64,000 bases of DNA from Citricoccus sp. K5. GTDB taxonomy: Bacteria > Actinomycetota > Actinomycetes > Actinomycetales > Micrococcaceae. Position 1 is the stretch's first letter. Every line of letters begins with the position of its first letter. Below, one piece after another: positions 1 through 64,000 of the stretch. Position numbers and translations under genes: made by a program. Under the pieces are notes generated by a model. It was not told the origin of the DNA, did not search any database, and worked only from the letters and a program-made list of their open reading frames with translations. The DNA is taken from contig NZ_LR732817.1 of the NCBI RefSeq assembly GCF_902506195.1, positions 1,688,909-1,752,908 on the forward strand. The letters are read 5' to 3'.

Positions 1-1198
1 ACGCCGCTTGGGGGAATTTGCGGCGGATGTCATCGGCCACCCGATCCGCCTCGGACCAGTCTGCCGGGGCGCTCTCGTCCTCCCACAACAAGGCCTCCTG
101 CACCACCTCGTCGGCACCGGACAATCGCTCCGCGCGGATCCCCAACAACCGGACCGGCATCCGTTGGCCGTCCATGAGCCCGGCCAGGAGAGATCCAGCC
201 GCCTCAGCGAGGGGACCGGCGGAGTCCACCGGCGTCGTCAGAGTCATGGTGCGTGTCTTCACGGACAGGTCCGGCGCCTTGACCTTGACGCTGACCGCCC
301 CCGCACGGAAGCCGGCCCGGCGCAGTCGGATGGCACCCTCATGGGCCAGGGCGACCAGGTGCCGGTGGAGCTCGGCCGGGTCGCGCACATCTTGCTCGAA
401 CGTCTTCTCCACACCCAGGCTCTTGGTCTCCCGCTCGGGCGTGACGGGGCGGGGATCGATCCCCCGGGCCAGCTTCAGCAGGGCCGGCCCCTGGACTCCG
501 AGCCACCGTTCCATCCGCTGTGGGGCCTGGGCTGCCAGATCAGCCACCGTGGTGAGGCCGGCCGCCACCAGTCGCTGGCGCAGGACCGGACCCACACCCC
601 AGAGGGCGGAGACCGGCAGAGGATCCAGGTAGGCGCGGGTCCGCTCCGGCGGGACCACCACGAGACCATCCGGCTTGGCCCGCGTGGAGGCGATCTTGGC
701 CACGGATTTGGTAGCCGCCGCGCCAACGGTGCAGGGCAGCCCCGTCCGTTCACGGACCTGCTCCCGGATCAGGGCGCCGATCCGCGCGGGCGAACCAAGC
801 CGGCGTCGTGCCCCGGAGACATCCAGGAAGGCCTCGTCAATGCTGAGCTGTTCCAGTGTCGGCGTGAACGATTCCAGGATCCGCATCACGTCAGAGGATG
901 CCGAGACATAGCGTTCGTGCCGGGGTTCCACCACGGCAACGCCCGGGCACAGCGCCTGGGCGTGCGCTAGCGGCATGGCCGAGCGGACTCCGAAGGCGCG
1001 CGCCTCGTAGGAGGCGGACAGGACCACCGATCGGCCGCCGCGGTGTGCGACGAGCGAGGGGATTCCCGCCAGCTCCGGGTGGTCGAGCAACTCCACCGAT
1101 AGGAAGAAGGCATCCATGTCCACGTGCAGGATCACGGCGTCCCAGGAACCATCCGATCCGCCGGTCTCGGCGGACGTCAGGGTCCTGCGGTCTGTCAT
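1..1198 (-). CDS. dinB: DNA polymerase IV (Y-family), 3' end off the window
   Basis: Error-prone translesion polymerase. The reading begins at the ATG at 1198 and stays open to base 1, about 399 codons, so the C-terminus is missing. Near the N-terminus is the first metal-binding motif HVDMDAFFLSVE; further on come SYEARAFGVRSAMP and the catalytic LSIDEAFLDVSG, then the helix-hairpin-helix-like segment ALWGVGPVLRQRL and the little-finger region. There is no Shine-Dalgarno; a TAAGCT hexamer (1205-1210) lies six bases before the ATG, which suggests a leaderless mRNA. It is divergent from the polyprenyl synthase gene. No LexA-type box of the TCGAAC-N4-GTTCGA kind is visible in the short gap, so SOS control is not supported here. 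Family identity is clear from the motifs. Confidence 0.93.
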   Translation of the reverse strand, partial: MTDRRTLTSAETGGSDGSWDAVILHVDMDAFFLSVELLDHPELAGIPSLVAHRGGRSVVLSASYEARAFGVRSAMPLAHAQALCPGVAVVEPRHERYVSASSDVMRILESFTPTLEQLSIDEAFLDVSGARRRLGSPARIGALIREQVRERTGLPCTVGAAATKSVAKIASTRAKPDGLVVVPPERTRAYLDPLPVSALWGVGPVLRQRLVAAGLTTVADLAAQAPQRMERWLGVQGPALLKLARGIDPRPVTPERETKSLGVEKTFEQDVRDPAELHRHLVALAHEGAIRLRRAGFRAGAVSVKVKAPDLSVKTRTMTLTTPVDSAGPLAEAAGSLLAGLMDGQRMPVRLLGIRAERLSGADEVVQEALLWEDESAPADWSEADRVADDIRRKFPQAA

Positions 1199-1226
1199 GG
1201 GACCAGCTTAGGGCCCGCGGCCACAG

Positions 1227-1232
1227 GTAGTC
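1227..1232 (+). promoter_or_regulatory. Candidate -10 hexamer for the polyprenyl synthase gene
   Basis: TAGTCT fits the actinobacterial TANNNT -10 and lies about 40 bases before the GTG start at 1274. No convincing -35 is seen. Position-based inference only. Confidence 0.35.
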
Positions 1233-1273
1233 TGAGCACGCCGCCTGACCGCCCAAGGAGCCCAAGGAGCACC

Positions 1274-2383
1274 GTGCCCTTCCCCTCTTCTGTCCCCCAG
1301 ACCACTGATGCCGACCGCGAGTCGGCCTTCGTCCAGGCCGTAGGGGTTCGCCTGGTCGAGCTGTTGGACGGGTACCATGGCCGCGCTGCGGCGATCTCCG
1401 ACTCCGCCACCCCTTTGGTGGAGTCGATCGCCGGACTCGTCCGCGGTGGGAAAAGGATGCGGGCCGTGTTGTCCTGGTGGGGATGGCAGGGTGCCGGCGG
1501 CAACCCCGATGATCCGCTCATCCTGGATGCGGCCGTGGCACTCGAGTTGTTCCAGGCCGCGGCCCTGATCCATGACGACATCCTTGACCGGTCCGACACC
1601 CGTCGGGGAGCCCCCAGCATCCACCGTGCCTTCGAAGCCCGGCACCAGCAGGCGGGTTGGCGGCAGGACCCGGGCCATTTCGGCGTGTCCGCCGCCGTCC
1701 TGACCGGCGACCTGTGCCTGTCCCTCAGCGAGGAGGTGTTCGCCTCCGCCGCCGATGCCTCCACGAACCCGGCGGGCGCACGAGGCCTGTTCAACGAGAT
1801 GCGGTTCGAGGTCATGGCCGGCCAGTACCTGGACATCCTCGACGAGGTCGAGGTGCCGGGCCAGGACCCGGCCGAGGCCCTCCAGCGGGCTCGCACGGTC
1901 CTGCGGTTCAAGTCCGCCCGGTACTCCGTGGTCCACCCGCTGGGCCTGGGTGGGATCCTGTCCGGCGCCGACGGGGACATGCTGGAGCACTATGGCCGGT
2001 TCTCCGCGCCTCTGGGTGAGGCGTTCCAATTGCAGGACGACCTGCTCGGGGTCTTCGGAGACCCCGAGGTGACCGGGAAGCCGGCCGGGGACGATCTGCG
2101 CGAGGGGAAGCGCACCGAACTGGTGGCACACGCCCTCGACCTGCTCACCCCCAGCCAGGTGGCGGAAGTGGAGGCAGCGTTGGGCGATCCGGACTTGACC
2201 CCTGAGGCCGTGTCCCGGATCCAGACGCTGCTGGAATCAGGAGGCGCACGTGCCCGGGTGGAGAGTGAGGTCCTCGATCTCGGTGATGCTTCTCTGGCCG
2301 CCCTCGCCGAAGCTCCCATGGACCAGGGCGCCAAGGTGGGACTGGAGCGATTGGCCCGGCAGATCCTGGACCGGAAGCGCTAG
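1274..2383 (+). CDS. idsA: Polyprenyl (geranylgeranyl/farnesyl-type) diphosphate synthase
   Basis: Trans-isoprenyl diphosphate synthase of about 369 residues that condenses isopentenyl diphosphate onto allylic primers. The first aspartate-rich motif is DDILD at about residues 101-105, within LIHDDILDRSDTRRG. The second is QDDLLGVFGD at about 254-263, followed by KPAGDDLREGKRT. GKRMR near residue 60 is the substrate-diphosphate lysine/arginine region. The GTG at 1274 is preferred because AAGGAG lies four bases upstream; the frame is open further upstream but overlaps dinB. In Mycobacterium the same position (Rv2173, idsA2) is next to the Rv2175c/pknL cluster, which supports orthology. Chain length of the product cannot be read from the sequence. 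It converges on the next gene with a 22-base gap. Confidence 0.9.
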   Translation: MPFPSSVPQTTDADRESAFVQAVGVRLVELLDGYHGRAAAISDSATPLVESIAGLVRGGKRMRAVLSWWGWQGAGGNPDDPLILDAAVALELFQAAALIHDDILDRSDTRRGAPSIHRAFEARHQQAGWRQDPGHFGVSAAVLTGDLCLSLSEEVFASAADASTNPAGARGLFNEMRFEVMAGQYLDILDEVEVPGQDPAEALQRARTVLRFKSARYSVVHPLGLGGILSGADGDMLEHYGRFSAPLGEAFQLQDDLLGVFGDPEVTGKPAGDDLREGKRTELVAHALDLLTPSQVAEVEAALGDPDLTPEAVSRIQTLLESGGARARVESEVLDLGDASLAALAEAPMDQGAKVGLERLARQILDRKR

Positions 2384-2405
2384 CCTCCGGCCGGTGGATT
2401 GACGA

Positions 2406-2795
2406 CTACCAGGCCAGGGCCTGCGCCCTCCGGCGAATCTCCGTCTTGCGGCCCTCCCGCAACGCGTCGATCGGGCGGCCCGGGAGGGACTCGTCCGGAG
2501 TGTAGAGCCATCGAATGGCCTCTTCATCCGAGAACCTGGCGTCCCTGAGGACCGAGATGGTCCCCTTCAGCGGCTCCAGGGGCCCGTCCTCCACCAGGAA
2601 GAGCGCCGGAATGGCGCGGGCGTGACGTTCACCGACCTTGGCGGTCAGCAATCGTCCCTCACTGACCATGTTGTGGACCCGGGTGACCGGGATGTCCCAT
2701 TTCTCGGCCAGGTCGGGAAGGAACTCCCAGTCCTGCACCAGGTCTTCGAGCGTCGGCTCCTGCGATGCGGCGTTGTTGCCTGCGGCGGTATTCAC
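2406..2795 (-). CDS. Rv2175c-type winged-helix DNA-binding protein
   Basis: A 129-residue protein with an N-terminal winged helix-turn-helix (LPDLAEKWDIPVTRVHNMVSEGRLL, about residues 27-52) and a C-terminal domain ending LREGKTEI-like (ALREGRKTEIRRRAQALAW). This is the Rv2175c family; in M. tuberculosis that protein is a DNA-binding substrate of PknL, and a PknL-like kinase gene lies 2 kb away here. The GTG at 2795 is preceded by TAGGCT (2802-2807) exactly six bases upstream and no Shine-Dalgarno, so a leaderless start is likely. The N-terminal segment TAAGNNAASQEPTLEDLV carries a Thr/Ser-rich tail that could hold the kinase target, but that is inference. Confidence 0.82.
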   Translation of the reverse strand: MNTAAGNNAASQEPTLEDLVQDWEFLPDLAEKWDIPVTRVHNMVSEGRLLTAKVGERHARAIPALFLVEDGPLEPLKGTISVLRDARFSDEEAIRWLYTPDESLPGRPIDALREGRKTEIRRRAQALAW

Positions 2796-2984
2796 CCGTC
2801 CAGCCTAACGACTGACACGGCAGCCTGGGACACCCGCACCCGGGGGCGACTGACAGGACTGTCCACGCGCAACACGGCTACGTTGCCGAATCGTTACCGT
2901 CTAGATTCCCTTCCGTAACTACCTTCAGGTACGTTTACATCTGTCACATTTTCATTACAGGCATCATCAGACGTGGTTTGTCAT

Positions 2985-3005
2985 TCTGTTCACACCCGTG
3001 ACAGA
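2985..3005 (+). promoter_or_regulatory. Hairpin-forming inverted repeat in the leader of the LysM gene
   Basis: TCTGTTCAC, a four-base loop and GTGACAGA form an 8-bp stem with one bulged T, 40 bases before the ATG of the LysM transglycosylase. The 249-base upstream region (2796-3044) is unusually AT-rich for this genome, with TTTACAT and ATTTTCATTACAG stretches. It may be a protein operator or an RNA hairpin; I did not recognise a known riboswitch. Confidence 0.35.
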
Positions 3006-3044
3006 AGCAGCCTCGGTGGTGCAGCACCTTCAGAGGAAACCCAC

Positions 3045-4751
3045 ATGACTGATCGCCCTTCCGGCACGCCACGCCTGTTGAAGTCCGCCCTGGCCACGTC
3101 GACCCTGCCGCTCATGGTGCTGGGCTCAGCCGCCCTGGCCACGCCGGCGGTGGCCGACGCCCCCCGTCAAGCGCTCACCCCCCGGTCCGCCTCGCCCGTG
3201 AACATCGAGACGGCACAGGTGCGCCTCTCGTCAGCGTCACTGGCCTCCAGCGTTCCCGCCTCCTTCTCCGGCGCCGTCAAGACCGCCAAGGCTGCCTCCA
3301 GCTACACGGTCAAGGCCGGGGACACCCTGTCCCACATCGCCGTACGTCACGATCTCTCGCTGTCGGCACTCCTGAAGGCCAACGGCCTCGCAGCGTCCAC
3401 GATCATCCACCCGGGCCAGAAGATCACGCTCCCGGGCTCCGCGCCGTCGTCCTCCACGTCCGGCCAGACCGCATCCAGCGGCACCAACGCCCAGACCTAC
3501 ACCGTCAAGGCCGGGGATACCCTGTCCCACGTCGCTGTACGCCATGACCTCGCCCTCTCCTCCCTGTTGAAGGCGAACGGCCTCTCCGCTTCGTCGCTCA
3601 TCTACCCGGGCCAGAAGCTCAAGCTCTCCGGCGGTGCTACGGCGAATCCGGCCTCGTCCGGCGGTTCCACCACCGGCGCTTCGACCACCGGTGCCGCGGC
3701 CACCGCAAAGACCTACACCGTCGTCTCTGGAGACACTCTGTACAGCATCTCCTCCCGGCACGGCGTCAGCCTGTCCACGCTCCTCAAGGCCAATGGCATC
3801 GCCGCCTCCTCCACCATCTACCCGGGACAGCAGCTCAAGCTCTCCGGCGGCAGCACGCCTGCCTCCACGCCGGCCGGTTCCCCTGCCGGGAACGCTACGG
3901 CCTCGACCTACACGGTGAAGTCGGGCGACACCCTCTCCGGCATCGCCGCTCGGAACGGCATGGGCCTCTCCGTCCTGATGAAAGCCAATGGCCTGTCCTC
4001 GACCGCCACCATCCACCCGGGCCAGACGCTCAAGCTCTCCGGCAACACCACGGTCGCCCCTGCCTCCTCCGGGACTTCGGCAGACAGCACCGTGCAGTCG
4101 TACACCGTCAAGTCAGGTGACACCCTCTACGGCATCGCATCACGGAACGGCATCAGCCTCGCCAGCCTGCTGCAGGCGAACGGCTTCAGTGAGACGGCCA
4201 CCATCCACCCGGGCCAGACGCTTAAGCTCTCCGGCTCCGGGGCATCCGCCGCACCGGCCGAGGACGACCTGGTCCCGAACACCTTCCTGCACTACACCTA
4301 CCCTGACCACATCGTCCGCGACGCCAACGAGAACAAGCGGGCCCTGCTCAATGCCGGGGTGCCGTCCCGTTCCCAGATGCAGGCGATCATCGCGGACACC
4401 GCCCGTCAGATGGGCGTCGATCCCTCCCTGGCCTTGGCCCACGCCTTCACCGAGTCCAGCTTCAACCACGCCTCGGTCTCCCCGGCCAACGCGATCGGCG
4501 CCATGCAGGTCATCCCGAGCTCGGGCGACTGGGCCTCAGACCTGGTGGGTCGCAAGCTCAACCTGCTGGACCCGCATGACAACGCGACGGCCGGCGTCGC
4601 AATCATCCGCCAGCTGCAGCGCACGGCCGGGTCCTTCGACATCGGCGTGGCGGCCTACTACCAGGGACTGGGCGGTGTGCAGCGCAACGGCATGAAGCCG
4701 GACACCAAGGACTATGTGGCCAAGGTCAAGAACTACATGAAGCGCTTCTGA
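3045..4751 (+). CDS. Secreted five-LysM lytic transglycosylase
   Basis: Peptidoglycan-binding, cell-wall-remodelling enzyme of about 568 residues. An export signal spans residues 1-38 (positively charged start, LMVLGSAALATPAVA, cleavage near AVA-DA). Five LysM repeats follow at roughly 86-128, 152-196, 224-268, 288-332 and 352-395; each starts YTV(K/V)xGDTL and ends with a PGQxxxL pattern, separated by Ser/Thr/Ala-rich linkers. The C-terminal 125 residues are an SLT (GH23-like) domain with the catalytic Glu in FTESSFNH (about residue 469) and AIGAMQVIPSSG. The start is set by AGAGGA seven bases before the ATG at 3045; an in-frame extension upstream lacks a signal peptide. The gene sits between the Rv2175c-like regulator and the PASTA kinase, whose extracellular domains also bind cell-wall fragments. 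Confidence 0.9.
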   Translation: MTDRPSGTPRLLKSALATSTLPLMVLGSAALATPAVADAPRQALTPRSASPVNIETAQVRLSSASLASSVPASFSGAVKTAKAASSYTVKAGDTLSHIAVRHDLSLSALLKANGLAASTIIHPGQKITLPGSAPSSSTSGQTASSGTNAQTYTVKAGDTLSHVAVRHDLALSSLLKANGLSASSLIYPGQKLKLSGGATANPASSGGSTTGASTTGAAATAKTYTVVSGDTLYSISSRHGVSLSTLLKANGIAASSTIYPGQQLKLSGGSTPASTPAGSPAGNATASTYTVKSGDTLSGIAARNGMGLSVLMKANGLSSTATIHPGQTLKLSGNTTVAPASSGTSADSTVQSYTVKSGDTLYGIASRNGISLASLLQANGFSETATIHPGQTLKLSGSGASAAPAEDDLVPNTFLHYTYPDHIVRDANENKRALLNAGVPSRSQMQAIIADTARQMGVDPSLALAHAFTESSFNHASVSPANAIGAMQVIPSSGDWASDLVGRKLNLLDPHDNATAGVAIIRQLQRTAGSFDIGVAAYYQGLGGVQRNGMKPDTKDYVAKVKNYMKRF

Positions 4752-4797
4752 CCCTCTGGTCCCCGGACCGGACGCTGCTCCGGTCTACCCTGTAATG

Positions 4798-7098
4798 GTG
4801 AAGGAATACCGCGCCGACCCCATGAACGGGACCGTCATCGAGGGACGGTACGAGGTCCGAACCAGGCTGGCCCGGGGCGGCATGTCCACGGTGTACCTTG
4901 CGGTGGACCGGCGCCTGGACCGCGAGGTCGCACTCAAGGTCCTCTACCCCCACCTCGCCGAGAACCCCGACCTGGTCGAGCGGTTCGAGCAGGAGGCCAA
5001 GACCGCCGCCCGTCTCTCCCATCCGCACGTGGTCAACGTGCTGGACCAGGGCGTGGACGAGCACCCGGACGGAAACCTCGCCTATCTCGTCATGGAGTAT
5101 GTGCCGGGATACACGTTGCGCACGGTCCTGGATCGGCGCAACTCCATGACCCCTCGTGTGGCGTTGGCCTATCTCGAGGCCATCGTCGACGGGCTGGCGG
5201 CGGCCCACCGGGCCGGCCTGGTCCACCGGGACATGAAGCCGGAGAACGTGCTGGTGTCCCGGGACGGTCGCATCAAGGTCGCCGACTTCGGACTGGCTCG
5301 CGCCACCACCAATTTCACCGGGACGGGCGCTGCCCTGGTCGGCACCGTCGCCTACATCTCCCCGGAACTGGTCAGCGGCTCCCCCGCGGACGAACGCAGT
5401 GACGTCTACGCCGTCGGCATCATGGCGTACGAGATGCTGACGGGACGCCAGCCCTTCACCGGGTCTTCCCCCATCCAGGTGGCCTACCAGCACATCAACA
5501 ACGAGGTGCCCGCCCCTTCCGGGGCGGTCCCGGGAATGGCCGCCGACCTGGACCGGCTGGTGCAGTGGTCGACGGCGCCAAACGCACGCGACCGCCCGGC
5601 GGACGCCGCCGTCCTCTTGGCCGAGATCCGCAGTCTCCGCTCGTCCCTCCCGGACGAGGACTTGGACATCGAGGCACCGGCGGCTGGCGGGACGGCAGCG
5701 GCCGCCGGCGGTCCGGCTGGCACCGAGGTGCTGGGATCTCGGGGAAACCACCCCGACGCAGAGCCCCACGTTCCCCAGGATGCCGACGACGGCGACGTGC
5801 CCTTGGACGACGGCGACGAGGCCTGGGACCACGGCGAGTCCTGGGACGATGACTCCACGGACGTCATCGGGTCCGTGGACCACGTCGATGCCACCGACGT
5901 CCTGGATCCCGGGGCGACGACGTTCCTACCACCGGCCGTGCCGCCGTCCGGCCATCACCGGACCTCGGTGCTGCCCACGCTCCAGCCAGACGAGCACGGT
6001 AGGCCACCTGCTGTGCCCTCCGACCCGTCCGACTCGTCGGGCTCGTCCGGTGCGCCCGTCTTCGACGCACCGACGACGGACCGACCCGGTAGCACGGGGC
6101 GGACAGTCAGGGCACCGGGCCGTTCCTCGTCTGCGCGCCAGGAGCGGCGCCAGGCAGCCCGCCGGGCGAAGACCCCCACGGAGGTCCTCGGTCACCGGAG
6201 CGGCAAGCGCATGTGGATCTGGGCCGCCGTCGTCATCATCATCACGGCCATCCTGGTACTGGCGGGCTGGTTCTTCGGTGCCGGCCCCGGCGGCGTGGTC
6301 ACTGTCCCGGAGGTGGAGGGCCGTAGCAAAGTCTCCGCGGTGGATGCGCTCCAGCAGACAGGAGTCGGCTATGCCCTGGCCAGCGTGCACCATGACGTGG
6401 TGGCCGAGGACAGCGTGATCGCCACCGATCCCCGGGGCGGAACCGAGGTGAGGCGGTTCAACACGGTGCTGGTCACCGTGTCCTTGGGACCTGAACTGTT
6501 TCAGGTGCCCGATCTGACCGGCCTGGAGCAGGACGAGGCCGAAGCCACCCTCCAGGACGCCGAACTGGTCTTGGGCACCGTGACCCACGAATACTCTGAC
6601 ACCGTGGAGCAGGGCTCCGTCCTCAGCCAGTCCCCCGCCGCCGCAGACGAGCTGCGCCGCAACCACGCGGTCTCCGTCGTCGTCTCGGAGGGACCCCAGC
6701 CGGTCGCCGTCCCGGACCTCTCCGGGATGACGGTGGAGGAGGCCACGTCCGAGCTGGAGACGGCCGGCCTGCAACTGGAGATCAGCGGCAGCGAACATTC
6801 CGCCTCCGTCGAGGCGGGCCGCATCATCACCCAGGAGCCGGCCGAGGGCGACGTCCTGCCAGGGTCGACAGTCACGGCAGTCCAATCACTGGGGCCGAGG
6901 ATGATTGCGGTCCCCGATGTCACCGGCCAGTCCCAGGGTGAGGCGCGCCGTCAACTCGAGGAGGCAGGCTTCGAGGTGGAGGAGACCGAGATCCTCGGTG
7001 ATTTCTTCGGCAGCCGCGAGGGCCGGGTCCGGAACCAGTCACCGGAGTCCGGAGCCGAGGCGGCCGAGGGATCCACGGTGCGGATCCTCATCCTCTAG
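4798..7098 (+). CDS. pknL: PknL/PknB-type Ser/Thr protein kinase with four PASTA domains
   Basis: Membrane-spanning eukaryotic-type kinase of about 766 residues. The kinase domain (about 14-280) shows the glycine loop ARGGMSTVYLA, lysine in VALKVLYPHL, catalytic HRDMKPEN, DFG and an activation loop ending TVAYISPEL. A long acidic, Pro/Ser-rich juxtamembrane linker (about 285-465) leads to one TM helix (MWIWAAVVIIITAILVLAGW, about 471-492). Four extracellular PASTA repeats follow, each beginning VP-D/E-(V/L). By position (next to Rv2175c-like and aroG) it is the PknL counterpart, yet mycobacterial PknL lacks PASTA domains; these are typical of PknB. The GTG at 4798 is chosen over the ATG at 4795 because TACCCT (4786-4791) ends six bases before it, fitting a leaderless start. 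It converges on aroG across a strong hairpin. Confidence 0.93.
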   Translation: MKEYRADPMNGTVIEGRYEVRTRLARGGMSTVYLAVDRRLDREVALKVLYPHLAENPDLVERFEQEAKTAARLSHPHVVNVLDQGVDEHPDGNLAYLVMEYVPGYTLRTVLDRRNSMTPRVALAYLEAIVDGLAAAHRAGLVHRDMKPENVLVSRDGRIKVADFGLARATTNFTGTGAALVGTVAYISPELVSGSPADERSDVYAVGIMAYEMLTGRQPFTGSSPIQVAYQHINNEVPAPSGAVPGMAADLDRLVQWSTAPNARDRPADAAVLLAEIRSLRSSLPDEDLDIEAPAAGGTAAAAGGPAGTEVLGSRGNHPDAEPHVPQDADDGDVPLDDGDEAWDHGESWDDDSTDVIGSVDHVDATDVLDPGATTFLPPAVPPSGHHRTSVLPTLQPDEHGRPPAVPSDPSDSSGSSGAPVFDAPTTDRPGSTGRTVRAPGRSSSARQERRQAARRAKTPTEVLGHRSGKRMWIWAAVVIIITAILVLAGWFFGAGPGGVVTVPEVEGRSKVSAVDALQQTGVGYALASVHHDVVAEDSVIATDPRGGTEVRRFNTVLVTVSLGPELFQVPDLTGLEQDEAEATLQDAELVLGTVTHEYSDTVEQGSVLSQSPAAADELRRNHAVSVVVSEGPQPVAVPDLSGMTVEEATSELETAGLQLEISGSEHSASVEAGRIITQEPAEGDVLPGSTVTAVQSLGPRMIAVPDVTGQSQGEARRQLEEAGFEVEETEILGDFFGSREGRVRNQSPESGAEAAEGSTVRILIL

Positions 7099-7150
7099 TC
7101 CGCCGGTGCTCTAGGCCTCCCGTGTCCGGCGGCGGGTCGTCCGGACCAAT

Positions 7151-7183
7151 GCGGACGTCCGGCCGATCGGGCCGGACGTCCGC
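7151..7183. terminator. Bidirectional hairpin terminator between pknL and aroG
   Basis: GCGGACGTCCGGCC (7151-7164) and its exact reverse complement (7170-7183) form a 14-bp perfect stem with a five-base loop. It lies between convergent stop codons and has no U-tract, as is common in high-GC actinobacteria. Confidence 0.8.
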
Positions 7184-7191
7184 CGCGTGCT

Positions 7192-8595
7192 CTAGACCGA
7201 GCGGCCGGGGTGGGACAGCGCCTCGGTGACCAGGAACGCCATCTCGAGGGACTGCTGATGGTTCAGCCGCGGATCCACCAACGTCTCGTAGCGGTCGGCG
7301 AAAGACGACTCGTCGATCGGGTCAGAACCACCCAGGCACTCCGCCACGTCGTCACCGGTCATCTCCACGTGCAGACCACCCGGGTAGGTCCCGGCAGCCC
7401 GATGGACCTCGAAGAAGCCACGTACCTCGTCCATGACGTCGTCGAACCGGCGCGTCTTGTACCCGTTGGCGGCGGTGACCGTGTTTCCGTGCATCGGGTC
7501 GGTGACCCACAGCGGCTGGGATCCGGAATCCCGGACCGCCTCCACCAGGGCAGGCAGGTTCTCCCGGATCCTGCCGGCACCCATCCGGGTGATGAAGGTC
7601 AGCCGGCCCGGCTCGCGTTCGGGATCGAGCTTGTCGATGAGCGCCAGGGCATCCTCGGGTTTCGTGGTGGGCCCGAGCTTCACACCGATCGGGTTCCGGA
7701 CCTTGGAGAGGAACTCGACATGGGCGCCGTCCAGGTCACGGGTCCGCTCGCCGATCCACAGGAAGTGCCCGGAGGTCGAGTACGGCAGGCCGGAGCGGGA
7801 GTCGATACGGGTCAGGGCCCGTTCGTAGTCCAGCAGCAGGGCCTCGTGGGCCGTGAAGAAGTCCGTGCGACGCAGGGCGCTGAAGTCCACGCCCGCGGCG
7901 TCCATGAAGCGCACCGCACGATCGATCTCGCCCGCGAGCTCCTCGTAGCGGGAGTAGGCGGGGTTCTTCATGAACCCCTGGTTCCAGGCATGCACGGACC
8001 GCAGATCGGCGAATCCACCCTGGGTGAAGGCGCGGACCAGGTTCAGCGTGGCCGCGGAGGTGTTGTAGGCCTGGACCATGCGCTGCGGATCGTGACGCCG
8101 GGACTCCGGGGTGAAGTCGAAGCCGTTGACGATCTCGCCGCGGAAGGACGGCAGCGTGACGCCGTCCCGGGTCTCAGTGTCCGAGGACCGGGGCTTGGCG
8201 AACTGGCCGGCCATCCGGCCCATCTTCACCACCGGCAGAGAGGCACCGTACGTCAGTACCACGGCCATCTGGAGGATGGTCTTGACCCGGGCACTGATCT
8301 TGTTGGCCGTGGCGCCGGCGAAGGTCTCGGCACAGTCACCACCCTGGAGCAGGAAGGCCTCGCCCTGGGCGGCTGCGGCCAACTGGGTGCGGAGCACATC
8401 CACCTCACCGGCGAACACCAGCGGCGGGGCGGAGGAGAGCTCCGCCATGGCGGACTCGAACTCGGCCGGATCCTCCCAGGTGGGTTGCTGGGACACCGGC
8501 TTCGACCGCCAGTCATCCAGCCCGGGATAGTCGGCCGCCCCATTGGATTGGGCTGAGCCGAAGGCCGGGAAGTCTGTGGTGGGATCCGAAATCAT
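7192..8595 (-). CDS. aroG: 3-deoxy-7-phosphoheptulonate synthase, class II
   Basis: First enzyme of the shikimate pathway: condenses phosphoenolpyruvate and erythrose 4-phosphate to DAHP. It has 467 residues, typical for the plant/actinobacterial class II enzymes. Diagnostic stretches are LLQGGDCAETFAG (metal-binding Cys), GRMAGQFAKPRSS, GEIVNGFDFTPESR, TSGHFLWIGERTRD, NPIGVKLGPTT and DPMHGNT with the metal-ligand His. The ATG at 8595 has TACCCT (8602-8607) exactly six bases upstream and no Shine-Dalgarno, so the mRNA probably starts at the ATG. plsC lies 45 bases upstream on the same strand. The mycobacterial orthologue Rv2178c is also beside pknL. Confidence 0.96.
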   Translation of the reverse strand: MISDPTTDFPAFGSAQSNGAADYPGLDDWRSKPVSQQPTWEDPAEFESAMAELSSAPPLVFAGEVDVLRTQLAAAAQGEAFLLQGGDCAETFAGATANKISARVKTILQMAVVLTYGASLPVVKMGRMAGQFAKPRSSDTETRDGVTLPSFRGEIVNGFDFTPESRRHDPQRMVQAYNTSAATLNLVRAFTQGGFADLRSVHAWNQGFMKNPAYSRYEELAGEIDRAVRFMDAAGVDFSALRRTDFFTAHEALLLDYERALTRIDSRSGLPYSTSGHFLWIGERTRDLDGAHVEFLSKVRNPIGVKLGPTTKPEDALALIDKLDPEREPGRLTFITRMGAGRIRENLPALVEAVRDSGSQPLWVTDPMHGNTVTAANGYKTRRFDDVMDEVRGFFEVHRAAGTYPGGLHVEMTGDDVAECLGGSDPIDESSFADRYETLVDPRLNHQQSLEMAFLVTEALSHPGRSV

Positions 8596-8639
8596 GGTTA
8601 CAGGGTACGGAACCCGGGCCGTGGATGCGTGCTTGTGAC

Positions 8640-9338
8640 CTACTGCGCGTCCGGTGCGTCGGGGGCAGGCTGGCTCTTCACGGTGGAGGCGTAGACGTCC
8701 ACGTATTCCTGGCCGGAGAGCCGCCGGATGGCCTCCACGATCTGGTCGGTGACCTGCCGCTCCACGAATCGGTCACCCGCGCGGTCGTAGTACTCCGAGA
8801 AGTCCAGGGGCTGGCCGAAGATCATGCCCACGCGGCGGATGCTGGGGATGGTGCGGCCGATGGGCTGAACCTTGTCCGTGCCGATCATCGCAATCGGCAC
8901 CACGGGAACCCGGGCGTTCAGGGCGAGCTTGGCCACACCCAGCTTGCCCCGGTACAGCCGTCCGTCCGGACTGCGGGTGCCCTCCGGATAGATTCCCAGG
9001 AGCTTGCCGTCCTGCAACACCTCGAGGCCGGACCGGAGCGAGTCGAGCGAGGCCTTGCCGCCGGCCCTGTCCATGGGCAGCTGGTTGGTGGCCTCGAAGA
9101 ACTTCCGGGTGATCCACCCCTTGGGTCCCCTGCCCGAGAAGTACTCCTTCTTGGCCAGGAAATGCACCTGCCGGTCCAGTTGGGCCGGCATGAAGATGGA
9201 GTCGGACACCGAGAGATGGTTGCTGGCCAGGATGGCTGCCCCCTCCTCGGGCACATTGTTGAGCCCCTTGACCCAGGGGCGGAACAGGAGGTTCGTCACG
9301 GGTGCCACCACGAAGGTCTTGGCGAACCAATAGAACAC
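8640..9338 (-). CDS. 1-acyl-sn-glycerol-3-phosphate acyltransferase (PlsC family)
   Basis: Phospholipid-synthesis acyltransferase of 232 residues that should acylate lysophosphatidic acid, or a related acceptor, at the membrane. The HX4D catalytic motif is in SNHLSVSDSIF (about residues 39-49), FxxR-type acceptor region in KKEYFSGRG, and the glycerophosphate-binding block IYPEGTRSPDG at about 118-128, followed by VPVVPIAMIGT. The first 20 residues are hydrophobic and may insert in the membrane. It lies upstream of aroG as in Mycobacterium (Rv2182c). It is divergent from the esterase gene with an 81-base gap. In actinobacteria this subfamily could also acylate mannosylated lipids, so the exact substrate is open. 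Confidence 0.9.
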   Translation of the reverse strand: MFYWFAKTFVVAPVTNLLFRPWVKGLNNVPEEGAAILASNHLSVSDSIFMPAQLDRQVHFLAKKEYFSGRGPKGWITRKFFEATNQLPMDRAGGKASLDSLRSGLEVLQDGKLLGIYPEGTRSPDGRLYRGKLGVAKLALNARVPVVPIAMIGTDKVQPIGRTIPSIRRVGMIFGQPLDFSEYYDRAGDRFVERQVTDQIVEAIRRLSGQEYVDVYASTVKSQPAPDAPDAQ

Positions 9339-9407
9339 GGAAGATGAACCTCTCCTCAGACGGCGCGGAACGGCACCAGTCTAGGAGTATGGACCCACCA
9401 TGGCGGC

Positions 9408-9413
9408 TAGGCT
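9408..9413 (+). promoter_or_regulatory. -10 hexamer for a leaderless esterase mRNA
   Basis: TAGGCT ends six bases before the ATG at 9420; no Shine-Dalgarno precedes that ATG. The transcript is predicted to begin at or next to the start codon. Confidence 0.5.
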
Positions 9414-9419
9414 GGCGTG

Positions 9420-10208
9420 ATGGATCCCCTGCAGAGGCCGATGACGCTGGGCAGCGCCCCGGACGGCGTTCTGGCCCGCGGTCACGGCTCCACCGCTGTT
9501 GCGCTGTTCCACGGCTTCACCTCGGGCCCGTTCTCGGTGGCCCCGTGGGCCAAGGCCCTCGCGCAGGCCGGGGCCGACGTCGAGGTGCCCTTGCTGCCCG
9601 GCCATGGCACCCGGTGGGAGGACCTGGAACGCGTCACCGCCGCAGACTGGCGTGCCACCGCCCGCCGGACTGTCGATGACCTGCTCGCCACCCACGAGCA
9701 CGTGTTCGTGGCAGGCCTGTCCATGGGTGGCGCCCTCGCCCTCGACGCCGCAGCCCACCGGCCGGTCGCGGGGGCCGTGGTCGTGAATCCGGCCCTGCGG
9801 TTCGCCTCCGCGGCCGCGCCCCTGGCCGGGCTGCTCCGTCTCGCCGTTCGCACCGTCGCGCCCATTGCCAATGACACGGTGCGCCCCGATGCAGACGAAC
9901 GAGCCTATCCCCGCACCCCGCTGGCCGGCGTGCGCCAGATCGGCGCGCTGCAGGCGGCGGCCCGTCGCGCCCTGCCGGACATCGACTCACCGGTGCTGGC
10001 CTTCCGCTCCACCACCGACCACGTGGTGCCGCATTCCTCGATGACCGCCCTGGGGCGCGGACTCACACCGGGACTGCTGAGCGTCCGGCCGCTGTACAAC
10101 AGCTATCACGTGGCCACCCTGGACTGGGACGCCGGCCTCATCCACGACGAGTCGATCACCTTCATGGCCGCAACGGTGGACTCCCGTCACCGGGAAGGAC
10201 TGTCATGA
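9420..10208 (+). CDS. Alpha/beta-hydrolase, carboxylesterase-like
   Basis: A 262-residue serine hydrolase resembling the Est30/monoglyceride-esterase group. Visible elements are the oxyanion-loop HGFTSGP, LLPGHGTRWEDL, the nucleophile elbow GLSMGG, the acid in STTDHVVP and the base in YNSYHVATLDWD, so the Ser-Asp-His triad is complete. There is no signal peptide, so it is cytoplasmic. Start: a GTG at 9417 immediately precedes the ATG, but TAGGCT-N6 spacing favours the ATG at 9420. It overlaps the following membrane-protein gene by four bases (ATGA), so the two are translationally coupled. In related actinobacteria an esterase of this type often lies near plsC and fadD genes, suggesting lipid metabolism, but the substrate is unknown. 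Confidence 0.85.
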   Translation: MDPLQRPMTLGSAPDGVLARGHGSTAVALFHGFTSGPFSVAPWAKALAQAGADVEVPLLPGHGTRWEDLERVTAADWRATARRTVDDLLATHEHVFVAGLSMGGALALDAAAHRPVAGAVVVNPALRFASAAAPLAGLLRLAVRTVAPIANDTVRPDADERAYPRTPLAGVRQIGALQAAARRALPDIDSPVLAFRSTTDHVVPHSSMTALGRGLTPGLLSVRPLYNSYHVATLDWDAGLIHDESITFMAATVDSRHREGLS

Positions 10209-10693
10209 CTGAGCGCCGGGACGGATCTCACGGTCACGAGAACGACGGCGAAGGAGATCGCGAGGACGAGGACCAGGCTGAGATCGATCGCCAGTGGCAA
10301 CAGATCGTCGAGGGCCTCGGCCCGATTGAGCCGTCTGGGCCCGCCCCCGGACCGCCCTCGGACGAGCGGTCCGACCTCGCCTCATACTTCTCCGAGACAC
10401 CGGCGTGGGGGCCTCGGGACTACACCGTCGACGATGAGGACGAGGGTGACTTCGTCCCGCCCGACCCCCCTGCCCTGGCCACGGGACGGCCGGCGATGGT
10501 CTTGAGCGTGGTCGGACTGGTCGGCGGCCCGGCGGCTCTGCTGCTGGCCGCCCTCTTCTGGCCTGGCATTCCCGGCATCGTCGTCACGGTCCTCATCGCC
10601 GCCTTCGTGGCCGGGGCGGTCGGCTTGTTCCTGTCCCTGCCGCGGGACCAGGACCGCCGTGGCCCGTGGAACGACGACGGCGCGCAGGTCTAG
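10205..10693 (+). CDS. Small membrane protein with acidic cytoplasmic N-terminus
   Basis: 162 residues, not recognised by family. The first 95 residues are strongly acidic and Pro-rich (for example TVDDEDEGDFVPPDPP). Two adjacent hydrophobic helices follow (about MVLSVVGLVGGPAALLLAALFW and GIVVTVLIAAFVAGAVGLFL), then a short basic/acidic tail. The ATG overlaps the esterase stop by four bases, which argues that it is a real, coupled gene. A hairpin-like topology with both ends in the cytoplasm is inferred. It could be a membrane anchor or partner of the esterase. Confidence 0.7.
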   Translation: MTERRDGSHGHENDGEGDREDEDQAEIDRQWQQIVEGLGPIEPSGPAPGPPSDERSDLASYFSETPAWGPRDYTVDDEDEGDFVPPDPPALATGRPAMVLSVVGLVGGPAALLLAALFWPGIPGIVVTVLIAAFVAGAVGLFLSLPRDQDRRGPWNDDGAQV

Positions 10694-10721
10694 GGGCCCG
10701 GCAGGGTTCCGCGGTGGCGGA

Positions 10722-11837
10722 CTACCGTGCCGGCGAGGTGGCTGGACCGGATGACAGCGACCGCACGGGCCAGCCCGCGCGTTCCAGCGCAACGCCCGCT
10801 GCCCCCACCCATCCGGACCGATTGCCCAGGTGCGCGACCGAGACCGATGGCAGAGGACGGCGTCGTCCTCCGGGAAGGTGCCGGGCCAGCTCCTCTCGCG
10901 CCGGCCCGAGCAGCAACTCCCCTGCGGCGGCCACACCGCCGCCGATGACGAACCGCCCCGGATCCAGGACGGCTGCCAGCGTGGCCAGACCGCGGCCGAG
11001 CCAACGGCCGGTGACGGCCACGGCGTCGCGGCAGACCGCGTCTCCGTCCAGGGCGTCGTCGATGGTGGCCCGCGCCGAGGTCCGCCCCGCACGGGCCGCC
11101 AGGGCGTCCGCGGAGACCAACAGCTCCCAGCACCCGGAATTTCCACAGGGGCACGGCGGGCCGGCCGGGTCCATGGTCATATGCCCGAACTCACCGGCCA
11201 TGCCGTGCTGGCCGATGTCCACGGCGCCATCCCGGACCAGCGCACCACCGATCCCGGTGCCGATCGCCACCAGGACCATGCGGTCCGGGCCCGCGGCAGA
11301 CGGCACCAAGCGGGCCTCGGCCCAGGCCGCCGCGTCGGCGTCATTGATCACCGAAGGCACCGGGACCGTCCCCGGTACGTGACCGCTCGGCCCTCCGGGT
11401 GCCAGGGGGAGCCCGGTGAGGTCGGACAGCGCCCGGGAGAGGTCCTGCGGCAGGGCGCGGTCACGCCATCCGCCCAGGTGCGGGCTGAACACCGAATGAC
11501 CGCTGTGCGGATCTATCCAGGCCGCGGCGGACAAGCCCCAAACGACGGGGAGGCCGGGCCAGCGGGAGCGGAGTCGGCCGTACTGGTCCCGGGCTATGGC
11601 GGCACACAGGTCGGACAAGGCGTCTCCGTCAGATTCGACCTGGTGTTCGATCCGGAATTCGGCGGCCTCGATCGCGGAGCCCTGGCCACCCGGCAGGACC
11701 GTCCCGGTCACGTCCGTCCCGGTCAGGGTCCCGTCAACGGTCAGCACCACCGTTCCAGCCTTCACGGCGCCCCCGCCCACGTCCAGGCCGATGGCAGCGG
11801 CGACCGGAACACTGCCAGCCCGAGCCACGTCACCCAC
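10722..11837 (-). CDS. ROK-family sugar kinase (glucokinase-like)
   Basis: Cytoplasmic kinase of 371 residues. N-terminal phosphate loop AAIGLDVGGGAVKAG; catalytic region with INDADAAAWAEA; second phosphate loop VAIGTGIGGALV; the glucose-binding GEFGHMTMD; and the ROK zinc site CPCGNSGCWE. These fit a polyphosphate/ATP glucokinase or other ROK hexokinase rather than a ROK repressor, because no N-terminal helix-turn-helix is present. The GTG at 11837 has AGGGG nine bases upstream. The variable insert between the lobes (GGQGSAIEAAEFRIEHQVESDG region) is longer than usual. It is divergent from the fadD-like gene, sharing a 263-base regulatory gap. Confidence 0.85.
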   Translation of the reverse strand: MGDVARAGSVPVAAAIGLDVGGGAVKAGTVVLTVDGTLTGTDVTGTVLPGGQGSAIEAAEFRIEHQVESDGDALSDLCAAIARDQYGRLRSRWPGLPVVWGLSAAAWIDPHSGHSVFSPHLGGWRDRALPQDLSRALSDLTGLPLAPGGPSGHVPGTVPVPSVINDADAAAWAEARLVPSAAGPDRMVLVAIGTGIGGALVRDGAVDIGQHGMAGEFGHMTMDPAGPPCPCGNSGCWELLVSADALAARAGRTSARATIDDALDGDAVCRDAVAVTGRWLGRGLATLAAVLDPGRFVIGGGVAAAGELLLGPAREELARHLPGGRRRPLPSVSVAHLGNRSGWVGAAGVALERAGWPVRSLSSGPATSPAR

Positions 11838-11941
11838 GTCCAGATCCCCTTCGGTCCTCAGCCTGATCCCCCGGTCTCCCGGTGTTCCCGCCCCAGCCAG
11901 TGCTCCGGGTACACCGACACGGTACGGCCTCGCACCAAAAG

Positions 11942-11958
11942 TTACCGACGGGTAGTAT
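11942..11958 (+). promoter_or_regulatory. Putative operator overlapping a -10 hexamer before the acyl-CoA ligase
   Basis: TTACCGACGGGTA (11942-11954) is an imperfect inverted repeat (TACC/GGTA arms). It overlaps TAGTAT (11953-11958), a good -10 for the ligase gene that would give a leader of about 135 bases. A TetR-type fatty-acid repressor would be a reasonable guess, but no such regulator is nearby. Confidence 0.35.
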
Positions 11959-11967
11959 CATTACGAT

Positions 11968-11983
11968 TGTGGTACAGGCCACA
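11968..11983. promoter_or_regulatory. CRP/GlxR-geometry inverted repeat
   Basis: TGTGG-TACAGG-CCACA has perfect 5-bp arms with the six-base spacer of the CRP/GlxR consensus TGTGA-N6-TCACA. It lies between the ROK kinase and the acyl-CoA ligase. The neighbouring ACACCGGTGT is also a perfect palindrome. Confidence 0.4.
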
Positions 11984-12100
11984 CCGGTGTCGGCCTTGTC
12001 CTGTAAGGTCAAAAGTCCCGGGCACCCCCGCCCGGACCGGTCGGCACCGAAGAGCGCCACATCGACACACAGCGGCACCGCCAAGCACCAGGAGCGCACG

Positions 12101-13918
12101 TTGAAGGAATACATTACCCCTCCCACGGTCCAGGTCCCCCAGGAGACGAACATCACCGATCTCCTCGAACAACAGGTCCTGGCTGATCCCCATCGTCCGC
12201 TGTTCGCCCGTCAGGCCGCACCGGGCCAGTGGACCGATGTCAGTTCCTCCGCCTTCCATGAGGATGTCCGCACCTTAGCCCGTGGTCTGGCCGCCGCCGG
12301 GCTCGAGGCCGGGGACCGGATCGGGATCATGTCCCCCACGCGCTACGAGTGGACCCTCGTGGACTTCGCCATCTGGTACGCCGGGGCGGTGACGGTCCCC
12401 ATCTACGAGACCTCCTCCCCCAGCCAGGTGGCCTGGATCGTCTCGGATGCCAACGTGCGTGCCGTCATCTGCGAGACGGCCCGCCACCGCACGGTGGTGG
12501 AGACGGCCATCCGTCAGGAACAGCTCGATCCCCTGGTGGACAGCTGGCTGATCGAGGCTGACGGACTGGACGAATTGCGCTCCCTGGCGGCCCGGGGACC
12601 GGACGAGGACGTCATGGAGTCTCGCCGCACCGCCGCCGACCTCCCCGATCTGGCCACCATCATCTACACCTCGGGCACCACCGGGAAGCCCAAGGGCTGT
12701 GAACTCACCCACGGCAACTTCGCCGAGCTCAGCCTGCAGGCGCTCGGGACGGACCTGGCCGGGATCGTCAATCCCCGCTCCAGCACCGTCATGTTCATCC
12801 CCCTGGCGCACGTCTTCGCCCGGTTCATCTCCGTGCTGGCGCTGGCCGCTGGCGCCAAGGTGGGGCACACCTCGGACATCAAACAGCTGGTGCCGGACCT
12901 GCAGTCCTTCAAGCCGACCTTCCTGTTGGCCGTCCCCCGCGTCTTCGAGAAGGTGTACAACTCGGCCCAGCTGAAGGCGGAGACGGGCGGCAAGGGAAAG
13001 ATCTTCGCTGCCGGGGCACAGACCGCCATCGACTATTCGAAGGCCCTGTCCGACGGCAAGGTCCCCCTCGTGCTCCGCGCGAAGCACGCGCTCTTCGGCA
13101 AACTGCTGTACGGCAAGATCCGTGATGCCATGGGCGGGCAGGTCGCGCATGCCGTGTCCGGTGGCGGCCCCCTCGGCGCTCGTCTGGGCCACTTCTTTCG
13201 CGGCATCGGCGTCAACATCATGGAGGGTTACGGCCTGACCGAGACCACCGCGCCGGTCACCGTGAACGTGCCCAGCGCGGTGAGGATCGGCACGGTGGGC
13301 AAGCCCCTGCCGGGCAACGGTGTCCGCATCGCCGACGACGGCGAGATCCTCGCCCAGGGCGTCTGCCTGATGCGCGCTTACCACAACCGGCCGGATGTCA
13401 CCGAGAAGGAGATTGTGGACGGCTGGTTCCACACCGGGGACATCGGTTCACTGGACGATGACGGCTACCTGACGATCACCGGCCGCAAGAAGGAGATCAT
13501 CGTCACGGCCTCCGGCAAGAACGTGGTGCCGGCCGTCCTGGAGGACCAAGTCCGTGCGGACGCCCTCGTCTCGCAGTGCGTGGTGGTCGGCGACAACCGC
13601 CCGTTCGTGGCGGCGCTGGTGACCCTGGACGCGGAGATCCTGCCGGGTTGGCTCCAACAGCACGGGATCGCGGCAGACACTCCGGTGGAGGAACTGGCCA
13701 CGCATCCGGTGGTGGTGGAGCATGTGCAGTCCGTGGTGGACAAGTCCAACCAGTCGGTGTCCCAGGCGGAGTCCATCCGAGCCTTCCGCATCGCCCCGGT
13801 GGACTTCTCCATCGAGTCCGGCCAGCTGACCCCATCACTGAAGATCAAGCGCAACGTGGTGCTGAAGGATTTCGACGGCCTGGTCGAGGAGATCTACTCG
13901 GCGCCCAAACCCGCGTAG
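12101..13918 (+). CDS. fadD15: Long-chain fatty-acid-CoA ligase (FadD15-like)
   Basis: AMP-forming ligase of about 605 residues that activates fatty acids to acyl-CoA. ATP-loop IIYTSGTTGKPKGCELTH at about 188-205, adenylate motif GYGLTETTAPVTVN near 376, GWFHTGDIG near 441, and GRKKEIIVTASGKNVVP near 460 including the flexible-hinge region. The TTG at 12101 is chosen because AGGAG ends six bases before it and the resulting N-terminus (MKEYITPPTVQVPQ) matches the usual length of the family; the open frame further upstream has no family similarity. FadD15 (Rv2187) occupies the equivalent place in mycobacteria. It converges on mycothione reductase with only three bases between the stops. Confidence 0.92.
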   Translation: MKEYITPPTVQVPQETNITDLLEQQVLADPHRPLFARQAAPGQWTDVSSSAFHEDVRTLARGLAAAGLEAGDRIGIMSPTRYEWTLVDFAIWYAGAVTVPIYETSSPSQVAWIVSDANVRAVICETARHRTVVETAIRQEQLDPLVDSWLIEADGLDELRSLAARGPDEDVMESRRTAADLPDLATIIYTSGTTGKPKGCELTHGNFAELSLQALGTDLAGIVNPRSSTVMFIPLAHVFARFISVLALAAGAKVGHTSDIKQLVPDLQSFKPTFLLAVPRVFEKVYNSAQLKAETGGKGKIFAAGAQTAIDYSKALSDGKVPLVLRAKHALFGKLLYGKIRDAMGGQVAHAVSGGGPLGARLGHFFRGIGVNIMEGYGLTETTAPVTVNVPSAVRIGTVGKPLPGNGVRIADDGEILAQGVCLMRAYHNRPDVTEKEIVDGWFHTGDIGSLDDDGYLTITGRKKEIIVTASGKNVVPAVLEDQVRADALVSQCVVVGDNRPFVAALVTLDAEILPGWLQQHGIAADTPVEELATHPVVVEHVQSVVDKSNQSVSQAESIRAFRIAPVDFSIESGQLTPSLKIKRNVVLKDFDGLVEEIYSAPKPA

Positions 13919-13921
13919 GGC

Positions 13922-15352
13922 CTACACGATTCCGCTGTCCGGAACCTCCAGGCCCAGTAACGCGTTCTCCACGACCTCACTCAGGGCCGGGTGGATCCAG
14001 TACTGGCCGCGGGCCAGGGTATGGGCATCCACGCCGAAACTCATGGCCTGCACGAGCAGCTGGATGAGGTTCGGGGCCTCATGGCCGATGAGGTGTGCCC
14101 CGATCAGCTGCCCGCTCTGGCGGTCGGCGATGAGCTTGCACAGGCCGGTGGTGTCCTCCATGGCCCAGCCATAGGCGACGTCTCCATACTCCTGCACCTT
14201 GACGCTGATGCGCTCACGTCCGTATTCGGCCACCGCCTGGGCCTCGGTCAGCCCGGCTGATCCGATCTGCGGCCTCGTGAACACGGCGGAGGGAACAGGG
14301 CCGAGCGTATTGGCCCGCAGGTCGTCCGGATGTTCCAGGTTGTGGGAGACGATCCGCTGATCGTGGTTGGCCACGTGCTTGAGCTGGTGCTCACTGGAGA
14401 TGTCCCCCAGCGCCCACAGCCCCGGAACCGGCGCTCCGCCAGAGAGCAGCCGTTGGTACTCGTCCACCACCAGCCGGCCGTCGCCGTGCACGTCAAGGCC
14501 GGCGGAGGCCGGGTCCAGCCGGTCGGTGTTCGGCGTCCGCCCCTGGGCCACGAGGACCGCCTCGGCGTCGATCACCATCGTGGCGCCCTCCGGCCCCACG
14601 AGATGAACCGCCACCCACCCGGACTCCGCCTCCTCGATCCGGGACAGGGTCCATCCGGTCTCGAGCCGCCATTGCCGGGAGGCCAGCTCGGTGAACCGCT
14701 CCGAGATCGTCTCGTCATGGGTGCGCAGCAACTGCGAGGACCTGTTGACCTGGACCACCGAGGAGCCGAGGCCGGAGAAGATCGCCGCGAACTCGGCGGC
14801 GATGAACCCTCCGCCGAGCACCACCAGCGTCTCGGGCAGTTTCGACAGCCGCATGATCGAATCCGAGGTGTGCACCTGTGGCAGGTCGATGCCCGGGACG
14901 TCCGGCCGCACCGGCCGTGATCCCGCGGCCACCACGATGGTCTCCGATTCCAGGACCCGCCCACTCGCCGTCGTCAGCTGGTGGGTGCCGGTGAACCGGC
15001 TCTCCTCGGTGATGACGGTGGTGTGTTCGAGTTCCTGGTCGCGGTACCGGAAGCCTCCCGCAGAGATCGCGTCGATCCGGGAGAAGATGCGGTCCCGGAT
15101 TCCGGCCCAGTCCGTCGAGCCGAGCTCCAGGTCCACGCCCAGCCGTCCTGACTCTGCTGGGACGGCCGCCAAGGAGGCCGGGTACGCGAACATCTTCGTG
15201 GGGATGCAGCCGACGTTGAGGCAGGTGCCACCGAAGTCCCCGGCATCGATGATCGCCACCCGCCGGTCGTCCCAGTAGGGGGTGACCAGCGAGTTGCCGG
15301 AGCCGGAGCCGATGATGATCAGGTCAAACGATGAGATGGTGTCGGTGCCCAT
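13922..15352 (-). CDS. mtr: Mycothione reductase
   Basis: FAD/NADPH-dependent disulfide reductase of 476 residues that returns mycothione to mycothiol in the cytoplasm. FAD motif LIIIGSGSGNS (about 11-21), redox-active disulfide CLNVGC (C44 and C49), NADPH motif VVLGGGFIAAEFA, FAD-ribityl motif LWALGDIS and the C-terminal catalytic base in HPALSEVVENALLGL. The GSGSGNS N-terminal pattern separates it from lipoamide dehydrogenase, which it otherwise resembles. The ATG at 15352 is preceded by TAGGCT (15359-15364) exactly six bases upstream, a predicted leaderless start. Its presence implies mycothiol as the main thiol of the host. Confidence 0.93.
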   Translation of the reverse strand: MGTDTISSFDLIIIGSGSGNSLVTPYWDDRRVAIIDAGDFGGTCLNVGCIPTKMFAYPASLAAVPAESGRLGVDLELGSTDWAGIRDRIFSRIDAISAGGFRYRDQELEHTTVITEESRFTGTHQLTTASGRVLESETIVVAAGSRPVRPDVPGIDLPQVHTSDSIMRLSKLPETLVVLGGGFIAAEFAAIFSGLGSSVVQVNRSSQLLRTHDETISERFTELASRQWRLETGWTLSRIEEAESGWVAVHLVGPEGATMVIDAEAVLVAQGRTPNTDRLDPASAGLDVHGDGRLVVDEYQRLLSGGAPVPGLWALGDISSEHQLKHVANHDQRIVSHNLEHPDDLRANTLGPVPSAVFTRPQIGSAGLTEAQAVAEYGRERISVKVQEYGDVAYGWAMEDTTGLCKLIADRQSGQLIGAHLIGHEAPNLIQLLVQAMSFGVDAHTLARGQYWIHPALSEVVENALLGLEVPDSGIV

Positions 15353-15413
15353 GGTCCCAGCCTACGGTCCACGGGCACCGTCCCCGGCCTGATCTCGCCC
15401 GGCGTCGCCGGTG

Positions 15414-18400
15414 TCAGCCCACGACGAGGAGCAGGTCGCCACCCTCCACCGGGGTGGTCCCGCTCAGCACCACGCGGGACACGGTCCCGCCAGCCTGGGC
15501 CGTGATGGCCGCCTCCATCTTCATGGCCTCGATGGTGGCTACGGTGGCGCCGGCCTCCACCGCATCGCCCTCGGCGACGTTGACTGTCACGACTCCGGCG
15601 AACGGTGCGGCGACATGACCGGTGGCCGCGGGGTCCGCCTTCTCGGCGGCACGGGCCGTCGATTCCACGGAGCGGTCCCGGACCGTGATCTGGCGCGCCT
15701 GCCCGTTCAGGGTCACCATGACGGGCCGCAGACCCTTGGCATCGGGCTCGCCGATCGCCTGCAGCGTGGCCAGCAGGCGGACGCCCTTGCCCAGGGAGAT
15801 GACGTGCTCCTGCCCCGTCACCATCCCGTAGAGCCAATCGCGGGTGTGGAGTACCGAAGTGTCTCCGAACTCGTCCCGGTTGGCCTCGAACTCCTGCGTG
15901 GGGCCCGGGAACAGGAGCCGGTTGAGCGTCGCCTGGCGTGGGGCGCCGGGCTCGGCCAACGACGCGCGGTCCTCAGCTGAGAGCTCGGCCTCCGGACGGC
16001 GCTGGCCCCGGTTCTGCAGGGCCCGGCTGCGGAACGGTTCGGGCCAGCCTCCGGGAGGGTCGCCCAGCTCACCGGACAGGAAACCGATCACGGAGTCGGG
16101 AACGTCGAAGTCCTGCGGGTTCTCGGCGAAGGCCGCGGGGTCCACGTCCATTCCGACCAGCTGGAGGGCGAGGTCGCCGACCACCTTGGAGCTGGGGGTG
16201 ACCTTGACGATGTTCCCCAGCATCGCGTTGGCCGCCTCGTACATCTTCTCGATCTGCTCGAAACGGTCCCCCAGGCCCAGGGCGATCGCCTGCTGGCGCA
16301 GGTTGGAGAGCTGACCGCCGGGGATCTCGTGGCGGTACACGCGTCCGGTGGGTGCCGAGAGCCCGGATTCGAAGGGCCGGTAGATCTCCCGGATCGTCTC
16401 CCAGTACGGCTCGAGTCCCGCGGCGTGGTCCAGTCCCAGTCCGGTGTCCCGCTCCCCGTGCTCCAGTGCGGCGACGAGGGCTGACATCGGTACCTGGCTG
16501 GTGGTGCCGGCCATGGAGGCCACGGCGGTGTCCACGGCGTCGACTCCGGCCTCGGCCGCGGCCAACAGGGTCGCCAGTTGGCCACCCGCGGTGTCATGCG
16601 TGTGCAGGTGCACCGGAAGGTCGAACTCGCTGCGCAGGGCGCCGACCAGTTCCTTGGCGGCCTGGGGTCGCAGCAGTCCGGCCATGTCCTTGATGGCCAG
16701 GACGTGCGCGCCGGCGTCCACCATCTGCCGGGCGAGCCCCAGGTAGTAGTCGAGCGTGTACAGCTCCTCGGCCGGATCCAGCAGGTTGCCCGTGTAGCAC
16801 AGGGCCGCCTCCGCGACGGCGGTCCCGGTGGCCCGGACCGCCTCGATGGCGGGCGCGATCTGGCCGACGTCGTTCAGGGCGTCGAAGATGCGGAAGATGT
16901 CCACGCCGGTGTCCGCCGCCTCCTGCACGAAGGCGTTGGTCACCTCGACCGGGTACGGGGTGTATCCCACCGTGTTGCGGCCGCGCAGCAGCATCTGCAG
17001 CGGGATGTTCGGCAGCTCCTCCCGCAGCAGCCGCAGCCGGGCCCACGGGTCCTCGGCCAGGAAGCGCAGCGCGACGTCATAGGTGGCCCCGCCCCAGGCC
17101 TCGACGGAGAGCAGCCCCGGCAGGGTGTGGGCGACGGCCGGCGCGGCAGCCAGCAAGTCCCGCGTACGGACCCTGGTGGCCAGCAGCGACTGGTGGGCAT
17201 CGCGGAAGGTGGTGTCCGTGACGGCCAGTTCGGTGCGGGAACGCAGCTCCGCGGCGAAGCCCTCCGGCCCCTGCTCCAACAGCACCTGCCGCCATCCGGC
17301 CGGTGGCTGGCTGGACGACGGGCCGTCAAAGGGGCTGCGGTCAGGCTCCTCGGACTTGTCCCCGGGGAAGTGCGGCAGCTTGTCCCGGGGATCGATCCCG
17401 TCCACCCGTGGTCCGTGCGGCTGGTTCACGGTGACGTCGGCCAGGTACTGCAGGGCCTTGGAACCGCGGTTCTGGCTGCGGTTCACCTGGGCCAGCTCGG
17501 GGTGTGCGTCGATGAAGTCGGTGGCCACGTCCCCGGCCACGAAGGTCGGGTCGTCCAGCACGTTCATCAGGAAGGGGATGTTGGTGGCGACCCCGCGCAC
17601 ACGGAACTCGGCCAGGGCGCGCCGGGTGCGGCGCACCGCCGTCGGGTAGTCGCGGCCGCGGCAGCTGAGCTTGACGAGCATCGAGTCGAAGTGCGGACTG
17701 ATCTCGGCTCCGGTGTAGATGGTGCCGCCGTCCAGCCGGACACCGGAACCGCCGGCCGAGCGGTAGGCGGTGATGGTGCCGGTGTCCGGACGGAAGCCGT
17801 TCGACGGGTCCTCGGTGGTGATACGGCACTGCATCGCGGCCCCACGGATCCGCAGGTCCTCCTGGTGGATGCCGAGTTCCTCCAGACTGTGCCCCGCCGC
17901 GATCCGCAGCTGGGAGGCCACGAGGTCCACGTCCGTGATCTCCTCGGTGACCGTGTGCTCCACCTGGATACGGGGATTCATCTCGATGAACACGTGCTGC
18001 CCGGCCCGCTCACCGGCGGTGTCCACAAGGAACTCGACCGTGCCGGCGTTGACGTAGTCCATGGCCCGGGCGAACTTCACCGCGTCGGCATACAGCGCCT
18101 GCCGGATGGACTCGTCCAGATTGGGGGCCGGCGCGATCTCGATGACCTTCTGGTGGCGCCGCTGCATGGAACAGTCACGTTCGAAGAGGTGGACCGTCTC
18201 CCCCGTCGCGTCGGCCAGCACCTGCACCTCGATGTGCCGGGGCCGCAGAACGGCCTGCTCCAGGAACATCGTGGGATCACCGAAGGCCGTCTCGGCCTCG
18301 CGCATGGCCGCGTTCAGGGCGTCCGGCAGGTCTGCCGGGGTCTCGACCCGGCGCATGCCACGGCCGCCGCCGCCGGCAACGGCCTTGACGAAGATCGGGA

Positions 18401-18881
18401 AGCCGATGTCCTCGGCCTGGGAGACGAGCCAGTCCACGTCCGAACTCGGCTCCGAGGACTTCAGCGTCGGGATCCCGGCGGCCTTGGCCGCTCGCAGGGC
18501 CTCGACCTTGTTGCCCGTCAGCTCGAGGACGTCGGCCGGTGGACCGACGAAGGCGATGCCTGCCTCCTCGCAGGCGCGGGCCAGCCCGGCGTTCTCGGAG
18601 AGGAATCCATAGCCGGGGTAGATGGCGTCACAGCCCGATTCCGTGGCCACCCGGATGATCTCGTCCACATCCAGGTAGGCGCGGATCGGGTGGCCTTCCT
18701 CACCGATGCGGTAGGCCTCGTCCGCCTTCTGCCGGTGGATGGAGTTCCGGTCTTCATAGGGGAACACCGCCACCGTGCGGGCGCCCAGCTCGTAGCAGGC
18801 GCGGAAGGCGCGCACGGCAATCTCGCCGCGGTTGGCCACCAGCACTTTGGTGAACATGCCATCGGTCGTCCTAGGGGACAT
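15414..18881 (-). CDS. pyc: Pyruvate carboxylase
   Basis: Anaplerotic enzyme that carboxylates pyruvate to oxaloacetate with ATP and biotin. 1155 residues, the usual full length. Order: biotin carboxylase/ATP-grasp domain (FTKVLVANRGEIAVRAFRAC start, GGGGRGMR loop, EMNPRIQVEHTVTEE), carboxyltransferase domain (DTTFRDAHQSLLATRVRT, then GGATYDVA), PC-conserved domain, and C-terminal biotinyl domain with EAMKMEAAI, whose Lys (about 1120) is biotinylated. The ATG at 18881 is chosen because GAGGAGGT lies three bases upstream; the frame is open for 28 more codons. The leader holds a perfect 20-bp palindrome and a CRP/GlxR-like site. Expression is therefore probably tied to carbon source. It is divergent from an orphan parA. 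Confidence 0.96.
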   Translation of the reverse strand: MSPRTTDGMFTKVLVANRGEIAVRAFRACYELGARTVAVFPYEDRNSIHRQKADEAYRIGEEGHPIRAYLDVDEIIRVATESGCDAIYPGYGFLSENAGLARACEEAGIAFVGPPADVLELTGNKVEALRAAKAAGIPTLKSSEPSSDVDWLVSQAEDIGFPIFVKAVAGGGGRGMRRVETPADLPDALNAAMREAETAFGDPTMFLEQAVLRPRHIEVQVLADATGETVHLFERDCSMQRRHQKVIEIAPAPNLDESIRQALYADAVKFARAMDYVNAGTVEFLVDTAGERAGQHVFIEMNPRIQVEHTVTEEITDVDLVASQLRIAAGHSLEELGIHQEDLRIRGAAMQCRITTEDPSNGFRPDTGTITAYRSAGGSGVRLDGGTIYTGAEISPHFDSMLVKLSCRGRDYPTAVRRTRRALAEFRVRGVATNIPFLMNVLDDPTFVAGDVATDFIDAHPELAQVNRSQNRGSKALQYLADVTVNQPHGPRVDGIDPRDKLPHFPGDKSEEPDRSPFDGPSSSQPPAGWRQVLLEQGPEGFAAELRSRTELAVTDTTFRDAHQSLLATRVRTRDLLAAAPAVAHTLPGLLSVEAWGGATYDVALRFLAEDPWARLRLLREELPNIPLQMLLRGRNTVGYTPYPVEVTNAFVQEAADTGVDIFRIFDALNDVGQIAPAIEAVRATGTAVAEAALCYTGNLLDPAEELYTLDYYLGLARQMVDAGAHVLAIKDMAGLLRPQAAKELVGALRSEFDLPVHLHTHDTAGGQLATLLAAAEAGVDAVDTAVASMAGTTSQVPMSALVAALEHGERDTGLGLDHAAGLEPYWETIREIYRPFESGLSAPTGRVYRHEIPGGQLSNLRQQAIALGLGDRFEQIEKMYEAANAMLGNIVKVTPSSKVVGDLALQLVGMDVDPAAFAENPQDFDVPDSVIGFLSGELGDPPGGWPEPFRSRALQNRGQRRPEAELSAEDRASLAEPGAPRQATLNRLLFPGPTQEFEANRDEFGDTSVLHTRDWLYGMVTGQEHVISLGKGVRLLATLQAIGEPDAKGLRPVMVTLNGQARQITVRDRSVESTARAAEKADPAATGHVAAPFAGVVTVNVAEGDAVEAGATVATIEAMKMEAAITAQAGGTVSRVVLSGTTPVEGGDLLLVVG

Positions 18882-18895
18882 GGGACCTCCTCGGT

Positions 18896-18915
18896 GGCCG
18901 GCGGATCCGCCGGCC
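18896..18915 (-). promoter_or_regulatory. Perfect 20-bp palindrome just upstream of the pyc ribosome-binding site
   Basis: GGCCGGCGGATCCGCCGGCC is self-complementary and ends four bases before the Shine-Dalgarno of pyc. As RNA it could form a GC-rich stem; as DNA it could bind a dimeric regulator. Confidence 0.4.
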
Positions 18916-18955
18916 GACGTCATCGCGCTGGTCGCGCTTGGGTGAACCACCTCGT

Positions 18956-18970
18956 TGTGGTTCACATCAC
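18956..18970. promoter_or_regulatory. CRP/GlxR-like site upstream of pyc
   Basis: TGTGGTTCACATCAC matches TGTGA-N6-TCACA at eight of ten defined positions when the next base is included. The identical 15-mer occurs in the marR/monooxygenase intergenic region at 24376. Confidence 0.5.
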
Positions 18971-19032
18971 GCGACAGTTTCGCACACGCCGGAGCCCAGC
19001 CCCTATGACGCCCGTCACACGGGGACCGGCAC

Positions 19033-19038
19033 TAGACT
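19033..19038 (+). promoter_or_regulatory. Candidate -10 hexamer for the orphan parA
   Basis: TAGACT is a strong actinobacterial -10 word in the pyc/parA gap, about 80 bases before the parA start at 19119. No clear -35 is present. Confidence 0.35.
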
Positions 19039-19118
19039 AGAGGCTGGCGCTTCGGCCTTTCGTCGGTCAAGGTCCCACTTCGCCTACCGTGCCCCACCAC
19101 AGTCAGGATTCTCACGCC

Positions 19119-19964
19119 GTGCAGATCATCTCCATATCCAGCCTCAAGGGCGGGGTCGGCAAGACCTCGGTCACCCTCGGACTGGCCTCCGCGGCGCGGG
19201 CGCAGGGCATTCCCACCTTGGTGGTGGACATGGACCCCCATGCCGATGCCACCACGGGGCTCGGCGTCAAGCAGGGCCAGGACATCCAGGGCAGAGACGA
19301 CATCGGCACCCTGCTGGACCGTCCCCGGCGAGTGAGCCTGGCCGACCACGTCATCGCCTCCGGCTGGCCCGACCTCACGGCTGGGGCTGCCGAGACCGGC
19401 ATCCCGGGCGGGACCAAGGTCCTCGACGTGGTGCGCGGCTCCTCCCGTACGTCCCTCTTCGAGCGACCCACCACCCGGTTGCGCGAACTTCGGCGGCTGA
19501 GCACCCTGCTGGAGTCCGTGACCAAGTACGCCTTGGTGCTGATCGACTGCCCGCCTGCCCTGAACGGCGTCACTCGCATGGCCTGGGCAGCCTCCACGGA
19601 CGTACTGCTGGTGGCCGAGCCCAGCCTGTTCTCCGTCGCCGGCACGGAGCGGACCCTGCGGGCCCTCGATCTGTTCCGGAAGGAATATGCCCAGGGCGTC
19701 CATACGACCGGGGTGGTGGCCAACCGCGTGCGCCCGGCCAGCACGGAGCACCAGTTCCGCCTGGGTGAGATGGAGCGCATGTATGGCGACCGCCTGCTCC
19801 CGGTCGCCATCCCCGAACAGGGCAATTGGCAGCAGATCCAGGGCGCCGCCTGGCCGGTGCACGCCTGGCCCGGGGAAACGGCGGCTCAGTCGGCCGAGCT
19901 CTTCGAGGAGCTGCTCTCCGCGCTGCACCGGCCACAGGGCCGCCGCAGTCAACGCCGGCACTGA
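19119..19964 (+). CDS. ParA-family ATPase (orphan)
   Basis: Deviant Walker P-loop ATPase of 281 residues. The P-loop is SSLKGGVGKTSVT (signature Lys10, catalytic Lys15), followed by LVVDMDPHADATTGLG (Walker A') and ALVLIDCPPAL (Walker B). The second GTG (19119) is preferred because it gives the standard ParA N-terminus MQIISISSLKGG; a GTG 30 bases upstream is also in frame. There is no parB next to it, so it is not the chromosome-partition pair; the paralogue at 44620 also lacks parB. It converges on a MerR gene of the ResR/Rv1830 type across a 22-bp hairpin. The partner and cargo are unknown; orphan ParA proteins position other complexes in the cell. Confidence 0.85.
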   Translation: MQIISISSLKGGVGKTSVTLGLASAARAQGIPTLVVDMDPHADATTGLGVKQGQDIQGRDDIGTLLDRPRRVSLADHVIASGWPDLTAGAAETGIPGGTKVLDVVRGSSRTSLFERPTTRLRELRRLSTLLESVTKYALVLIDCPPALNGVTRMAWAASTDVLLVAEPSLFSVAGTERTLRALDLFRKEYAQGVHTTGVVANRVRPASTEHQFRLGEMERMYGDRLLPVAIPEQGNWQQIQGAAWPVHAWPGETAAQSAELFEELLSALHRPQGRRSQRRH

Positions 19965-20045
19965 AGCAGCAGTGGCCGGGTCCACGGCTGAAACCGCATG
20001 GAGCCATCGTCGGACCGGCACGGAATGACCAACAGGACCCGTGCA

Positions 20046-20092
20046 CGACGACGGCCCCGCACCTCTCCGGGAGAGGTGCGGGGCCGTCGTCG
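20046..20092. terminator. Very long perfect hairpin between convergent parA and merR
   Basis: A 22-bp perfect stem (20046-20067 with 20071-20092) closes a three-base loop. It contains CGACGACGGCCCCGCACC on one arm. There is no U-tract. It should stop transcription from both sides. Confidence 0.85.
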
Positions 20093-20136
20093 ATCCCCTC
20101 CTATACGGGAAGAGGACCTGAGCGTCGCCCTGGGGA

Positions 20137-20739
20137 TCAGGAGGCGGACTTGCGGCGCGTGCGCCGCTGGGACAGTTCGTCACCGGGGAATTCTTCGGGC
20201 ACACCCGCATGCAGCCGTTCGGACGGCAGCTCGGCCAATGAGCCCTCGACCTCGCGCCACACGCGTCCGACGGCGATGCCGAACACGCCCTGGCCGCCCT
20301 GGACCAGGTCGATCACCTCATCGGCAGACATGCACTCGTAGACCGAGGCGCCGTCGCTCATGAGGGTGATCTGTGCCAGGTCGTCCACGCCGCGCTCACG
20401 CAGGTGTTCCACGGCCGAGCGGATCTGCTGCAGGGAGACCCCGGTGTCCAGCAGGCGCTTGACGACCTTCAGCACGAGGATGTCCCGGAACGAATAGAGC
20501 CGCTGGGTGCCAGATCCGCTGGCGCCCCGAACGGTGGGGACCACCAGGCCGGTGCGTGCCCAGTAGTCGAGCTGACGGTAGGTGATGCCGGCGGCCTTGC
20601 ACGCGGTCGGACCGCGATAGCCGGCGCCCTCGTCAAGGACGGGTAGGTCTTCGGTGAAAAGCATGCCCTGCGCAGGGGTGCGCGGGGGTGACTCGTGATG
20701 CGGATCCGGGGACTGCCCGGCCTCGCCCTTCGGACTCAC
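20137..20739 (-). CDS. MerR-family regulator of the Rv1830/ResR type
   Basis: DNA-binding regulator of about 200 residues. The MerR winged-helix begins at GYRGPTACKAAGITYRQLD and continues YWARTGLVVPTVR and GTQRLYSFRDILVLKVVKRL, followed by a predicted coiled region and the conserved LMSDGASVYECMSADEVIDL and GGQGVFGIAVG. These blocks closely match mycobacterial Rv1830, reported as a regulator of growth and division (ResR/McdR). The GTG at 20739 is chosen because AGGAGG lies six bases upstream; an ATG six codons earlier has poor spacing. Upstream is a 285-base gap with a perfect 17-bp interrupted palindrome. No effector-binding Cys cluster is seen, so it is not a metal sensor. Confidence 0.88.
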   Translation of the reverse strand: MSPKGEAGQSPDPHHESPPRTPAQGMLFTEDLPVLDEGAGYRGPTACKAAGITYRQLDYWARTGLVVPTVRGASGSGTQRLYSFRDILVLKVVKRLLDTGVSLQQIRSAVEHLRERGVDDLAQITLMSDGASVYECMSADEVIDLVQGGQGVFGIAVGRVWREVEGSLAELPSERLHAGVPEEFPGDELSQRRTRRKSAS

Positions 20740-20834
20740 TGGAACCCTCCTGGTCATGGCTCCACACTGGGGAAGGAAGTGCCCGGCGGTCCGGATCGGC
20801 GATCGGTTCCGGGCATCGACCCGGCACCGAACCA

Positions 20835-20851
20835 CCAATCGGTGCGATTGG
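20835..20851. promoter_or_regulatory. Perfect interrupted palindrome in the upstream region of the ResR-like merR
   Basis: CCAATCG-GTG-CGATTGG has exact 7-bp arms and a three-base centre, 96 bases before the GTG start. The length and symmetry are typical of MerR-family or TetR-type operators, so autoregulation is a plausible reading. The rest of the 285-base gap (20740-21024) shows no gene. Confidence 0.45.
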
Positions 20852-21024
20852 ACCGATGGGCAATGTGGAACCTCTGAACATGACGCTATGCCCGGATGGG
20901 TCCACGGTCAAAGACCTCGTGCATTCTTCCCCGTGCGTGTCGCCATCCCGCCGGTCGCCAGGCACGGGCTGCCGGGCCTCCGGCCACGCTCGGCGACCGC
21001 ACGAATCCGGGGCGGATCCGACGA

Positions 21025-21597
21025 TCAGGACTGGCTGGAGCCGCCGTCGGCGAAGTCCTCGGGGTCCACGTTGTCCAGGAATTCCCGGAACCGGTTGAGT
21101 TCCGCATCACGCTCCGCGGCGCCGGTGACCCCGGTGACGGCCTCATCCACCCCGTCTTCGGAATCCTCGGAGTCCTCGTCCACGTCTTCGGCCTGCTCGG
21201 GGTCCACGCCGGCAGCCTCCAGCACCTCGGCGGCGCAGAGCACCGGCGCCTCGGCACGCAGCGCGCAAGCGATGGCGTCCGACGCGCGGGCGTCCACTCG
21301 CGCGCCGTTGTCCAAGATCAGCTCGGCATGGAAGACGGCATCCTCAACCGATCCGATGCGCACCGATTCCAGGGCGGTGCCCGTGGCTGAGAGGACCTCG
21401 ATCAACAGGTCGTGAGTCATGGGGCGCGGCGGGGTGAGACCCTGCTGCCACAGGGCGATGGCACTGGCCTCCGGTGCCCCGATCCAGATGGGAACAAGGG
21501 TGCCCGTGCCGGGATCCTGGAGAAGGACCAAGGGCTGGTTCCCGGGCAGCTCGACTCGCACGCCCAGCACCGTCATCTCGACATCCGGCAGGCTCAT
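21025..21597 (-). CDS. Bifunctional-nuclease (BFN) domain protein, Rv1829-like
   Basis: 190 residues with an N-terminal BFN domain (PF02577): LGVRVELPGNQPLVLLQD, LVPIWIGAPEASAIAL, THDLLIEVLSATG and DNGARVDARASDAIACALR. The family has DNase/RNase activity in plants but its bacterial role is unsettled. The C-terminal third is unusual: a long acidic run (DVDEDSEDSEDGVDEA) precedes ELNRFREFLDNVDPEDFA. The ATG at 21597 has GAGG seven bases upstream and is ten bases after the stop of the MerR gene, so the two form an operon, as Rv1828-Rv1829 do in mycobacteria. Confidence 0.88.
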   Translation of the reverse strand: MSLPDVEMTVLGVRVELPGNQPLVLLQDPGTGTLVPIWIGAPEASAIALWQQGLTPPRPMTHDLLIEVLSATGTALESVRIGSVEDAVFHAELILDNGARVDARASDAIACALRAEAPVLCAAEVLEAAGVDPEQAEDVDEDSEDSEDGVDEAVTGVTGAAERDAELNRFREFLDNVDPEDFADGGSSQS

Positions 21598-21607
21598 GCG
21601 CGCGCCC

Positions 21608-22366
21608 TCACGTGTCCAGGTCGGCCACGGCTGCCGCCACGAGGGCACTGTGCAGCCCCAGGCAGGCCTCGCTCAGTTCCCGCGCGGCGTCCGCCATCCG
21701 AGCGTTGGCGGCGGCGTCCTTGCGCGTGGCCAATGAGGCCGTGGCCCGTTCGATGAGGCCGAGCTCGCGATCGGCCGCAGCCCGGAAGGGACGGAGATGG
21801 CGCGGCTCCAGTCCATGGGCGGCCAGTACGACGGCGGACCGCGTCGCCTTGAGGGCGTGCTCGGAGTAGCGCCCGTTCTCATCCGGAGACACCATGCCGA
21901 ACTGCTCCAGGGAATCCAGCAGCTGCGTGGTGGCCCCGGAGATCCCCTGTAACTCGGCCCGGGTGAGCGGGCGGGTGTGCCCGGCCAACTCCTGGGCCAG
22001 CTGGTCGGACACCGAGCGCGGGGTGAGGGTGAGTCCCCCGGGCAGGGATTCGGGGTGCTCGCCGCGGTCCACGGCATCGAGGTAGTCCTTGATGACCTTC
22101 AGGGGGAGGTACTGGTCCCGTTGCAGGGCGAGGATGAAGCGCAGGCGGTCCACGTCGGCATCGGTGTACTTGCGGTAGCCCGCGGAGGTGCGGCGGGGCG
22201 TGATGAGCCCCTTCTCCTCGAGGAAGCGGATCTTCGAGGCGCTGACCTGCGGAAAGTCGCCCTTCAGCTCCGCCAGGACCTCACCGATGTTCATGACGGC
22301 GCGGTTGCCCCCGGTCGCGGCGGCGGATGCGGCGGAAAGGGGGCGGCGGGAAGCTGCTGCGCTCAC
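21608..22366 (-). CDS. MerR-family regulator of the Rv1828 type
   Basis: 252 residues. Winged-helix at about 26-95: MNIGEVLAELKGDFPQVSASKIRFLEEKGLI in pieces, then TPRRTSAGYRKYTDADVDRL and LRFILALQRDQYLPLKVIK. The C-terminal half is helical with GLEPRHLRPFRAAADRELGLIE, which matches Rv1828. The start is the GTG at 22366, with GAGGA five bases upstream; an internal ATG at M25 would still keep the HTH. It sits between garA and the BFN gene in the conserved gcvH-garA-merR-bfn order. Effector unknown. Confidence 0.9.
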   Translation of the reverse strand: MSAAASRRPLSAASAAATGGNRAVMNIGEVLAELKGDFPQVSASKIRFLEEKGLITPRRTSAGYRKYTDADVDRLRFILALQRDQYLPLKVIKDYLDAVDRGEHPESLPGGLTLTPRSVSDQLAQELAGHTRPLTRAELQGISGATTQLLDSLEQFGMVSPDENGRYSEHALKATRSAVVLAAHGLEPRHLRPFRAAADRELGLIERATASLATRKDAAANARMADAARELSEACLGLHSALVAAAVADLDT

Positions 22367-22436
22367 GGATGTCCTCGGTCGTTGGTCGAAGTGGCGGTCG
22401 TCGTCAGGGCGGGCCGGCCCTCGCAGGCCGGTTGAC

Positions 22437-22898
22437 TCAGACGGCGGGGCGCTGGGTGCCGGCGTAGAACGTGAGCCGGAACTTGCCGATCTGCACTTCC
22501 ATCCCGGACCGCAGGGCCACGGAATCGACCCGGTCGTGGTTCACATAGGTCCCGTTCAAGGAGCCGGAGTCCACGATGACGAAGCCCTCGCCGGAGCGGC
22601 GGAACTCGGCGTGCTTCCGGGACACGGTGACGTCATCGAGGAAGATGTCGGCGTTGGGGTGGCGGCCGGCCATCGTCGAGTCCTGGTCCAGGAGGAACCG
22701 TGCACCCTGGTTGGGCCCGGCATGGGCCACCAGCAGTGCCGACCCAACGGGGAGGGCATTGATGGCAGCGCGGTCCTCTGCCTCGAGCGAGCGGTCCGGT
22801 GACGATCCCAGATCGGGCAGGCCGATGCTGGTGGTCAGCGCCTCCGGCTCGGTACCCGTGTTCCGGCCGTCCGGTTGCTGGGTCCCGTCCTGTGACAT
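22437..22898 (-). CDS. garA: GarA/OdhI FHA-domain regulator of 2-oxoglutarate metabolism
   Basis: 153-residue signalling protein. The FHA domain (about 60-150) has AGRHPNADIFL, VSRKHAEF and SLNGTYVNHDRV, the phosphothreonine-binding residues. The N-terminal tail ends with EALTTSIGLPDL, where T22-T23 match the TT pair phosphorylated by PknG/PknB in GarA and OdhI. Unphosphorylated, the family inhibits 2-oxoglutarate dehydrogenase and glutamate dehydrogenase and activates glutamate synthase; phosphorylation makes the tail bind its own FHA domain and switches it off. Shine-Dalgarno GGAGGAG precedes the ATG. Usually an ETTS box; here the first Glu is replaced by Leu (LTTS), with Glu two residues earlier. 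A PknL-like kinase gene is in the same window. Confidence 0.92.
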   Translation of the reverse strand: MSQDGTQQPDGRNTGTEPEALTTSIGLPDLGSSPDRSLEAEDRAAINALPVGSALLVAHAGPNQGARFLLDQDSTMAGRHPNADIFLDDVTVSRKHAEFRRSGEGFVIVDSGSLNGTYVNHDRVDSVALRSGMEVQIGKFRLTFYAGTQRPAV

Positions 22899-22965
22899 GG
22901 CTCCTCCGAGGATGTGTCCGACCGATCGCGGTGAAACCGATGGTCGTGGTGGCTTCGTGACCTGA

Positions 22966-23352
22966 CTAGCCTACCTGCTGGCGGTAACCCTCCGCATCGA
23001 GCAGGCCTTCAACCTGTGCGGGGTCCGAGACGGTCATCTCCAGGAGCCAGCCGTCCCCGTACGGATCGGAGTTCACCTTGGCCGGATCCGCGTCCAGGGT
23101 TTCATTGCGGGCCGAGACGGTCCCGGAGACCGGTGCGAAGAGGTCACTGACGGACTTGGTGGACTCCACCTCGCCGACCGTGGAATCAGCGGTGATCTCC
23201 GCGCCCACCTCGGGCAGGTCGACGTAGACCACGTCACCGAGCGCGTCCTGGGCGAAGTCGGTGATGCCGATGCGGACGACGCCGTCGGCGTCCGGCCCGG
23301 AGACCCATTCGTGTTCGGCGCTGTAGCGAAGCCCATCGGGGATATTGCTCAT
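22966..23352 (-). CDS. gcvH: Glycine cleavage system H protein
   Basis: Lipoyl carrier that shuttles the aminomethyl group between P, T and L proteins. 128 residues. Starts with [10 protein letters not shown]; the lipoylated Lys66 is in [12 protein letters not shown], and GDGWLLEM lies near the C-terminus, all standard. GGAGG precedes the ATG. The P and T proteins are not in the window; gcvH standing first in the gcvH-garA-merR-bfn cluster is the normal actinobacterial arrangement. No glycine riboswitch was recognised upstream. Confidence 0.95.
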
Positions 23353-23414
23353 GGTTCCTCCAGATCACAGGTGTGAGGTCCGGCCCGTGCAGGCCTCGCG
23401 GTACACAGACGACA

Positions 23415-24323
23415 CTACTGGCCTCCGTGGCGGGGTGCCAATGCCCCCGGAGGCTGACTCCCGACGGCGGCCAGCACCTCGACGACCCGGCCCCGGTCCG
23501 GCGCGGACACCGGCTCCAGGATCCGCTCCTGGACCCGTTCCACGGCGGGCCAGAGCTCGTCGACGAGCGACCGGCCCACCGAGGTCAGGGAGACCAGGCG
23601 GGAGCGACGGTCGTTCGGGTCGGGGCGTCGCTCCGTCCAGCCCCGGGTCTCCAGCCGCCGCAGTACGTCAGAGGCACTGGAGCGGTCGAGCGCGGCCAAT
23701 CCGGCCACGGCCCCTTGACCCGTGGGACCGGACGTGGCCAGAACCAGCATGACGGCGAACTGCGGGCCGGTGATGATGCCTCCCAGTTCGTCGGCCCACA
23801 ACACCGTGTGCCGTTGCTGCGCCAGCCGGATCAGGTGACCGGGACGGAGGTCCTCCTCCGTCTGGCGTATCTCGTGGCGGACGGAATCGCCGGACCTCTC
23901 CGCCGCGTCGTGATGATCCGAAAGCTCTACCAGCCGGCGCCCGAGCCAGGCGCGATCGGCTGCGGCCAGGGGTGCCATCAGCCGCTCCTGCACTGCGCGG
24001 ACTGCCGGCGTCATTCCCTCCAAGGCCACCGCGGCGGGCACGGGCAGGGTGATGACATGCCGCCGCGCATCGGCGGGATCACGCTCCCGCCGCAGCCACC
24101 CCTGACCCTCCAGGCGGCGGATCACCCCGGCCACCGTGGTCCGGTCAAGCCCCGCGGCCCGGCCCACGGAAAGCTGGTCCAGGGTTCCCTCGGCTGCGGC
24201 CACGGTGAACAGCACCGAGTACTGCGGCGATGTCAGCAACCCGCCCACGGCGTCCACCCAGAGCGCATTGTGCACCTGGTGGCATCGGCGCAGCTGATGC
24301 CCCACGAGGGCCCTGGAATCCAT
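23415..24323 (-). CDS. Tandem (double-headed) MarR-family regulator
   Basis: 302 residues containing two complete MarR domains, where family members normally have one and act as dimers. Domain 1 (about 15-135) has LLTSPQYSVLFTVA, LSVGRAAGLDRTTVAGVIRRL and wing GWLRRERDPADARRHVITL. Domain 2 (about 160-285) repeats the pattern: IITGPQFAVMLVLA, AVAGLAALDRSSASDVLRRL and GWTERRPDPNDRRSRLVSLT. The N-terminal part of each domain contains a matching H(Q)LRR/HLIRLAQQ helix. A single polypeptide probably forms a pseudo-dimer. AGGGAG sits six bases before the ATG. It is divergent from a flavin monooxygenase gene, and the gap holds repeated CAGTAC/TAC elements, so it most likely represses that gene in the absence of an aromatic ligand. 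Confidence 0.88.
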   Translation of the reverse strand: MDSRALVGHQLRRCHQVHNALWVDAVGGLLTSPQYSVLFTVAAAEGTLDQLSVGRAAGLDRTTVAGVIRRLEGQGWLRRERDPADARRHVITLPVPAAVALEGMTPAVRAVQERLMAPLAAADRAWLGRRLVELSDHHDAAERSGDSVRHEIRQTEEDLRPGHLIRLAQQRHTVLWADELGGIITGPQFAVMLVLATSGPTGQGAVAGLAALDRSSASDVLRRLETRGWTERRPDPNDRRSRLVSLTSVGRSLVDELWPAVERVQERILEPVSAPDRGRVVEVLAAVGSQPPGALAPRHGGQ

Positions 24324-24342
24324 ACGGATCTCCCTTGATATT

Positions 24343-24435
24343 CAGTACACGGATGAAGATCTGAACCCAGTATACTGTGGTTCACATCACCTGCGTGCGC
24401 TATGCTCGGGTCCGAATCGTGCAGTACACGGATGA
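24343..24435. promoter_or_regulatory. Operator cluster between tandem marR and monooxygenase
   Basis: A 14-base direct repeat, CAGTACACGGATGA, occurs at 24343-24356 and 24422-24435. Between them is the perfect palindrome CAGTATACTG (24368-24377). All three share CAGTAYAC. A CRP/GlxR-like TGTGGTTCACATCAC begins at 24376, overlapping the central palindrome by two bases. This suggests repression by the tandem MarR plus a carbon-source signal. Confidence 0.6.
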
Positions 24436-24462
24436 TCTGGCTGATGTTGGAGAAGGAGTCCC

Positions 24463-26439
24463 ATGCAATACCACCTGGACGGCTACCGCTACGGAGATCC
24501 CACGATCGAGCCGGCAGCCCCCGGCCGTGACACGGGGCAGGGCCCCCTGCCGGATGAGGTCGATGTCCTGATCGTCGGCACCGGACCGGCCGGCACCGTT
24601 CTGGCAGCGCAGCTGGCCGAGTTCCCGGAGATCACCACCCGCGTGGTGGAGCGCCGCCAGGGGCCGCTGCCCGTGGGCCAGGCCGATGGGGTCTCCTGCC
24701 GCACCGTGGAGATGTTCGACGCCTTCGGTCTGGCCACCGCACTGTTGGACGAGGCCTACTGGGTCAACGAGACCACGTTCTGGTCCCCGTCCTCCGAGGA
24801 TCGCGGGGGCATCACCCGCACCGGCCAGATCCAGGACGTCGCGGACGGGCTCAGCGAGTATCCACACGTGATCGTCAATCAGGCCCGCATGCAGGAGATG
24901 CTCCTGGCCAAGGCGTCGAAGTCCGCCTCCCGGCTGGAGGTCGACTACGGGTTCAAGGCCCTCGGCGTGGATATCCCGGAGGACCCCGAGGCGCGGGTGA
25001 CGGTCACCCTGGAGGTGACGGACCAGGACGGCAAGGGCACCGGCACCACCCGCACCGTCCGGGCCCGCTACGTGATCGGATGTGACGGTGCCCGCTCCGT
25101 CATCCGCACCTCGATCGGACGGTCCCTGCATGGCGACGCCCAGAACCACGCCTGGGGTGTTCTGGACATCCTCCCGGTCACCGACTTCCCGGACGTTCGC
25201 AAGAAGGCCGTCATGCAGTCCGCGTCCGGCTCCCTGCTCCAGATCCCACGCGAGGGCGGGAACCTGGTGCGCTACTACGTGGACCTCGGCGACCTCCCCG
25301 AGGGCGACCGCAGCGTCCGCGAGCGCACCACCTTCGAGGACATCCTCGCTGCCGCCCAGAGGGCACTGCACCCGTACACTCTGGACGCCAAGGACGTGGC
25401 CTGGTGGAGCGTGTACGAGGTCGGTCAGCGGGTGACGGACGGGTTCGATGACGTGCCGGCAGACGGCGTCGGAGTCCTGGCCCCACGGGTGTTCATCGCC
25501 GGGGACGCCTGTCACACGCACTCGGCCAAGGCGGGGCAGGGCATGAACGTGTCCATGCAGGACACCTACAACCTGGGCTGGAAGCTGGCCGCCGTGCTGC
25601 AGGGCCGCTCACCGAAGTCGCTGCTGGCCACCTACTCCGGCGAGCGTCAGAAGATCGCTCGGGAACTCATCGACTTCGACAAGCGCTGGTCCAAGATGAT
25701 CGGCTCCAAGGTCTCCGACCCGAACGACCCGGAGTCCGGAGGCGTCGCCGCGAACGACGTCGAAGCGCACTTCGTGGCCGGCGGGAAGTTCACGGCGGGA
25801 CTGTCCACGGTGTACGAGCGCTCCCTCCTGACGGGGGGAACGGAGCATCAGGGTCTGGCCCCCGGGTTCGAGGTCGGGACCCGGTTCCACTCGGCTCCGG
25901 TCGTCCGTGTGGCGGATGCGAAGCCGGAGCAGCTGGGCCATGTGCACGAGGCGGACGGCCGCTGGCGCCTGTACGCCTTCGGTGACGCCGTTGCCATCGG
26001 GTCAGAGACCTCGGCCCTCGGCGCGCTGCTGGAGTTCCTGGACACCTCCGAGCAGTCCCCGGTCCGCCGATTCACCCCGTCCGGGGCACCGGACGACGCC
26101 GTGTTCGATGTCCGGGCGATCCTCCAGCAGGAGCACCATTCCGTGGACCTGAACGCCCTGCCACCGTTCCTCCTCCCGGCCAAGGGCAGGTTCGGCCTGC
26201 GCGACTACGAGAAGGTCTTCTCTGCCGAGAGGACCAACGGTCACCTGCTCGGCACGGTTCCCGGCCTCCAGGTTACCCAGGACATCTATGACCTGCGTGG
26301 CATCGACCGTGAGCGAGGTGCCCTCGTGGTTGTCCGCCCGGACCAGTACGTGGCACAGGTCCTCCCGCTGGGAGCCCACACCGAGCTGGCGGACTTCTTT
26401 GCCGCATTCATGATCGATCAGGGCGTCGATCAGGGCTGA
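24463..26439 (+). CDS. FAD-dependent aromatic-ring hydroxylase (phenol 2-/3-hydroxybenzoate 4-monooxygenase family)
   Basis: 658-residue class A flavoprotein monooxygenase that hydroxylates a phenolic substrate with NADPH and O2. FAD motif VLIVGTGPAGTVLAAQLA (about 35-52); VIGCDGARSVIR (DG motif); and RVFIAGDACHTHSAKAGQGMN (GD motif, split here: AGDACHTHSAKAGQG) that contacts FAD. The C-terminal 170 residues form the thioredoxin-like phenol-hydroxylase dimerisation domain with GRWRLYAFGD and VVRPDQYVAQVLPL. Length and N-terminal style match MobA-type 3-hydroxybenzoate 4-monooxygenase, so that is the best guess; phenol is an alternative. GGAG lies four bases before the ATG. Downstream ring-cleavage genes are absent, so it would feed a pathway encoded elsewhere. 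Confidence 0.87.
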   Translation: MQYHLDGYRYGDPTIEPAAPGRDTGQGPLPDEVDVLIVGTGPAGTVLAAQLAEFPEITTRVVERRQGPLPVGQADGVSCRTVEMFDAFGLATALLDEAYWVNETTFWSPSSEDRGGITRTGQIQDVADGLSEYPHVIVNQARMQEMLLAKASKSASRLEVDYGFKALGVDIPEDPEARVTVTLEVTDQDGKGTGTTRTVRARYVIGCDGARSVIRTSIGRSLHGDAQNHAWGVLDILPVTDFPDVRKKAVMQSASGSLLQIPREGGNLVRYYVDLGDLPEGDRSVRERTTFEDILAAAQRALHPYTLDAKDVAWWSVYEVGQRVTDGFDDVPADGVGVLAPRVFIAGDACHTHSAKAGQGMNVSMQDTYNLGWKLAAVLQGRSPKSLLATYSGERQKIARELIDFDKRWSKMIGSKVSDPNDPESGGVAANDVEAHFVAGGKFTAGLSTVYERSLLTGGTEHQGLAPGFEVGTRFHSAPVVRVADAKPEQLGHVHEADGRWRLYAFGDAVAIGSETSALGALLEFLDTSEQSPVRRFTPSGAPDDAVFDVRAILQQEHHSVDLNALPPFLLPAKGRFGLRDYEKVFSAERTNGHLLGTVPGLQVTQDIYDLRGIDRERGALVVVRPDQYVAQVLPLGAHTELADFFAAFMIDQGVDQG

Positions 26440-26472
26440 GCCCGACGGAGCAGGGCCCGGTGGACAGGCTTC

Positions 26473-26982
26473 TCAGTCCGCCGGGTCCATCCCGGCCACA
26501 TAGGCTGCCTGGCCCACGTGCTGCAGTGCGTCGGCATAGACGCTGACCAACCGCACCGCACGGGTGACCGGCGGGTCCCACTGACGGTCGATCACCTCCG
26601 CGAGGTCCGCCTCCGTCAGGGTCCCGAGGTAGTCCAGGGACTGCACCGTCACGGCCGCCAGGTACTCGCGCAGCACATCCTTGTCCTGGACGACGACGGC
26701 GCGCGCCGTGTCCTCCGACTGGCCGTAGCCATGTTCCTCGGCCGGCACGTCCGGGCCGAACCGATCCACCCAGCCCTGGGCGGTCCACACCTGGTCCTGT
26801 CCGCTCAGGTGGGCGATCTGCGCGTCGATCTCACGGCCGGAGTGCCACAGCAGCCAGGCAATGGAGTTGGGGTGGCCGCCCGGGTGGGAGTTCACGTTGG
26901 AGGGGCCGATGCGGTCCCAGACCAGGTCCAGCTCATCGAGGGGGCGGCGGGCGAGTTCCTGCAACACGGCGATCGAGTTCAT
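26473..26982 (-). CDS. DinB-superfamily metalloenzyme-fold protein
   Basis: 169 residues with the four-helix DinB/YfiT fold (not DNA polymerase IV): NSIAWLLWHSGREIDAQIAHLSG carries the first metal-ligand His, and YADALQHVGQAAYVAGM carries a later His in the usual H-x3-(G/A)-Q setting. Many actinobacterial members are mycothiol-dependent transferases, and this host has a mycothiol system (mtr), so a thiol-transferase or detoxification role is reasonable but unproven. The ATG at 26982 is chosen; a GTG five codons earlier is possible. It is divergent from the baeRF-like gene and convergent with the monooxygenase. Confidence 0.75.
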   Translation of the reverse strand: MNSIAVLQELARRPLDELDLVWDRIGPSNVNSHPGGHPNSIAWLLWHSGREIDAQIAHLSGQDQVWTAQGWVDRFGPDVPAEEHGYGQSEDTARAVVVQDKDVLREYLAAVTVQSLDYLGTLTEADLAEVIDRQWDPPVTRAVRLVSVYADALQHVGQAAYVAGMDPAD

Positions 26983-27087
26983 GGCCCCAGTGTGCACCCT
27001 CCGCCCGCCTCATCTCCACCATGCCCGTCGGCGCGCACCACCACATCGGGGGACGGCCCAGCTGGTGTACTTTTGTGGCCTCGTGGG

Positions 27088-27093
27088 TACCGT
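27088..27093 (+). promoter_or_regulatory. -10 hexamer for a leaderless baeRF-like mRNA
   Basis: TACCGT ends six bases before the ATG at 27100 and no Shine-Dalgarno is present. Confidence 0.5.
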
Positions 27094-27099
27094 GTCCCC

Positions 27100-28236
27100 A
27101 TGAGTATCGACATACCCTCCGCTGAAGACTTCGCCGAACTCACGCAGCATCGCCATCCCGCGAGCGTGACCGTGTATGTTGCCCCGTCCGGTTCGAGCGA
27201 GAGTCGATCGCCGATCGGCAGGAATCCCGAAGCTGCCCAGTTGTCCCTGCGCACGGCCGTGGGTGAGGGCGTCGCCCAGCTGGCTGCCGCCGAGGTCCCC
27301 ACCGAGGACCTGGACCGGATCACGGACGCCGTTGACCAACTCGTGGACGACCGGGACTTCTGGTCCACCCAGGCACGCTCTCTCGCCGTCTTCGTCTCAC
27401 CGCTGGGGTTGCGGGCGTTCCGGCTCATGAACAACCTCCGCACCCATTCTGGCGTCGGCGACCGTTTCGACGCCGGGCCGTTGATCCGGGCGACCACCTT
27501 CGCCCACAGTGGGTTCGTGCTGGCCGTGACGAAGGGCTCGGTCCGCCTGCTGGTGCTGGAGTCAGACGCCTCCTGCCATGAGGTGGAACTGACCGGGCTG
27601 CCCGAGGACCTCGGCCTGGAGTTGCAGACGGCGGACAACGAGGGCCGGATGGACCGTCAGCGGGCGGACGGCGCCCTGCGGCCCAAGATCCAGCGCCGCG
27701 ACTACTGCTCCACCGTGCAGGAGGCGGTCCTGCGCCAGATCAACGGCTCGAACCACCCACTGGTGCTGGCGGCCAGCCCCGATCTCGAACCGGCCTACCG
27801 GGAGATCAACACCTACCGGCGGCTGGTCGAGGAGGGCATCACGGCCAATCCGGCCTCCCTGGGTCTGGACGACCTCGCCCGCCGGGGACGCGACGTCCTG
27901 GACCGCAACTATGCTGCCCAGCTCGCCGACTGGAGGGAACAGTTCGGCACCCTCCGCGCCCATGGCCGGGCCAGTGCGAAGCTCCGCGAGATCGCCAAGG
28001 CGGCCACAGCCGGCCAGGTGGACGTCCTCCTGTTCGACCTCACGGCGGAACGTGAGGGCACGATCGACGAGTACGGCAACGTCACCCCCGCCGACGAGCC
28101 GAGCGCTCACACCTATGGACTGGCGGACGAGGTCGCGGCCCGCGTCCTGCGCACCGGCGGCACGGTCAAGGCGGTCCGCGGGGCTGATCTTCCCGACGGC
28201 GCCAGGATCGCCGCGACGTTCCGATCGGCCTCCTGA
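27100..28236 (+). CDS. Putative bacterial archaeo-eukaryotic release-factor-like (baeRF) protein
   Basis: 378 residues. The opening (FAELTQHRHPASVTVYVAP), the mid-protein block ATTFAHSGFVLAVTKGSVRLL and the C-terminal block AKAATAGQVDVLLFDLTAEREG followed by an aspartate/glycine-rich segment and TYGLADEVAARVLRTGGTVKAV fit the eRF1-domain-2/3-like baeRF proteins, which are thought to act on stalled or hibernating ribosomes. I recognise the pattern by style only, so the family call is moderate. No signal peptide or membrane segment. TACCGT six bases before the ATG suggests a leaderless transcript. It stands alone between divergent and convergent neighbours. Confidence 0.55.
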   Translation: MSIDIPSAEDFAELTQHRHPASVTVYVAPSGSSESRSPIGRNPEAAQLSLRTAVGEGVAQLAAAEVPTEDLDRITDAVDQLVDDRDFWSTQARSLAVFVSPLGLRAFRLMNNLRTHSGVGDRFDAGPLIRATTFAHSGFVLAVTKGSVRLLVLESDASCHEVELTGLPEDLGLELQTADNEGRMDRQRADGALRPKIQRRDYCSTVQEAVLRQINGSNHPLVLAASPDLEPAYREINTYRRLVEEGITANPASLGLDDLARRGRDVLDRNYAAQLADWREQFGTLRAHGRASAKLREIAKAATAGQVDVLLFDLTAEREGTIDEYGNVTPADEPSAHTYGLADEVAARVLRTGGTVKAVRGADLPDGARIAATFRSAS

Positions 28237-28276
28237 GGGCACCGGGATCAGACGGTCCCCCAGCGCGTGGCGACGC

Positions 28277-28945
28277 TCAGGTACTGTCCATCAGGCCGGC
28301 GTCGCGGGCCACGAGTGCGGCCTGGGTGCGTGACTGGACCCCGAGCTTGGCCAGTACCCGGGAGACATGGGTCTTCGCCGTGGCCTCGGAGATGCCCAGC
28401 TCGCGTGCCAGCTGACTGTTGGAGGCGCCGGCCCCGAGCTGGGTGAGGACATCGCGTTCCCGCACCGTGAGACGTTCCAGCTGCGCAGCGGCCCCGCCTT
28501 CCTCCGCCGGGCCGACCCGGGCACTGGCGGTGGCGAGTTCCCGGAGCACGCGCCGGGTCACCTCCGGGGCCACCACCCCCTCCCCGGCGGCCACACGGCG
28601 CACGGCGGACACCAGCTCCGCGGCCTCGGCCGTCTTCAGGAGGAATCCGGCCGCGCCAGCCCGGATCGCGGACAGGACCACCTCGTCCTCGTCGAAGGTC
28701 GTCAGGACCAGCACGGCAGCGGTGCCCTCGGACACGATCTCCCGGGTGGCGGCCACGCCGTCCACCACCGGCATCCGCACATCCATCAGCACCACATCCG
28801 GGCGCAGGGCCCGGGCGTTGACGACTGCCGCCGCGCCATCGGAGGCCTCCCCCACCACCTCGATCCCCTCGGCCCGCTCGAGGATGGCCGTCAGGCCGGA
28901 GCGCACGGTGCCGTGGTCATCGGCCAGCACGACCCTGATGCTCAT
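28277..28945 (-). CDS. NarL/LuxR-type response regulator
   Basis: 222 residues. Receiver domain starts IRVVLADDHGTVRSGL; the phosphoacceptor Asp is in DVVLMDVRMPVVDG (about residue 53), with LVLTTFDEDE and FLLKTAEAAELV downstream. The C-terminal LuxR-type HTH is LTVRERDVLTQLGAGASNSQLARELGIS plus KTHVSRVLAKLGV (quoted in two pieces of one helix-turn-helix). The ATG at 28945 overlaps the stop of the sensor gene by four bases; a longer in-frame reading upstream is not a domain. It is the partner of the histidine kinase at 28942. Confidence 0.92.
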   Translation of the reverse strand: MSIRVVLADDHGTVRSGLTAILERAEGIEVVGEASDGAAAVVNARALRPDVVLMDVRMPVVDGVAATREIVSEGTAAVLVLTTFDEDEVVLSAIRAGAAGFLLKTAEAAELVSAVRRVAAGEGVVAPEVTRRVLRELATASARVGPAEEGGAAAQLERLTVRERDVLTQLGAGASNSQLARELGISEATAKTHVSRVLAKLGVQSRTQAALVARDAGLMDST

Positions 28946-30216
28946 GGCGCAGACCCCGAAGAATCCGAAGACTCCGAAGACTCCAGGTGCCCGGCCGAAT
29001 CCACGGGCACCTCTGCGCGGATCCGCCATCGGCCGTCGGCCCGCGTGATCTGGACCGTGCCGCCCACGGCCCGTAGCCGCTCACGCATGGAGGACAGGCC
29101 GATGCCGGGGCCGGCCGCACCGGAGGCCGATGGCTCGCGAGGACGGGCCGACGTCGGGTTCTCGATGTCCAGGCGGACCACCGTGGGGAGGCCGGACAGG
29201 CACAATCGGACGGCGCCGGTCCCATGCTTGGCGGCATTGGCCAGGCCCTCCTGGGCGAACCGCAGCAGCGCTTGGCCCACGGCGGGGCCGACCTCGACCG
29301 GCTGCACCTCGGCGGACACCTCCACCCCGGCGGCCTCGGTCCGTTGGAGCAATCCGGGAAGGGCATCCAGCCCGTCCCGCACCTGCAGGTCCAGTGGTTC
29401 GCCGGGTTGGTGCAGCAGTCCGATCATGGTGCGCATCTCGTCCAGGGCCGCCAGCGAGGCACTCCGGGTGTGCTGCAGGGCGCGGCGGTCCAGCTCGGTA
29501 TCCGGTGCACCGGACAGGGCTGCCGCCGAGTGCAGGGCGATCCCGGACAGGTGCGCGGACACGGTGTCATGGAGTTCACGGGCCATGGCGCTACGTTCGC
29601 GGCGGACCGCCTCGGCCCGGTCCCGTTCCGCCTCGCGCCGTGCGGTCTCGGACCGTTCGCGTTCCCAGAGGGTGGCGGCACTGGCGCGGGCCGCTCGGTC
29701 GTCGCCATTGCGCACTTCGGCTCCCCACCAGAACGGGATGGCGACGCCGGCGGTCAGGGTCAACGCCACGGGCAGCGCATAGTCCTCGCCGTGCGGAAGG
29801 GCCGCCACCACCGCCCAGAGCGCGACGACGGCCATCCCGGTCAGCCCGATGGACCAGCGGCGCTGGTGCGGTTCGGCACGCCTGGCCAGGGTGTACGCGG
29901 TGTCCGCCCAGGCGAGGAAGACCCCCACGTACAGTCCCAGAGCCGTATCCGCGACGGCGGCCGCGGAGGCCAGGGCGAATCCGGCCGTCACGTGCCGGCG
30001 TTGGAGGAGGATGGCGGCGCAGGCCGCCAGCAGGGGCACCACATGCCACACCTCGGACCCAGTCCAAGTCCCGACCAGCGGCGGTGCCATGCCCCAGGTG
30101 GAACCGGATGCCAGCAGCGCCAGCCCGACGGCGAGGTACACCAGGGGAGAGAGTGCGGCCAGCCGGGATCGGTTCACGGTCTCCATGCTAGACATCGCCG
30201 AGTGGGGGCGAGTCAT
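28942..30216 (-). CDS. DesK/NarX-type sensor histidine kinase
   Basis: 424 residues. Residues 1-165 hold about five hydrophobic segments (for example LSPLVYLAVGLALLA, VVPLLAACAAILL, MAVVALWAVVAAL) and little extracytoplasmic sequence, so it may sense within the membrane. The dimerisation/phosphoacceptor region HisKA_3 has MARELHDTVSAHLSGI with the His, after a coiled coil rich in E and R. The ATPase part has FAQEGLANAAKHG (N box) and GPGIGLSSMRERL (G box). The C-terminus ends in a Ser/Glu-rich tail. The start is uncertain: ATG at 30216, 30195 or 30186. It precedes and overlaps its response-regulator gene. The signal is unknown; the divergent GAP-family transporter is a candidate target. Confidence 0.88.
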   Translation of the reverse strand: MTRPHSAMSSMETVNRSRLAALSPLVYLAVGLALLASGSTWGMAPPLVGTWTGSEVWHVVPLLAACAAILLQRRHVTAGFALASAAAVADTALGLYVGVFLAWADTAYTLARRAEPHQRRWSIGLTGMAVVALWAVVAALPHGEDYALPVALTLTAGVAIPFWWGAEVRNGDDRAARASAATLWERERSETARREAERDRAEAVRRERSAMARELHDTVSAHLSGIALHSAAALSGAPDTELDRRALQHTRSASLAALDEMRTMIGLLHQPGEPLDLQVRDGLDALPGLLQRTEAAGVEVSAEVQPVEVGPAVGQALLRFAQEGLANAAKHGTGAVRLCLSGLPTVVRLDIENPTSARPREPSASGAAGPGIGLSSMRERLRAVGGTVQITRADGRWRIRAEVPVDSAGHLESSESSDSSGSAP

Positions 30217-30288
30217 CCGAAAGGGGTACCTCCCCGGTCAGTCCTTTGGCGGACGACAGCCCGACTCGGCCCGGGAAGGCTGGACGGC

Positions 30289-31110
30289 ATGGACTTCCTG
30301 AACGTCATCGACCCGCTCTCCGGCGGACCGCTGTTCGCCATCCTTGCCGTCCTCGCCCTGGTGGACAGCACCAGCTTCGGCACCCTGGCCATCCCCGTGT
30401 GGCTCCTGATGGCTCCGGGCAGGGTCCGGGTCGCCCGGATGCTGCTCTATCTGGGGACGATCACCCTGTTCTACTTCGTCGTCGGGCTCGCGGTGCTGCT
30501 GGGTGCCGGCTGGATCGTGGAGAACCTGGGACAACTGATGGAATCCCGGCTCGCCATGGCGTTCGGGATGCTCCTCGGGGTGGGGCTGTTCCTCTGGAGT
30601 TTCCGCCTGGACTCCCCCGCCACCAAGGAGCGGGCACGGTCCGGCAACGGGCGTCTGGCGGCTTGGCGCCGGCGGGCCACCGGGCAGGAGCCGGGCGGGT
30701 TGGGCTCCCTGGTGGGTCTCGCCCTCGGGGCTGGCCTGGTGGAAGTGGCCTCCATGCTGCCGTACCTGGCCGCCATCGGGCTGATCGCGGCCCAGGGACC
30801 CGGCTGGCCGGCGTCGACGCTGTGGCTGGCGGGCTACTGCCTGGTGATGGTTCTTCCCGCGTTGGTGCTGCTCGCTGCGCGGTGCGGCGCCGGGCGCCTG
30901 GTCGAGCGCCCGCTGGCGCGGCTGGACGCCTGGTTCGCCCGGCATGGGGCGAGCACGGCCGCCTGGGTGGTCGGTGCCGTCGGCGTGGTGCTGGTGCTGA
31001 ACACCGCACCGGCCGTGCTCTCGGCCGATGCGGTGTCCGATACAGTGCCCGGCGGGCTGCCCGCTGGGCTGTCCACCGGGCTGTTCACTGCCATGGTGGC
31101 GCGGACCTGA
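30289..31110 (+). CDS. GAP/SfLAP-family membrane protein (sulfolipid-1-addressing-like)
   Basis: 273 residues with six predicted TM helices. The N-terminal FAILAVLALVDSTSFGTLAIPVW motif (in two parts) and the internal VGLALGAGLVEVASMLPYLAAI fit the Sap/GAP family, which exports or positions peptidoglycolipids in mycobacteria. Helices 1-3 and 4-6 form two similar halves joined by a charged loop (RLDSPATKERARSGNGRL). ATG at 30289, with an AAGG-rich stretch about nine bases upstream. It is divergent from the histidine kinase. Substrate unknown; the call rests on the helix pattern and the AL-D-ST signature. Confidence 0.65.
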   Translation: MDFLNVIDPLSGGPLFAILAVLALVDSTSFGTLAIPVWLLMAPGRVRVARMLLYLGTITLFYFVVGLAVLLGAGWIVENLGQLMESRLAMAFGMLLGVGLFLWSFRLDSPATKERARSGNGRLAAWRRRATGQEPGGLGSLVGLALGAGLVEVASMLPYLAAIGLIAAQGPGWPASTLWLAGYCLVMVLPALVLLAARCGAGRLVERPLARLDAWFARHGASTAAWVVGAVGVVLVLNTAPAVLSADAVSDTVPGGLPAGLSTGLFTAMVART

Positions 31111-31167
31111 CGGGCCCGGGTGGTCAACCCTGGCGGGATGTGCCGGATCGCCAAACGTGGGAGGGTG

Positions 31168-32739
31168 TCAGTCGACGCCCTTCATGGCCTTGTGGATCGG
31201 CTTGGAGACCAACAGCATGACGACGCCGATACCGATGGTCACGGCCCCGAGGACACCGAAGTAGGTGCCCTCGTTCTCGGCACTGTAGAACCCGGCCAGC
31301 GAGCCGGCCAGCGCGGTGCCCAGCGCGACGGACAGGTTGTACAGGGCCACCATCATCACCGGGAAGCTCAGCGGGGCGAGCTTGGTGGACAGGGACAGCC
31401 CCACCGGGGAGACCAGCAGCTCGCCCATGGTCGCGGCGAAGAGGATCAGCGCGATCCACAGCACCGGGACGGCAGCGGTGCTCACCATCGGCAGGAACAA
31501 CAGGAACGCCGAGCCCATCAGGGCGATGCCCAGGGCGAACTTCACCGGGGTGTTCGGCTGCCGCTTGCCCAGCCGGGTCCAGAGCCACGCGAACACCGGG
31601 GCGAAGAGGATGATGAAGACCGGGTTGATGGACTGCACCCACGGGATGGGCATCTCCCAGCCGAGGATATCGCGGTCGAGCCGGGTGTCGGAGTACAGGG
31701 TGATCACGGTGAACTGCTGCTGGAACAGGGCGAAGAAAGCGGCCGAGCCGATGAACAGCGGAATGAACGCGATGACGCGGGACCGCTCCACCCCAGTCAC
31801 CTTCGATGAGGCCAGAAGGTAGGCGAAGATGGCGACCGCGGCCGCGGCCGCGAGGATCACCACGACGTCGGCCAGGTTGCCGGCGTGGACCACACCGGTC
31901 CCGAGCAGGACGCCCACAACCACCAGGGCGGCCGCGGCGATGGCGATCCACTTGGGGTACTGGCTGCGCGGCAGCGGATCCGGAACGGCGTGCACGTCCT
32001 CGGGGAGGTCCTTCCGGCGGACCGAGTATTGCAGGAGGCCGATGCCCATCCCCACCGCGGCGAGCCCGAAGCCGAGGTGGAAGCCCCAGCTCTGCTGGAC
32101 CCAGCCGGTCAACAGCGGGCCGAAGAGCCCGCCGATGTTGACACCCATGTAGAAGATGGAGAAGCCGGCGTCCCGGCGCGGATCCTCGCGGGTGTAGAGA
32201 TGTCCCACGAGGTTGGCGACGTTGGCCTTCAGCCCGCCCGAGCCCACCGCCACCAGGAGCAGTCCGAGCACCAGCCCAGGGATGCCCGGGACGAGGGCGA
32301 GCGCGATGTGGCCGGCCATGATGAGCAGCGCGCTGTAGAACATGGCCCGCTCGGAACCGATCAACCGGTCCGCCACCCAGCCGCCGAGGATGCAGAAGAC
32401 ATAGACCATGCCGCCGTAGGCGCCCACGATGCCCGTGGCAACGCCCTCGTCGATCCCGAGACCGCCCTCGGTGGTCTGGAAGTACATGTAGATCAGCAGG
32501 ATGCCCTGCATGCCGTAGAAGGAGAACCTCTCCCACATCTCGACGCTGAACAGGTTGGCCAGGGCACCCGGCTGGCCCAGGAAGGTCCGTCCCGAGGGGT
32601 TGCGGTCCACCGCATCCTGCTCGGCGGTCCTGGTCTCGGTGACGTGCGTCAGGCCGGGGTCGCCGGCTCCGCCCAGGTCATGGGGCTCGTTTGAGGAGGG
32701 TTTTTTCACCCGTATACCGTGCTCCTGTTTGCCCGTCAT
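31168..32739 (-). CDS. Proton-dependent oligopeptide (POT/PTR2) transporter
   Basis: About 523 residues with 14 hydrophobic segments. The family signature FSVEMWERFSFYGMQGILL (ExxERFxYY type) is at TM1, and the second signature GFSIFYMGVNIGGLFGPLL covers TM5. Function is import of di- and tripeptides with protons. The N-terminal 60 residues are hydrophilic. Start is uncertain: the ATG at 32739 is chosen; GTG at 32709 is a good alternative with AGGAG 12 bases upstream. It is divergent from the DUF2945 gene. Confidence 0.92.
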   Translation of the reverse strand: MTGKQEHGIRVKKPSSNEPHDLGGAGDPGLTHVTETRTAEQDAVDRNPSGRTFLGQPGALANLFSVEMWERFSFYGMQGILLIYMYFQTTEGGLGIDEGVATGIVGAYGGMVYVFCILGGWVADRLIGSERAMFYSALLIMAGHIALALVPGIPGLVLGLLLVAVGSGGLKANVANLVGHLYTREDPRRDAGFSIFYMGVNIGGLFGPLLTGWVQQSWGFHLGFGLAAVGMGIGLLQYSVRRKDLPEDVHAVPDPLPRSQYPKWIAIAAAALVVVGVLLGTGVVHAGNLADVVVILAAAAAVAIFAYLLASSKVTGVERSRVIAFIPLFIGSAAFFALFQQQFTVITLYSDTRLDRDILGWEMPIPWVQSINPVFIILFAPVFAWLWTRLGKRQPNTPVKFALGIALMGSAFLLFLPMVSTAAVPVLWIALILFAATMGELLVSPVGLSLSTKLAPLSFPVMMVALYNLSVALGTALAGSLAGFYSAENEGTYFGVLGAVTIGIGVVMLLVSKPIHKAMKGVD

Positions 32740-32856
32740 TGCAAATCCCGGTACGTCCGGCCCGCTCCGGGCGTACGGTGGGGTCATCCTGAAGGCGTGC
32801 CGGGCGGGGCTTCTCAACCGGGCCGCCCGTCATGCTGTCGATGCGAAAGGACCGTG

Positions 32857-33090
32857 ATGACACAGAAATTCTCCGTGGGCGACCACGTGAGCTGGAACTC
32901 CGAGGCCGGGCACGTCTCCGGGACGATCACCCAGGTGCACACCTCGGACTTCCAGTACAAGGGCCACACCCGCCGGGCCTCGCGGGACGATCCCCAGTAC
33001 GAGATCCGCAGCGACAAGACCGACCATGTGGCCGCCCACAAGGGCGGGGCGCTGACAAAGCTGACAGATCCGGCGAAGAAGAGCGGTTGA
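32857..33090 (+). CDS. DUF2945 / HVA1-family small protein
   Basis: 77 residues. FSVGDHVSWNSEAGHVSGTI, YKGHTRRASRDDPQYEIRSD and KTDHVAAHKGGALTKL match the hypervirulence-associated-1/Tudor-like family of small, widespread bacterial proteins. AAGGA lies six bases before the ATG. It is followed after four bases by the DUF488 gene, so the two form a mini-operon. The family has no established biochemical role. Confidence 0.85.
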   Translation: MTQKFSVGDHVSWNSEAGHVSGTITQVHTSDFQYKGHTRRASRDDPQYEIRSDKTDHVAAHKGGALTKLTDPAKKSG

Positions 33091-33094
33091 GCCG

Positions 33095-33640
33095 TTGGGC
33101 ACGGCAGCAAGTCCCTTCTTCACCGTCGGTCACTCCAACCGTCCCCTGGAGGAGTTCCTGGGCATCCTGCACGCGGCCGGAGTCGACCTCGTGGTGGACG
33201 TGCGCAAGCTGACCGGGTCCCGGCGGAATCCGCAGTTCAACGATGATGCGCTGGCTGGCTCACTGCCCGCAGCGGGCATCGGCTACCGGAAGCTGGAGGC
33301 CCTCGCCGGGCGACGGACAGTGTCCCACGAGACCCCCTTCGAGGTGAATGCCTTCTGGCAGAACCGCAGCTTCCACAACTACGCCGACCACGCGCTCACC
33401 GACGGCTTCCGGAACGGCCTGGACACGCTCCGCGAGTGGGGTACTGCGCACGCGGTCACCGTGATGTGCTCCGAGGCCGTGTGGTGGCGGTGCCACCGCC
33501 GGTTGATCGCGGACCACCTGCTTGCCCGCGGGGAACAGGTCCTGCACCTGATGGGACCGGAGAAGGTGACGCCGGCCGAGATGACGGCTGGCGCCGTCGT
33601 CGGTCCCTGGGAGGGGAACGTCACCTATCCGGCCCGGTGA
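33095..33640 (+). CDS. DUF488-family protein
   Basis: 181 residues. FFTVGHSNRPLEEFLGILHAAG, LVVDVRKLTGSRRNPQFN and CSEAVWWRCHRRLIADHLL are the three hallmark blocks of the family. The conserved Cys/His residues (C-SEAVWWRCHR) hint at metal or nucleic-acid handling. The TTG at 33095 is the likely start, four bases after the previous stop; no better start keeps the HSN block. The 3' end overlaps the convergent MFS gene by 16 bases, a real tail-to-tail overlap because both frames carry the conserved ends of their families. Confidence 0.85.
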   Translation: MGTAASPFFTVGHSNRPLEEFLGILHAAGVDLVVDVRKLTGSRRNPQFNDDALAGSLPAAGIGYRKLEALAGRRTVSHETPFEVNAFWQNRSFHNYADHALTDGFRNGLDTLREWGTAHAVTVMCSEAVWWRCHRRLIADHLLARGEQVLHLMGPEKVTPAEMTAGAVVGPWEGNVTYPAR

Positions 33641-34983
33641 TCGGCATCCTCTCCGGATGCCGCCAGCGCGTATTCGACCGAGACACGCCGGTAGACCGGC
33701 GTGAGGAACGCCAGGGCGGCGGCCACCACCATGATGAGCCCGGCCAGGAGGAAGACCAGCGCGATACCGCGGGCTGTGCCCTCCCCGAGCAGTGGTGCCA
33801 GGACGGCGGCACCGGCCTCGCTGCGGGCATAGGGGATGATCCACACCTCGGCGAGCGGCGCGACCACCAGTGCCGTGACCGGGGCGGCGGACGCCTCGAA
33901 GGCCAAGGCGAAGCCGAATACCCGACCCTGCCGCTCGAGCGGGACCACGCGTTGGATGACGGTCTGCTCGGCGGCCTCCACCGCCGGGATCAGGCGCATG
34001 TACAGCCAAATGCCCACGACGTACAACCACCCCCATTCGCGCAGGGTGAAGGTGGCCCCGATCAGGCCCATCACCATGACCACCAGCAGCATGGTGCGCA
34101 GCGGGTTGCGACCCAGGCCGAACTTTCCGATCACGGCACCACCGATGATGAATCCGGTGGAGGCCAGTGCGAAGACCAGACCCCACGCCTCCACGCTGAA
34201 CAGTTCGAGGCCGTAGGGGTCCATCAGGGCCATGTAGACGCCGCCGACGAAGTTGTTGAAGGTGCTGAACAGGATCAGGGCGAAGAGGCCGGAGACGGCC
34301 ATCACCCCTCGCCAGGACCCGGCCAGGTCGAACCCGCCATGGGCATCGGAGAGTACGGGAACCGTCTCCTCCGGAAGGCGAACCGTCAGCAGGTGCAGGT
34401 AGGCCGCAGCCGTCAGCACCAGCGCGATGACCACGGTCGGTCCCATGCCGAGCAGCCCGATGGACAGCCCGGAGAGCACGGAGGTGACCATGAAGGCGAT
34501 GCCCTGCACCATGCCGACCAGGCCGTTGGCATTCGCCCGGCGCTCGTCGTCGATCAGGATGGTGACCGTGGTGGACAGGGCGACGTTGCGCAGGTTCTCC
34601 ACCACGGCCCCGATGAGCACCAGCAGGGCGAAGACCCAGAACCAGGGCCCGTCCAGCCGGGCGATCTCGGCCGCCGGAGCCAGCAGGAACACCGCTCCCG
34701 CAGCCAGGAACATCGCCAGGGTGAACAGGGCCGCCAGGCGCATCAGGTCGAGTTTGCGGTAGCGGTCCACCAGCGTGCCGAAGCTGATGGAGGATCCGGC
34801 GAGCAGGAGCATGTACACCCCGCCGGTCACGCCGGTGGCGATGACATTGCGGGTCTCGAGGTAGATCCAGAACGTCAGTCCGAACCACAGGTAGCTGGTG
34901 GTCAGGTTGGCCACGGCCGTGTTCGCGAGGATCTGGGCAAAGGTGCGCCAGCGTTCTCCGGCGGGGCGGGTGAGCTGATCCAC
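33625..34983 (-). CDS. MFS transporter
   Basis: 452 residues with about 12 TM helices; ANLTTSYLWFGLTFWIYLE in TM1, then FGTLVDRYRKLDLM, the MFS A-like loop. The middle loop (VRLPEETVPVLSDAHGGFDL) separates two six-helix halves. No drug-efflux signature beyond that is obvious; substrate unknown. The GTG at 34983 has TACGCT (34990-34995) exactly six bases upstream and no Shine-Dalgarno, a predicted leaderless start. The C-terminus is tail-to-tail with the DUF488 gene. Confidence 0.85.
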   Translation of the reverse strand: MDQLTRPAGERWRTFAQILANTAVANLTTSYLWFGLTFWIYLETRNVIATGVTGGVYMLLLAGSSISFGTLVDRYRKLDLMRLAALFTLAMFLAAGAVFLLAPAAEIARLDGPWFWVFALLVLIGAVVENLRNVALSTTVTILIDDERRANANGLVGMVQGIAFMVTSVLSGLSIGLLGMGPTVVIALVLTAAAYLHLLTVRLPEETVPVLSDAHGGFDLAGSWRGVMAVSGLFALILFSTFNNFVGGVYMALMDPYGLELFSVEAWGLVFALASTGFIIGGAVIGKFGLGRNPLRTMLLVVMVMGLIGATFTLREWGWLYVVGIWLYMRLIPAVEAAEQTVIQRVVPLERQGRVFGFALAFEASAAPVTALVVAPLAEVWIIPYARSEAGAAVLAPLLGEGTARGIALVFLLAGLIMVVAAALAFLTPVYRRVSVEYALAASGEDADHRAG

Positions 34984-35084
34984 GCGTAGAGCGTAGGCCC
35001 GACCGGGATCCCAGCGGTAGGCGCGGGTGACGGCGGCCGTGGCGGTTCGCGGGCACCGGCACTGGGACCGGCCCCGCGACCGGA

Positions 35085-35819
35085 TCAGACCCGGGTGGCG
35101 CGGACGACCACGTCCTGCAGGCTGACGGAGCGTCCCCCTGCCTCCACGGTGCGGGTGTTCTCGTAACCACGCTCCACGGTCCAGCCCGGCGCCGGGAACA
35201 GCCCGGTGATCCCGGCCAGGGTGGCCGTGGACCCTTCAGGATGCCCGGATCCGGCCTGTCCGTCATGGCCGTCCTGCTCACGTGGCTCGCCGTGGTCACC
35301 GTGGCCGCTGTCCACCCCGTGCTCGCCATGCGCGTGGTGTCCGGCGTGCGGCGCGTGCAGGTGCCCCACGATCAGCAGAGTGCCGCCGGGTGCCACCCAG
35401 GAGGCGATGCGCTTGTAGAAGTCCAGCTGCCCGGATTCGGGATGTGCGTAGTGGGTCACCACCAGGTCCCACGTCCGGCCAGGTTCCCACTGGGTCAGGT
35501 CCGCCTCCGTCCAGGACACGCGACCAGCCATGCCCTCGGCGTCGGCCCGGACAGCCGCGGCGGTCAAGGCCGTCGCGGAGATGTCGGCACCGGTCACCTG
35601 CCAGCCTCGGTGGGCGAGCCAGAACGCCTCGGTCCCGGTCCCGCAGCCCGCGTCCAACGCGGTGGCCGGCCGCAGGTGGCCGATCTCAGCCTCAAGATAG
35701 GGGCTCACCGGTGCCAGCCGGCGGGCGTCCTCCCCCGTCTCGGCATCGGGCGTCCAATGCCGCTCCCAGTACTCCTGGTCGAAACGGTGCTGTCCTCGCG
35801 GATCGTCTTCTGTGTGCAT
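35085..35819 (-). CDS. Class I SAM methyltransferase with a His-rich insert
   Basis: 244 residues. The SAM motif I is ALDAGCGTGTEAFWLAHRGW (about 54-73), with motif II VTGADISATAL and catalytic-side WDLVVTHYAHP. After GGTLLIVGHLH comes an unusual insert of about 45 residues, extremely rich in His, Gly, Asp and Glu (HAPHAGHHAHGEHGV, HGDHGEPREQDGHDG), which looks metal-binding; ordinary TehB-like methyltransferases lack it. ATG at 35819 has GAGGGG seven bases upstream; a longer reading overlaps the divergent regulator. It is divergent from an XRE-cupin regulator that probably controls it. Substrate unknown, possibly a toxic oxyanion or small thiol. Confidence 0.82.
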   Translation of the reverse strand: MHTEDDPRGQHRFDQEYWERHWTPDAETGEDARRLAPVSPYLEAEIGHLRPATALDAGCGTGTEAFWLAHRGWQVTGADISATALTAAAVRADAEGMAGRVSWTEADLTQWEPGRTWDLVVTHYAHPESGQLDFYKRIASWVAPGGTLLIVGHLHAPHAGHHAHGEHGVDSGHGDHGEPREQDGHDGQAGSGHPEGSTATLAGITGLFPAPGWTVERGYENTRTVEAGGRSVSLQDVVVRATRV

Positions 35820-35901
35820 GTCGTTACCCCTCGGGATGTGGCGTGTTCGTGCCGTCGTCGTTGCCGTGTTCCCTCCAGAATCCCCGCCACCATCCCGAAA
35901 T

Positions 35902-35928
35902 GCAAACTCTTGTGCCGAATGGCAAACT
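35902..35928. promoter_or_regulatory. Paired GCAAACT direct repeats upstream of the XRE-cupin gene
   Basis: GCAAACT occurs at 35902-35908 and 35922-35928, 20 bp apart, two helical turns. The second copy ends six bases before the ATG, so it could double as a weak -10 (CAAACT). It is a likely binding site for the adjacent XRE-cupin protein and would control both divergent genes. Confidence 0.5.
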
Positions 35929-35934
35929 GAGGGG

Positions 35935-36525
35935 ATGAACGAAACACCCGAACAGACTCTGGACGCCGTGGGGCCACGCCTGAAGCAGCTGCGGCTACGC
36001 CGCGACGTCACGCTCACCCAATTGGCGGCCGAGACCCGGATCTCGGCCAGCACCCTCTCCCGGCTGGAGGCCGGACTGCGTCGACCGACCCTGGAACAGC
36101 TGCTGCCCCTGGCCCGCTACTACGGCGTCACCATCGACTCCCTCGTGGACGCGCCGCGCACCGCGGACCCCCGGCTGGACCTGCGACCGATGTCCGGCCT
36201 CGACGGGTCGGTGATCATCCCACTGAGCCGCAGGCCTGGAGGCGTCCAGGCCTACAAGTTCGTCCGTCCCACCGGCAGCGATGATCTCGTCCCCGACCCA
36301 CGGACCCACGAGGGGCATGACTGGGTGTACGTCCTCAATGGAACCCTGCGCCTGGTGCTCGGGGACCAGGACCTCCGCCTCAAGGCCGGGGAGGCTGCCG
36401 AATTCGACACCCGCACCCCACACTGGTTCGGTGCCACCAGTGCCGGACCCGTCGAGTACCTCTGCCTCGTCGGCCGCCAGGGAGAGCGTGCCCACCTCAG
36501 GGCGGTCGCCTCGACTGCCGACTGA
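35935..36525 (+). CDS. XRE-family regulator with C-terminal cupin sensor
   Basis: 196 residues. Helix-turn-helix at about 10-65: LKQLRLRRDVTLTQLAAETRIS, then ASTLSRLEAGLRRPTLEQLL. The C-terminal cupin (about 105-185) has THEGHDWVYVLNGTLRLVLG and LKAGEAAEFDTRTPHWFGA, including His and Glu positions that can bind a metal. Such proteins usually respond to a small metabolite or metal and regulate a neighbouring gene; here the divergent target is the His-rich methyltransferase. GAGGGG sits directly before the ATG at 35935. Confidence 0.9.
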   Translation: MNETPEQTLDAVGPRLKQLRLRRDVTLTQLAAETRISASTLSRLEAGLRRPTLEQLLPLARYYGVTIDSLVDAPRTADPRLDLRPMSGLDGSVIIPLSRRPGGVQAYKFVRPTGSDDLVPDPRTHEGHDWVYVLNGTLRLVLGDQDLRLKAGEAAEFDTRTPHWFGATSAGPVEYLCLVGRQGERAHLRAVASTAD

Positions 36526-36662
36526 CGACGCCGCCCCGGCCCGGAAGACCACCTCTGAGATATCCCGGTCATCGTGAGAATTCCCCGTCATCATGACCGT
36601 GATTTTTCACGATCGTCGGGAATGTTCCATTGGGGCGGGGTCAAGGTCAGCCCCAACGCAAA

Positions 36663-36694
36663 GACCCCCGGAAACCGTGAGGTTTCCGGGGGTC
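36663..36694. terminator. Perfect 14-bp hairpin with T-rich tail on the minus strand
   Basis: GACCCCCGGAAACC pairs exactly with GGTTTCCGGGGGTC around a GTGA loop. On the minus strand it is followed by TTTGCGTT, so it would stop a minus-strand transcript coming from the IS/tRNA side; it lies 138 bases after the XRE-cupin stop. Confidence 0.7.
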
Positions 36695-36780
36695 CAACTG
36701 CGGAGGATGGGTGTCTGAGTTCACCACATCGTTGACGGCTCTGGCCTTGATCTTTATCCGTGATCGTTTCCCGATGAAGC

Positions 36781-37314
36781 GCGACATCGTTGACCGGTCA
36801 GACCTGGTGATCGTTGACAGATGACTCGGGACATCGACGACACCGCACCGACAGTGGGACCGGCCACGATGTTCCATGGGATCGAAAAACCGCAACCTCG
36901 TCATCGTCCAGGCCATCACCCGCCAGGGCCTCACCCCGGCCCAGGCCGCCCAGCGCTTCGACCTGAGTCGGCAGCCCGGAACACACACCCCGAACCGGAA
37001 ATGCGCACCCGCACCGACCGGGTGGACCGCTACGGCAAGGTCTCCATCCGCTACGCCGGCAAACTACGCCACCTCGGACTGGGCCGGGCACACATCGGAG
37101 AGAACGTCCTGCTCCCGATCCAGGACAACCACGTCACCACCACCAACGCAGCCACCGGCGACATCATCGCCGAACACGCCATCGACCCCAGCAAGAACTA
37201 CCAGAAGCCCCTCAGCCGAACCCCCGACACACCACCACACCCCACCACAACAACCCGAAAAACGAACCCACAAAAAAAGTCCTGAGCCGCGACACCGTTA
37301 GTAAACGATGTCGC
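36781..37314 (+). mobile_element. Remnant of an IS481-type insertion sequence
   Basis: A region of about 534 bp bounded by an inverted pair: GCGACATCGTTGAC at 36781-36794 and its reverse complement (13 of 14) at 37301-37314. The inner right end forms a further hairpin (37285-37319). ATCGTTGAC recurs at 36729, 36786 and 36810. It contains a broken transposase reading and lies 12 bases from the 3' end of tRNA-Pro. The full 36526-37326 gap holds only the hairpin at 36663 and this remnant. Confidence 0.6.
36876..37285 (+). pseudogene. Internally deleted IS481-family transposase
   Basis: N-terminal 33 codons (36876-36974) read MGSKNRNLVIVQAIT and TPAQAAQRFDLSRQ, the start of an IS481 transposase helix-turn-helix. 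The reading then shifts: the C-terminal tail typical of actinobacterial IS481 proteins (DRYGKVSIRYAGKLRHLG, GRAHIGENVLLPIQ, IDPSKNYQ) continues in the +2-shifted frame, to a stop at 37285. The whole DDE catalytic core (about 250 residues) is missing. So this is a dead element made by internal deletion with a frame shift at the joint near 36975-37000. Last codons are Thr/Pro-rich and probably random. Confidence 0.75.
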
Positions 37315-37326
37315 GACTCAGAACAA

Positions 37327-37403
37327 TGGTCGGGCTAGCGGGATTTGAACCCACGACCTCTTCACCCCCAGTGAAGCGCGCTACCAAGCTGCGCCATAGC
37401 CCG
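37327..37403 (-). tRNA. tRNA-Pro(GGG), CCA encoded
   Basis: Cloverleaf read on the minus strand: 7-bp acceptor stem CGGGCTA/TAGCCCG, D-arm with AGCTTGGTAGC, anticodon stem CTTCA/TGAAG closing loop CTGGGGG (anticodon GGG), T-loop GGTTCAAATCC, discriminator A and encoded CCA at the 3' end (37327-37329). 77 bases in all. A transposon remnant sits immediately downstream of its 3' end. Confidence 0.93.
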
Positions 37404-37522
37404 CGGAACCGATCCTCACCGGATCAATCCACCAGTCAACTGTACACCAACGTTGAGGTGCCCATGGACCAGTCGGGCGGTGACAGCAGCGGCGAGACCG
37501 TCGGCAGCGTCCGCAGCACGCC

Positions 37523-38551
37523 TCAGCCGACCCGCACCACCATCTTGCCGGTGTTGCCCCCGCGCATCATGTCCAGGAACGCGTCCACGGTGTGCTCGAG
37601 GCCCTCCACGACGGTCTCCTCAGAGGTGACGTCTCCGGCCGACAGCCACCCGCTCATACGTTCCCGGAACTCCTCGGTGACCTCCGGATGCTCGGCTGCC
37701 ACCTCGGCCACGATGAATCCCTGCATCCGCAGGCGGCGGGTGACCATGTTGCCCATGTTGTCCGGTCCGGCCGGGCGTTCGGTGGCGTTGTAACCGGAGA
37801 TCGCCCCGCACAGGGCCAGCCGGCCGAAGTCGTTCATGACCTCCAGAGCGGCCTCCAGGTGGTCGCCGCCCACGTTGTCGTAGAACACGTCCACGCCCTC
37901 GTGCCCCAACGCGTCCACCAGCTGCTCGCGGATCGGCGCGTCACGGTAGTTCAGCGCCACGTCAAAGCCGTACTTGTCCTTCAGCAACGCGACCTTCTCA
38001 GCGGACCCGGCGGACCCGATCAGGCGGGCGGCGCCCAGTTGCCGGGCGATCTGGCCGACGGCGGTGCCCACCGCTCCCGCGGCCCCGGAGACGAACACGC
38101 TGTCCCCCGGGCGCAACTCGGCGACCCTCGTCAGCCCCACGTAGGCGGTCAGTCCCGGCATGCCGAGCAGACCGAGGTACAGAGACAGGGGCAGCCCCTC
38201 GAGCTCCGGCACGGCCTGGAAGGTGGAGGCATCGTCCTGGACCGCGTCGGTCCATCCGTGCTGGTGCAACACCGCGGTGCCCTCGGGCAGGTCGTCCGCC
38301 GCGGACTGCACCACCCGGCCGACGGCACCACCGGTGATGGTCTCCCCCAGGCCGTAGGGCTTCACGTAGCTGCGGCCGGCACGCATCCGGCCACGCATGT
38401 AGGGGTCAACCGAGATGAACTCGTTGGACACCCGCACCTGGCCGGGTTCCAGCTCGCCGTGGGCCACCTGGTCGATCGAGAAGTCCTCGGGCGTCGGCAT
38501 CCCCTCGGGGCGGGAGGTCAGGCGGATCTCGGAACTGCTGAACGGGGACAT
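37523..38551 (-). CDS. NADPH-dependent MDR oxidoreductase (CurA/PTGR-like)
   Basis: 342-residue zinc-free medium-chain dehydrogenase/reductase. The N-terminal domain has EFISVDPYMRGRMRAG, PYGLGETITGGAVGRV; the Rossmann fold has FVSGAAGAVGTAVGQIARQLGA; DVALNYRD and VDVFYDNVGGDHLEAAL follow, with a C-terminal VEGLEHTVDAFLDMMRGGNTGK (split here). No Zn ligands are seen. The family reduces alpha,beta-unsaturated carbonyls; exact substrate unknown. AAGGAG lies five bases before the ATG at 38551. It is the last gene of the accessory stretch, downstream of der on the same strand. Confidence 0.9.
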   Translation of the reverse strand: MSPFSSSEIRLTSRPEGMPTPEDFSIDQVAHGELEPGQVRVSNEFISVDPYMRGRMRAGRSYVKPYGLGETITGGAVGRVVQSAADDLPEGTAVLHQHGWTDAVQDDASTFQAVPELEGLPLSLYLGLLGMPGLTAYVGLTRVAELRPGDSVFVSGAAGAVGTAVGQIARQLGAARLIGSAGSAEKVALLKDKYGFDVALNYRDAPIREQLVDALGHEGVDVFYDNVGGDHLEAALEVMNDFGRLALCGAISGYNATERPAGPDNMGNMVTRRLRMQGFIVAEVAAEHPEVTEEFRERMSGWLSAGDVTSEETVVEGLEHTVDAFLDMMRGGNTGKMVVRVG

Positions 38552-38612
38552 GCACACTCCTTCAGGTCGGTCGTCTCCTGCGACCGACCCTACGCCCCGT
38601 CTCTCAGCGCGG

Positions 38613-40175
38613 TCATCTCTTGCGTGAGCGCTTCTCGCGCACCCGCATGCCCAGCTCGATCGGACTTCCCTCGAAGCCGAAGGTCTCACGCAGGCGCCGG
38701 ATGATGAAGCGGCGGTAGCCGGGCTCCAGGAATCCGGTGGTGAACAGCACGATCCGCGGCGGCTGGGTGGAGGGCTGCGTCGCGAACAGGATGCGGGGCT
38801 GCTTGCCGCCACGCACGGGGTGCGGGTGGGCTGCCACGAGCTCTCCGAGGAAGGCGTTGAGCTTGCCCGTCGGGATACGGGTGTCCCACGAGTCCAACGC
38901 CGTGTCCAGGGCGGGCACGAGGCGGTCCTTGTGCCAGCCGGTCTTGGCCGAGAGGTTGACGCGCGGAGCCCAGGCCACGTGGGCCAGGTCCCGGTCGATC
39001 TCCCGTTCCAGGTAGGTGCGGCGGTCCTCATCCATGAGGTCCCACTTGTTGAACGCCAGGACCACGGCCCGGCCGGAGTCCAGCACGAGCTGCAGGATGC
39101 GCACGTCCTGCTCGGAGAGCACCTCCGAGGCCTCCAGCAGCACCACGGCCACCTCGGCCTTGTCGAGCGCCGACTGGGTCCGCAGCGAGGCGTAGTAGTC
39201 GGAGCCGTGGGCCATGTGCTGCCGGCGGCGGATGCCGGCGGTGTCCACGAAGCGCCACATGCGGCCGCCCAGCTCGACGAGCTCGTCCACCGGGTCGCGC
39301 GTGGTCCCGGCCGTCTCGTCCACCACCACGCGGTCGGAGCCGGCAAGCTGGTTCAACAGCGAGGACTTGCCCACGTTTGGACGGCCCAGCAGCGCCACTC
39401 GACGGGGGCCACCGCGCGGGATGAGCCCACCGTAGGCGGTCACCTCGGGCAGAGCGTCCATGGCCGCGTCCAGCAGGTCGCCGGTCCCCCGGCCGTGCAC
39501 GGCGGAGACAGGGAACGGCTGGCCCAGGCCCAGGCCCCACAGCGAGGCCGCGTCGGCCTCCTGGGCGATGTCGTCCACCTTGTTGGCCACGAGCAGCACG
39601 GGGCGGCCCTTGCGGCGCAACAGCTTGACGACGGCCTCGTCCGTGGAGGTGGCGCCCACCGTGGAGTCCACCACGAACAGGACGGCGTCGGCCACGTCCA
39701 CAGCGCGTTCGGCCTGCTCGGCCACGCGCTGGTGGATGCCCTTGGCGTCGTGTTCCCAACCGCCGGTGTCCACCACCGTGAAGGTCTTGCCGCCCCATTC
39801 GGACTCGTAGCTGACGCGGTCGCGGGTCACACCCGGAACGTCCTCCACCACGGCCTCCCGGCGGCCGATGATGCGGTTGACGAGGGTGGACTTGCCCACG
39901 TTGGGGCGCCCGACGACGGCGAGCACCGGGGGTGCCGGTGCCTCCTGGGGCTCGGGGTCACCGTCCTCCCAGCCGCGCAGCAGTGCCGCGTCCTCCTCGT
40001 CGAGGTCGTAGTCCTCGAGCCCGGCCCGAAGGGCCTCGGCCCGTTGCTGGGCCTCCTCGTCGGAGAGGGCAGCCAGCTTCTCCTCGATCTGGTCACTGCC
40101 GATCGGCTGGTACTCGGTGCCATCGTCCGGCGTTGATGCTCCGGCGTCGCGTGACGCACTGCTCTCGGTGCTCAT
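38613..40175 (-). CDS. der: Ribosome biogenesis GTPase Der (EngA)
   Basis: 520 residues; two tandem GTPase domains followed by a KH-like domain, required for 50S maturation. An acidic N-terminal extension of about 85 residues (typical of actinobacteria) precedes G1 ([15 protein letters not shown], about 87); the second G1 is [15 protein letters not shown] (about 260). Both domains have [12 protein letters not shown] and NKVD/NKWD motifs. The ATG overlaps the cmk stop by four bases. Confidence 0.97.
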
Positions 40176-40915
40176 GCGCGGTCCCCTTCCGGGTTGGTCG
40201 TCTGCTTGGTCGTCCGGTTGGACTGTTGGCGGGTGATCTCGGCCAGCATGGCCTCGATGGTCGCCTCGAAATCGAGCTCGGTGGAGTCCACCAGGCCCAC
40301 CCCGTCGGACGGGCTCATGAAGTCCACCACGGTGGAGTCCTTGGCGTCCCGGCCGGACACCTGCTCGGCCAGGTCCTTCGCCTCCACGGTGCCTCCCAGC
40401 TGGGCGGCGCGGCGGGCAGCGCGTGCCTCGGCGGACGCGGTGAGCAGGATCCGCGCGTCGGCGTCGGGAGCCACCACGGTGGTGATGTCCCGCCCCTCGG
40501 CCACGATCTTGCGGTGCGCGTCGATCTCTGCTCGCTGGCGGGCCACGAGCAGCTCGCGCACGGCACGGTTGGTGGCCACCACGGACACGACGGCGGAGAT
40601 GCCGGGTTCGCGGATGGCCTCGGTGATGTCCTCGGTGCCCACCACCACGCGTTCGTGGTCCGGATCCACGGACAGGACCAAGTCCATGTCCTGGACCGCG
40701 GCGACGACCGCGTCAGGGTCGTCGAGGACGCCCTGATGGCGGCAGTGCCACGCGACGGCCCGGTACATGGCGCCGGTGTCCAGGTAGGCGGCTCCGAGCC
40801 GGCGGGCGATGGCCCGGGAGACCGAGGACTTGCCGGAGCCGGAGGGCCCGTCCACGGCCACGACGAGGCGCTGACTCGGGAGCTGGGGCCCGGTCGGGGT
40901 TGTCGTCTCGGTCAT
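40172..40915 (-). CDS. cmk: Cytidylate kinase
   Basis: 247 residues. Phosphorylates CMP/dCMP for nucleotide synthesis. P-loop [20 protein letters not shown] (Lys29), [12 protein letters not shown], then GRDITTVV and [16 protein letters not shown] mark the CMP-binding and lid regions. The stop overlaps the der start (ATGA). The C-terminal 40 residues are polar and Thr/Asn/Gln-rich. The start is ATG at 40915, one base after the tyrA stop. Confidence 0.96.
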
Positions 40916-42031
40916 TCAGACCACCTTCCATCCCTGCGCTGTCAGCGCGTCCGTCAGATCCTGTTTGCGGCCCGGCAGCACGGAGATCTCCAGCATCCCG
41001 ACCTCGTGGCCGGCCGAGTGGTCCATGCGCAGGTCCTCCACGTTGACGCCAGCCTCCCCCACATCCTGCAGGACGGCGGAGATCTGCCCCGGGGTGTCGT
41101 CCACGATGACGGTGACCACGGCGAAGGCCTGCGGCGGGGCCCCGTGCTTGCCGGGGATCCGGGCGTGGCCGGCGTTGCCCTCGGCGATCAGCTGGGCGAT
41201 GTCCAGCCGGGCACCGGGAGCCGTGGGCTCCTCCATGGTGGAGATCAGCCGGTCCAGGTCCTCGCGCACCCCGTAGAGGATCTCCAGGATGTCCGGCGCG
41301 TTGGCCGCCAGGATCTGCACCCACAGCTGCGGATCCGACGCCGCGATGCGGGTGGTGTCCCGCAGCCCGTTGCCGGACAGGGCCAGGGACTGGGCCGGGG
41401 TCTCCTGCAGCCGGGATGACACCAGGGAGGCGGCGATCTGCGGCAGGTGCGAGATCAGGGCCACCGAGGCATCGTGGTCCTCGGCGGACATCCGGTGCAC
41501 GGTGGCCCCGAGCACCCGGGCGATCTCCTCCGCGACGGACACGGCCTCCGGCGAGGTATCCCCCGTCGCGCAGACCACCCAGGGGGCGGCGGTGAACAAG
41601 GCACCGCGGGCGGCCACCGGACCGGAGCGTTCGCGCCCGGCCATGGGGTGGGTGCCCACGTACCGTGCGGCCTGTGCCGGCGTCAGATGCCCGCCCACGA
41701 CGGCGGCGTCCACCTCGCGCCGGATCGCCCCCTTGACGGAGGCGATGTCCAGCACGACGGCGCCGGGGAACCGAACGAGGGAATCGATGACGACCTGCCC
41801 GGCGACATCCGGCGGCGCGGCCACCACGACGACGCCCGGAGACGGGGCTGCCGTGAGGTCCTCCGGGAAGGCCTGTCCGGCACCGATGTCCACGGCGACC
41901 GCCTGGGCCGAAGGGGAGGGATCGGAGAGGTACGTGTCCGCACCGGCGGACCGCAGGCCGAGGCCGATGGAGGTGCCCAGCAGCCCGGTTCCGCGGATCA
42001 GCACCGGTTCGGGGATACCCCGTGGAGCCAT
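40916..42031 (-). CDS. tyrA: Prephenate dehydrogenase
   Basis: 371 residues. Converts prephenate to 4-hydroxyphenylpyruvate for tyrosine. NAD-binding PVLIRGTGLLGTSIGLGLRSAG (in two stretches: IRGTGLLGTSIGLGL), catalytic region GTHPMAGRERSG and ALISHLPQIAASL, and a C-terminal ACT-like domain (VVTVIVDDTPGQISAVL) that probably mediates feedback inhibition. The ATG at 42031 shares one base with the rluB stop (TGATG), so translation is coupled. The position between rluB and cmk is normal for this block; aroG is elsewhere in the window. Confidence 0.94.
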   Translation of the reverse strand: MAPRGIPEPVLIRGTGLLGTSIGLGLRSAGADTYLSDPSPSAQAVAVDIGAGQAFPEDLTAAPSPGVVVVAAPPDVAGQVVIDSLVRFPGAVVLDIASVKGAIRREVDAAVVGGHLTPAQAARYVGTHPMAGRERSGPVAARGALFTAAPWVVCATGDTSPEAVSVAEEIARVLGATVHRMSAEDHDASVALISHLPQIAASLVSSRLQETPAQSLALSGNGLRDTTRIAASDPQLWVQILAANAPDILEILYGVREDLDRLISTMEEPTAPGARLDIAQLIAEGNAGHARIPGKHGAPPQAFAVVTVIVDDTPGQISAVLQDVGEAGVNVEDLRMDHSAGHEVGMLEISVLPGRKQDLTDALTAQGWKVV

Positions 42032-43035
42032 CACAGGTTCACAGCGGCCATGAGGTGGCCCTGTTCCTGGCGGCCCATCTGGCGGATGGTGCCCTGCTTC
42101 TGGTCGCCGAGGCCGATCGGCCCGAACTTCACCCGGACGAGGCGCTCGACCGGGTATCCGACCTCCTTGAACATGCGGCGCACGATCCGGTTCTTGCCGG
42201 AGTGCATGACGACCTCCACCAGCACGTGGCCCGGAGTGGAGTCCACCAGCTTGAACGAGTCCACCTGGGCGAAGCCGTCCTCGAGCTGCATGCCCTCCTT
42301 GAGCTGCGCGCCGACGCCCTTGGCCATCGGGCCGTGGACCTGGACGAGGTAGGTCTTGGGGATCTCGAAACTCGGATGGGTCAGCCGGTTGGCCAGTTCG
42401 CCGTCGTTGGTCAACAACAACAGCCCCTCGGTCTCGGTGTCCAGACGGCCCACATGGAAGAGGCGCGTCGAGTCGTACTTGCCCTTCTTGAGGTAGTCGG
42501 AGATGCACGGCCGGCCATCGGGATCGTCCATGGTGGAGACGACGCCGCGGGGCTTGTTGAATGCGAAGTACCGCAGGGTGGTGTCCAGCTGCAGGCGGAG
42601 GCCGTCCACATGGATGACCGCCGTGTCCGGATCCACGCGGATACCGGTCTCGGTGACGACCTTGCCGTCCACCTCCACGCGCCCCTCGGCGATGAGGTCC
42701 TCACAGACACGGCGGGAGGCCACCCCGGCGGAGGCCATGACCTTTTGCAGGCGCACCCCCTCGGGGGTGTGGACCGACGAGAAGTTCTGGTCCCGCTGGG
42801 CGCGGTTGGGGCGGACTGGCTTCCGGGCCGCTCCGAGGTTGCGGTCGTATCCCTTCTGGGAGTCCTCGCGGAACGGCCCGCCCCTCTGCCCGGGTCCCGG
42901 GGTGCCCCAGGACTTGCGCTGCCCCGGGGAGGACTGGCCCTTGCCGGGCTTGCCCTGCTGCGGCTTGCTCGGCTGCGGTGTGCCGCGGTGGCTGTTGTTC
43001 TTCTTTCCGGAGCCTCCCGGCTTGCGGTCATTCAT
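42031..43035 (-). CDS. rluB: 23S rRNA pseudouridine synthase (RluB-type)
   Basis: 334 residues. A basic, low-complexity N-terminal tail (about 1-90; K/G/P/Q-rich) precedes an S4-like RNA-binding domain (VRLQKVMASAGVASRR, VCEDLIAEGRVEVDG) and the RsuA/RluB catalytic domain with HVGRLDTETEGLLLLTNDG, where the Asp is the nucleophile, and HSGKNRIVRRMF. The tail is typical of actinobacterial members and probably contacts rRNA. Lies between scpB and tyrA, as in Mycobacterium (Rv1711). Confidence 0.95.
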   Translation of the reverse strand: MNDRKPGGSGKKNNSHRGTPQPSKPQQGKPGKGQSSPGQRKSWGTPGPGQRGGPFREDSQKGYDRNLGAARKPVRPNRAQRDQNFSSVHTPEGVRLQKVMASAGVASRRVCEDLIAEGRVEVDGKVVTETGIRVDPDTAVIHVDGLRLQLDTTLRYFAFNKPRGVVSTMDDPDGRPCISDYLKKGKYDSTRLFHVGRLDTETEGLLLLTNDGELANRLTHPSFEIPKTYLVQVHGPMAKGVGAQLKEGMQLEDGFAQVDSFKLVDSTPGHVLVEVVMHSGKNRIVRRMFKEVGYPVERLVRVKFGPIGLGDQKQGTIRQMGRQEQGHLMAAVNL

Positions 43036-43100
43036 CAGTGCACTGTCCTCTTCGTTGCATTCGGTTGATGGGAATGATGTGCCGTCTTACTGGACGGCGG

Positions 43101-43682
43101 TCAGGTGTTGAATTCAGTCTGGTCCATACCGGCCAGTTCCGACAGGCCGGGCAGGTGGTTCGAGAGCTTGGGCAGCTCCTGGAGGCTGCCCACCCCCAGC
43201 ATCTCCAGCAGGTAGCCCGTGGTCTCGTACAGCACCGCCCCGGAGTGCGGGTCGCTGCCGGCCTCCGCCACGAGCCCCCTGCTGACGAGGGTTCTCATGA
43301 CCGAATCGGAGTTCACGCCGCGGATTCCCGCCACGCGGGATCGCGTGACCGGTTGCAGGTAGGCGACCACGGCCAGGGTCTCCAGGGCGGCCTGGGTCAA
43401 CCGTGCCGTCTGGCCTTCGACGATGAACCGCTCCACCACCTCTGCATGGGCTGGACGGGAGTAGATGCGCCAACCGCCGGCAAGTTCGCGCAACTCGAAG
43501 CCGCGCCGTGGGGAGCCAGACAGTCCATCATAGTCGCTGGCGAGGGCAGAGAGCACATCGGCCACCTGCCGGGCCTCCGCACCGGTCGCCTCGGCCAGTT
43601 GGGCCACCGTCACGGGCTCGTCCACGACCATCAGCACGGCCTCGAGTTGTCCGCGCACGTCCTCGGGCTCACTCATGACCAC
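43101..43682 (-). CDS. scpB: Chromosome segregation/condensation protein ScpB
   Basis: 193 residues. Kleisin-associated winged-helix subunit of the SMC complex. DVRGQLEAVLMVVDEPVTVAQLAEA and TQAALETLAVVAYLQPVTRSRVAGIRGVNSDSVMRTL (in pieces) and the EAGSDPHSGAVLYETTGYLLEMLGV ending are classic. Its ATG lies inside the scpA stop region (10-base overlap), so translation is coupled. Essential for nucleoid compaction with ScpA. Confidence 0.95.
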   Translation of the reverse strand: MVMSEPEDVRGQLEAVLMVVDEPVTVAQLAEATGAEARQVADVLSALASDYDGLSGSPRRGFELRELAGGWRIYSRPAHAEVVERFIVEGQTARLTQAALETLAVVAYLQPVTRSRVAGIRGVNSDSVMRTLVSRGLVAEAGSDPHSGAVLYETTGYLLEMLGVGSLQELPKLSNHLPGLSELAGMDQTEFNT

Positions 43683-44623
43683 TCCTCGTCGTCTTCCGGA
43701 CCGTGGTCCGGCCTCTCATCAGGGGCGTCCGGGTCCCACCGGACCACCAACTCGCCCAACGGGACCTCCTGGTCGAAGGTGACGGCGCGGTCCCGGAACA
43801 TCTCCAACAGCGCGAGGAAACGGGCGACGATCACGAGGGTGGAGCCGGCGTCGGACACCAACTCGCGGAAGGCGAGCCGGCCGGCCTCACGCAACCGGGC
43901 GGCCAGCAGGCCGGCCTGTTCGCGGACCGAGACGGGTGGGGCGTGCAGGTGTTCCAGGCTCACCTGTTCCGCCGGCTTCGGGGTCCGGGCGAGGACGTCC
44001 TCGGCCAGCGCACCGAACTGTTCGGGGCTCAGTGTCCACACCAGCTCCGGCAACAGGGACGCGAAGCGCGGATCCAGTGTGGTCTGGCGTGGAAAACGGC
44101 GGGCCTCGGCCCGCATCTTCTCGCCCAGGAGTGTGGAGATGTCCCGGAAGGCCTTGTACTGCAGCAACCGGGCGAACAGCAGGTCGCGGGCCTCAAGCAG
44201 GGCCACGTCCTCCTCCGCGTCCGTGGTGCCGGCAGGAAGCAACCGGGCCGTCTTCAGATCGAGCAGCGTGGCCGCGACCACGAGGAAGGCGCTGGAGGCA
44301 TCCAGGGCGGCCAGGTTCGGCCGGCGTCGCTGCCCCTCGGTCCGACCGGGATGCTCCTCGAGGTCCAGCCCGGTGCCGGCCTCGTGCCGGAGGGTCCTGA
44401 CGTAGGCGATGAACTCGTCCGTCACCTCGGCCAGCGCCACCTCGGTGATGTCCATCTGGCGGCGGGCGATGAGGGAGAGCAGCAGGTCGAAGGGTCCGGC
44501 GAAGTTGGTCAGGGTGACGGAGAACCCGGAGGGGACACCGTCCTCGGCGTCCAGGTTCTCGGACAGGCCGCCGGCCAGGTTCCTGTCGACGTCCGGGGCG
44601 GCTGCCCCGGCGCCTGGGGTCAC
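43673..44623 (-). CDS. scpA: Chromosome segregation/condensation protein ScpA
   Basis: 316 residues. Kleisin of the SMC-ScpAB condensin. FSVTLTNFAGPFDLLLSLIARR is the signature N-terminal block, followed by MDITEVALAEVTDEFIAYV and DASSAFLVVAATLLDLKTARLL; the C-terminal winged helix includes FLALLEMFRDRAVTFDQEVPLGEL (quoted in parts). The GTG at 44623 overlaps the soj stop by four bases. The whole soj-scpA-scpB-rluB-tyrA-cmk-der set is tightly coupled. Confidence 0.95.
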   Translation of the reverse strand: MTPGAGAAAPDVDRNLAGGLSENLDAEDGVPSGFSVTLTNFAGPFDLLLSLIARRQMDITEVALAEVTDEFIAYVRTLRHEAGTGLDLEEHPGRTEGQRRRPNLAALDASSAFLVVAATLLDLKTARLLPAGTTDAEEDVALLEARDLLFARLLQYKAFRDISTLLGEKMRAEARRFPRQTTLDPRFASLLPELVWTLSPEQFGALAEDVLARTPKPAEQVSLEHLHAPPVSVREQAGLLAARLREAGRLAFRELVSDAGSTLVIVARFLALLEMFRDRAVTFDQEVPLGELVVRWDPDAPDERPDHGPEDDEEWS

Positions 44624-45591
44624 GGCGCCCCGCCGCGCCAGATCAGCTCGCGGGCCAGCGTGCGGTAGGCCTTGGCACCCTCATGATTCTGGGCGAACGT
44701 GGTCATGGGTTCGGCGGCCACGGTGGCATCGGCGAACTTGATGGAGCGTTTGATCACGGTCTCGAAGACCCGGTCGCCGAAGGCCTCGACGAGGCGGCTG
44801 ACGACCTCCTTGGAGTGCAGTGTCCGGGCGTCGAACATGGTGGCCAGCACGCCGTCGATCTCCAGGTCCGGGTTGATGCGGTCCTGGATCTTCTCGATCG
44901 TCTCCACGAGCAGCGCCACGGCGCGCAGGGCGAAGAACTCGGCGGTCAGCGGAATGATCACCCCGTGCGAGGCCGTCAGCGCGTTGACGGTCAACAGGCC
45001 CAGGGACGGCTGGCAGTCCACGAGGATGACGTCATAGTCGTCCCGGACCTGGCGCAGTGACCGTTCCAGGACCTGTTCCCGGGCCACCTCGTTGACGAGC
45101 TGAACCTCCGCCGCCGAGAGATCGATGTTGGCCGGCAGGAGGTCGATGTCCTCGAACTCCGTCTCCACGATGGCGTCCCGGGCGGTGACAGACCGTTCCA
45201 TCATGACGTTGTAGACGGTGGTGTCGAGTTCGTGGGGGCTGACGCCGAGGCCGGCGGAGAGGGCCCCCTGGGGGTCGAAGTCGACCATGAGCACCCGCCG
45301 GCCGTAGCTGGCCAATGCGGCTCCGAGATTGATGGTGGAGGTCGTCTTGCCGACCCCGCCCTTCTGGTTGACCATGGAGATCACGCGCGCTGGACCGTGT
45401 GATTCCAACTGCACCGGCTCCGGGAATTCGTGCTTGGGCCGTCCCGTGGGTCCGATGACCGGGTCACCGGTGATCATGAGGACTGGCGTGGGCTCTTCCT
45501 GGTTCACGATGCTGCCGTCTCCTGCCGTAGGTCCAGATGTCCGCCGTGCTGTGAGGTCGCCCACGCTGAACAACGTAAGCTGCTGCGGCAT
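44620..45591 (-). CDS. ParA/Soj-family ATPase of the xerD-scpA locus
   Basis: 323 residues. An N-terminal tail of about 70 residues precedes the ATPase fold: RVISMVNQKGGVGKTTSTIN (P-loop), RVLMVDFDPQGALSAGLG, and VILVDCQPSLGLLTVNA. It is the Rv1708-like orphan ParA found beside scpAB, not the parAB pair near oriC; role in segregation is inferred from the neighbours. The ATG has TAGGGT (45598-45603) exactly six bases upstream and no Shine-Dalgarno, so a leaderless start is predicted. Upstream, where xerD is expected, lies dctA. Confidence 0.92.
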   Translation of the reverse strand: MPQQLTLFSVGDLTARRTSGPTAGDGSIVNQEEPTPVLMITGDPVIGPTGRPKHEFPEPVQLESHGPARVISMVNQKGGVGKTTSTINLGAALASYGRRVLMVDFDPQGALSAGLGVSPHELDTTVYNVMMERSVTARDAIVETEFEDIDLLPANIDLSAAEVQLVNEVAREQVLERSLRQVRDDYDVILVDCQPSLGLLTVNALTASHGVIIPLTAEFFALRAVALLVETIEKIQDRINPDLEIDGVLATMFDARTLHSKEVVSRLVEAFGDRVFETVIKRSIKFADATVAAEPMTTFAQNHEGAKAYRTLARELIWRGGAP

Positions 45592-45695
45592 GGATACACC
45601 CTAGTCCGGATCGGCGTCCGCCCGGAAAATTTCCCGTTCGTCGCGGCGAGCCTTGACGTTCAACCGAAGCCTGAAGGTGATAGGCCCCCGGGGGT

Positions 45696-47246
45696 TCAGC
45701 GCCGCGGGGCAGGGCCCGCCACGTTGAGGCTGGACTCCGGGTGTCCCTCGAAGGCCTGCTCGGCCGCCGTCGGCGATTCGAGGGGATCGAAGGGGCGCCC
45801 CTCCTTCCCGGACTCGGGCGCACCCTGGCCGGCGCCTGACTCCCCACGTTCCGCGGAGCGATCGGCCGGACGAGCATCGGAGTAGTCGCCGAGGCCATGC
45901 CCCACCACCATCTCCTCGTCGAACTTGTCCCGCCCGGAGAGGACGTTGTCCGCCTTGACCGGGTCGAACTCACCGACCCACTTGCCGATGAGCATGGTGG
46001 CCACGGCGTTGCCGGTGAAGTTGGTCAGGGCGCGGGCCTCGGACATGAACTTGTCGATGCCCACGATCACACCCATGCCGCCGAGCAGCTGCGGCTGGTG
46101 TGCCTGGAGACCCGCGGCCAGGGTGGCGAGGCCGGCTCCGGTGACACCGGCGGCACCCTTGGAGGCGATGATCATGAACACCAGCAGGCCGATCTGCTCG
46201 CCGAGGCTCATCTCCAGGCCCATGGCGTTGGAGACGAACAGGGCCGCCATGGTGAGGTAGATGGCCGTCCCGTCCAGGTTGAAGGAGTACCCGGTGGGGA
46301 CGGTGACACCCACCACGGACTTGTGCACGCCGGCGTGCTCCATCTTGGCGATCAGGCGCGGCAGGGCGGACTCAGAGGAGGAGGTCGCGAAGATGAGCAG
46401 GTACTCGCGGCCCAGGTACTTCATCAGCTTGAAGATGCTCACGCCGGTGACGAGACGGAGCAGGGTACCGAGCACGACCACGATGAACACGATGCAGGTG
46501 GCATAGAAGGCGCCCATCAGCAGGGCCATGGCACCGATGGCGGACCAACCGGTGGAGCCCACGACGGCGGCGATGGCACCGAAGGCGCCGACCGGCGCGA
46601 TCCACATGATCATCATCAGGATGCGGAACACGACACCTTGGATCAGGGTGAGGCCCTGGAGCAGCGGCTTTCCGGACTCCCCCATCCCCTGGAGGGCGAA
46701 GCCCACCAGCAGGGCGACGAACAGTACCGGCAACACCGGCACCGACCCGGGGATGATGTCCAGCAGGAACGCGACGGTCGGATCCAGGTCCGCCTGGGCG
46801 GCGTCCGGGTCGTAGGGAGTCAGGGCCAGGCCTTCGCCCGGGTGGATGAGGTTGCCGACCACGAGACCGAGGCCCAGGGCGAAGGTGGACATGGCCATGA
46901 AGTACAGCAGGGCCAAGCCGCCCACCTTGCCCACGGTGGCGGCCTTCGCGATGGAGCCGATGCCGAGCACGATGGTGCAGAAGATGACCGGGCCGATCAT
47001 CATCTTGATGAGCGAGACGAAGCCGTCGCCCAGCGGTTTGAGGGACTTGCCGAACTCCGGGAACAGCAGCCCGACTGCCGCCCCCAGGATCACCGAGGCG
47101 ATCACCATGATGTACAGCCAGTGCGTGCGGTCCTTCTTCTTCGCCTTCTCCGCCGGTGTGGCCGGCGCCTGGCCTTCCGCGGGACCCGACGCCGGCACGC
47201 CGGCGGGGGTGTGCCGCATTGCGGACTGGTCAGATGGGTTCGTCAT
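45696..47246 (-). CDS. dctA: C4-dicarboxylate/glutamate Na+ or H+ symporter (DctA/GltP family, DAACS)
   Basis: 516 residues. After a polar 40-residue N-terminus, about eight TM helices and two re-entrant hairpins: FATSSSESALPRLI (HP1 serine-rich loop), VTVPTGYSFNLDGTAIYLT (TM7 NMDGT-like motif as NLDGT) and GAAGVTGAGLATLAAGL (HP2). The GVDKFMSEAR-like stretch is IGIDKFMSEARALTNFTGN. Transports succinate, fumarate and malate, or glutamate. The C-terminal 80 residues are an acidic, hydrophilic tail (FDEEMVVGHGLGDYSD onward), longer than in E. coli DctA. AGAGGA precedes the ATG. It is divergent from a CitA/DcuS-like sensor, which probably controls it. Confidence 0.93.
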   Translation of the reverse strand: MTNPSDQSAMRHTPAGVPASGPAEGQAPATPAEKAKKKDRTHWLYIMVIASVILGAAVGLLFPEFGKSLKPLGDGFVSLIKMMIGPVIFCTIVLGIGSIAKAATVGKVGGLALLYFMAMSTFALGLGLVVGNLIHPGEGLALTPYDPDAAQADLDPTVAFLLDIIPGSVPVLPVLFVALLVGFALQGMGESGKPLLQGLTLIQGVVFRILMMIMWIAPVGAFGAIAAVVGSTGWSAIGAMALLMGAFYATCIVFIVVVLGTLLRLVTGVSIFKLMKYLGREYLLIFATSSSESALPRLIAKMEHAGVHKSVVGVTVPTGYSFNLDGTAIYLTMAALFVSNAMGLEMSLGEQIGLLVFMIIASKGAAGVTGAGLATLAAGLQAHQPQLLGGMGVIVGIDKFMSEARALTNFTGNAVATMLIGKWVGEFDPVKADNVLSGRDKFDEEMVVGHGLGDYSDARPADRSAERGESGAGQGAPESGKEGRPFDPLESPTAAEQAFEGHPESSLNVAGPAPRR

Positions 47247-47315
47247 GGGGGGTGTCCTCTACAGTGGGGGCCGGTGACTCGCGGTCTCTTCGTTGCGACG
47301 ATCATCACCGTGGGA

Positions 47316-47330
47316 TGTGCGTCACATCAC
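47316..47330. promoter_or_regulatory. CRP/GlxR-like site between dctA and its sensor kinase
   Basis: TGTGCGTCACATCAC fits the shared TGTGNNTCACATCAC element. It also contains the perfect palindrome GATGTG-CGT-CACATC (47314-47328). It lies about 70 bases before dctA and 85 before the sensor gene. Confidence 0.5.
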
Positions 47331-47414
47331 CCTTGCGGTCATAAAGTTCATGGCGCAGAGCACAAGCGGGAGCCGGCGAGACTTCACATCGACGGACCAG
47401 AGCGAGGATTCACG

Positions 47415-49244
47415 GTGGGCAGGACGGCGGGATCGACGGCGGTGGACGGGGTGGGCGAGCGGCGCCGGCGTGCCCGCCGCGACAGGTCCAGAACGTCCCG
47501 GCGCCCGTGGAGCATCGCCCGCCGCCTGGCGACGGCCCACCTGGCCGCGCTGCTGATCCTCACCGCCGCCCTGGTGGCCTTCAGCTACCAGCAGACCCAG
47601 CGGACGGTCTACGGGCTGGAGCGAGCCAACGTCCTCTCCACGGCGCGCCTGATCGCCGACGAGGAACGGATCCGTGACGGCTTCAGGGCCGCGGACCCCA
47701 GCGCGGCGCTCCAATCGCTCACCACCGAGCTCGCCGACCAGGCGCAGGTGGACTGGGTGACGTTCTTCGGCACCGACTACACCCGGGTCGCCCACCGGGA
47801 CCCGGCACAGAACGGCACCCGGTACCCAGAGGACCTCTCGGCAGTCCTGGCCGGCCAGGGCCAGGTGGACACGGTGGCCACCGGACCCGCAGGCCTCTCC
47901 CTCCGCGCACTGGTCCCCGTCCTGTCCTCCGACGCCCCCGGGGCCGAGGTGGTCGGCATCGTCGGCGTGGGGCACCGCGTCTCCGAACTGGACATCGCGG
48001 TGACCGCCCAGATCCCGCGCATCCTGCTGGGCATGGGACTCGTCGCCGCCCTTGGGCTGGCCGGCTCCATCGCCCTGGGCCGCTATATCCGCCGGACCAC
48101 CCACGGACTCGGCCCCGAGGAGCTGGCCCATCGATTCACCGTGCTGGACACCGCCCTGCACAACGTCAACGAGGGCATGGTGCTGGTCTCCGGCACCGGA
48201 GAGCTGAGCCTGTACAACGACCGCGCGGCCGAGCTGCTGCATCTCCCGCCCTTCGGCCACCGCGCGGACCACACCCCGGGGACGGTCTCGCTCGCAGACC
48301 TTCACCTGCCCGCCCCGTTGGCCGGGCTGCTGGAGTCCGGAAGGGACGCGCGGGACGAGCTGTTCGCCGTCCCCGGACGCATCCTGGTGGTCAACCAGCA
48401 CCGCACGCGCCCGGCCGGCCCGGCGGCGCGGCTGCGGACACCCGCTGCGTGGCGGCGTGGACGGAGACAGCAGATCCCGGCCGGCGCGGACGGGGGCACG
48501 GTGGTGACACTGTACGACCGCACAGAGGTCCAGGAGATGAACCGTGAGCTGGAGAACATCCGATCCCTGACCGACGCGCTGCGTGCCCAGACCCATGAGC
48601 ACGGCAACCGGCTGCACACCGTGTTGTCCCTCGTGGAACTGGGCCGGATCGATCAGGCACGCGACCTGTTGGCCTCGGGTGTGGCGGCGGGCACCGCCCA
48701 GCCTGGCCCGCTGGATCCCACCGGCGAACCGGCGGTGCAGGCCCTCTTGGCGGCCAAGGCCGCCCAGGCCCGCGAGCGCGGGGTGCGGATGGACTACCGG
48801 ATCGAGGTGGACTCCGCCACCGGATTCTCCGCGCAGGACCTCGTGACGATCCTCGGCAACCTGGTGGACAACGCGATCGACGCCGCGGCGGACCCCGCAC
48901 GGCCAGCGGAGGACCGTTGGGTGGAGGCAGAGGCCCACGCCGACGCCGGCTGGCTGGTCCTGCAGGTGGCCGACGGCGGCCCCGGTCCTTCCGCGGAGGA
49001 TCGCGGACACGTGTTCGACCTGGGTTTCTCCACCAAGCCCGCGGGCCCCGCCGGCCGGGGCATCGGCCTGGCCCTGGTCCGGCAGACGGCACTCTCGCTG
49101 GGCGGGGACGTCGAGTTGGCCCTGGATTCCGGCACCGTGTTCACCGTGGAGCTGCCCCTGCCGGCGGACGCCGTCCGCCCACCACGGCGACCCGCGGAGA
49201 ACCCTCCACCCATGACAGCGGGAGGAGGCCACCATGACCGGTGA
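47415..49244 (+). CDS. CitA/DcuS-type sensor histidine kinase
   Basis: 609 residues. A basic N-terminus leads to TM1 (RLATAHLAALLILTAALVAF), an extracytoplasmic PDC-type domain of about 145 residues (starting QRTVYGLERANVLSTARLIA), TM2 (ILLGMGLVAALGLAGSIAL), a cytoplasmic PAS region (TALHNVNEGMVLVSGTGEL) and the kinase: LRAQTHEHGNRLHTVLSL carries the phospho-His, LGNLVDNAIDAAA the N box, and GPAGRGIGLALVRQTALSL the G box. This is the NtrB/CitA class used for citrate and C4-dicarboxylates, fitting the divergent dctA. The GTG at 47415 is preferred for AGGA seven bases upstream. Overlaps its response regulator by 11 bases. Confidence 0.9.
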   Translation: MGRTAGSTAVDGVGERRRRARRDRSRTSRRPWSIARRLATAHLAALLILTAALVAFSYQQTQRTVYGLERANVLSTARLIADEERIRDGFRAADPSAALQSLTTELADQAQVDWVTFFGTDYTRVAHRDPAQNGTRYPEDLSAVLAGQGQVDTVATGPAGLSLRALVPVLSSDAPGAEVVGIVGVGHRVSELDIAVTAQIPRILLGMGLVAALGLAGSIALGRYIRRTTHGLGPEELAHRFTVLDTALHNVNEGMVLVSGTGELSLYNDRAAELLHLPPFGHRADHTPGTVSLADLHLPAPLAGLLESGRDARDELFAVPGRILVVNQHRTRPAGPAARLRTPAAWRRGRRQQIPAGADGGTVVTLYDRTEVQEMNRELENIRSLTDALRAQTHEHGNRLHTVLSLVELGRIDQARDLLASGVAAGTAQPGPLDPTGEPAVQALLAAKAAQARERGVRMDYRIEVDSATGFSAQDLVTILGNLVDNAIDAAADPARPAEDRWVEAEAHADAGWLVLQVADGGPGPSAEDRGHVFDLGFSTKPAGPAGRGIGLALVRQTALSLGGDVELALDSGTVFTVELPLPADAVRPPRRPAENPPPMTAGGGHHDR

Positions 49245-50031
49245 GCGAGTGCTGATCGTCGAGGACGAGGCCCTGGCAGCCGACACCTACGGGGAGTACC
49301 TGGCCCGGGCCGGTGGCTACCAGCCCGTGCATCTCTCCCCCACCCTGGCCGACGCGGTGCGGTTCCTGTCCACCCAGTGGCGTGAACACGGCTCCTTCGG
49401 CGTGGACCTGGTGCTGCTGGACATGAACCTTCCGGACGGACACGGCTTGGAGGTGCTCCGCCGGATGCGATCGGCGGGATTCGCCGGGGCGGTGGTGGCC
49501 ATGACCGCCGCCACCGACGTGCCCACCATCCGCCAGGCCATGGCCCTGGGCGTGATCCAGTACCTGGTGAAGCCCTTCGGCTATCCGGAGTTCGCCGAAC
49601 GCCTGCGGGCGGCACGGGAGTTGTCCACCGGCCTTGCCGGAACCGGGTCGGTCCGCAGCCAGGCGGAGGTGGACCGGGCGTTCCGCCACCACGGCAGTAC
49701 CGGCCCGGCCACCCTCCCCAAGGGACTGACCGAGGGCACACTTGACGCCATCGTGGACCTGCTCCGCTCCGACCTGGATGCGGTCCCGCGACCGGCCCCG
49801 GACTCCAGCCCCAGGACCGGCCGGGGGTCCGCCGGGGCCGAGGCCGGCACGGTGGCCGGCCGCAGCGCCGGTGAGGTGGGGGCCGCCGTCGGGACGTCCC
49901 GGGTGACGGCACGGCGCTACCTGGAGCACCTCTTCCGGCAGGGACTGGTGGACCGCTCGCCCCGCTACGGCACGCCGGGACGGCCGGAGAACGAGTACCG
50001 CTGGTCCGGCCGGGGCTCAGCGCCCGGATAG
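49234..50031 (+). CDS. CitB/DcuR-type response regulator
   Basis: 265 residues. Receiver domain RVLIVEDEALAADTYGEYLA; phosphoacceptor Asp in LVLLDMNLPDGHGLEVL; Thr and Lys in VAMTAATD and YLVKPFGYPEFAERL. A Gly/Ala/Pro-rich linker precedes the C-terminal HTH (AGEVGAAVGTSRVTARRYLE, then HLFRQGLVDRSPRYGT), as in DcuR/CitB regulators. GGAGGAGG lies shortly before the ATG. The most likely targets are dctA and its own operon. It converges on prpE with one base between the stops. Confidence 0.92.
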   Translation: MTGERVLIVEDEALAADTYGEYLARAGGYQPVHLSPTLADAVRFLSTQWREHGSFGVDLVLLDMNLPDGHGLEVLRRMRSAGFAGAVVAMTAATDVPTIRQAMALGVIQYLVKPFGYPEFAERLRAARELSTGLAGTGSVRSQAEVDRAFRHHGSTGPATLPKGLTEGTLDAIVDLLRSDLDAVPRPAPDSSPRTGRGSAGAEAGTVAGRSAGEVGAAVGTSRVTARRYLEHLFRQGLVDRSPRYGTPGRPENEYRWSGRGSAPG

Positions 50032-50032
50032 C

Positions 50033-52045
50033 CTACGGGCCGGTGCGGAGGGTGGGCGCGAGGGCGTCGAGCACGGAACGGTCCTCGATGGTGGAGGGCA
50101 CCACGTACTCCTCACCATCGGCCATCTGCCGCATGGTCTTGCGCAGGATCTTCCCGGACCGGGTCTTCGGCAGCGCGTCCACCACCGCCACCTGCTTGAA
50201 GTCGGCCACGGCGCCAACCGAGGTGCGGACGGTGGCGCGCAGCTCGGCCAGCAGCTCCTCCAGCCCGGCGGAGCCGTCCACCTCCACCCCGGATTTGAGC
50301 ACCACGTAGCCGGAGGCCCGCTGGCCCTTGAGCGGGTCCGCCAATCCGATCACCGCACACTCGGCCACGGCAGGGTGGGCGGCGAGCGCCTGCTCGAGGG
50401 CACCCGTGGAGAGCCGGTGGCCCGCCACGTTGATCACATCGTCCGTCCGGCCCATCACGAAGAGGTAGCCCTCCTCATCGACCAGCCCCGAGTCGCCCGT
50501 GGCGTAGTACCCCTCGAAGGCGCTGAGGTAGGAGTCGATGAAGCGCTGGTCATTGCCCCACAACGTGGTCAGGGTCCCCGGCGGCAGGGGCAACCGGAGG
50601 CAGATGTTGCCCTCGATCCCGGCCTCCACCGGCTGCCCGCTCCCGTCCAGGATCTCCACGGCGTAGCCGGGAGTGGGCCGGGTGCACGACCCGGTCTTGA
50701 CGGGCAGCGCCTCCAGACCCACCGGGTTGGCGCCGATCGGCCAGCCCGTCTCGGTCTGCCACCAGTTGTCCACCACCGGCACGCCCAGCAGGTCACCGAT
50801 CCACCCCTGGGTCTCCGGGTCCAGGCGCTCCCCCGCCGCGAACAGGGTCTGGAGTGCCGACAGGTCATGGTCCCGGGCCAGGTCACCCTCCGGGTCCACC
50901 TTGCGGATGGCCCGCAGGGCGGTCGGTGCCGTGAACAGTGAGCGCACCCCGTGCTGGGCGGCCACCCGCCAGAACGCCCCGGCGTCCGGGGTCCCCACGG
51001 GCTTGCCCTCGTAGAGCACGGTGGTGGCCCCGACCAGCAGCGGCGCGTAGACGATATAGGAGTGCCCCACCACCCAGCCGACGTCCGAGGCGGTGAACAT
51101 CGTCTGCCCGGGGCCGACGTCGTAGATGTTCGCCATGGTCCAGGCCAGGGCGACCGCATGCCCGCCTTGGTCCCGGACCACACCCTTGGGCGAGCCGGTG
51201 GTTCCGGAGGTGTAGAGGATGTAGAGCGGATCCGTGGCGGCCACGTCCACGGGCTCCGCCGGCTCGGCCTCGGCCACGGCCTCGTCCCAGTCGACCCACC
51301 GGGTTCCAGCCTCGGATCCGTTCCCGGCCTCAGTCCCGACGCCGGCCCGCACGCTGTCCCGCACGTCTTCCAGGCGGGTCTCGAAACCCTCGCGTTGCTT
51401 GGCCACCACGGCCCCGACCCGGTGCTGCGCCAGTGCCACGGCCTCGGCCACCGCGGGCAGGTACTCCACACGCCGGCTCGGCTCGATGCCGCCGGAGGAG
51501 GTCACGATCACCGTCGGCTTCGCGTCGTCGATGCGCGCCGCCAGCTCCCGGGCCGCGAATCCGCCGAACACCACGGAGTGCACCGCTCCGATCCTGGCGC
51601 AGGCCAGCATGGCAACGTGCGCCTCCGGCGTCATCGGCAGGTAGATGACCACACGGTCCCCCCGGCCGACGCCCAGGGACACCAGCGCTCCCGCGAAGCG
51701 GGACACCCGGTCCGTCAGATCTGCGTAGCTGATGTGCTCCACGGTGCCGAGCACCGCCGAGTCATAGATGATCGCGGTGCGCTCACCGTGGCCGGCCGCC
51801 ACGTGCCGGTCCAGGCAGTTCACCGCCGTGTTCAACCGGGCCCCGGGGAACCACCGGTAGATCGGTGCCGCCGCATCATCCAGGGCGCGGGTGGGCGGCT
51901 CGGTCCAGTCGATGGCAGCGGCCGCCTCCAGCCAGAATCCCTCTGGATCCTCGATGGACCTGCGGTAGACGGACTCGTACGGCTCAGAGGGCTCGGATGG
52001 CTCAGAGGACGGGGTGGGCTCACGCATTGAGGACGTTGAGGACAT
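50033..52045 (-). CDS. prpE: Propionate-CoA ligase
   Basis: 670 residues, Acs/PrpE subfamily of AMP-forming ligases. An Glu/Pro/Ser-rich N-terminus (about 1-22) precedes YESVYRRSIEDPEGFW. ATP loop LYILYTSGTTGSPKGVVRD at about 270; GQTMFTASDVGWVVGHSYIVYAPL; VVDNWWQTETGWPI; DDVINVAGHRLSTGALE; and the C-terminal catalytic Lys in ALPKTRSGKILRKTMRQM, also the usual acetylation site. PrpE rather than acetyl-CoA synthetase because of the adjacent methylcitrate genes and the NWWQTETGWPI context. It has TAGGTT (52052-52057) exactly six bases before the ATG: leaderless start. It is divergent from gntR-prpDBC and shares operators with it. Confidence 0.92.
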   Translation of the reverse strand: MSSTSSMREPTPSSEPSEPSEPYESVYRRSIEDPEGFWLEAAAAIDWTEPPTRALDDAAAPIYRWFPGARLNTAVNCLDRHVAAGHGERTAIIYDSAVLGTVEHISYADLTDRVSRFAGALVSLGVGRGDRVVIYLPMTPEAHVAMLACARIGAVHSVVFGGFAARELAARIDDAKPTVIVTSSGGIEPSRRVEYLPAVAEAVALAQHRVGAVVAKQREGFETRLEDVRDSVRAGVGTEAGNGSEAGTRWVDWDEAVAEAEPAEPVDVAATDPLYILYTSGTTGSPKGVVRDQGGHAVALAWTMANIYDVGPGQTMFTASDVGWVVGHSYIVYAPLLVGATTVLYEGKPVGTPDAGAFWRVAAQHGVRSLFTAPTALRAIRKVDPEGDLARDHDLSALQTLFAAGERLDPETQGWIGDLLGVPVVDNWWQTETGWPIGANPVGLEALPVKTGSCTRPTPGYAVEILDGSGQPVEAGIEGNICLRLPLPPGTLTTLWGNDQRFIDSYLSAFEGYYATGDSGLVDEEGYLFVMGRTDDVINVAGHRLSTGALEQALAAHPAVAECAVIGLADPLKGQRASGYVVLKSGVEVDGSAGLEELLAELRATVRTSVGAVADFKQVAVVDALPKTRSGKILRKTMRQMADGEEYVVPSTIEDRSVLDALAPTLRTGP

Positions 52046-52057
52046 GGGACCAACCTA

Positions 52058-52079
52058 GGACGTGAGTCACGCCACGTCC
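52058..52079. promoter_or_regulatory. Inverted repeat just upstream of the prpE -10
   Basis: GGACGTG (52058-52064) and CACGTCC (52073-52079) are exact complements with eight bases between. Inside is the smaller perfect palindrome CGTGAGTCACG (52061-52071). The repeat fills the region from -13 to -34 if prpE begins at its ATG, a position where binding would block RNA polymerase. Confidence 0.45.
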
Positions 52080-52083
52080 ACCC

Positions 52084-52094
52084 TGTGTATACGC
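52084..52094. promoter_or_regulatory. Putative GntR/FCD operator, prpE side
   Basis: TGTGTATACGC, built on the GTATAC palindrome typical of FadR-subfamily operators; an identical copy lies at 52167. Confidence 0.55.
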
Positions 52095-52166
52095 AAGACA
52101 GGTCCAAAGCTGAAAAATGGCCGGATTCCGGCCTGATTCTCGCCGAATCACCCATCTTCGGCTATT

Positions 52167-52177
52167 TGTGTATACGC
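52167..52177. promoter_or_regulatory. Putative GntR/FCD operator overlapping the gntR -10
   Basis: Second TGTGTATACGC. It overlaps TACGCT (52173-52178), which ends seven bases before the GTG start of gntR, so binding would block transcription of gntR-prpDBC. Confidence 0.6.
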
Positions 52178-52185
52178 TGGACCCT

Positions 52186-52914
52186 GTGAGAGCCAGTGAA
52201 CGTGCGTACCGGACGCTGCGGCAGGAGATCATCGAAGGTCAGCTGCCTCCCGGATCGATCCTGGGCGAGGTCGAGCAGTCGGCCCGACTGGGCCTGTCGC
52301 GCACGCCGTTGCGCGAGGCCATCGGACGCCTGGTCTCCGAAGGCCTCGCTGCCCCGTCGAGCGGACGCGGGACCGTGGTCACGGAGGTCTCCCTGGACGA
52401 GGCCGACGACCTGTTCGACCTGCGCACGGTGCTCGAGGTGCTGGCCGCGCGTCGGGCCGCCGTGCACGCCGACCCGAAGGTCTTCGGGCAGCTGGCCGCA
52501 CGCTTCGAGTCCGCCGTGGAACCGCTCCGCCGCAGTGAGGATCCGGAGTCCTACTACCGGCTGACCACGGAGTTGGACGCCGCCGTGGACGCCGCCTGTG
52601 CCAACGCCTACCTGGCCCAGCACCTGCGGTCCCTGCGCGTTCACCTCGCCCGGCTGCGCCGCTTCTCCCGCAATGACCCGGCGCGGCTGGCGGCGTCCGC
52701 CACGGAGCACGCCTCCATCGCCAGGGCCCTGGCCGATCGGAATCCCGAACTGGCCGCCGCGACCACCACCCTGCACCTGCACCATGCCTTGGCGCACCTG
52801 CAGTCACACCAGCCCACCGGCACCCAGACCCACCAGAACCACCAGACCGGACCGGCCGAACCAGCCGGATCTGCCACCGACCACCCCACATCCAGCTTGG
52901 AGAGGACCCCATGA
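52186..52914 (+). CDS. GntR-family (FCD type) regulator of propionate catabolism
   Basis: 242 residues. The winged helix (about 1-70) has [40 protein letters not shown] and [20 protein letters not shown]; the helical FCD ligand domain follows ([14 protein letters not shown], Glu/His positions, [15 protein letters not shown]). The C-terminal 40 residues are His/Thr/Gln-rich and odd. The GTG at 52186 is preferred because the frame upstream crosses the operator. Leader is very short or absent. It overlaps prpD by four bases, so regulator and pathway are co-expressed and autoregulated. Ligand is probably 2-methylcitrate, propionyl-CoA or similar (inference). Confidence 0.9.
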
Positions 52915-54428
52915 TCAACCACGACGTCCGCGTCTACCGTTCCGAAGAAAACCTGCAGCGCCAGGACCAGCTCGCCTGGAAGATGGCCGAGGTCGCCACC
53001 GACACCGTGGCCATCGACCCCGAGGTGGAGGAGATGGTCATCAACCGCATCATCGACAACGCCTCGGTGGCCATCGCCTCCCTGAACCGCGGACCGATCG
53101 TTGCGGCCCGGGCACAGGCCCTGACCCACGCGCCCACGTCCGGCGGACAGGGAGCCTCCGTCTTCGGCATCACCGAGAAGGTCTCCCCGGAATGGGCCGC
53201 CTGGGCCAATGGTGTGGCCGTGCGCGAGCTGGACTACCATGACACCTTCCTGGCCGCCGAGTACTCCCATCCCGGGGACAACATTCCGCCCATCCTGGCG
53301 GTGGCCCAGCACAGCGGTGCCAGCGGCGCCGACCTGATCCGGGGCATCGCCACCGGCTACGAGCTCCAGGTGGACCTGGTCAAGGCCATCTGCCTGCACG
53401 CCCACAAGATCGACCATGTGGCCCACCTCGGCCCCTCCGCCTCGGCCGGCATCGGGACCCTGCTGGGCCTGGACACCGAGACGATCTTCCAGGCCATCGG
53501 CCAGGGCCTGCACACCACGACGGCGACCCGCCAGTCCCGCAAGGGCGAGATCTCCACGTGGAAGGCCCACGCCCCGGCCTTCGCCGGCAAGATGGCCGTC
53601 GAATCTGCTGACCGTGCCATGCGCGGCCAGACCTCGCCCGTGCCGATCTACGAGGGCGAGGACGGGGTCATCGCCTGGATGCTGGACGGACCGGACGCGA
53701 AGTACACGGTGCCCCTGCCGGCGCCCGGCGAGGCCAAGCGCGCCATCCTGGACACCTACACGAAGGAGCACTCCGCGGAGTACCAGGCCCAGGCGTGGAT
53801 CGACCTCGCGCGCAAGCTGCACGGCGAGCATCCCGAGCTCGCCGATCCCGCCAACGTCGCCTCGATCGTCATCCATACCTCGCACCACACGCACTACGTG
53901 ATCGGTTCCGGGGCGAACGACCCGCAGAAGTATGACCCGAAGGCCTCCCGCGAGACCCTCGACCACTCCATCCCGTACATCTTCACGGTGGCCCTGCAGG
54001 ACGGCGCGTGGCACCACGTGGACTCGTACTCCCCCAAGCGGGCCGGACGGCCGGACACCGTGGAGCTGTGGCACAAGGTCACCACGGAGGAGGACCAGGA
54101 GTGGACCCGTCGGTACCACTCCCTGGACATCTCGGAGAAGGCCTTCGGCGGCCGGGTCGTCATCACCACCGCCTCCGGCGAGACCATCACGGACGAGATC
54201 GCCGTGGCCGATGCCCACCCGCTGGGCGCCCGCCCGTTCGCCCGGGAGCAGTACATCCACAAATTCCGCACGCTGGCCGAGGGCCTCGTGTCCGGCGAGG
54301 AGATCGAGCGCTTCCTCGACGCCGTCCAGCGCACCGCGTCCCTCGGCGCCGGTGAGCTGGACCAGTTGAACATCACCGCGGCACCCGGCGTCATCGACCT
54401 GGCCGACGCCCCGAAGGGACTCTTCTGA
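52911..54428 (+). CDS. prpD: 2-Methylcitrate dehydratase
   Basis: 505 residues. MmgE/PrpD family; dehydrates 2-methylcitrate to 2-methyl-cis-aconitate. Conserved stretches: [27 protein letters not shown] (quoted [15 protein letters not shown]), [18 protein letters not shown]-like ([17 protein letters not shown]), [12 protein letters not shown], and [19 protein letters not shown]. Full length, with the N-terminus [20 protein letters not shown]-like typical of PrpD rather than CAD. GGAGAGG lies shortly before the ATG; it overlaps gntR by four bases and prpB by one. Confidence 0.94.
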
Positions 54429-55369
54429 TGCTGTATTCGTCACTGACCGCCGCCGAGAAGCGCGTCCGTCTGCGGCAACTGCTGCAGCCCGGTGCCGCCG
54501 TGCAGTTCCCCGGGGCCTACACGCCCCTCTCCGGCAAGCTGGTGGAGGAGCAGGGGTTCCAGGGGCTGTACATCTCCGGTGCGGTGTTGGCCAACGAGTT
54601 GGCTCTGCCGGACATCGGCCTGACCACGCTGACGGAGGTGGCCCAACGGGCCGGGCAGATCGCCCGGGTCACGGATCTGCCGGCCATCGTGGACGCTGAC
54701 ACCGGCTTCGGAGAGCCGATGAACGTGGCCCGGACCATTCAGGAACTGGAGAACGCCGGGCTCGCCGGATGTCACATCGAGGACCAGATCAACCCCAAGC
54801 GATGCGGCCATCTGGACAACAAGGCCGTGGTGGACCTGGCCACGGCCACCCAGAGGGTGGCGGCGGCCGCGAGCGCCCGCCGGGACGAGAACTTCCTGAT
54901 CATGGCCCGCACCGATATCCGTGGGGTGGACGGCGCCGGCGGTCTGAACGCCGCCATCGACCGGGCCAAGGCCCTGGCAGACGCCGGCGCGGACTCCATC
55001 TTCCCGGAGGCCATGAAGGACCTGTCCGAGTTCGAGGCCGTCTGCAACGCGGTGGACGTGCCTGTCCTGGCCAACATGACCGAGTTCGGCAAGTCCGAGT
55101 TGTTCACCCGCGAACAGCTGGCCTCTGCCGGCGTGGCCCTGGTGATCTACCCGGTGACGCTGCTGCGCTCGGCCCTCGGTGCCATGGAGCGCACCTTGTC
55201 CACCATCCGATCCGAGGGTACCCAGCAGGGCGCCGTCGGTGAGATGCTGACCAGGGCACGCCTCTACGAGCTCGTGGACTACGAGGGCTACAACGGCTTC
55301 GATTCCTCCGTCTTCAACTTCCCGGTACCGGGGTTGGAGACCCGGACGGACTCCGGCGCAGACGCCTGA
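54428..55369 (+). CDS. prpB: 2-Methylisocitrate lyase
   Basis: 313 residues. Cleaves 2-methylisocitrate to pyruvate and succinate. ICL/PEPM family: LVEEQGFQGLYISGAVLAN, PAIVDADTGFGEPMNVART (metal ligands), the catalytic loop INPKRCGHLDNK (Cys about 126; usually KKCGH, here K-to-R), IMARTDIRGVDG and IFPEAMKDLSEF. Standard PrpB length. The start codon shares one base with the prpD stop (TGATG). Confidence 0.94.
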   Translation: MLYSSLTAAEKRVRLRQLLQPGAAVQFPGAYTPLSGKLVEEQGFQGLYISGAVLANELALPDIGLTTLTEVAQRAGQIARVTDLPAIVDADTGFGEPMNVARTIQELENAGLAGCHIEDQINPKRCGHLDNKAVVDLATATQRVAAAASARRDENFLIMARTDIRGVDGAGGLNAAIDRAKALADAGADSIFPEAMKDLSEFEAVCNAVDVPVLANMTEFGKSELFTREQLASAGVALVIYPVTLLRSALGAMERTLSTIRSEGTQQGAVGEMLTRARLYELVDYEGYNGFDSSVFNFPVPGLETRTDSGADA

Positions 55370-55404
55370 ACCCGACCCGACTCCCGTCCCGAAAGGACAC
55401 TCCC

Positions 55405-56559
55405 ATGACTGACACTGAGATCAAGAAGGGCCTCGCCGGAGTGGTGGCGGACTACACCGCCATCTCCAAGGTCAACCCGGACACCAATTCCCTGCTCTAC
55501 CGTGGCTATCCCGTGCAGGAGCTCGCCGCGTCTCTGCCGTTCGAGGCCGTGGCCTATCTGCTGTTGAACGGTGAGCTCCCCACGGACGCCCAGCTGGCAG
55601 CCTTCACGGACCACGAGCGCTCCAATCGAGCTCTGTCCCCGGATGTCAGGGCCGCCCTGGACATGTTGCCGGTGGCCTGCCATCCGATGGACTCGGTCCG
55701 TACCGCCGTGTCCATCCTGGGCGCGCAGCACCCGAAGTCGGAGGACTCCTCACCGGAGGCCGAGATGGAGAAGGCGACGACCCTGTTCGCCCAGCTGCCC
55801 GCCGTCGTCGCCTACGAGCAACGCCGGCGCACCGCCGGTGGTCCCACCGAGCCGGTGGCGCCCCGGGAAGACCTGGACTACTCCCAGAACTTCCTGTGGA
55901 TGACCTTCGGCGAGGAGGCCGATCCCGCTGTCGTCGATGCGTTCCGCGTCTCGATGGTGCTCTACGCGGAGCACTCCTTCAACGCCTCCACCTTCACCGC
56001 ACGCGTCATCACCTCCACCCTGTCCGATCTGCACTCGGCGGTGACCGGGGCCATCGGCGCGCTCAAGGGCTCCCTGCACGGCGGCGCCAACGAGGCCGTC
56101 ATGCACACCTTCGACGAGATCGGCATCCGGCCGGACGAGTCCCAGGAGGAGGCCAAGGACCGCGCCAAGGCCTGGATGGAGGACGCCCTGACCCAGAAGA
56201 AGAAGGTCATGGGCTTCGGCCACCGCGTGTACAAGCACGGCGACTCCCGCGTGCCGACCATGAAGCAGGCGCTCGACGCGATGATCGAGCACTTCGGCCG
56301 CCACGAGATCCTCGGGTTGTACAACGGGCTCGAGCAGGCCATGGACGAGGCCAAGGCCATCAAGCCGAACCTCGACTACCCGGCCGGCCCGACGTACCAC
56401 CTGATGGGCTTCGACACCGAGCTGTTCACGCCGTTGTTCATCGCCGCCCGCGTCACCGGGTGGACCGCGCACATCATGGAGCAGCGCGCCAGCAATTCGC
56501 TGATCCGGCCGCTGTCCGCCTACAACGGGCCGGACGAGCGGCACGTGCCGGGCGCCTGA
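55405..56559 (+). CDS. prpC: 2-Methylcitrate synthase
   Basis: 384 residues, citrate-synthase fold; condenses propionyl-CoA with oxaloacetate. Motifs: YRGYPVQELAASLPFEAVAYLLLNGELP (in two parts), AEHSFNASTFTARVITSTLSD, the catalytic His in GSLHGGANEAVMHTF, GFGHRVYKHGDSRV and the C-terminal PAGPTYHLMGFDTELFTPLF. Assigned PrpC from its operon; a citrate synthase could look similar. AAGGA is six to seven bases before the ATG. A strong terminator follows. Confidence 0.93.
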   Translation: MTDTEIKKGLAGVVADYTAISKVNPDTNSLLYRGYPVQELAASLPFEAVAYLLLNGELPTDAQLAAFTDHERSNRALSPDVRAALDMLPVACHPMDSVRTAVSILGAQHPKSEDSSPEAEMEKATTLFAQLPAVVAYEQRRRTAGGPTEPVAPREDLDYSQNFLWMTFGEEADPAVVDAFRVSMVLYAEHSFNASTFTARVITSTLSDLHSAVTGAIGALKGSLHGGANEAVMHTFDEIGIRPDESQEEAKDRAKAWMEDALTQKKKVMGFGHRVYKHGDSRVPTMKQALDAMIEHFGRHEILGLYNGLEQAMDEAKAIKPNLDYPAGPTYHLMGFDTELFTPLFIAARVTGWTAHIMEQRASNSLIRPLSAYNGPDERHVPGA

Positions 56560-56580
56560 GCCTGACTGCACCGCACGACG

Positions 56581-56630
56581 ACGACCCGGGCGGGGAAGGA
56601 ACACTCACGTTCCCTCCCCGCCCGGGTCGT
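56581..56630 (+). terminator. Terminator after prpC
   Basis: A 21-bp stem with one mismatch (56581-56601 with 56610-56630) around an eight-base loop, followed by TGTTC. The arms begin ACGACCCGGGCGGGGA. Confidence 0.85.
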
Positions 56631-56659
56631 TGTTCAGCGCCGGTGTTCCGGCATCCGGA

Positions 56660-57580
56660 TCAGGGGACCTCGACCTCCATGGAGGTGGCCACGGACCGCA
56701 GCTGCCCGTACTCCTCGGTCTCGAGGAACGCCCTCATGGCCTCCTCCCCTTCGAGTCCGGTGACCTCCTCCGCCGTGTCCTGGGTGACGCTGCCGGACAG
56801 CAGAGTGGCGGTCCCCTCACCGTCGCCCTGAACCGAGGGCTGCGCGTAGAACCACGAGGACCAGAAGGAGTCGTCGGTCGCCTCGGGGTCGAGGTCCTCG
56901 GCCACGTTGACCACCTGCACAGCCAACAGGAATTCCCCGCCCTCGAAGCTCTTGGGGTCCGGCCAGTCCTCGCTGGCCTGGTAGAGGGAGGCCCGGTACC
57001 AGACGGGTCCGGAGCCCGTGGCCTCCGGGATGTCCGGCAGTTCCTCGGCCTCCAAGACCTCCACCACATCCAGCTTGGGACCGTCGTTGTCCGTGGGGGC
57101 GACCCCGGTGGTGGTCCGGTACTCCACGGTGCCCTCGGGGTCCTGGAAGAGCACCACCTCGTAGGGCACGCCCAGATAGTCCAGGAACTCCTCGTTGTAG
57201 TCCTCCTGGCTGGCGCTCCAGGTCTCCGGAAAACTCCACGTGAAGACCCCCGACTCGGAGGTGTAGCTCTGGGTGAGCCCCGTGGTCTGCTCCCCGGACC
57301 CGCTGGCGGTCGGTGAGGCGGAGGCCGTCTCGGTCACGGTGGCGCTCGCGGTCGCCGTGTCACTCGGACTCGCGGTCTCCGTGACGGTCTCCACCGGACT
57401 CGAACTGGGATCGGTCGTGGCGGAAGGCGATTCCGCGGGCTCGCCACCGGTGCCGCAGGCGGTCAGCACCAATCCAGCACTGAGCCCGAGCCCCACGGCG
57501 GCCGCCAGGCGGCGGCTACGGGCTGCGGCTCGGGCGCATCGCCCTGCAGGAAAAGTTCGGTCGGCGGTGCTGGTCATCAT
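56660..57580 (-). CDS. Secreted lipoprotein, hypothetical
   Basis: 306 residues, not recognised by family. The Lipobox LVLTAC (Cys42) follows a basic N-region and hydrophobic core (LAAAVGLGLSAG). A Thr/Ser/Glu-rich, low-complexity linker (ETVTETASPSDTATASATVT) leads to a domain of about 190 residues with FTWSFPETWSASQEDYNEEF, YRASLYQASEDWPDP and FLLAVQVVNVAEDLDPEAT. It might be a PsbP-like or sensor-type extracytoplasmic domain, but that is a guess. GAGGGG precedes two adjacent ATG codons. It is the last gene of the inserted segment before xerD; the 180-base gap to xerD holds the palindrome CATCGATC-CGT-GATCGATG near 57691-57709. Confidence 0.75.
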   Translation of the reverse strand: MMTSTADRTFPAGRCARAAARSRRLAAAVGLGLSAGLVLTACGTGGEPAESPSATTDPSSSPVETVTETASPSDTATASATVTETASASPTASGSGEQTTGLTQSYTSESGVFTWSFPETWSASQEDYNEEFLDYLGVPYEVVLFQDPEGTVEYRTTTGVAPTDNDGPKLDVVEVLEAEELPDIPEATGSGPVWYRASLYQASEDWPDPKSFEGGEFLLAVQVVNVAEDLDPEATDDSFWSSWFYAQPSVQGDGEGTATLLSGSVTQDTAEEVTGLEGEEAMRAFLETEEYGQLRSVATSMEVEVP

Positions 57581-57690
57581 GATCCCCTCGTGTGCCTCGG
57601 TGTGCTCCGTAGGGCACCTCTTCGGCAGGTGGTGGTCTGGTGGTGGTCCGTCTTCCGCCCGGGGACGTCGTCCGGCTCTCACCATCTGAG

Positions 57691-57709
57691 CATCGATCCG
57701 TGATCGATG
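57691..57709. promoter_or_regulatory. Perfect 8-bp-arm palindrome upstream of the lipoprotein gene
   Basis: CATCGATC and GATCGATG are exact complements around CGT, about 110 bases before the ATG of the lipoprotein and 50 bases after xerD's stop. Confidence 0.4.
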
Positions 57710-57760
57710 TCATCACCGTCCGGCCCGACGTTGTGGGATCGTGATGACCTCTCCCCGGCT

Positions 57761-58798
57761 TTAGTGGAGGGCGCGGGGGTGCGCCGCGGCGTAGACCTCG
57801 CGCAGCGTGTCCGCCGTGACCAGGGTGTAGACCTGCGTGGTGGTGACGGAGGCGTGCCCCAGCAGCTCCTGCACCACGCGCACGTCCGCGCCGCCCTCCA
57901 GCAGATGGGTGGCGAATGAATGCCGCAGCGTGTGCGGGGAGACCTCGGCCTCGATGTGCGCCCGTTCCGCGGCCTTCTTGAGGATCGTCCACGCCGACTG
58001 TCGGGAGAGCCGCCCTCCGCGCTGGTTGAGGAACAGCGCGGGGCCTCCGGTCCCGGACTGACCGGCCAGCGTGGGGCGTCCGCGGATCAGCCAGGCCTCC
58101 AGGGCGGTGGCCGCGTAGGAGCCCAGCGGGACGATGCGCTCCTTGGAGCCCTTCCCGAACAGACGGACGACGGCGGTGCCGGACTCCCCCGGTCCCGTCG
58201 CCCCCGGCTCGGGTCGGTTTCCCTGGAGGTCGGCACCGTCCAGCGGGCCGCGGACGGCTCCGACCACGTCGTCGACGTCCAGCCCGACGGCCTCGGAGAT
58301 GCGGGCGCCCGTGGCATAGAGGAACTCGAGCAGGGCCCGGTCCCGCAGACCCGCCGGGGTGTCCGTAGGCACAGCTTCCAGCAGGGCGGTCACCTGGTCC
58401 ACCCGAATCGCCTTGGGCAATTCCTGGGCGGGGCGGGGCGGGGTGACGTCCTGTGCCGGATCCGTCTCCGTGACCTGTTCCAGGGTCCAGAAGCGGTGCA
58501 TACCGCGGACGGCGACGATGGTCCGGGCCGCGGACCGCGGTGAGAGCGGGTGCCCGCCATCGGCACCGGTGGCCAGGGCCTGGAGGAACCCGGTCACGTG
58601 CCGGCGCTCCACCTGGCGGGGCTCGTCCACACCCTGGCCCTGCAGCCACGCCAGGTAACGGCTCATGTCCCGGCGGTAGGCGGCCAGGGTATGGGGGGAC
58701 ATGCCCCGTTCCACGGTCAGGTGGTCCAGGTACGCCTCAGCCGGACGGGCCAGGGCGCGCGGCGGACCGTCCGCGGACTCGGCACTCACCACACTCAT
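57761..58798 (-). CDS. xerD: Tyrosine recombinase XerD
   Basis: 345 residues. Resolves chromosome dimers at dif with XerC. The N-terminal SAM-like DNA-binding domain has [20 protein letters not shown] and [12 protein letters not shown]; the catalytic domain has [15 protein letters not shown] (Arg), [20 protein letters not shown] (His-x-x-Arg), [14 protein letters not shown] (His and Tyr). Odd: about 25 extra residues ([20 protein letters not shown] and on) lie before [14 protein letters not shown], lengthening a loop that is short in other XerD proteins. The conserved partner soj is not adjacent; 12 kb intervenes. Upstream NUDIX stop is ten bases away. Confidence 0.94.
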
Positions 58799-58808
58799 GA
58801 CCGGTCAC

Positions 58809-59528
58809 TCACCCGCCGAGGGGACGGCCGTGCCAGGGCGCGTCCGCAGGACGCAGGTCGGCGAAGCCGCCGTCCCGGTGGGCGAGGAGGGCGAGGAGGC
58901 CCACCACGGAGGAGGGATTGCGCAGCCGGCCGGCCAGCACGGCCTGAACGGCGTCTGTCACCTGCACCCAGGCCAACGGCATACCGGCCTCCTCGCCGGT
59001 GCGTTCGTGGCGTTCCCCCACCGGGACCGGAGACAGGCCCCGGGCCAGGAACACCCGGATGCCCTCGGAGGAGGATCCCGGAGTGGTGTAGAAGTCGGCG
59101 AGGACGTCCCACCGGTCCGCGCGCAGGTCGGCCTCCTCGGCCAGTTCCCGCCGGGCGGCCTCGACCAGGTGCTCTCCCGGGACGTCGAGCAGCCCGGCGG
59201 GGATCTCCCACAGCTCCTCGCCCACGGGGTGCCGGTACTGCCGGATCATCCGTACCCGGTCCTGATCATCCAGGGCCACCACGGCCACGGCCCCGGGGTG
59301 GCGGATGAACTCCCGGACCAACAGGTCCGGATGATCGTCCTCCGTCCCACCCGCGTCCTCCTCCGCGGCGGCGCCCGGCACCATCAGGAAGGCCTCGCGG
59401 GTGACGTCCCACACCGCCCCCGCGAAGGCCCTCTCGGTGTGGACCGCGGGCCGCGCGGCGGGCACGTCCGCGAGCGGGCCGCCGTCGTGCTCGGTGTACG
59501 GGGCGGGTGGAGGAGTCAGGTGCGTCAT
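58809..59528 (-). CDS. NUDIX hydrolase (ADP-ribose pyrophosphatase type)
   Basis: 239 residues. The Nudix box is in ALDDQDRVRMIRQYRHPVGE followed by LWEIPAGLLDVPGEHLVEAA and RRELAEEADLRADRWD, with Glu residues in REL-EE. It hydrolyses nucleoside diphosphate derivatives such as ADP-ribose. The ATG at 59528 is chosen by comparison with the family; a longer upstream frame overlaps pyrG. In the pyrG-NUDIX-xerD order this is the Rv1700 equivalent. The tail is His/Pro/Gly-rich. Confidence 0.9.
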   Translation of the reverse strand: MTHLTPPPAPYTEHDGGPLADVPAARPAVHTERAFAGAVWDVTREAFLMVPGAAAEEDAGGTEDDHPDLLVREFIRHPGAVAVVALDDQDRVRMIRQYRHPVGEELWEIPAGLLDVPGEHLVEAARRELAEEADLRADRWDVLADFYTTPGSSSEGIRVFLARGLSPVPVGERHERTGEEAGMPLAWVQVTDAVQAVLAGRLRNPSSVVGLLALLAHRDGGFADLRPADAPWHGRPLGG

Positions 59529-59560
59529 GGAGTGGTGGGTGTCCCTGCTGATCAACCTGA

Positions 59561-63100
<3,540 letters not shown>

Positions 63101-63104
<4 letters not shown>

Positions 63105-64000
63105 GACTGGTCGGCTCCTCCGCTGTGCGTGTCCGGCTCCTCACTGCCCTCATCTGGGGTGATCCCCGACCGCGCGATCCCCAGGCGCTCGTCCCCTGCC
63201 GACACCACGGGCAGGGCGGCCGTGGCCGGCGGTACCACGCCCGGCCTGGGTGCCAGGTGATGGGGCTCAACGATCGAGACTCCGCGGGAGGTGGGGTCCC
63301 CCTCGGGCCGACGGGACGCCGTCCGAGACTCGCGGGCGGCAGCCTCGGCCCGGTCCTGTTCGGTGACGGGACCGCGCCAGCCCTTGGTGGGCAGATTGAA
63401 CTTGCGCACGAGCCGCTCGGTGAACGGCGTACGGGACAACCGGGCGATCCGGACCGGTTGCGGTGAGCGGGTGACCTCGACGCGGGAGCCGAGGGGCAGG
63501 TCCACCGTGCGGCGGCCGTCGCACCAGAGCACGCCCGGCTCGTTGGTGCGCGGCAGTACCTCCACGGTGAGCACCGAGTCCGGTGACACGACGAGGGGCT
63601 TGGCGAACAGGGCGTGGGCGCTGATCGGCACCATAAGCATGGCCTGGACCTCCGGCCACACCACGGGGCCGCCGGCCGAGAAAGCGTACGCCGTGGACCC
63701 CGTGGGCGTGGCCATCACCACGCCGTCGCAGCCGTACGTGGAGATGGGGCTGCCGTCCACGGCGGTCACGACCTCGAGCATGCGCTCACGGTTGGACTTC
63801 TCCACGCTGGCCTCGTTCAACGCCCAGGTGCGGGCCACGAGTTCCTCGCCCTGGAAGACCCGGACGTCGATCGCCATCCGCTCCTCGACGCTGTAGTCCT
63901 GCGCCACCACGGCCTCGACGGTGCGGGAGAGATCGGTGCGCTCAGATTCGGCCAGGAAGCCCACGTGGCCCAGGTTGACGGCGAGCAGCGGCAGCCCGGA
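63101..64000 (-). CDS. nadK: NAD kinase, 5' end off the window
   Basis: Produces NADP from NAD. The reading is open to base 64000, where it encodes SGLPLLAVNLGHVGFLAESE, the middle of NAD kinase; the GGDGT motif and start lie outside. Visible motifs are ALNEASVEKSNRERM, DGVVMATPTGSTAYAFSAGG (in two parts: VVMATPTGSTAYAFS) and ISAHALFAKPLVVSPDS. The conserved part ends at RKFNLPTKGWRGP; about 85 further residues (Arg/Pro/Glu-rich, SIVEPHHLAPRPGVVPPAT) form a C-terminal extension not seen in most NAD kinases. It overlaps recN by four bases, as in other actinobacteria. Confidence 0.92.

Follow-up and report, generated by a model that had tools for sequence, protein, structure and literature searches.

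A regulator named MobR is said to control mobA in Comamonas testosteroni, in work attributed to Yoshida (2007), and is taken to be an ordinary single-domain member of the MarR family. The protein described here is likewise tied to a 3-hydroxybenzoate hydroxylase gene, adjoining and diverging from mobA, but differs from MobR in that two domains are fused in one chain; the two are likened by description rather than by sequence. MobR is stated to bind 3-hydroxybenzoate (PMC4737184), and MarR proteins more generally are described as obligate homodimers (PMC5487221). PcaV of Streptomyces coelicolor is a further point of reference: a homodimer with one domain per chain that controls pca genes, it resembles both halves of the tandem proteins at five almost invariant pocket positions, but not at three others (see below).

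Two-domain chains are found in the SarA family, SarS and SarU of Staphylococcus aureus among them (excerpts of PMC10715151 and PMC3616918). Like our regulator, these carry two winged helices from the wider MarR superfamily in a single chain, but they belong to the SarA branch and act in virulence-gene control, with SarS being only 8% identical over the alignment given below; in those same excerpts we see no link to an aromatic-acid enzyme. Among the matches listed from the open-access literature, we found no report of two-MarR-domain proteins outside the SarA family, nor of a two-headed MarR chain for aromatic acids. In our view the tandem corresponds to MobR in single-chain form—apparently with the same neighbour, operator type and pocket core, but with two heads in one chain—and, as the DNA site that it seems to use is of the type found with its unfused relatives, it represents an unusual design rather than a new kind of regulator.

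A tandem MarR regulator divergent from mobA

Within the window (the whole 64-kb stretch of DNA analysed), the regulator gene occupies positions 23415–24323 on the minus strand and encodes 302 amino acids from an ATG start, as delimited by its open reading frame, by Pfam and by full-length relatives. The Pfam MarR model (PF01047) matches two stretches of the protein, at 88.5 bits (cut-off 24.6), bearing out the original prediction of two full MarR domains in one 302-residue chain: domain 1 spans approximately residues 1–138 and domain 2 residues 158–290, with a linker of low model confidence (residues 139–157) in between. BagL/FevM (NF041230) is the top NCBIfam match, at 130.9 bits and below its cut-off of 230; this model describes one domain of 145 positions, whereas our regulator matches it in two separate stretches. 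SarA-type models disagree, PF22381 scoring 37.3 (cut-off 27) but TIGR01889 only 18.5 (cut-off 62.6). The best sequence match in the PDB is PcaV (4fht, 4g9y), at 68.3 bits and to domain 1.

Judged from its sequence, the divergent gene (24463–26439, plus strand) is closely homologous to that for 3-hydroxybenzoate 4-monooxygenase, MobA; its closest solved relative is 3-hydroxybenzoate hydroxylase (PDB: 2dkh; 744 bits), well ahead of the runner-up, phenol hydroxylase (373 bits), and it matches NF006144 at 938 bits (cut-off 560).

From this layout, and from relatives, we infer DNA binding, repression, autoregulation and the identity of the ligand. In the reading that we consider probable, two PcaV/HosA/BagL-type MarR domains, fused head to tail, would pack together into a pseudo-dimer within the chain, generating a single-chain, MobR-like repressor. 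This would bind to imperfect palindromes, each of 18 bp, in the intergenic space—O1 for its own gene, O3 for mobA and, in the window species, the weaker O2—and thus repress both mobA and itself. The ligand, probably 3-hydroxybenzoate or a close hydroxybenzoate, would occupy two composite pockets built from both halves; its binding would release the protein from DNA, inducing MobA and allowing protocatechuate to be made.

An 18-bp box shared with single-domain loci

The space between the two genes had been predicted to contain a 14-base direct repeat, with a perfect palindrome between its copies, and both are present: the repeat, CAGTACACGGATGA, at 24343–24356 and 24422–24435, and the palindrome, CAGTATACTG, at 24368–24377. 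The repeat is not due to chance. No further exact copy exists in the whole 3.88-Mb genome, in which two or fewer mismatches give 41 matches versus 18 for a reversed control; at the same tolerance three matches are seen in the window where 0.26 are expected, a number reached by just one of 100 shuffles. The palindrome is weak on its own, its type recurring with at most one mismatch in 14 of 100 window shuffles.

By score, the two repeat copies and the palindrome each correspond to a copy of one imperfectly palindromic 18-bp box, with the ideal form TCGTCAGT-NN-ACTGACGA. O1 (TATTCAGTACACGGATGA, 24339–24356) contains the first repeat copy, lies 15 bases before the regulator ATG and, at 19.1 bits, outscores every other site in the 64 kb; a model with all Citricoccus sites withheld from its training gives it 15.6 bits. 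O2 (AACCCAGTATACTGTGGT, 24364–24381; 8.6 bits) surrounds the palindrome, and O3 (CGTGCAGTACACGGATGA, 24418–24435), near the start of mobA, contains the second repeat copy; this last box is weak in the window species, at 8.4 bits, or 5.7 bits with the Citricoccus-free model. Together they are the three best sites of the intergenic stretch, the fourth reaching only −0.5 bits, and they coincide with the three elements first noticed there.

A candidate −10 element for mobA (TATGCT, 24401–24406, plus strand), chosen by eye from the alignment, sits just upstream of O3 and is found as TATGMT in all seven Citricoccus-clade rows; also by eye, O2 and the central palindrome may overlap the −10 of the regulator. 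A consensus scan found no sigma-70 site. Between the boxes, the segments TACTGTGGYTC, TCAC and TGCGNTATGMTCG (within 24373–24408) are invariant in the same seven rows and, lacking a fit to the sigma-70 consensus, may mark an unusual promoter or the site of another regulator.

Conservation differs from box to box. All seven Citricoccus-clade rows, the window counted, retain the sequence CAGYACACGGAYGA (O3, second repeat copy), and the first repeat copy is clear in three; O1 stands out in the window, G034 and G102, with only weaker candidates (4.8–6.3 bits) near the regulator in G060, G119, G133 and G082. With the model trained without Citricoccus sites, either O1 or O3 ranks first in all seven regions, while O2 is second in the window, has a score of 0.8 in G119 and is outside the first four in G034, G102, G060, G133 and G082. 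As a candidate for a conserved operator core, the central palindrome was rejected: in the alignment it is broken in the two closest relatives, G034 and G102, and reads CAGCATACTG in the other four.

A related 18-bp box lies upstream of mobA in other genera, including at loci with ordinary single-domain MarR regulators. A symmetric box model, its training seeded by a start pattern from L024 and L133 and the box itself first noticed in loci later tested, gave P ≤ 0.0175 in 11 of 12 regions when one lineage at a time was left out (eight at the floor of 0.0025), with G001 failing at P = 0.055; the 12 regions comprise eight tandem loci (three of them from the Citricoccus clade) and four single-domain loci, with rows of one genus not being independent. 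Control loci, carrying mobA without a MarR neighbour and evaluated by a model for which all 12 regions served as training (100 shuffles each), reached P < 0.05 in 4/47 cases and P ≤ 0.01 in none. A fixed pattern, for which the tests of L024 and L133 are partly circular since the start pattern was taken from them, gave P < 0.05 in 8/15 MarR-linked regions and in 0/47 controls; five more regions lie at 0.057–0.090, and G001 (0.897) and G452 (0.857) fail. Upstream regions of Paeniglutamicibacter and G975 are left out of these tests, and the other four Citricoccus-clade rows were scored only with the fixed pattern and the Citricoccus-free model.

These data bear directly on the original suggestion that different half-site types are available to unequal domains. 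The tandem would, under that idea, be an obligate asymmetric reader, domains 1 and 2 each ‘reading’ a half-site of its own (CAGT-type and TCRTCCGT-type), with the fusion having evolved to fix their orientation; the unlike halves within each repeat copy, the retention of the asymmetric CAGYACACGGAYGA at O3 throughout the Citricoccus-clade rows and the unlike recognition helices of the two domains (e.g. GLDRTTVAGV versus ALDRSSASDV) would all agree with it. However, the repeat and palindrome are scored as three instances of one box, and the same kind of box precedes mobA where the regulator is single-domain; there too its halves differ, as in the similarly uneven TCGTTGGGGTACTGACGA at G567, so that asymmetry is not tied to fusion, whilst the tandem of Phycicoccus has a near-symmetric box (TAGTCAGTACACTGACGA). 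We therefore regard an obligate asymmetric reader as unlikely.

Probable pairing of the two domains within one chain

AlphaFold predicts the 302-amino acid protein with a mean pLDDT of 87.6 and a pTM of 0.84, residues 139–157 and 293–302 falling below 50; for the distant G975 tandem the values are 89.0 and 0.85, the input relatives of the two models overlapping. A high pTM despite a low-confidence linker indicates that the two halves are confidently positioned against each other, structure prediction having originally been proposed as a check of pairing within one chain. We thus favour the proposed intramolecular pseudo-dimer of both MarR domains, on evidence from the pTM values and from a pocket core present in both halves (below), which is good but indirect. 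SarS (PDB: 1p4x) superposes on both halves of the model (Z 14.1, 234 residues aligned within model residues 1–272, rmsd 5.9, 8% identity), bearing in mind that helical folds give middling Z-scores from arrangement alone; in the PDB comparison with VIA-align it was, among the matches listed, mostly the second domain that aligned.

If the domains did not pair in-chain, two 302-amino acid chains might instead swap domains, forming a four-headed assembly able to span O1 and O3 and loop the intervening DNA. The distance between the two boxes (79 bp in the window, 78 in G034 and 79 in G102) and a linker of 8–25 residues in the 13 tandems aligned would both suit such an arrangement, but two equal domains without fixed placement should, we reason, give a pTM of about one half, as opposed to the values obtained for each lone chain; we hold it to be distinctly improbable.

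The ligand-pocket residues also favour an intramolecular pseudo-dimer. In PcaV, according to excerpts of PMC6882365, one protomer provides H21, W25, S35, Y38, A39, I110, M113 and N114, with L6, H9, G11, H12 and R15 supplied by the other. Across the 28 domains of the 14 tandems, and with L6 and H9 lying outside the stretch compared, the core of this pocket is kept (G11 and R15 in 28/28, H21 in 27/28, W25 in 26/28, H12 in 25/28), A39 (19/28), Y38 (17/28) and S35 (11/28) are less so, and I110, M113 and N114 occur in 0/28, most domains having V, V and Q at these points. Parts of both PcaV protomers are therefore present in both halves, which fits two composite pockets per chain; given the changed positions, the ligand is not readable from PcaV.

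At pocket positions 35/38 the window protein has S/Y in its first half and G/F in its second, and the second half has G/F in all seven Citricoccus-clade proteins. Tentatively, the fusion might let the two pockets diverge, with one chain sensing two related acids (3-hydroxybenzoate and its product protocatechuate, for example) or acting as a two-input gate; this possibility, which we think less likely to hold than not to, would go beyond what is open to an ordinary MarR homodimer, whose two chains are identical. With MarR proteins described as obligate homodimers, it is hard to alter one half alone; a natural single-chain MarR, in which each recognition helix and pocket would be separately mutable, would suit work on aromatic-acid biosensors.

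Occurrence, neighbourhoods and origin

A search of related genomes for the two-domain architecture, as the original prediction had advised, found intact relatives in at least 14 species, thinly scattered. At E ≤ 1e-30, full-length relatives with both domains are present in 9/295 family genomes, the window's own counted: seven of one genus (the Citricoccus clade, window included), G001 and G022 (Paeniglutamicibacter). At the order level 2/396 genomes were matched, with both domains covered only in G000; at the class level 55/394 were matched at E ≤ 1e-30, two-domain proteins being seen in G000 and in G975, where the tandem is a single 314-amino acid open reading frame. A scan of named records, using one peptide pattern on the best 80 of 384 relatives, gave further tandems in Agromyces sp. 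H66, Microbacterium lacus, Phycicoccus sp. CSK15P-2 and Streptomyces fuscichromogenes. G750, considered as another on the basis of a match to 86–281 in a 381-amino acid frame, proved on inspection to be single-domain. In G003, from the window's genus, no tandem was found at E ≤ 1e-30; its top monooxygenase match (E 7.6e-181) is in the range of a more distant type, the seven tandem genomes of the genus giving E 0.

With the tandem intact in separate assemblies, both single-contig and draft, from 14 species, and no point found in its support, the idea that a frameshift or assembly error joined two genes, raised at the outset as what might undo the prediction, can be excluded.

mobA adjoins the tandem in 11 of the 14 tandem loci, and was not found in the stretches examined around the other three (Paeniglutamicibacter, Streptomyces and, over 10 kb, G975). 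The neighbours in Paeniglutamicibacter (an FAA hydrolase, an FAD monooxygenase and a cupin protein) and in Streptomyces (a cupin protein and an FAD monooxygenase, with a Rieske/VanA_C protein on the opposite side) are other genes of aromatic-acid type. The G975 tandem (L159:1018–1962, minus strand) adjoins an open reading frame that, by eye, resembles hydroxymethylglutaryl-CoA lyase; an extra MarR-like match (L022:4957–5238, minus strand) lies near the tandem and mobA of Microbacterium lacus. Amongst 59 mobA-like loci (best matches only, with flanks of about 1.5 kb, a few shortened by contig ends), a tandem MarR is present at 8 and a single-domain MarR at 4, and the remaining 47 show no MarR match at E ≤ 1e-3. 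Related bacteria offer a natural comparison of the regulator next to mobA in its fused and unfused forms.

As to the origin of the fusion, AU tests, for which groups were named after the tree had been seen and rows L003, L005 and L093 were dropped as long branches, did not reject a single clade of all 28 tandem domains (p-AU 0.479), and mildly rejected clades of all first halves (0.025) and of all second halves (0.014). For Citricoccus plus G001 the first and second halves do separate (99/89 and 91/79), the G001 rows being long branches.

The monooxygenase query finds a match at E ≤ 1e-150 in 271/295 family genomes and, as most of the matches listed are at about 50–56% identity, a paralogue of this type looks widespread in the family. 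A second monooxygenase of the same family, 51% identical, is located at G000:C1:3285343–3287223, and four places in the genome match the intradiol dioxygenase family PF00775 above its cut-off. On the other side of the regulator, gcvH (22966–23352) begins 62 bases past the stop codon on the same strand, so that the regulator may be read through into this gene for the glycine-cleavage H protein.
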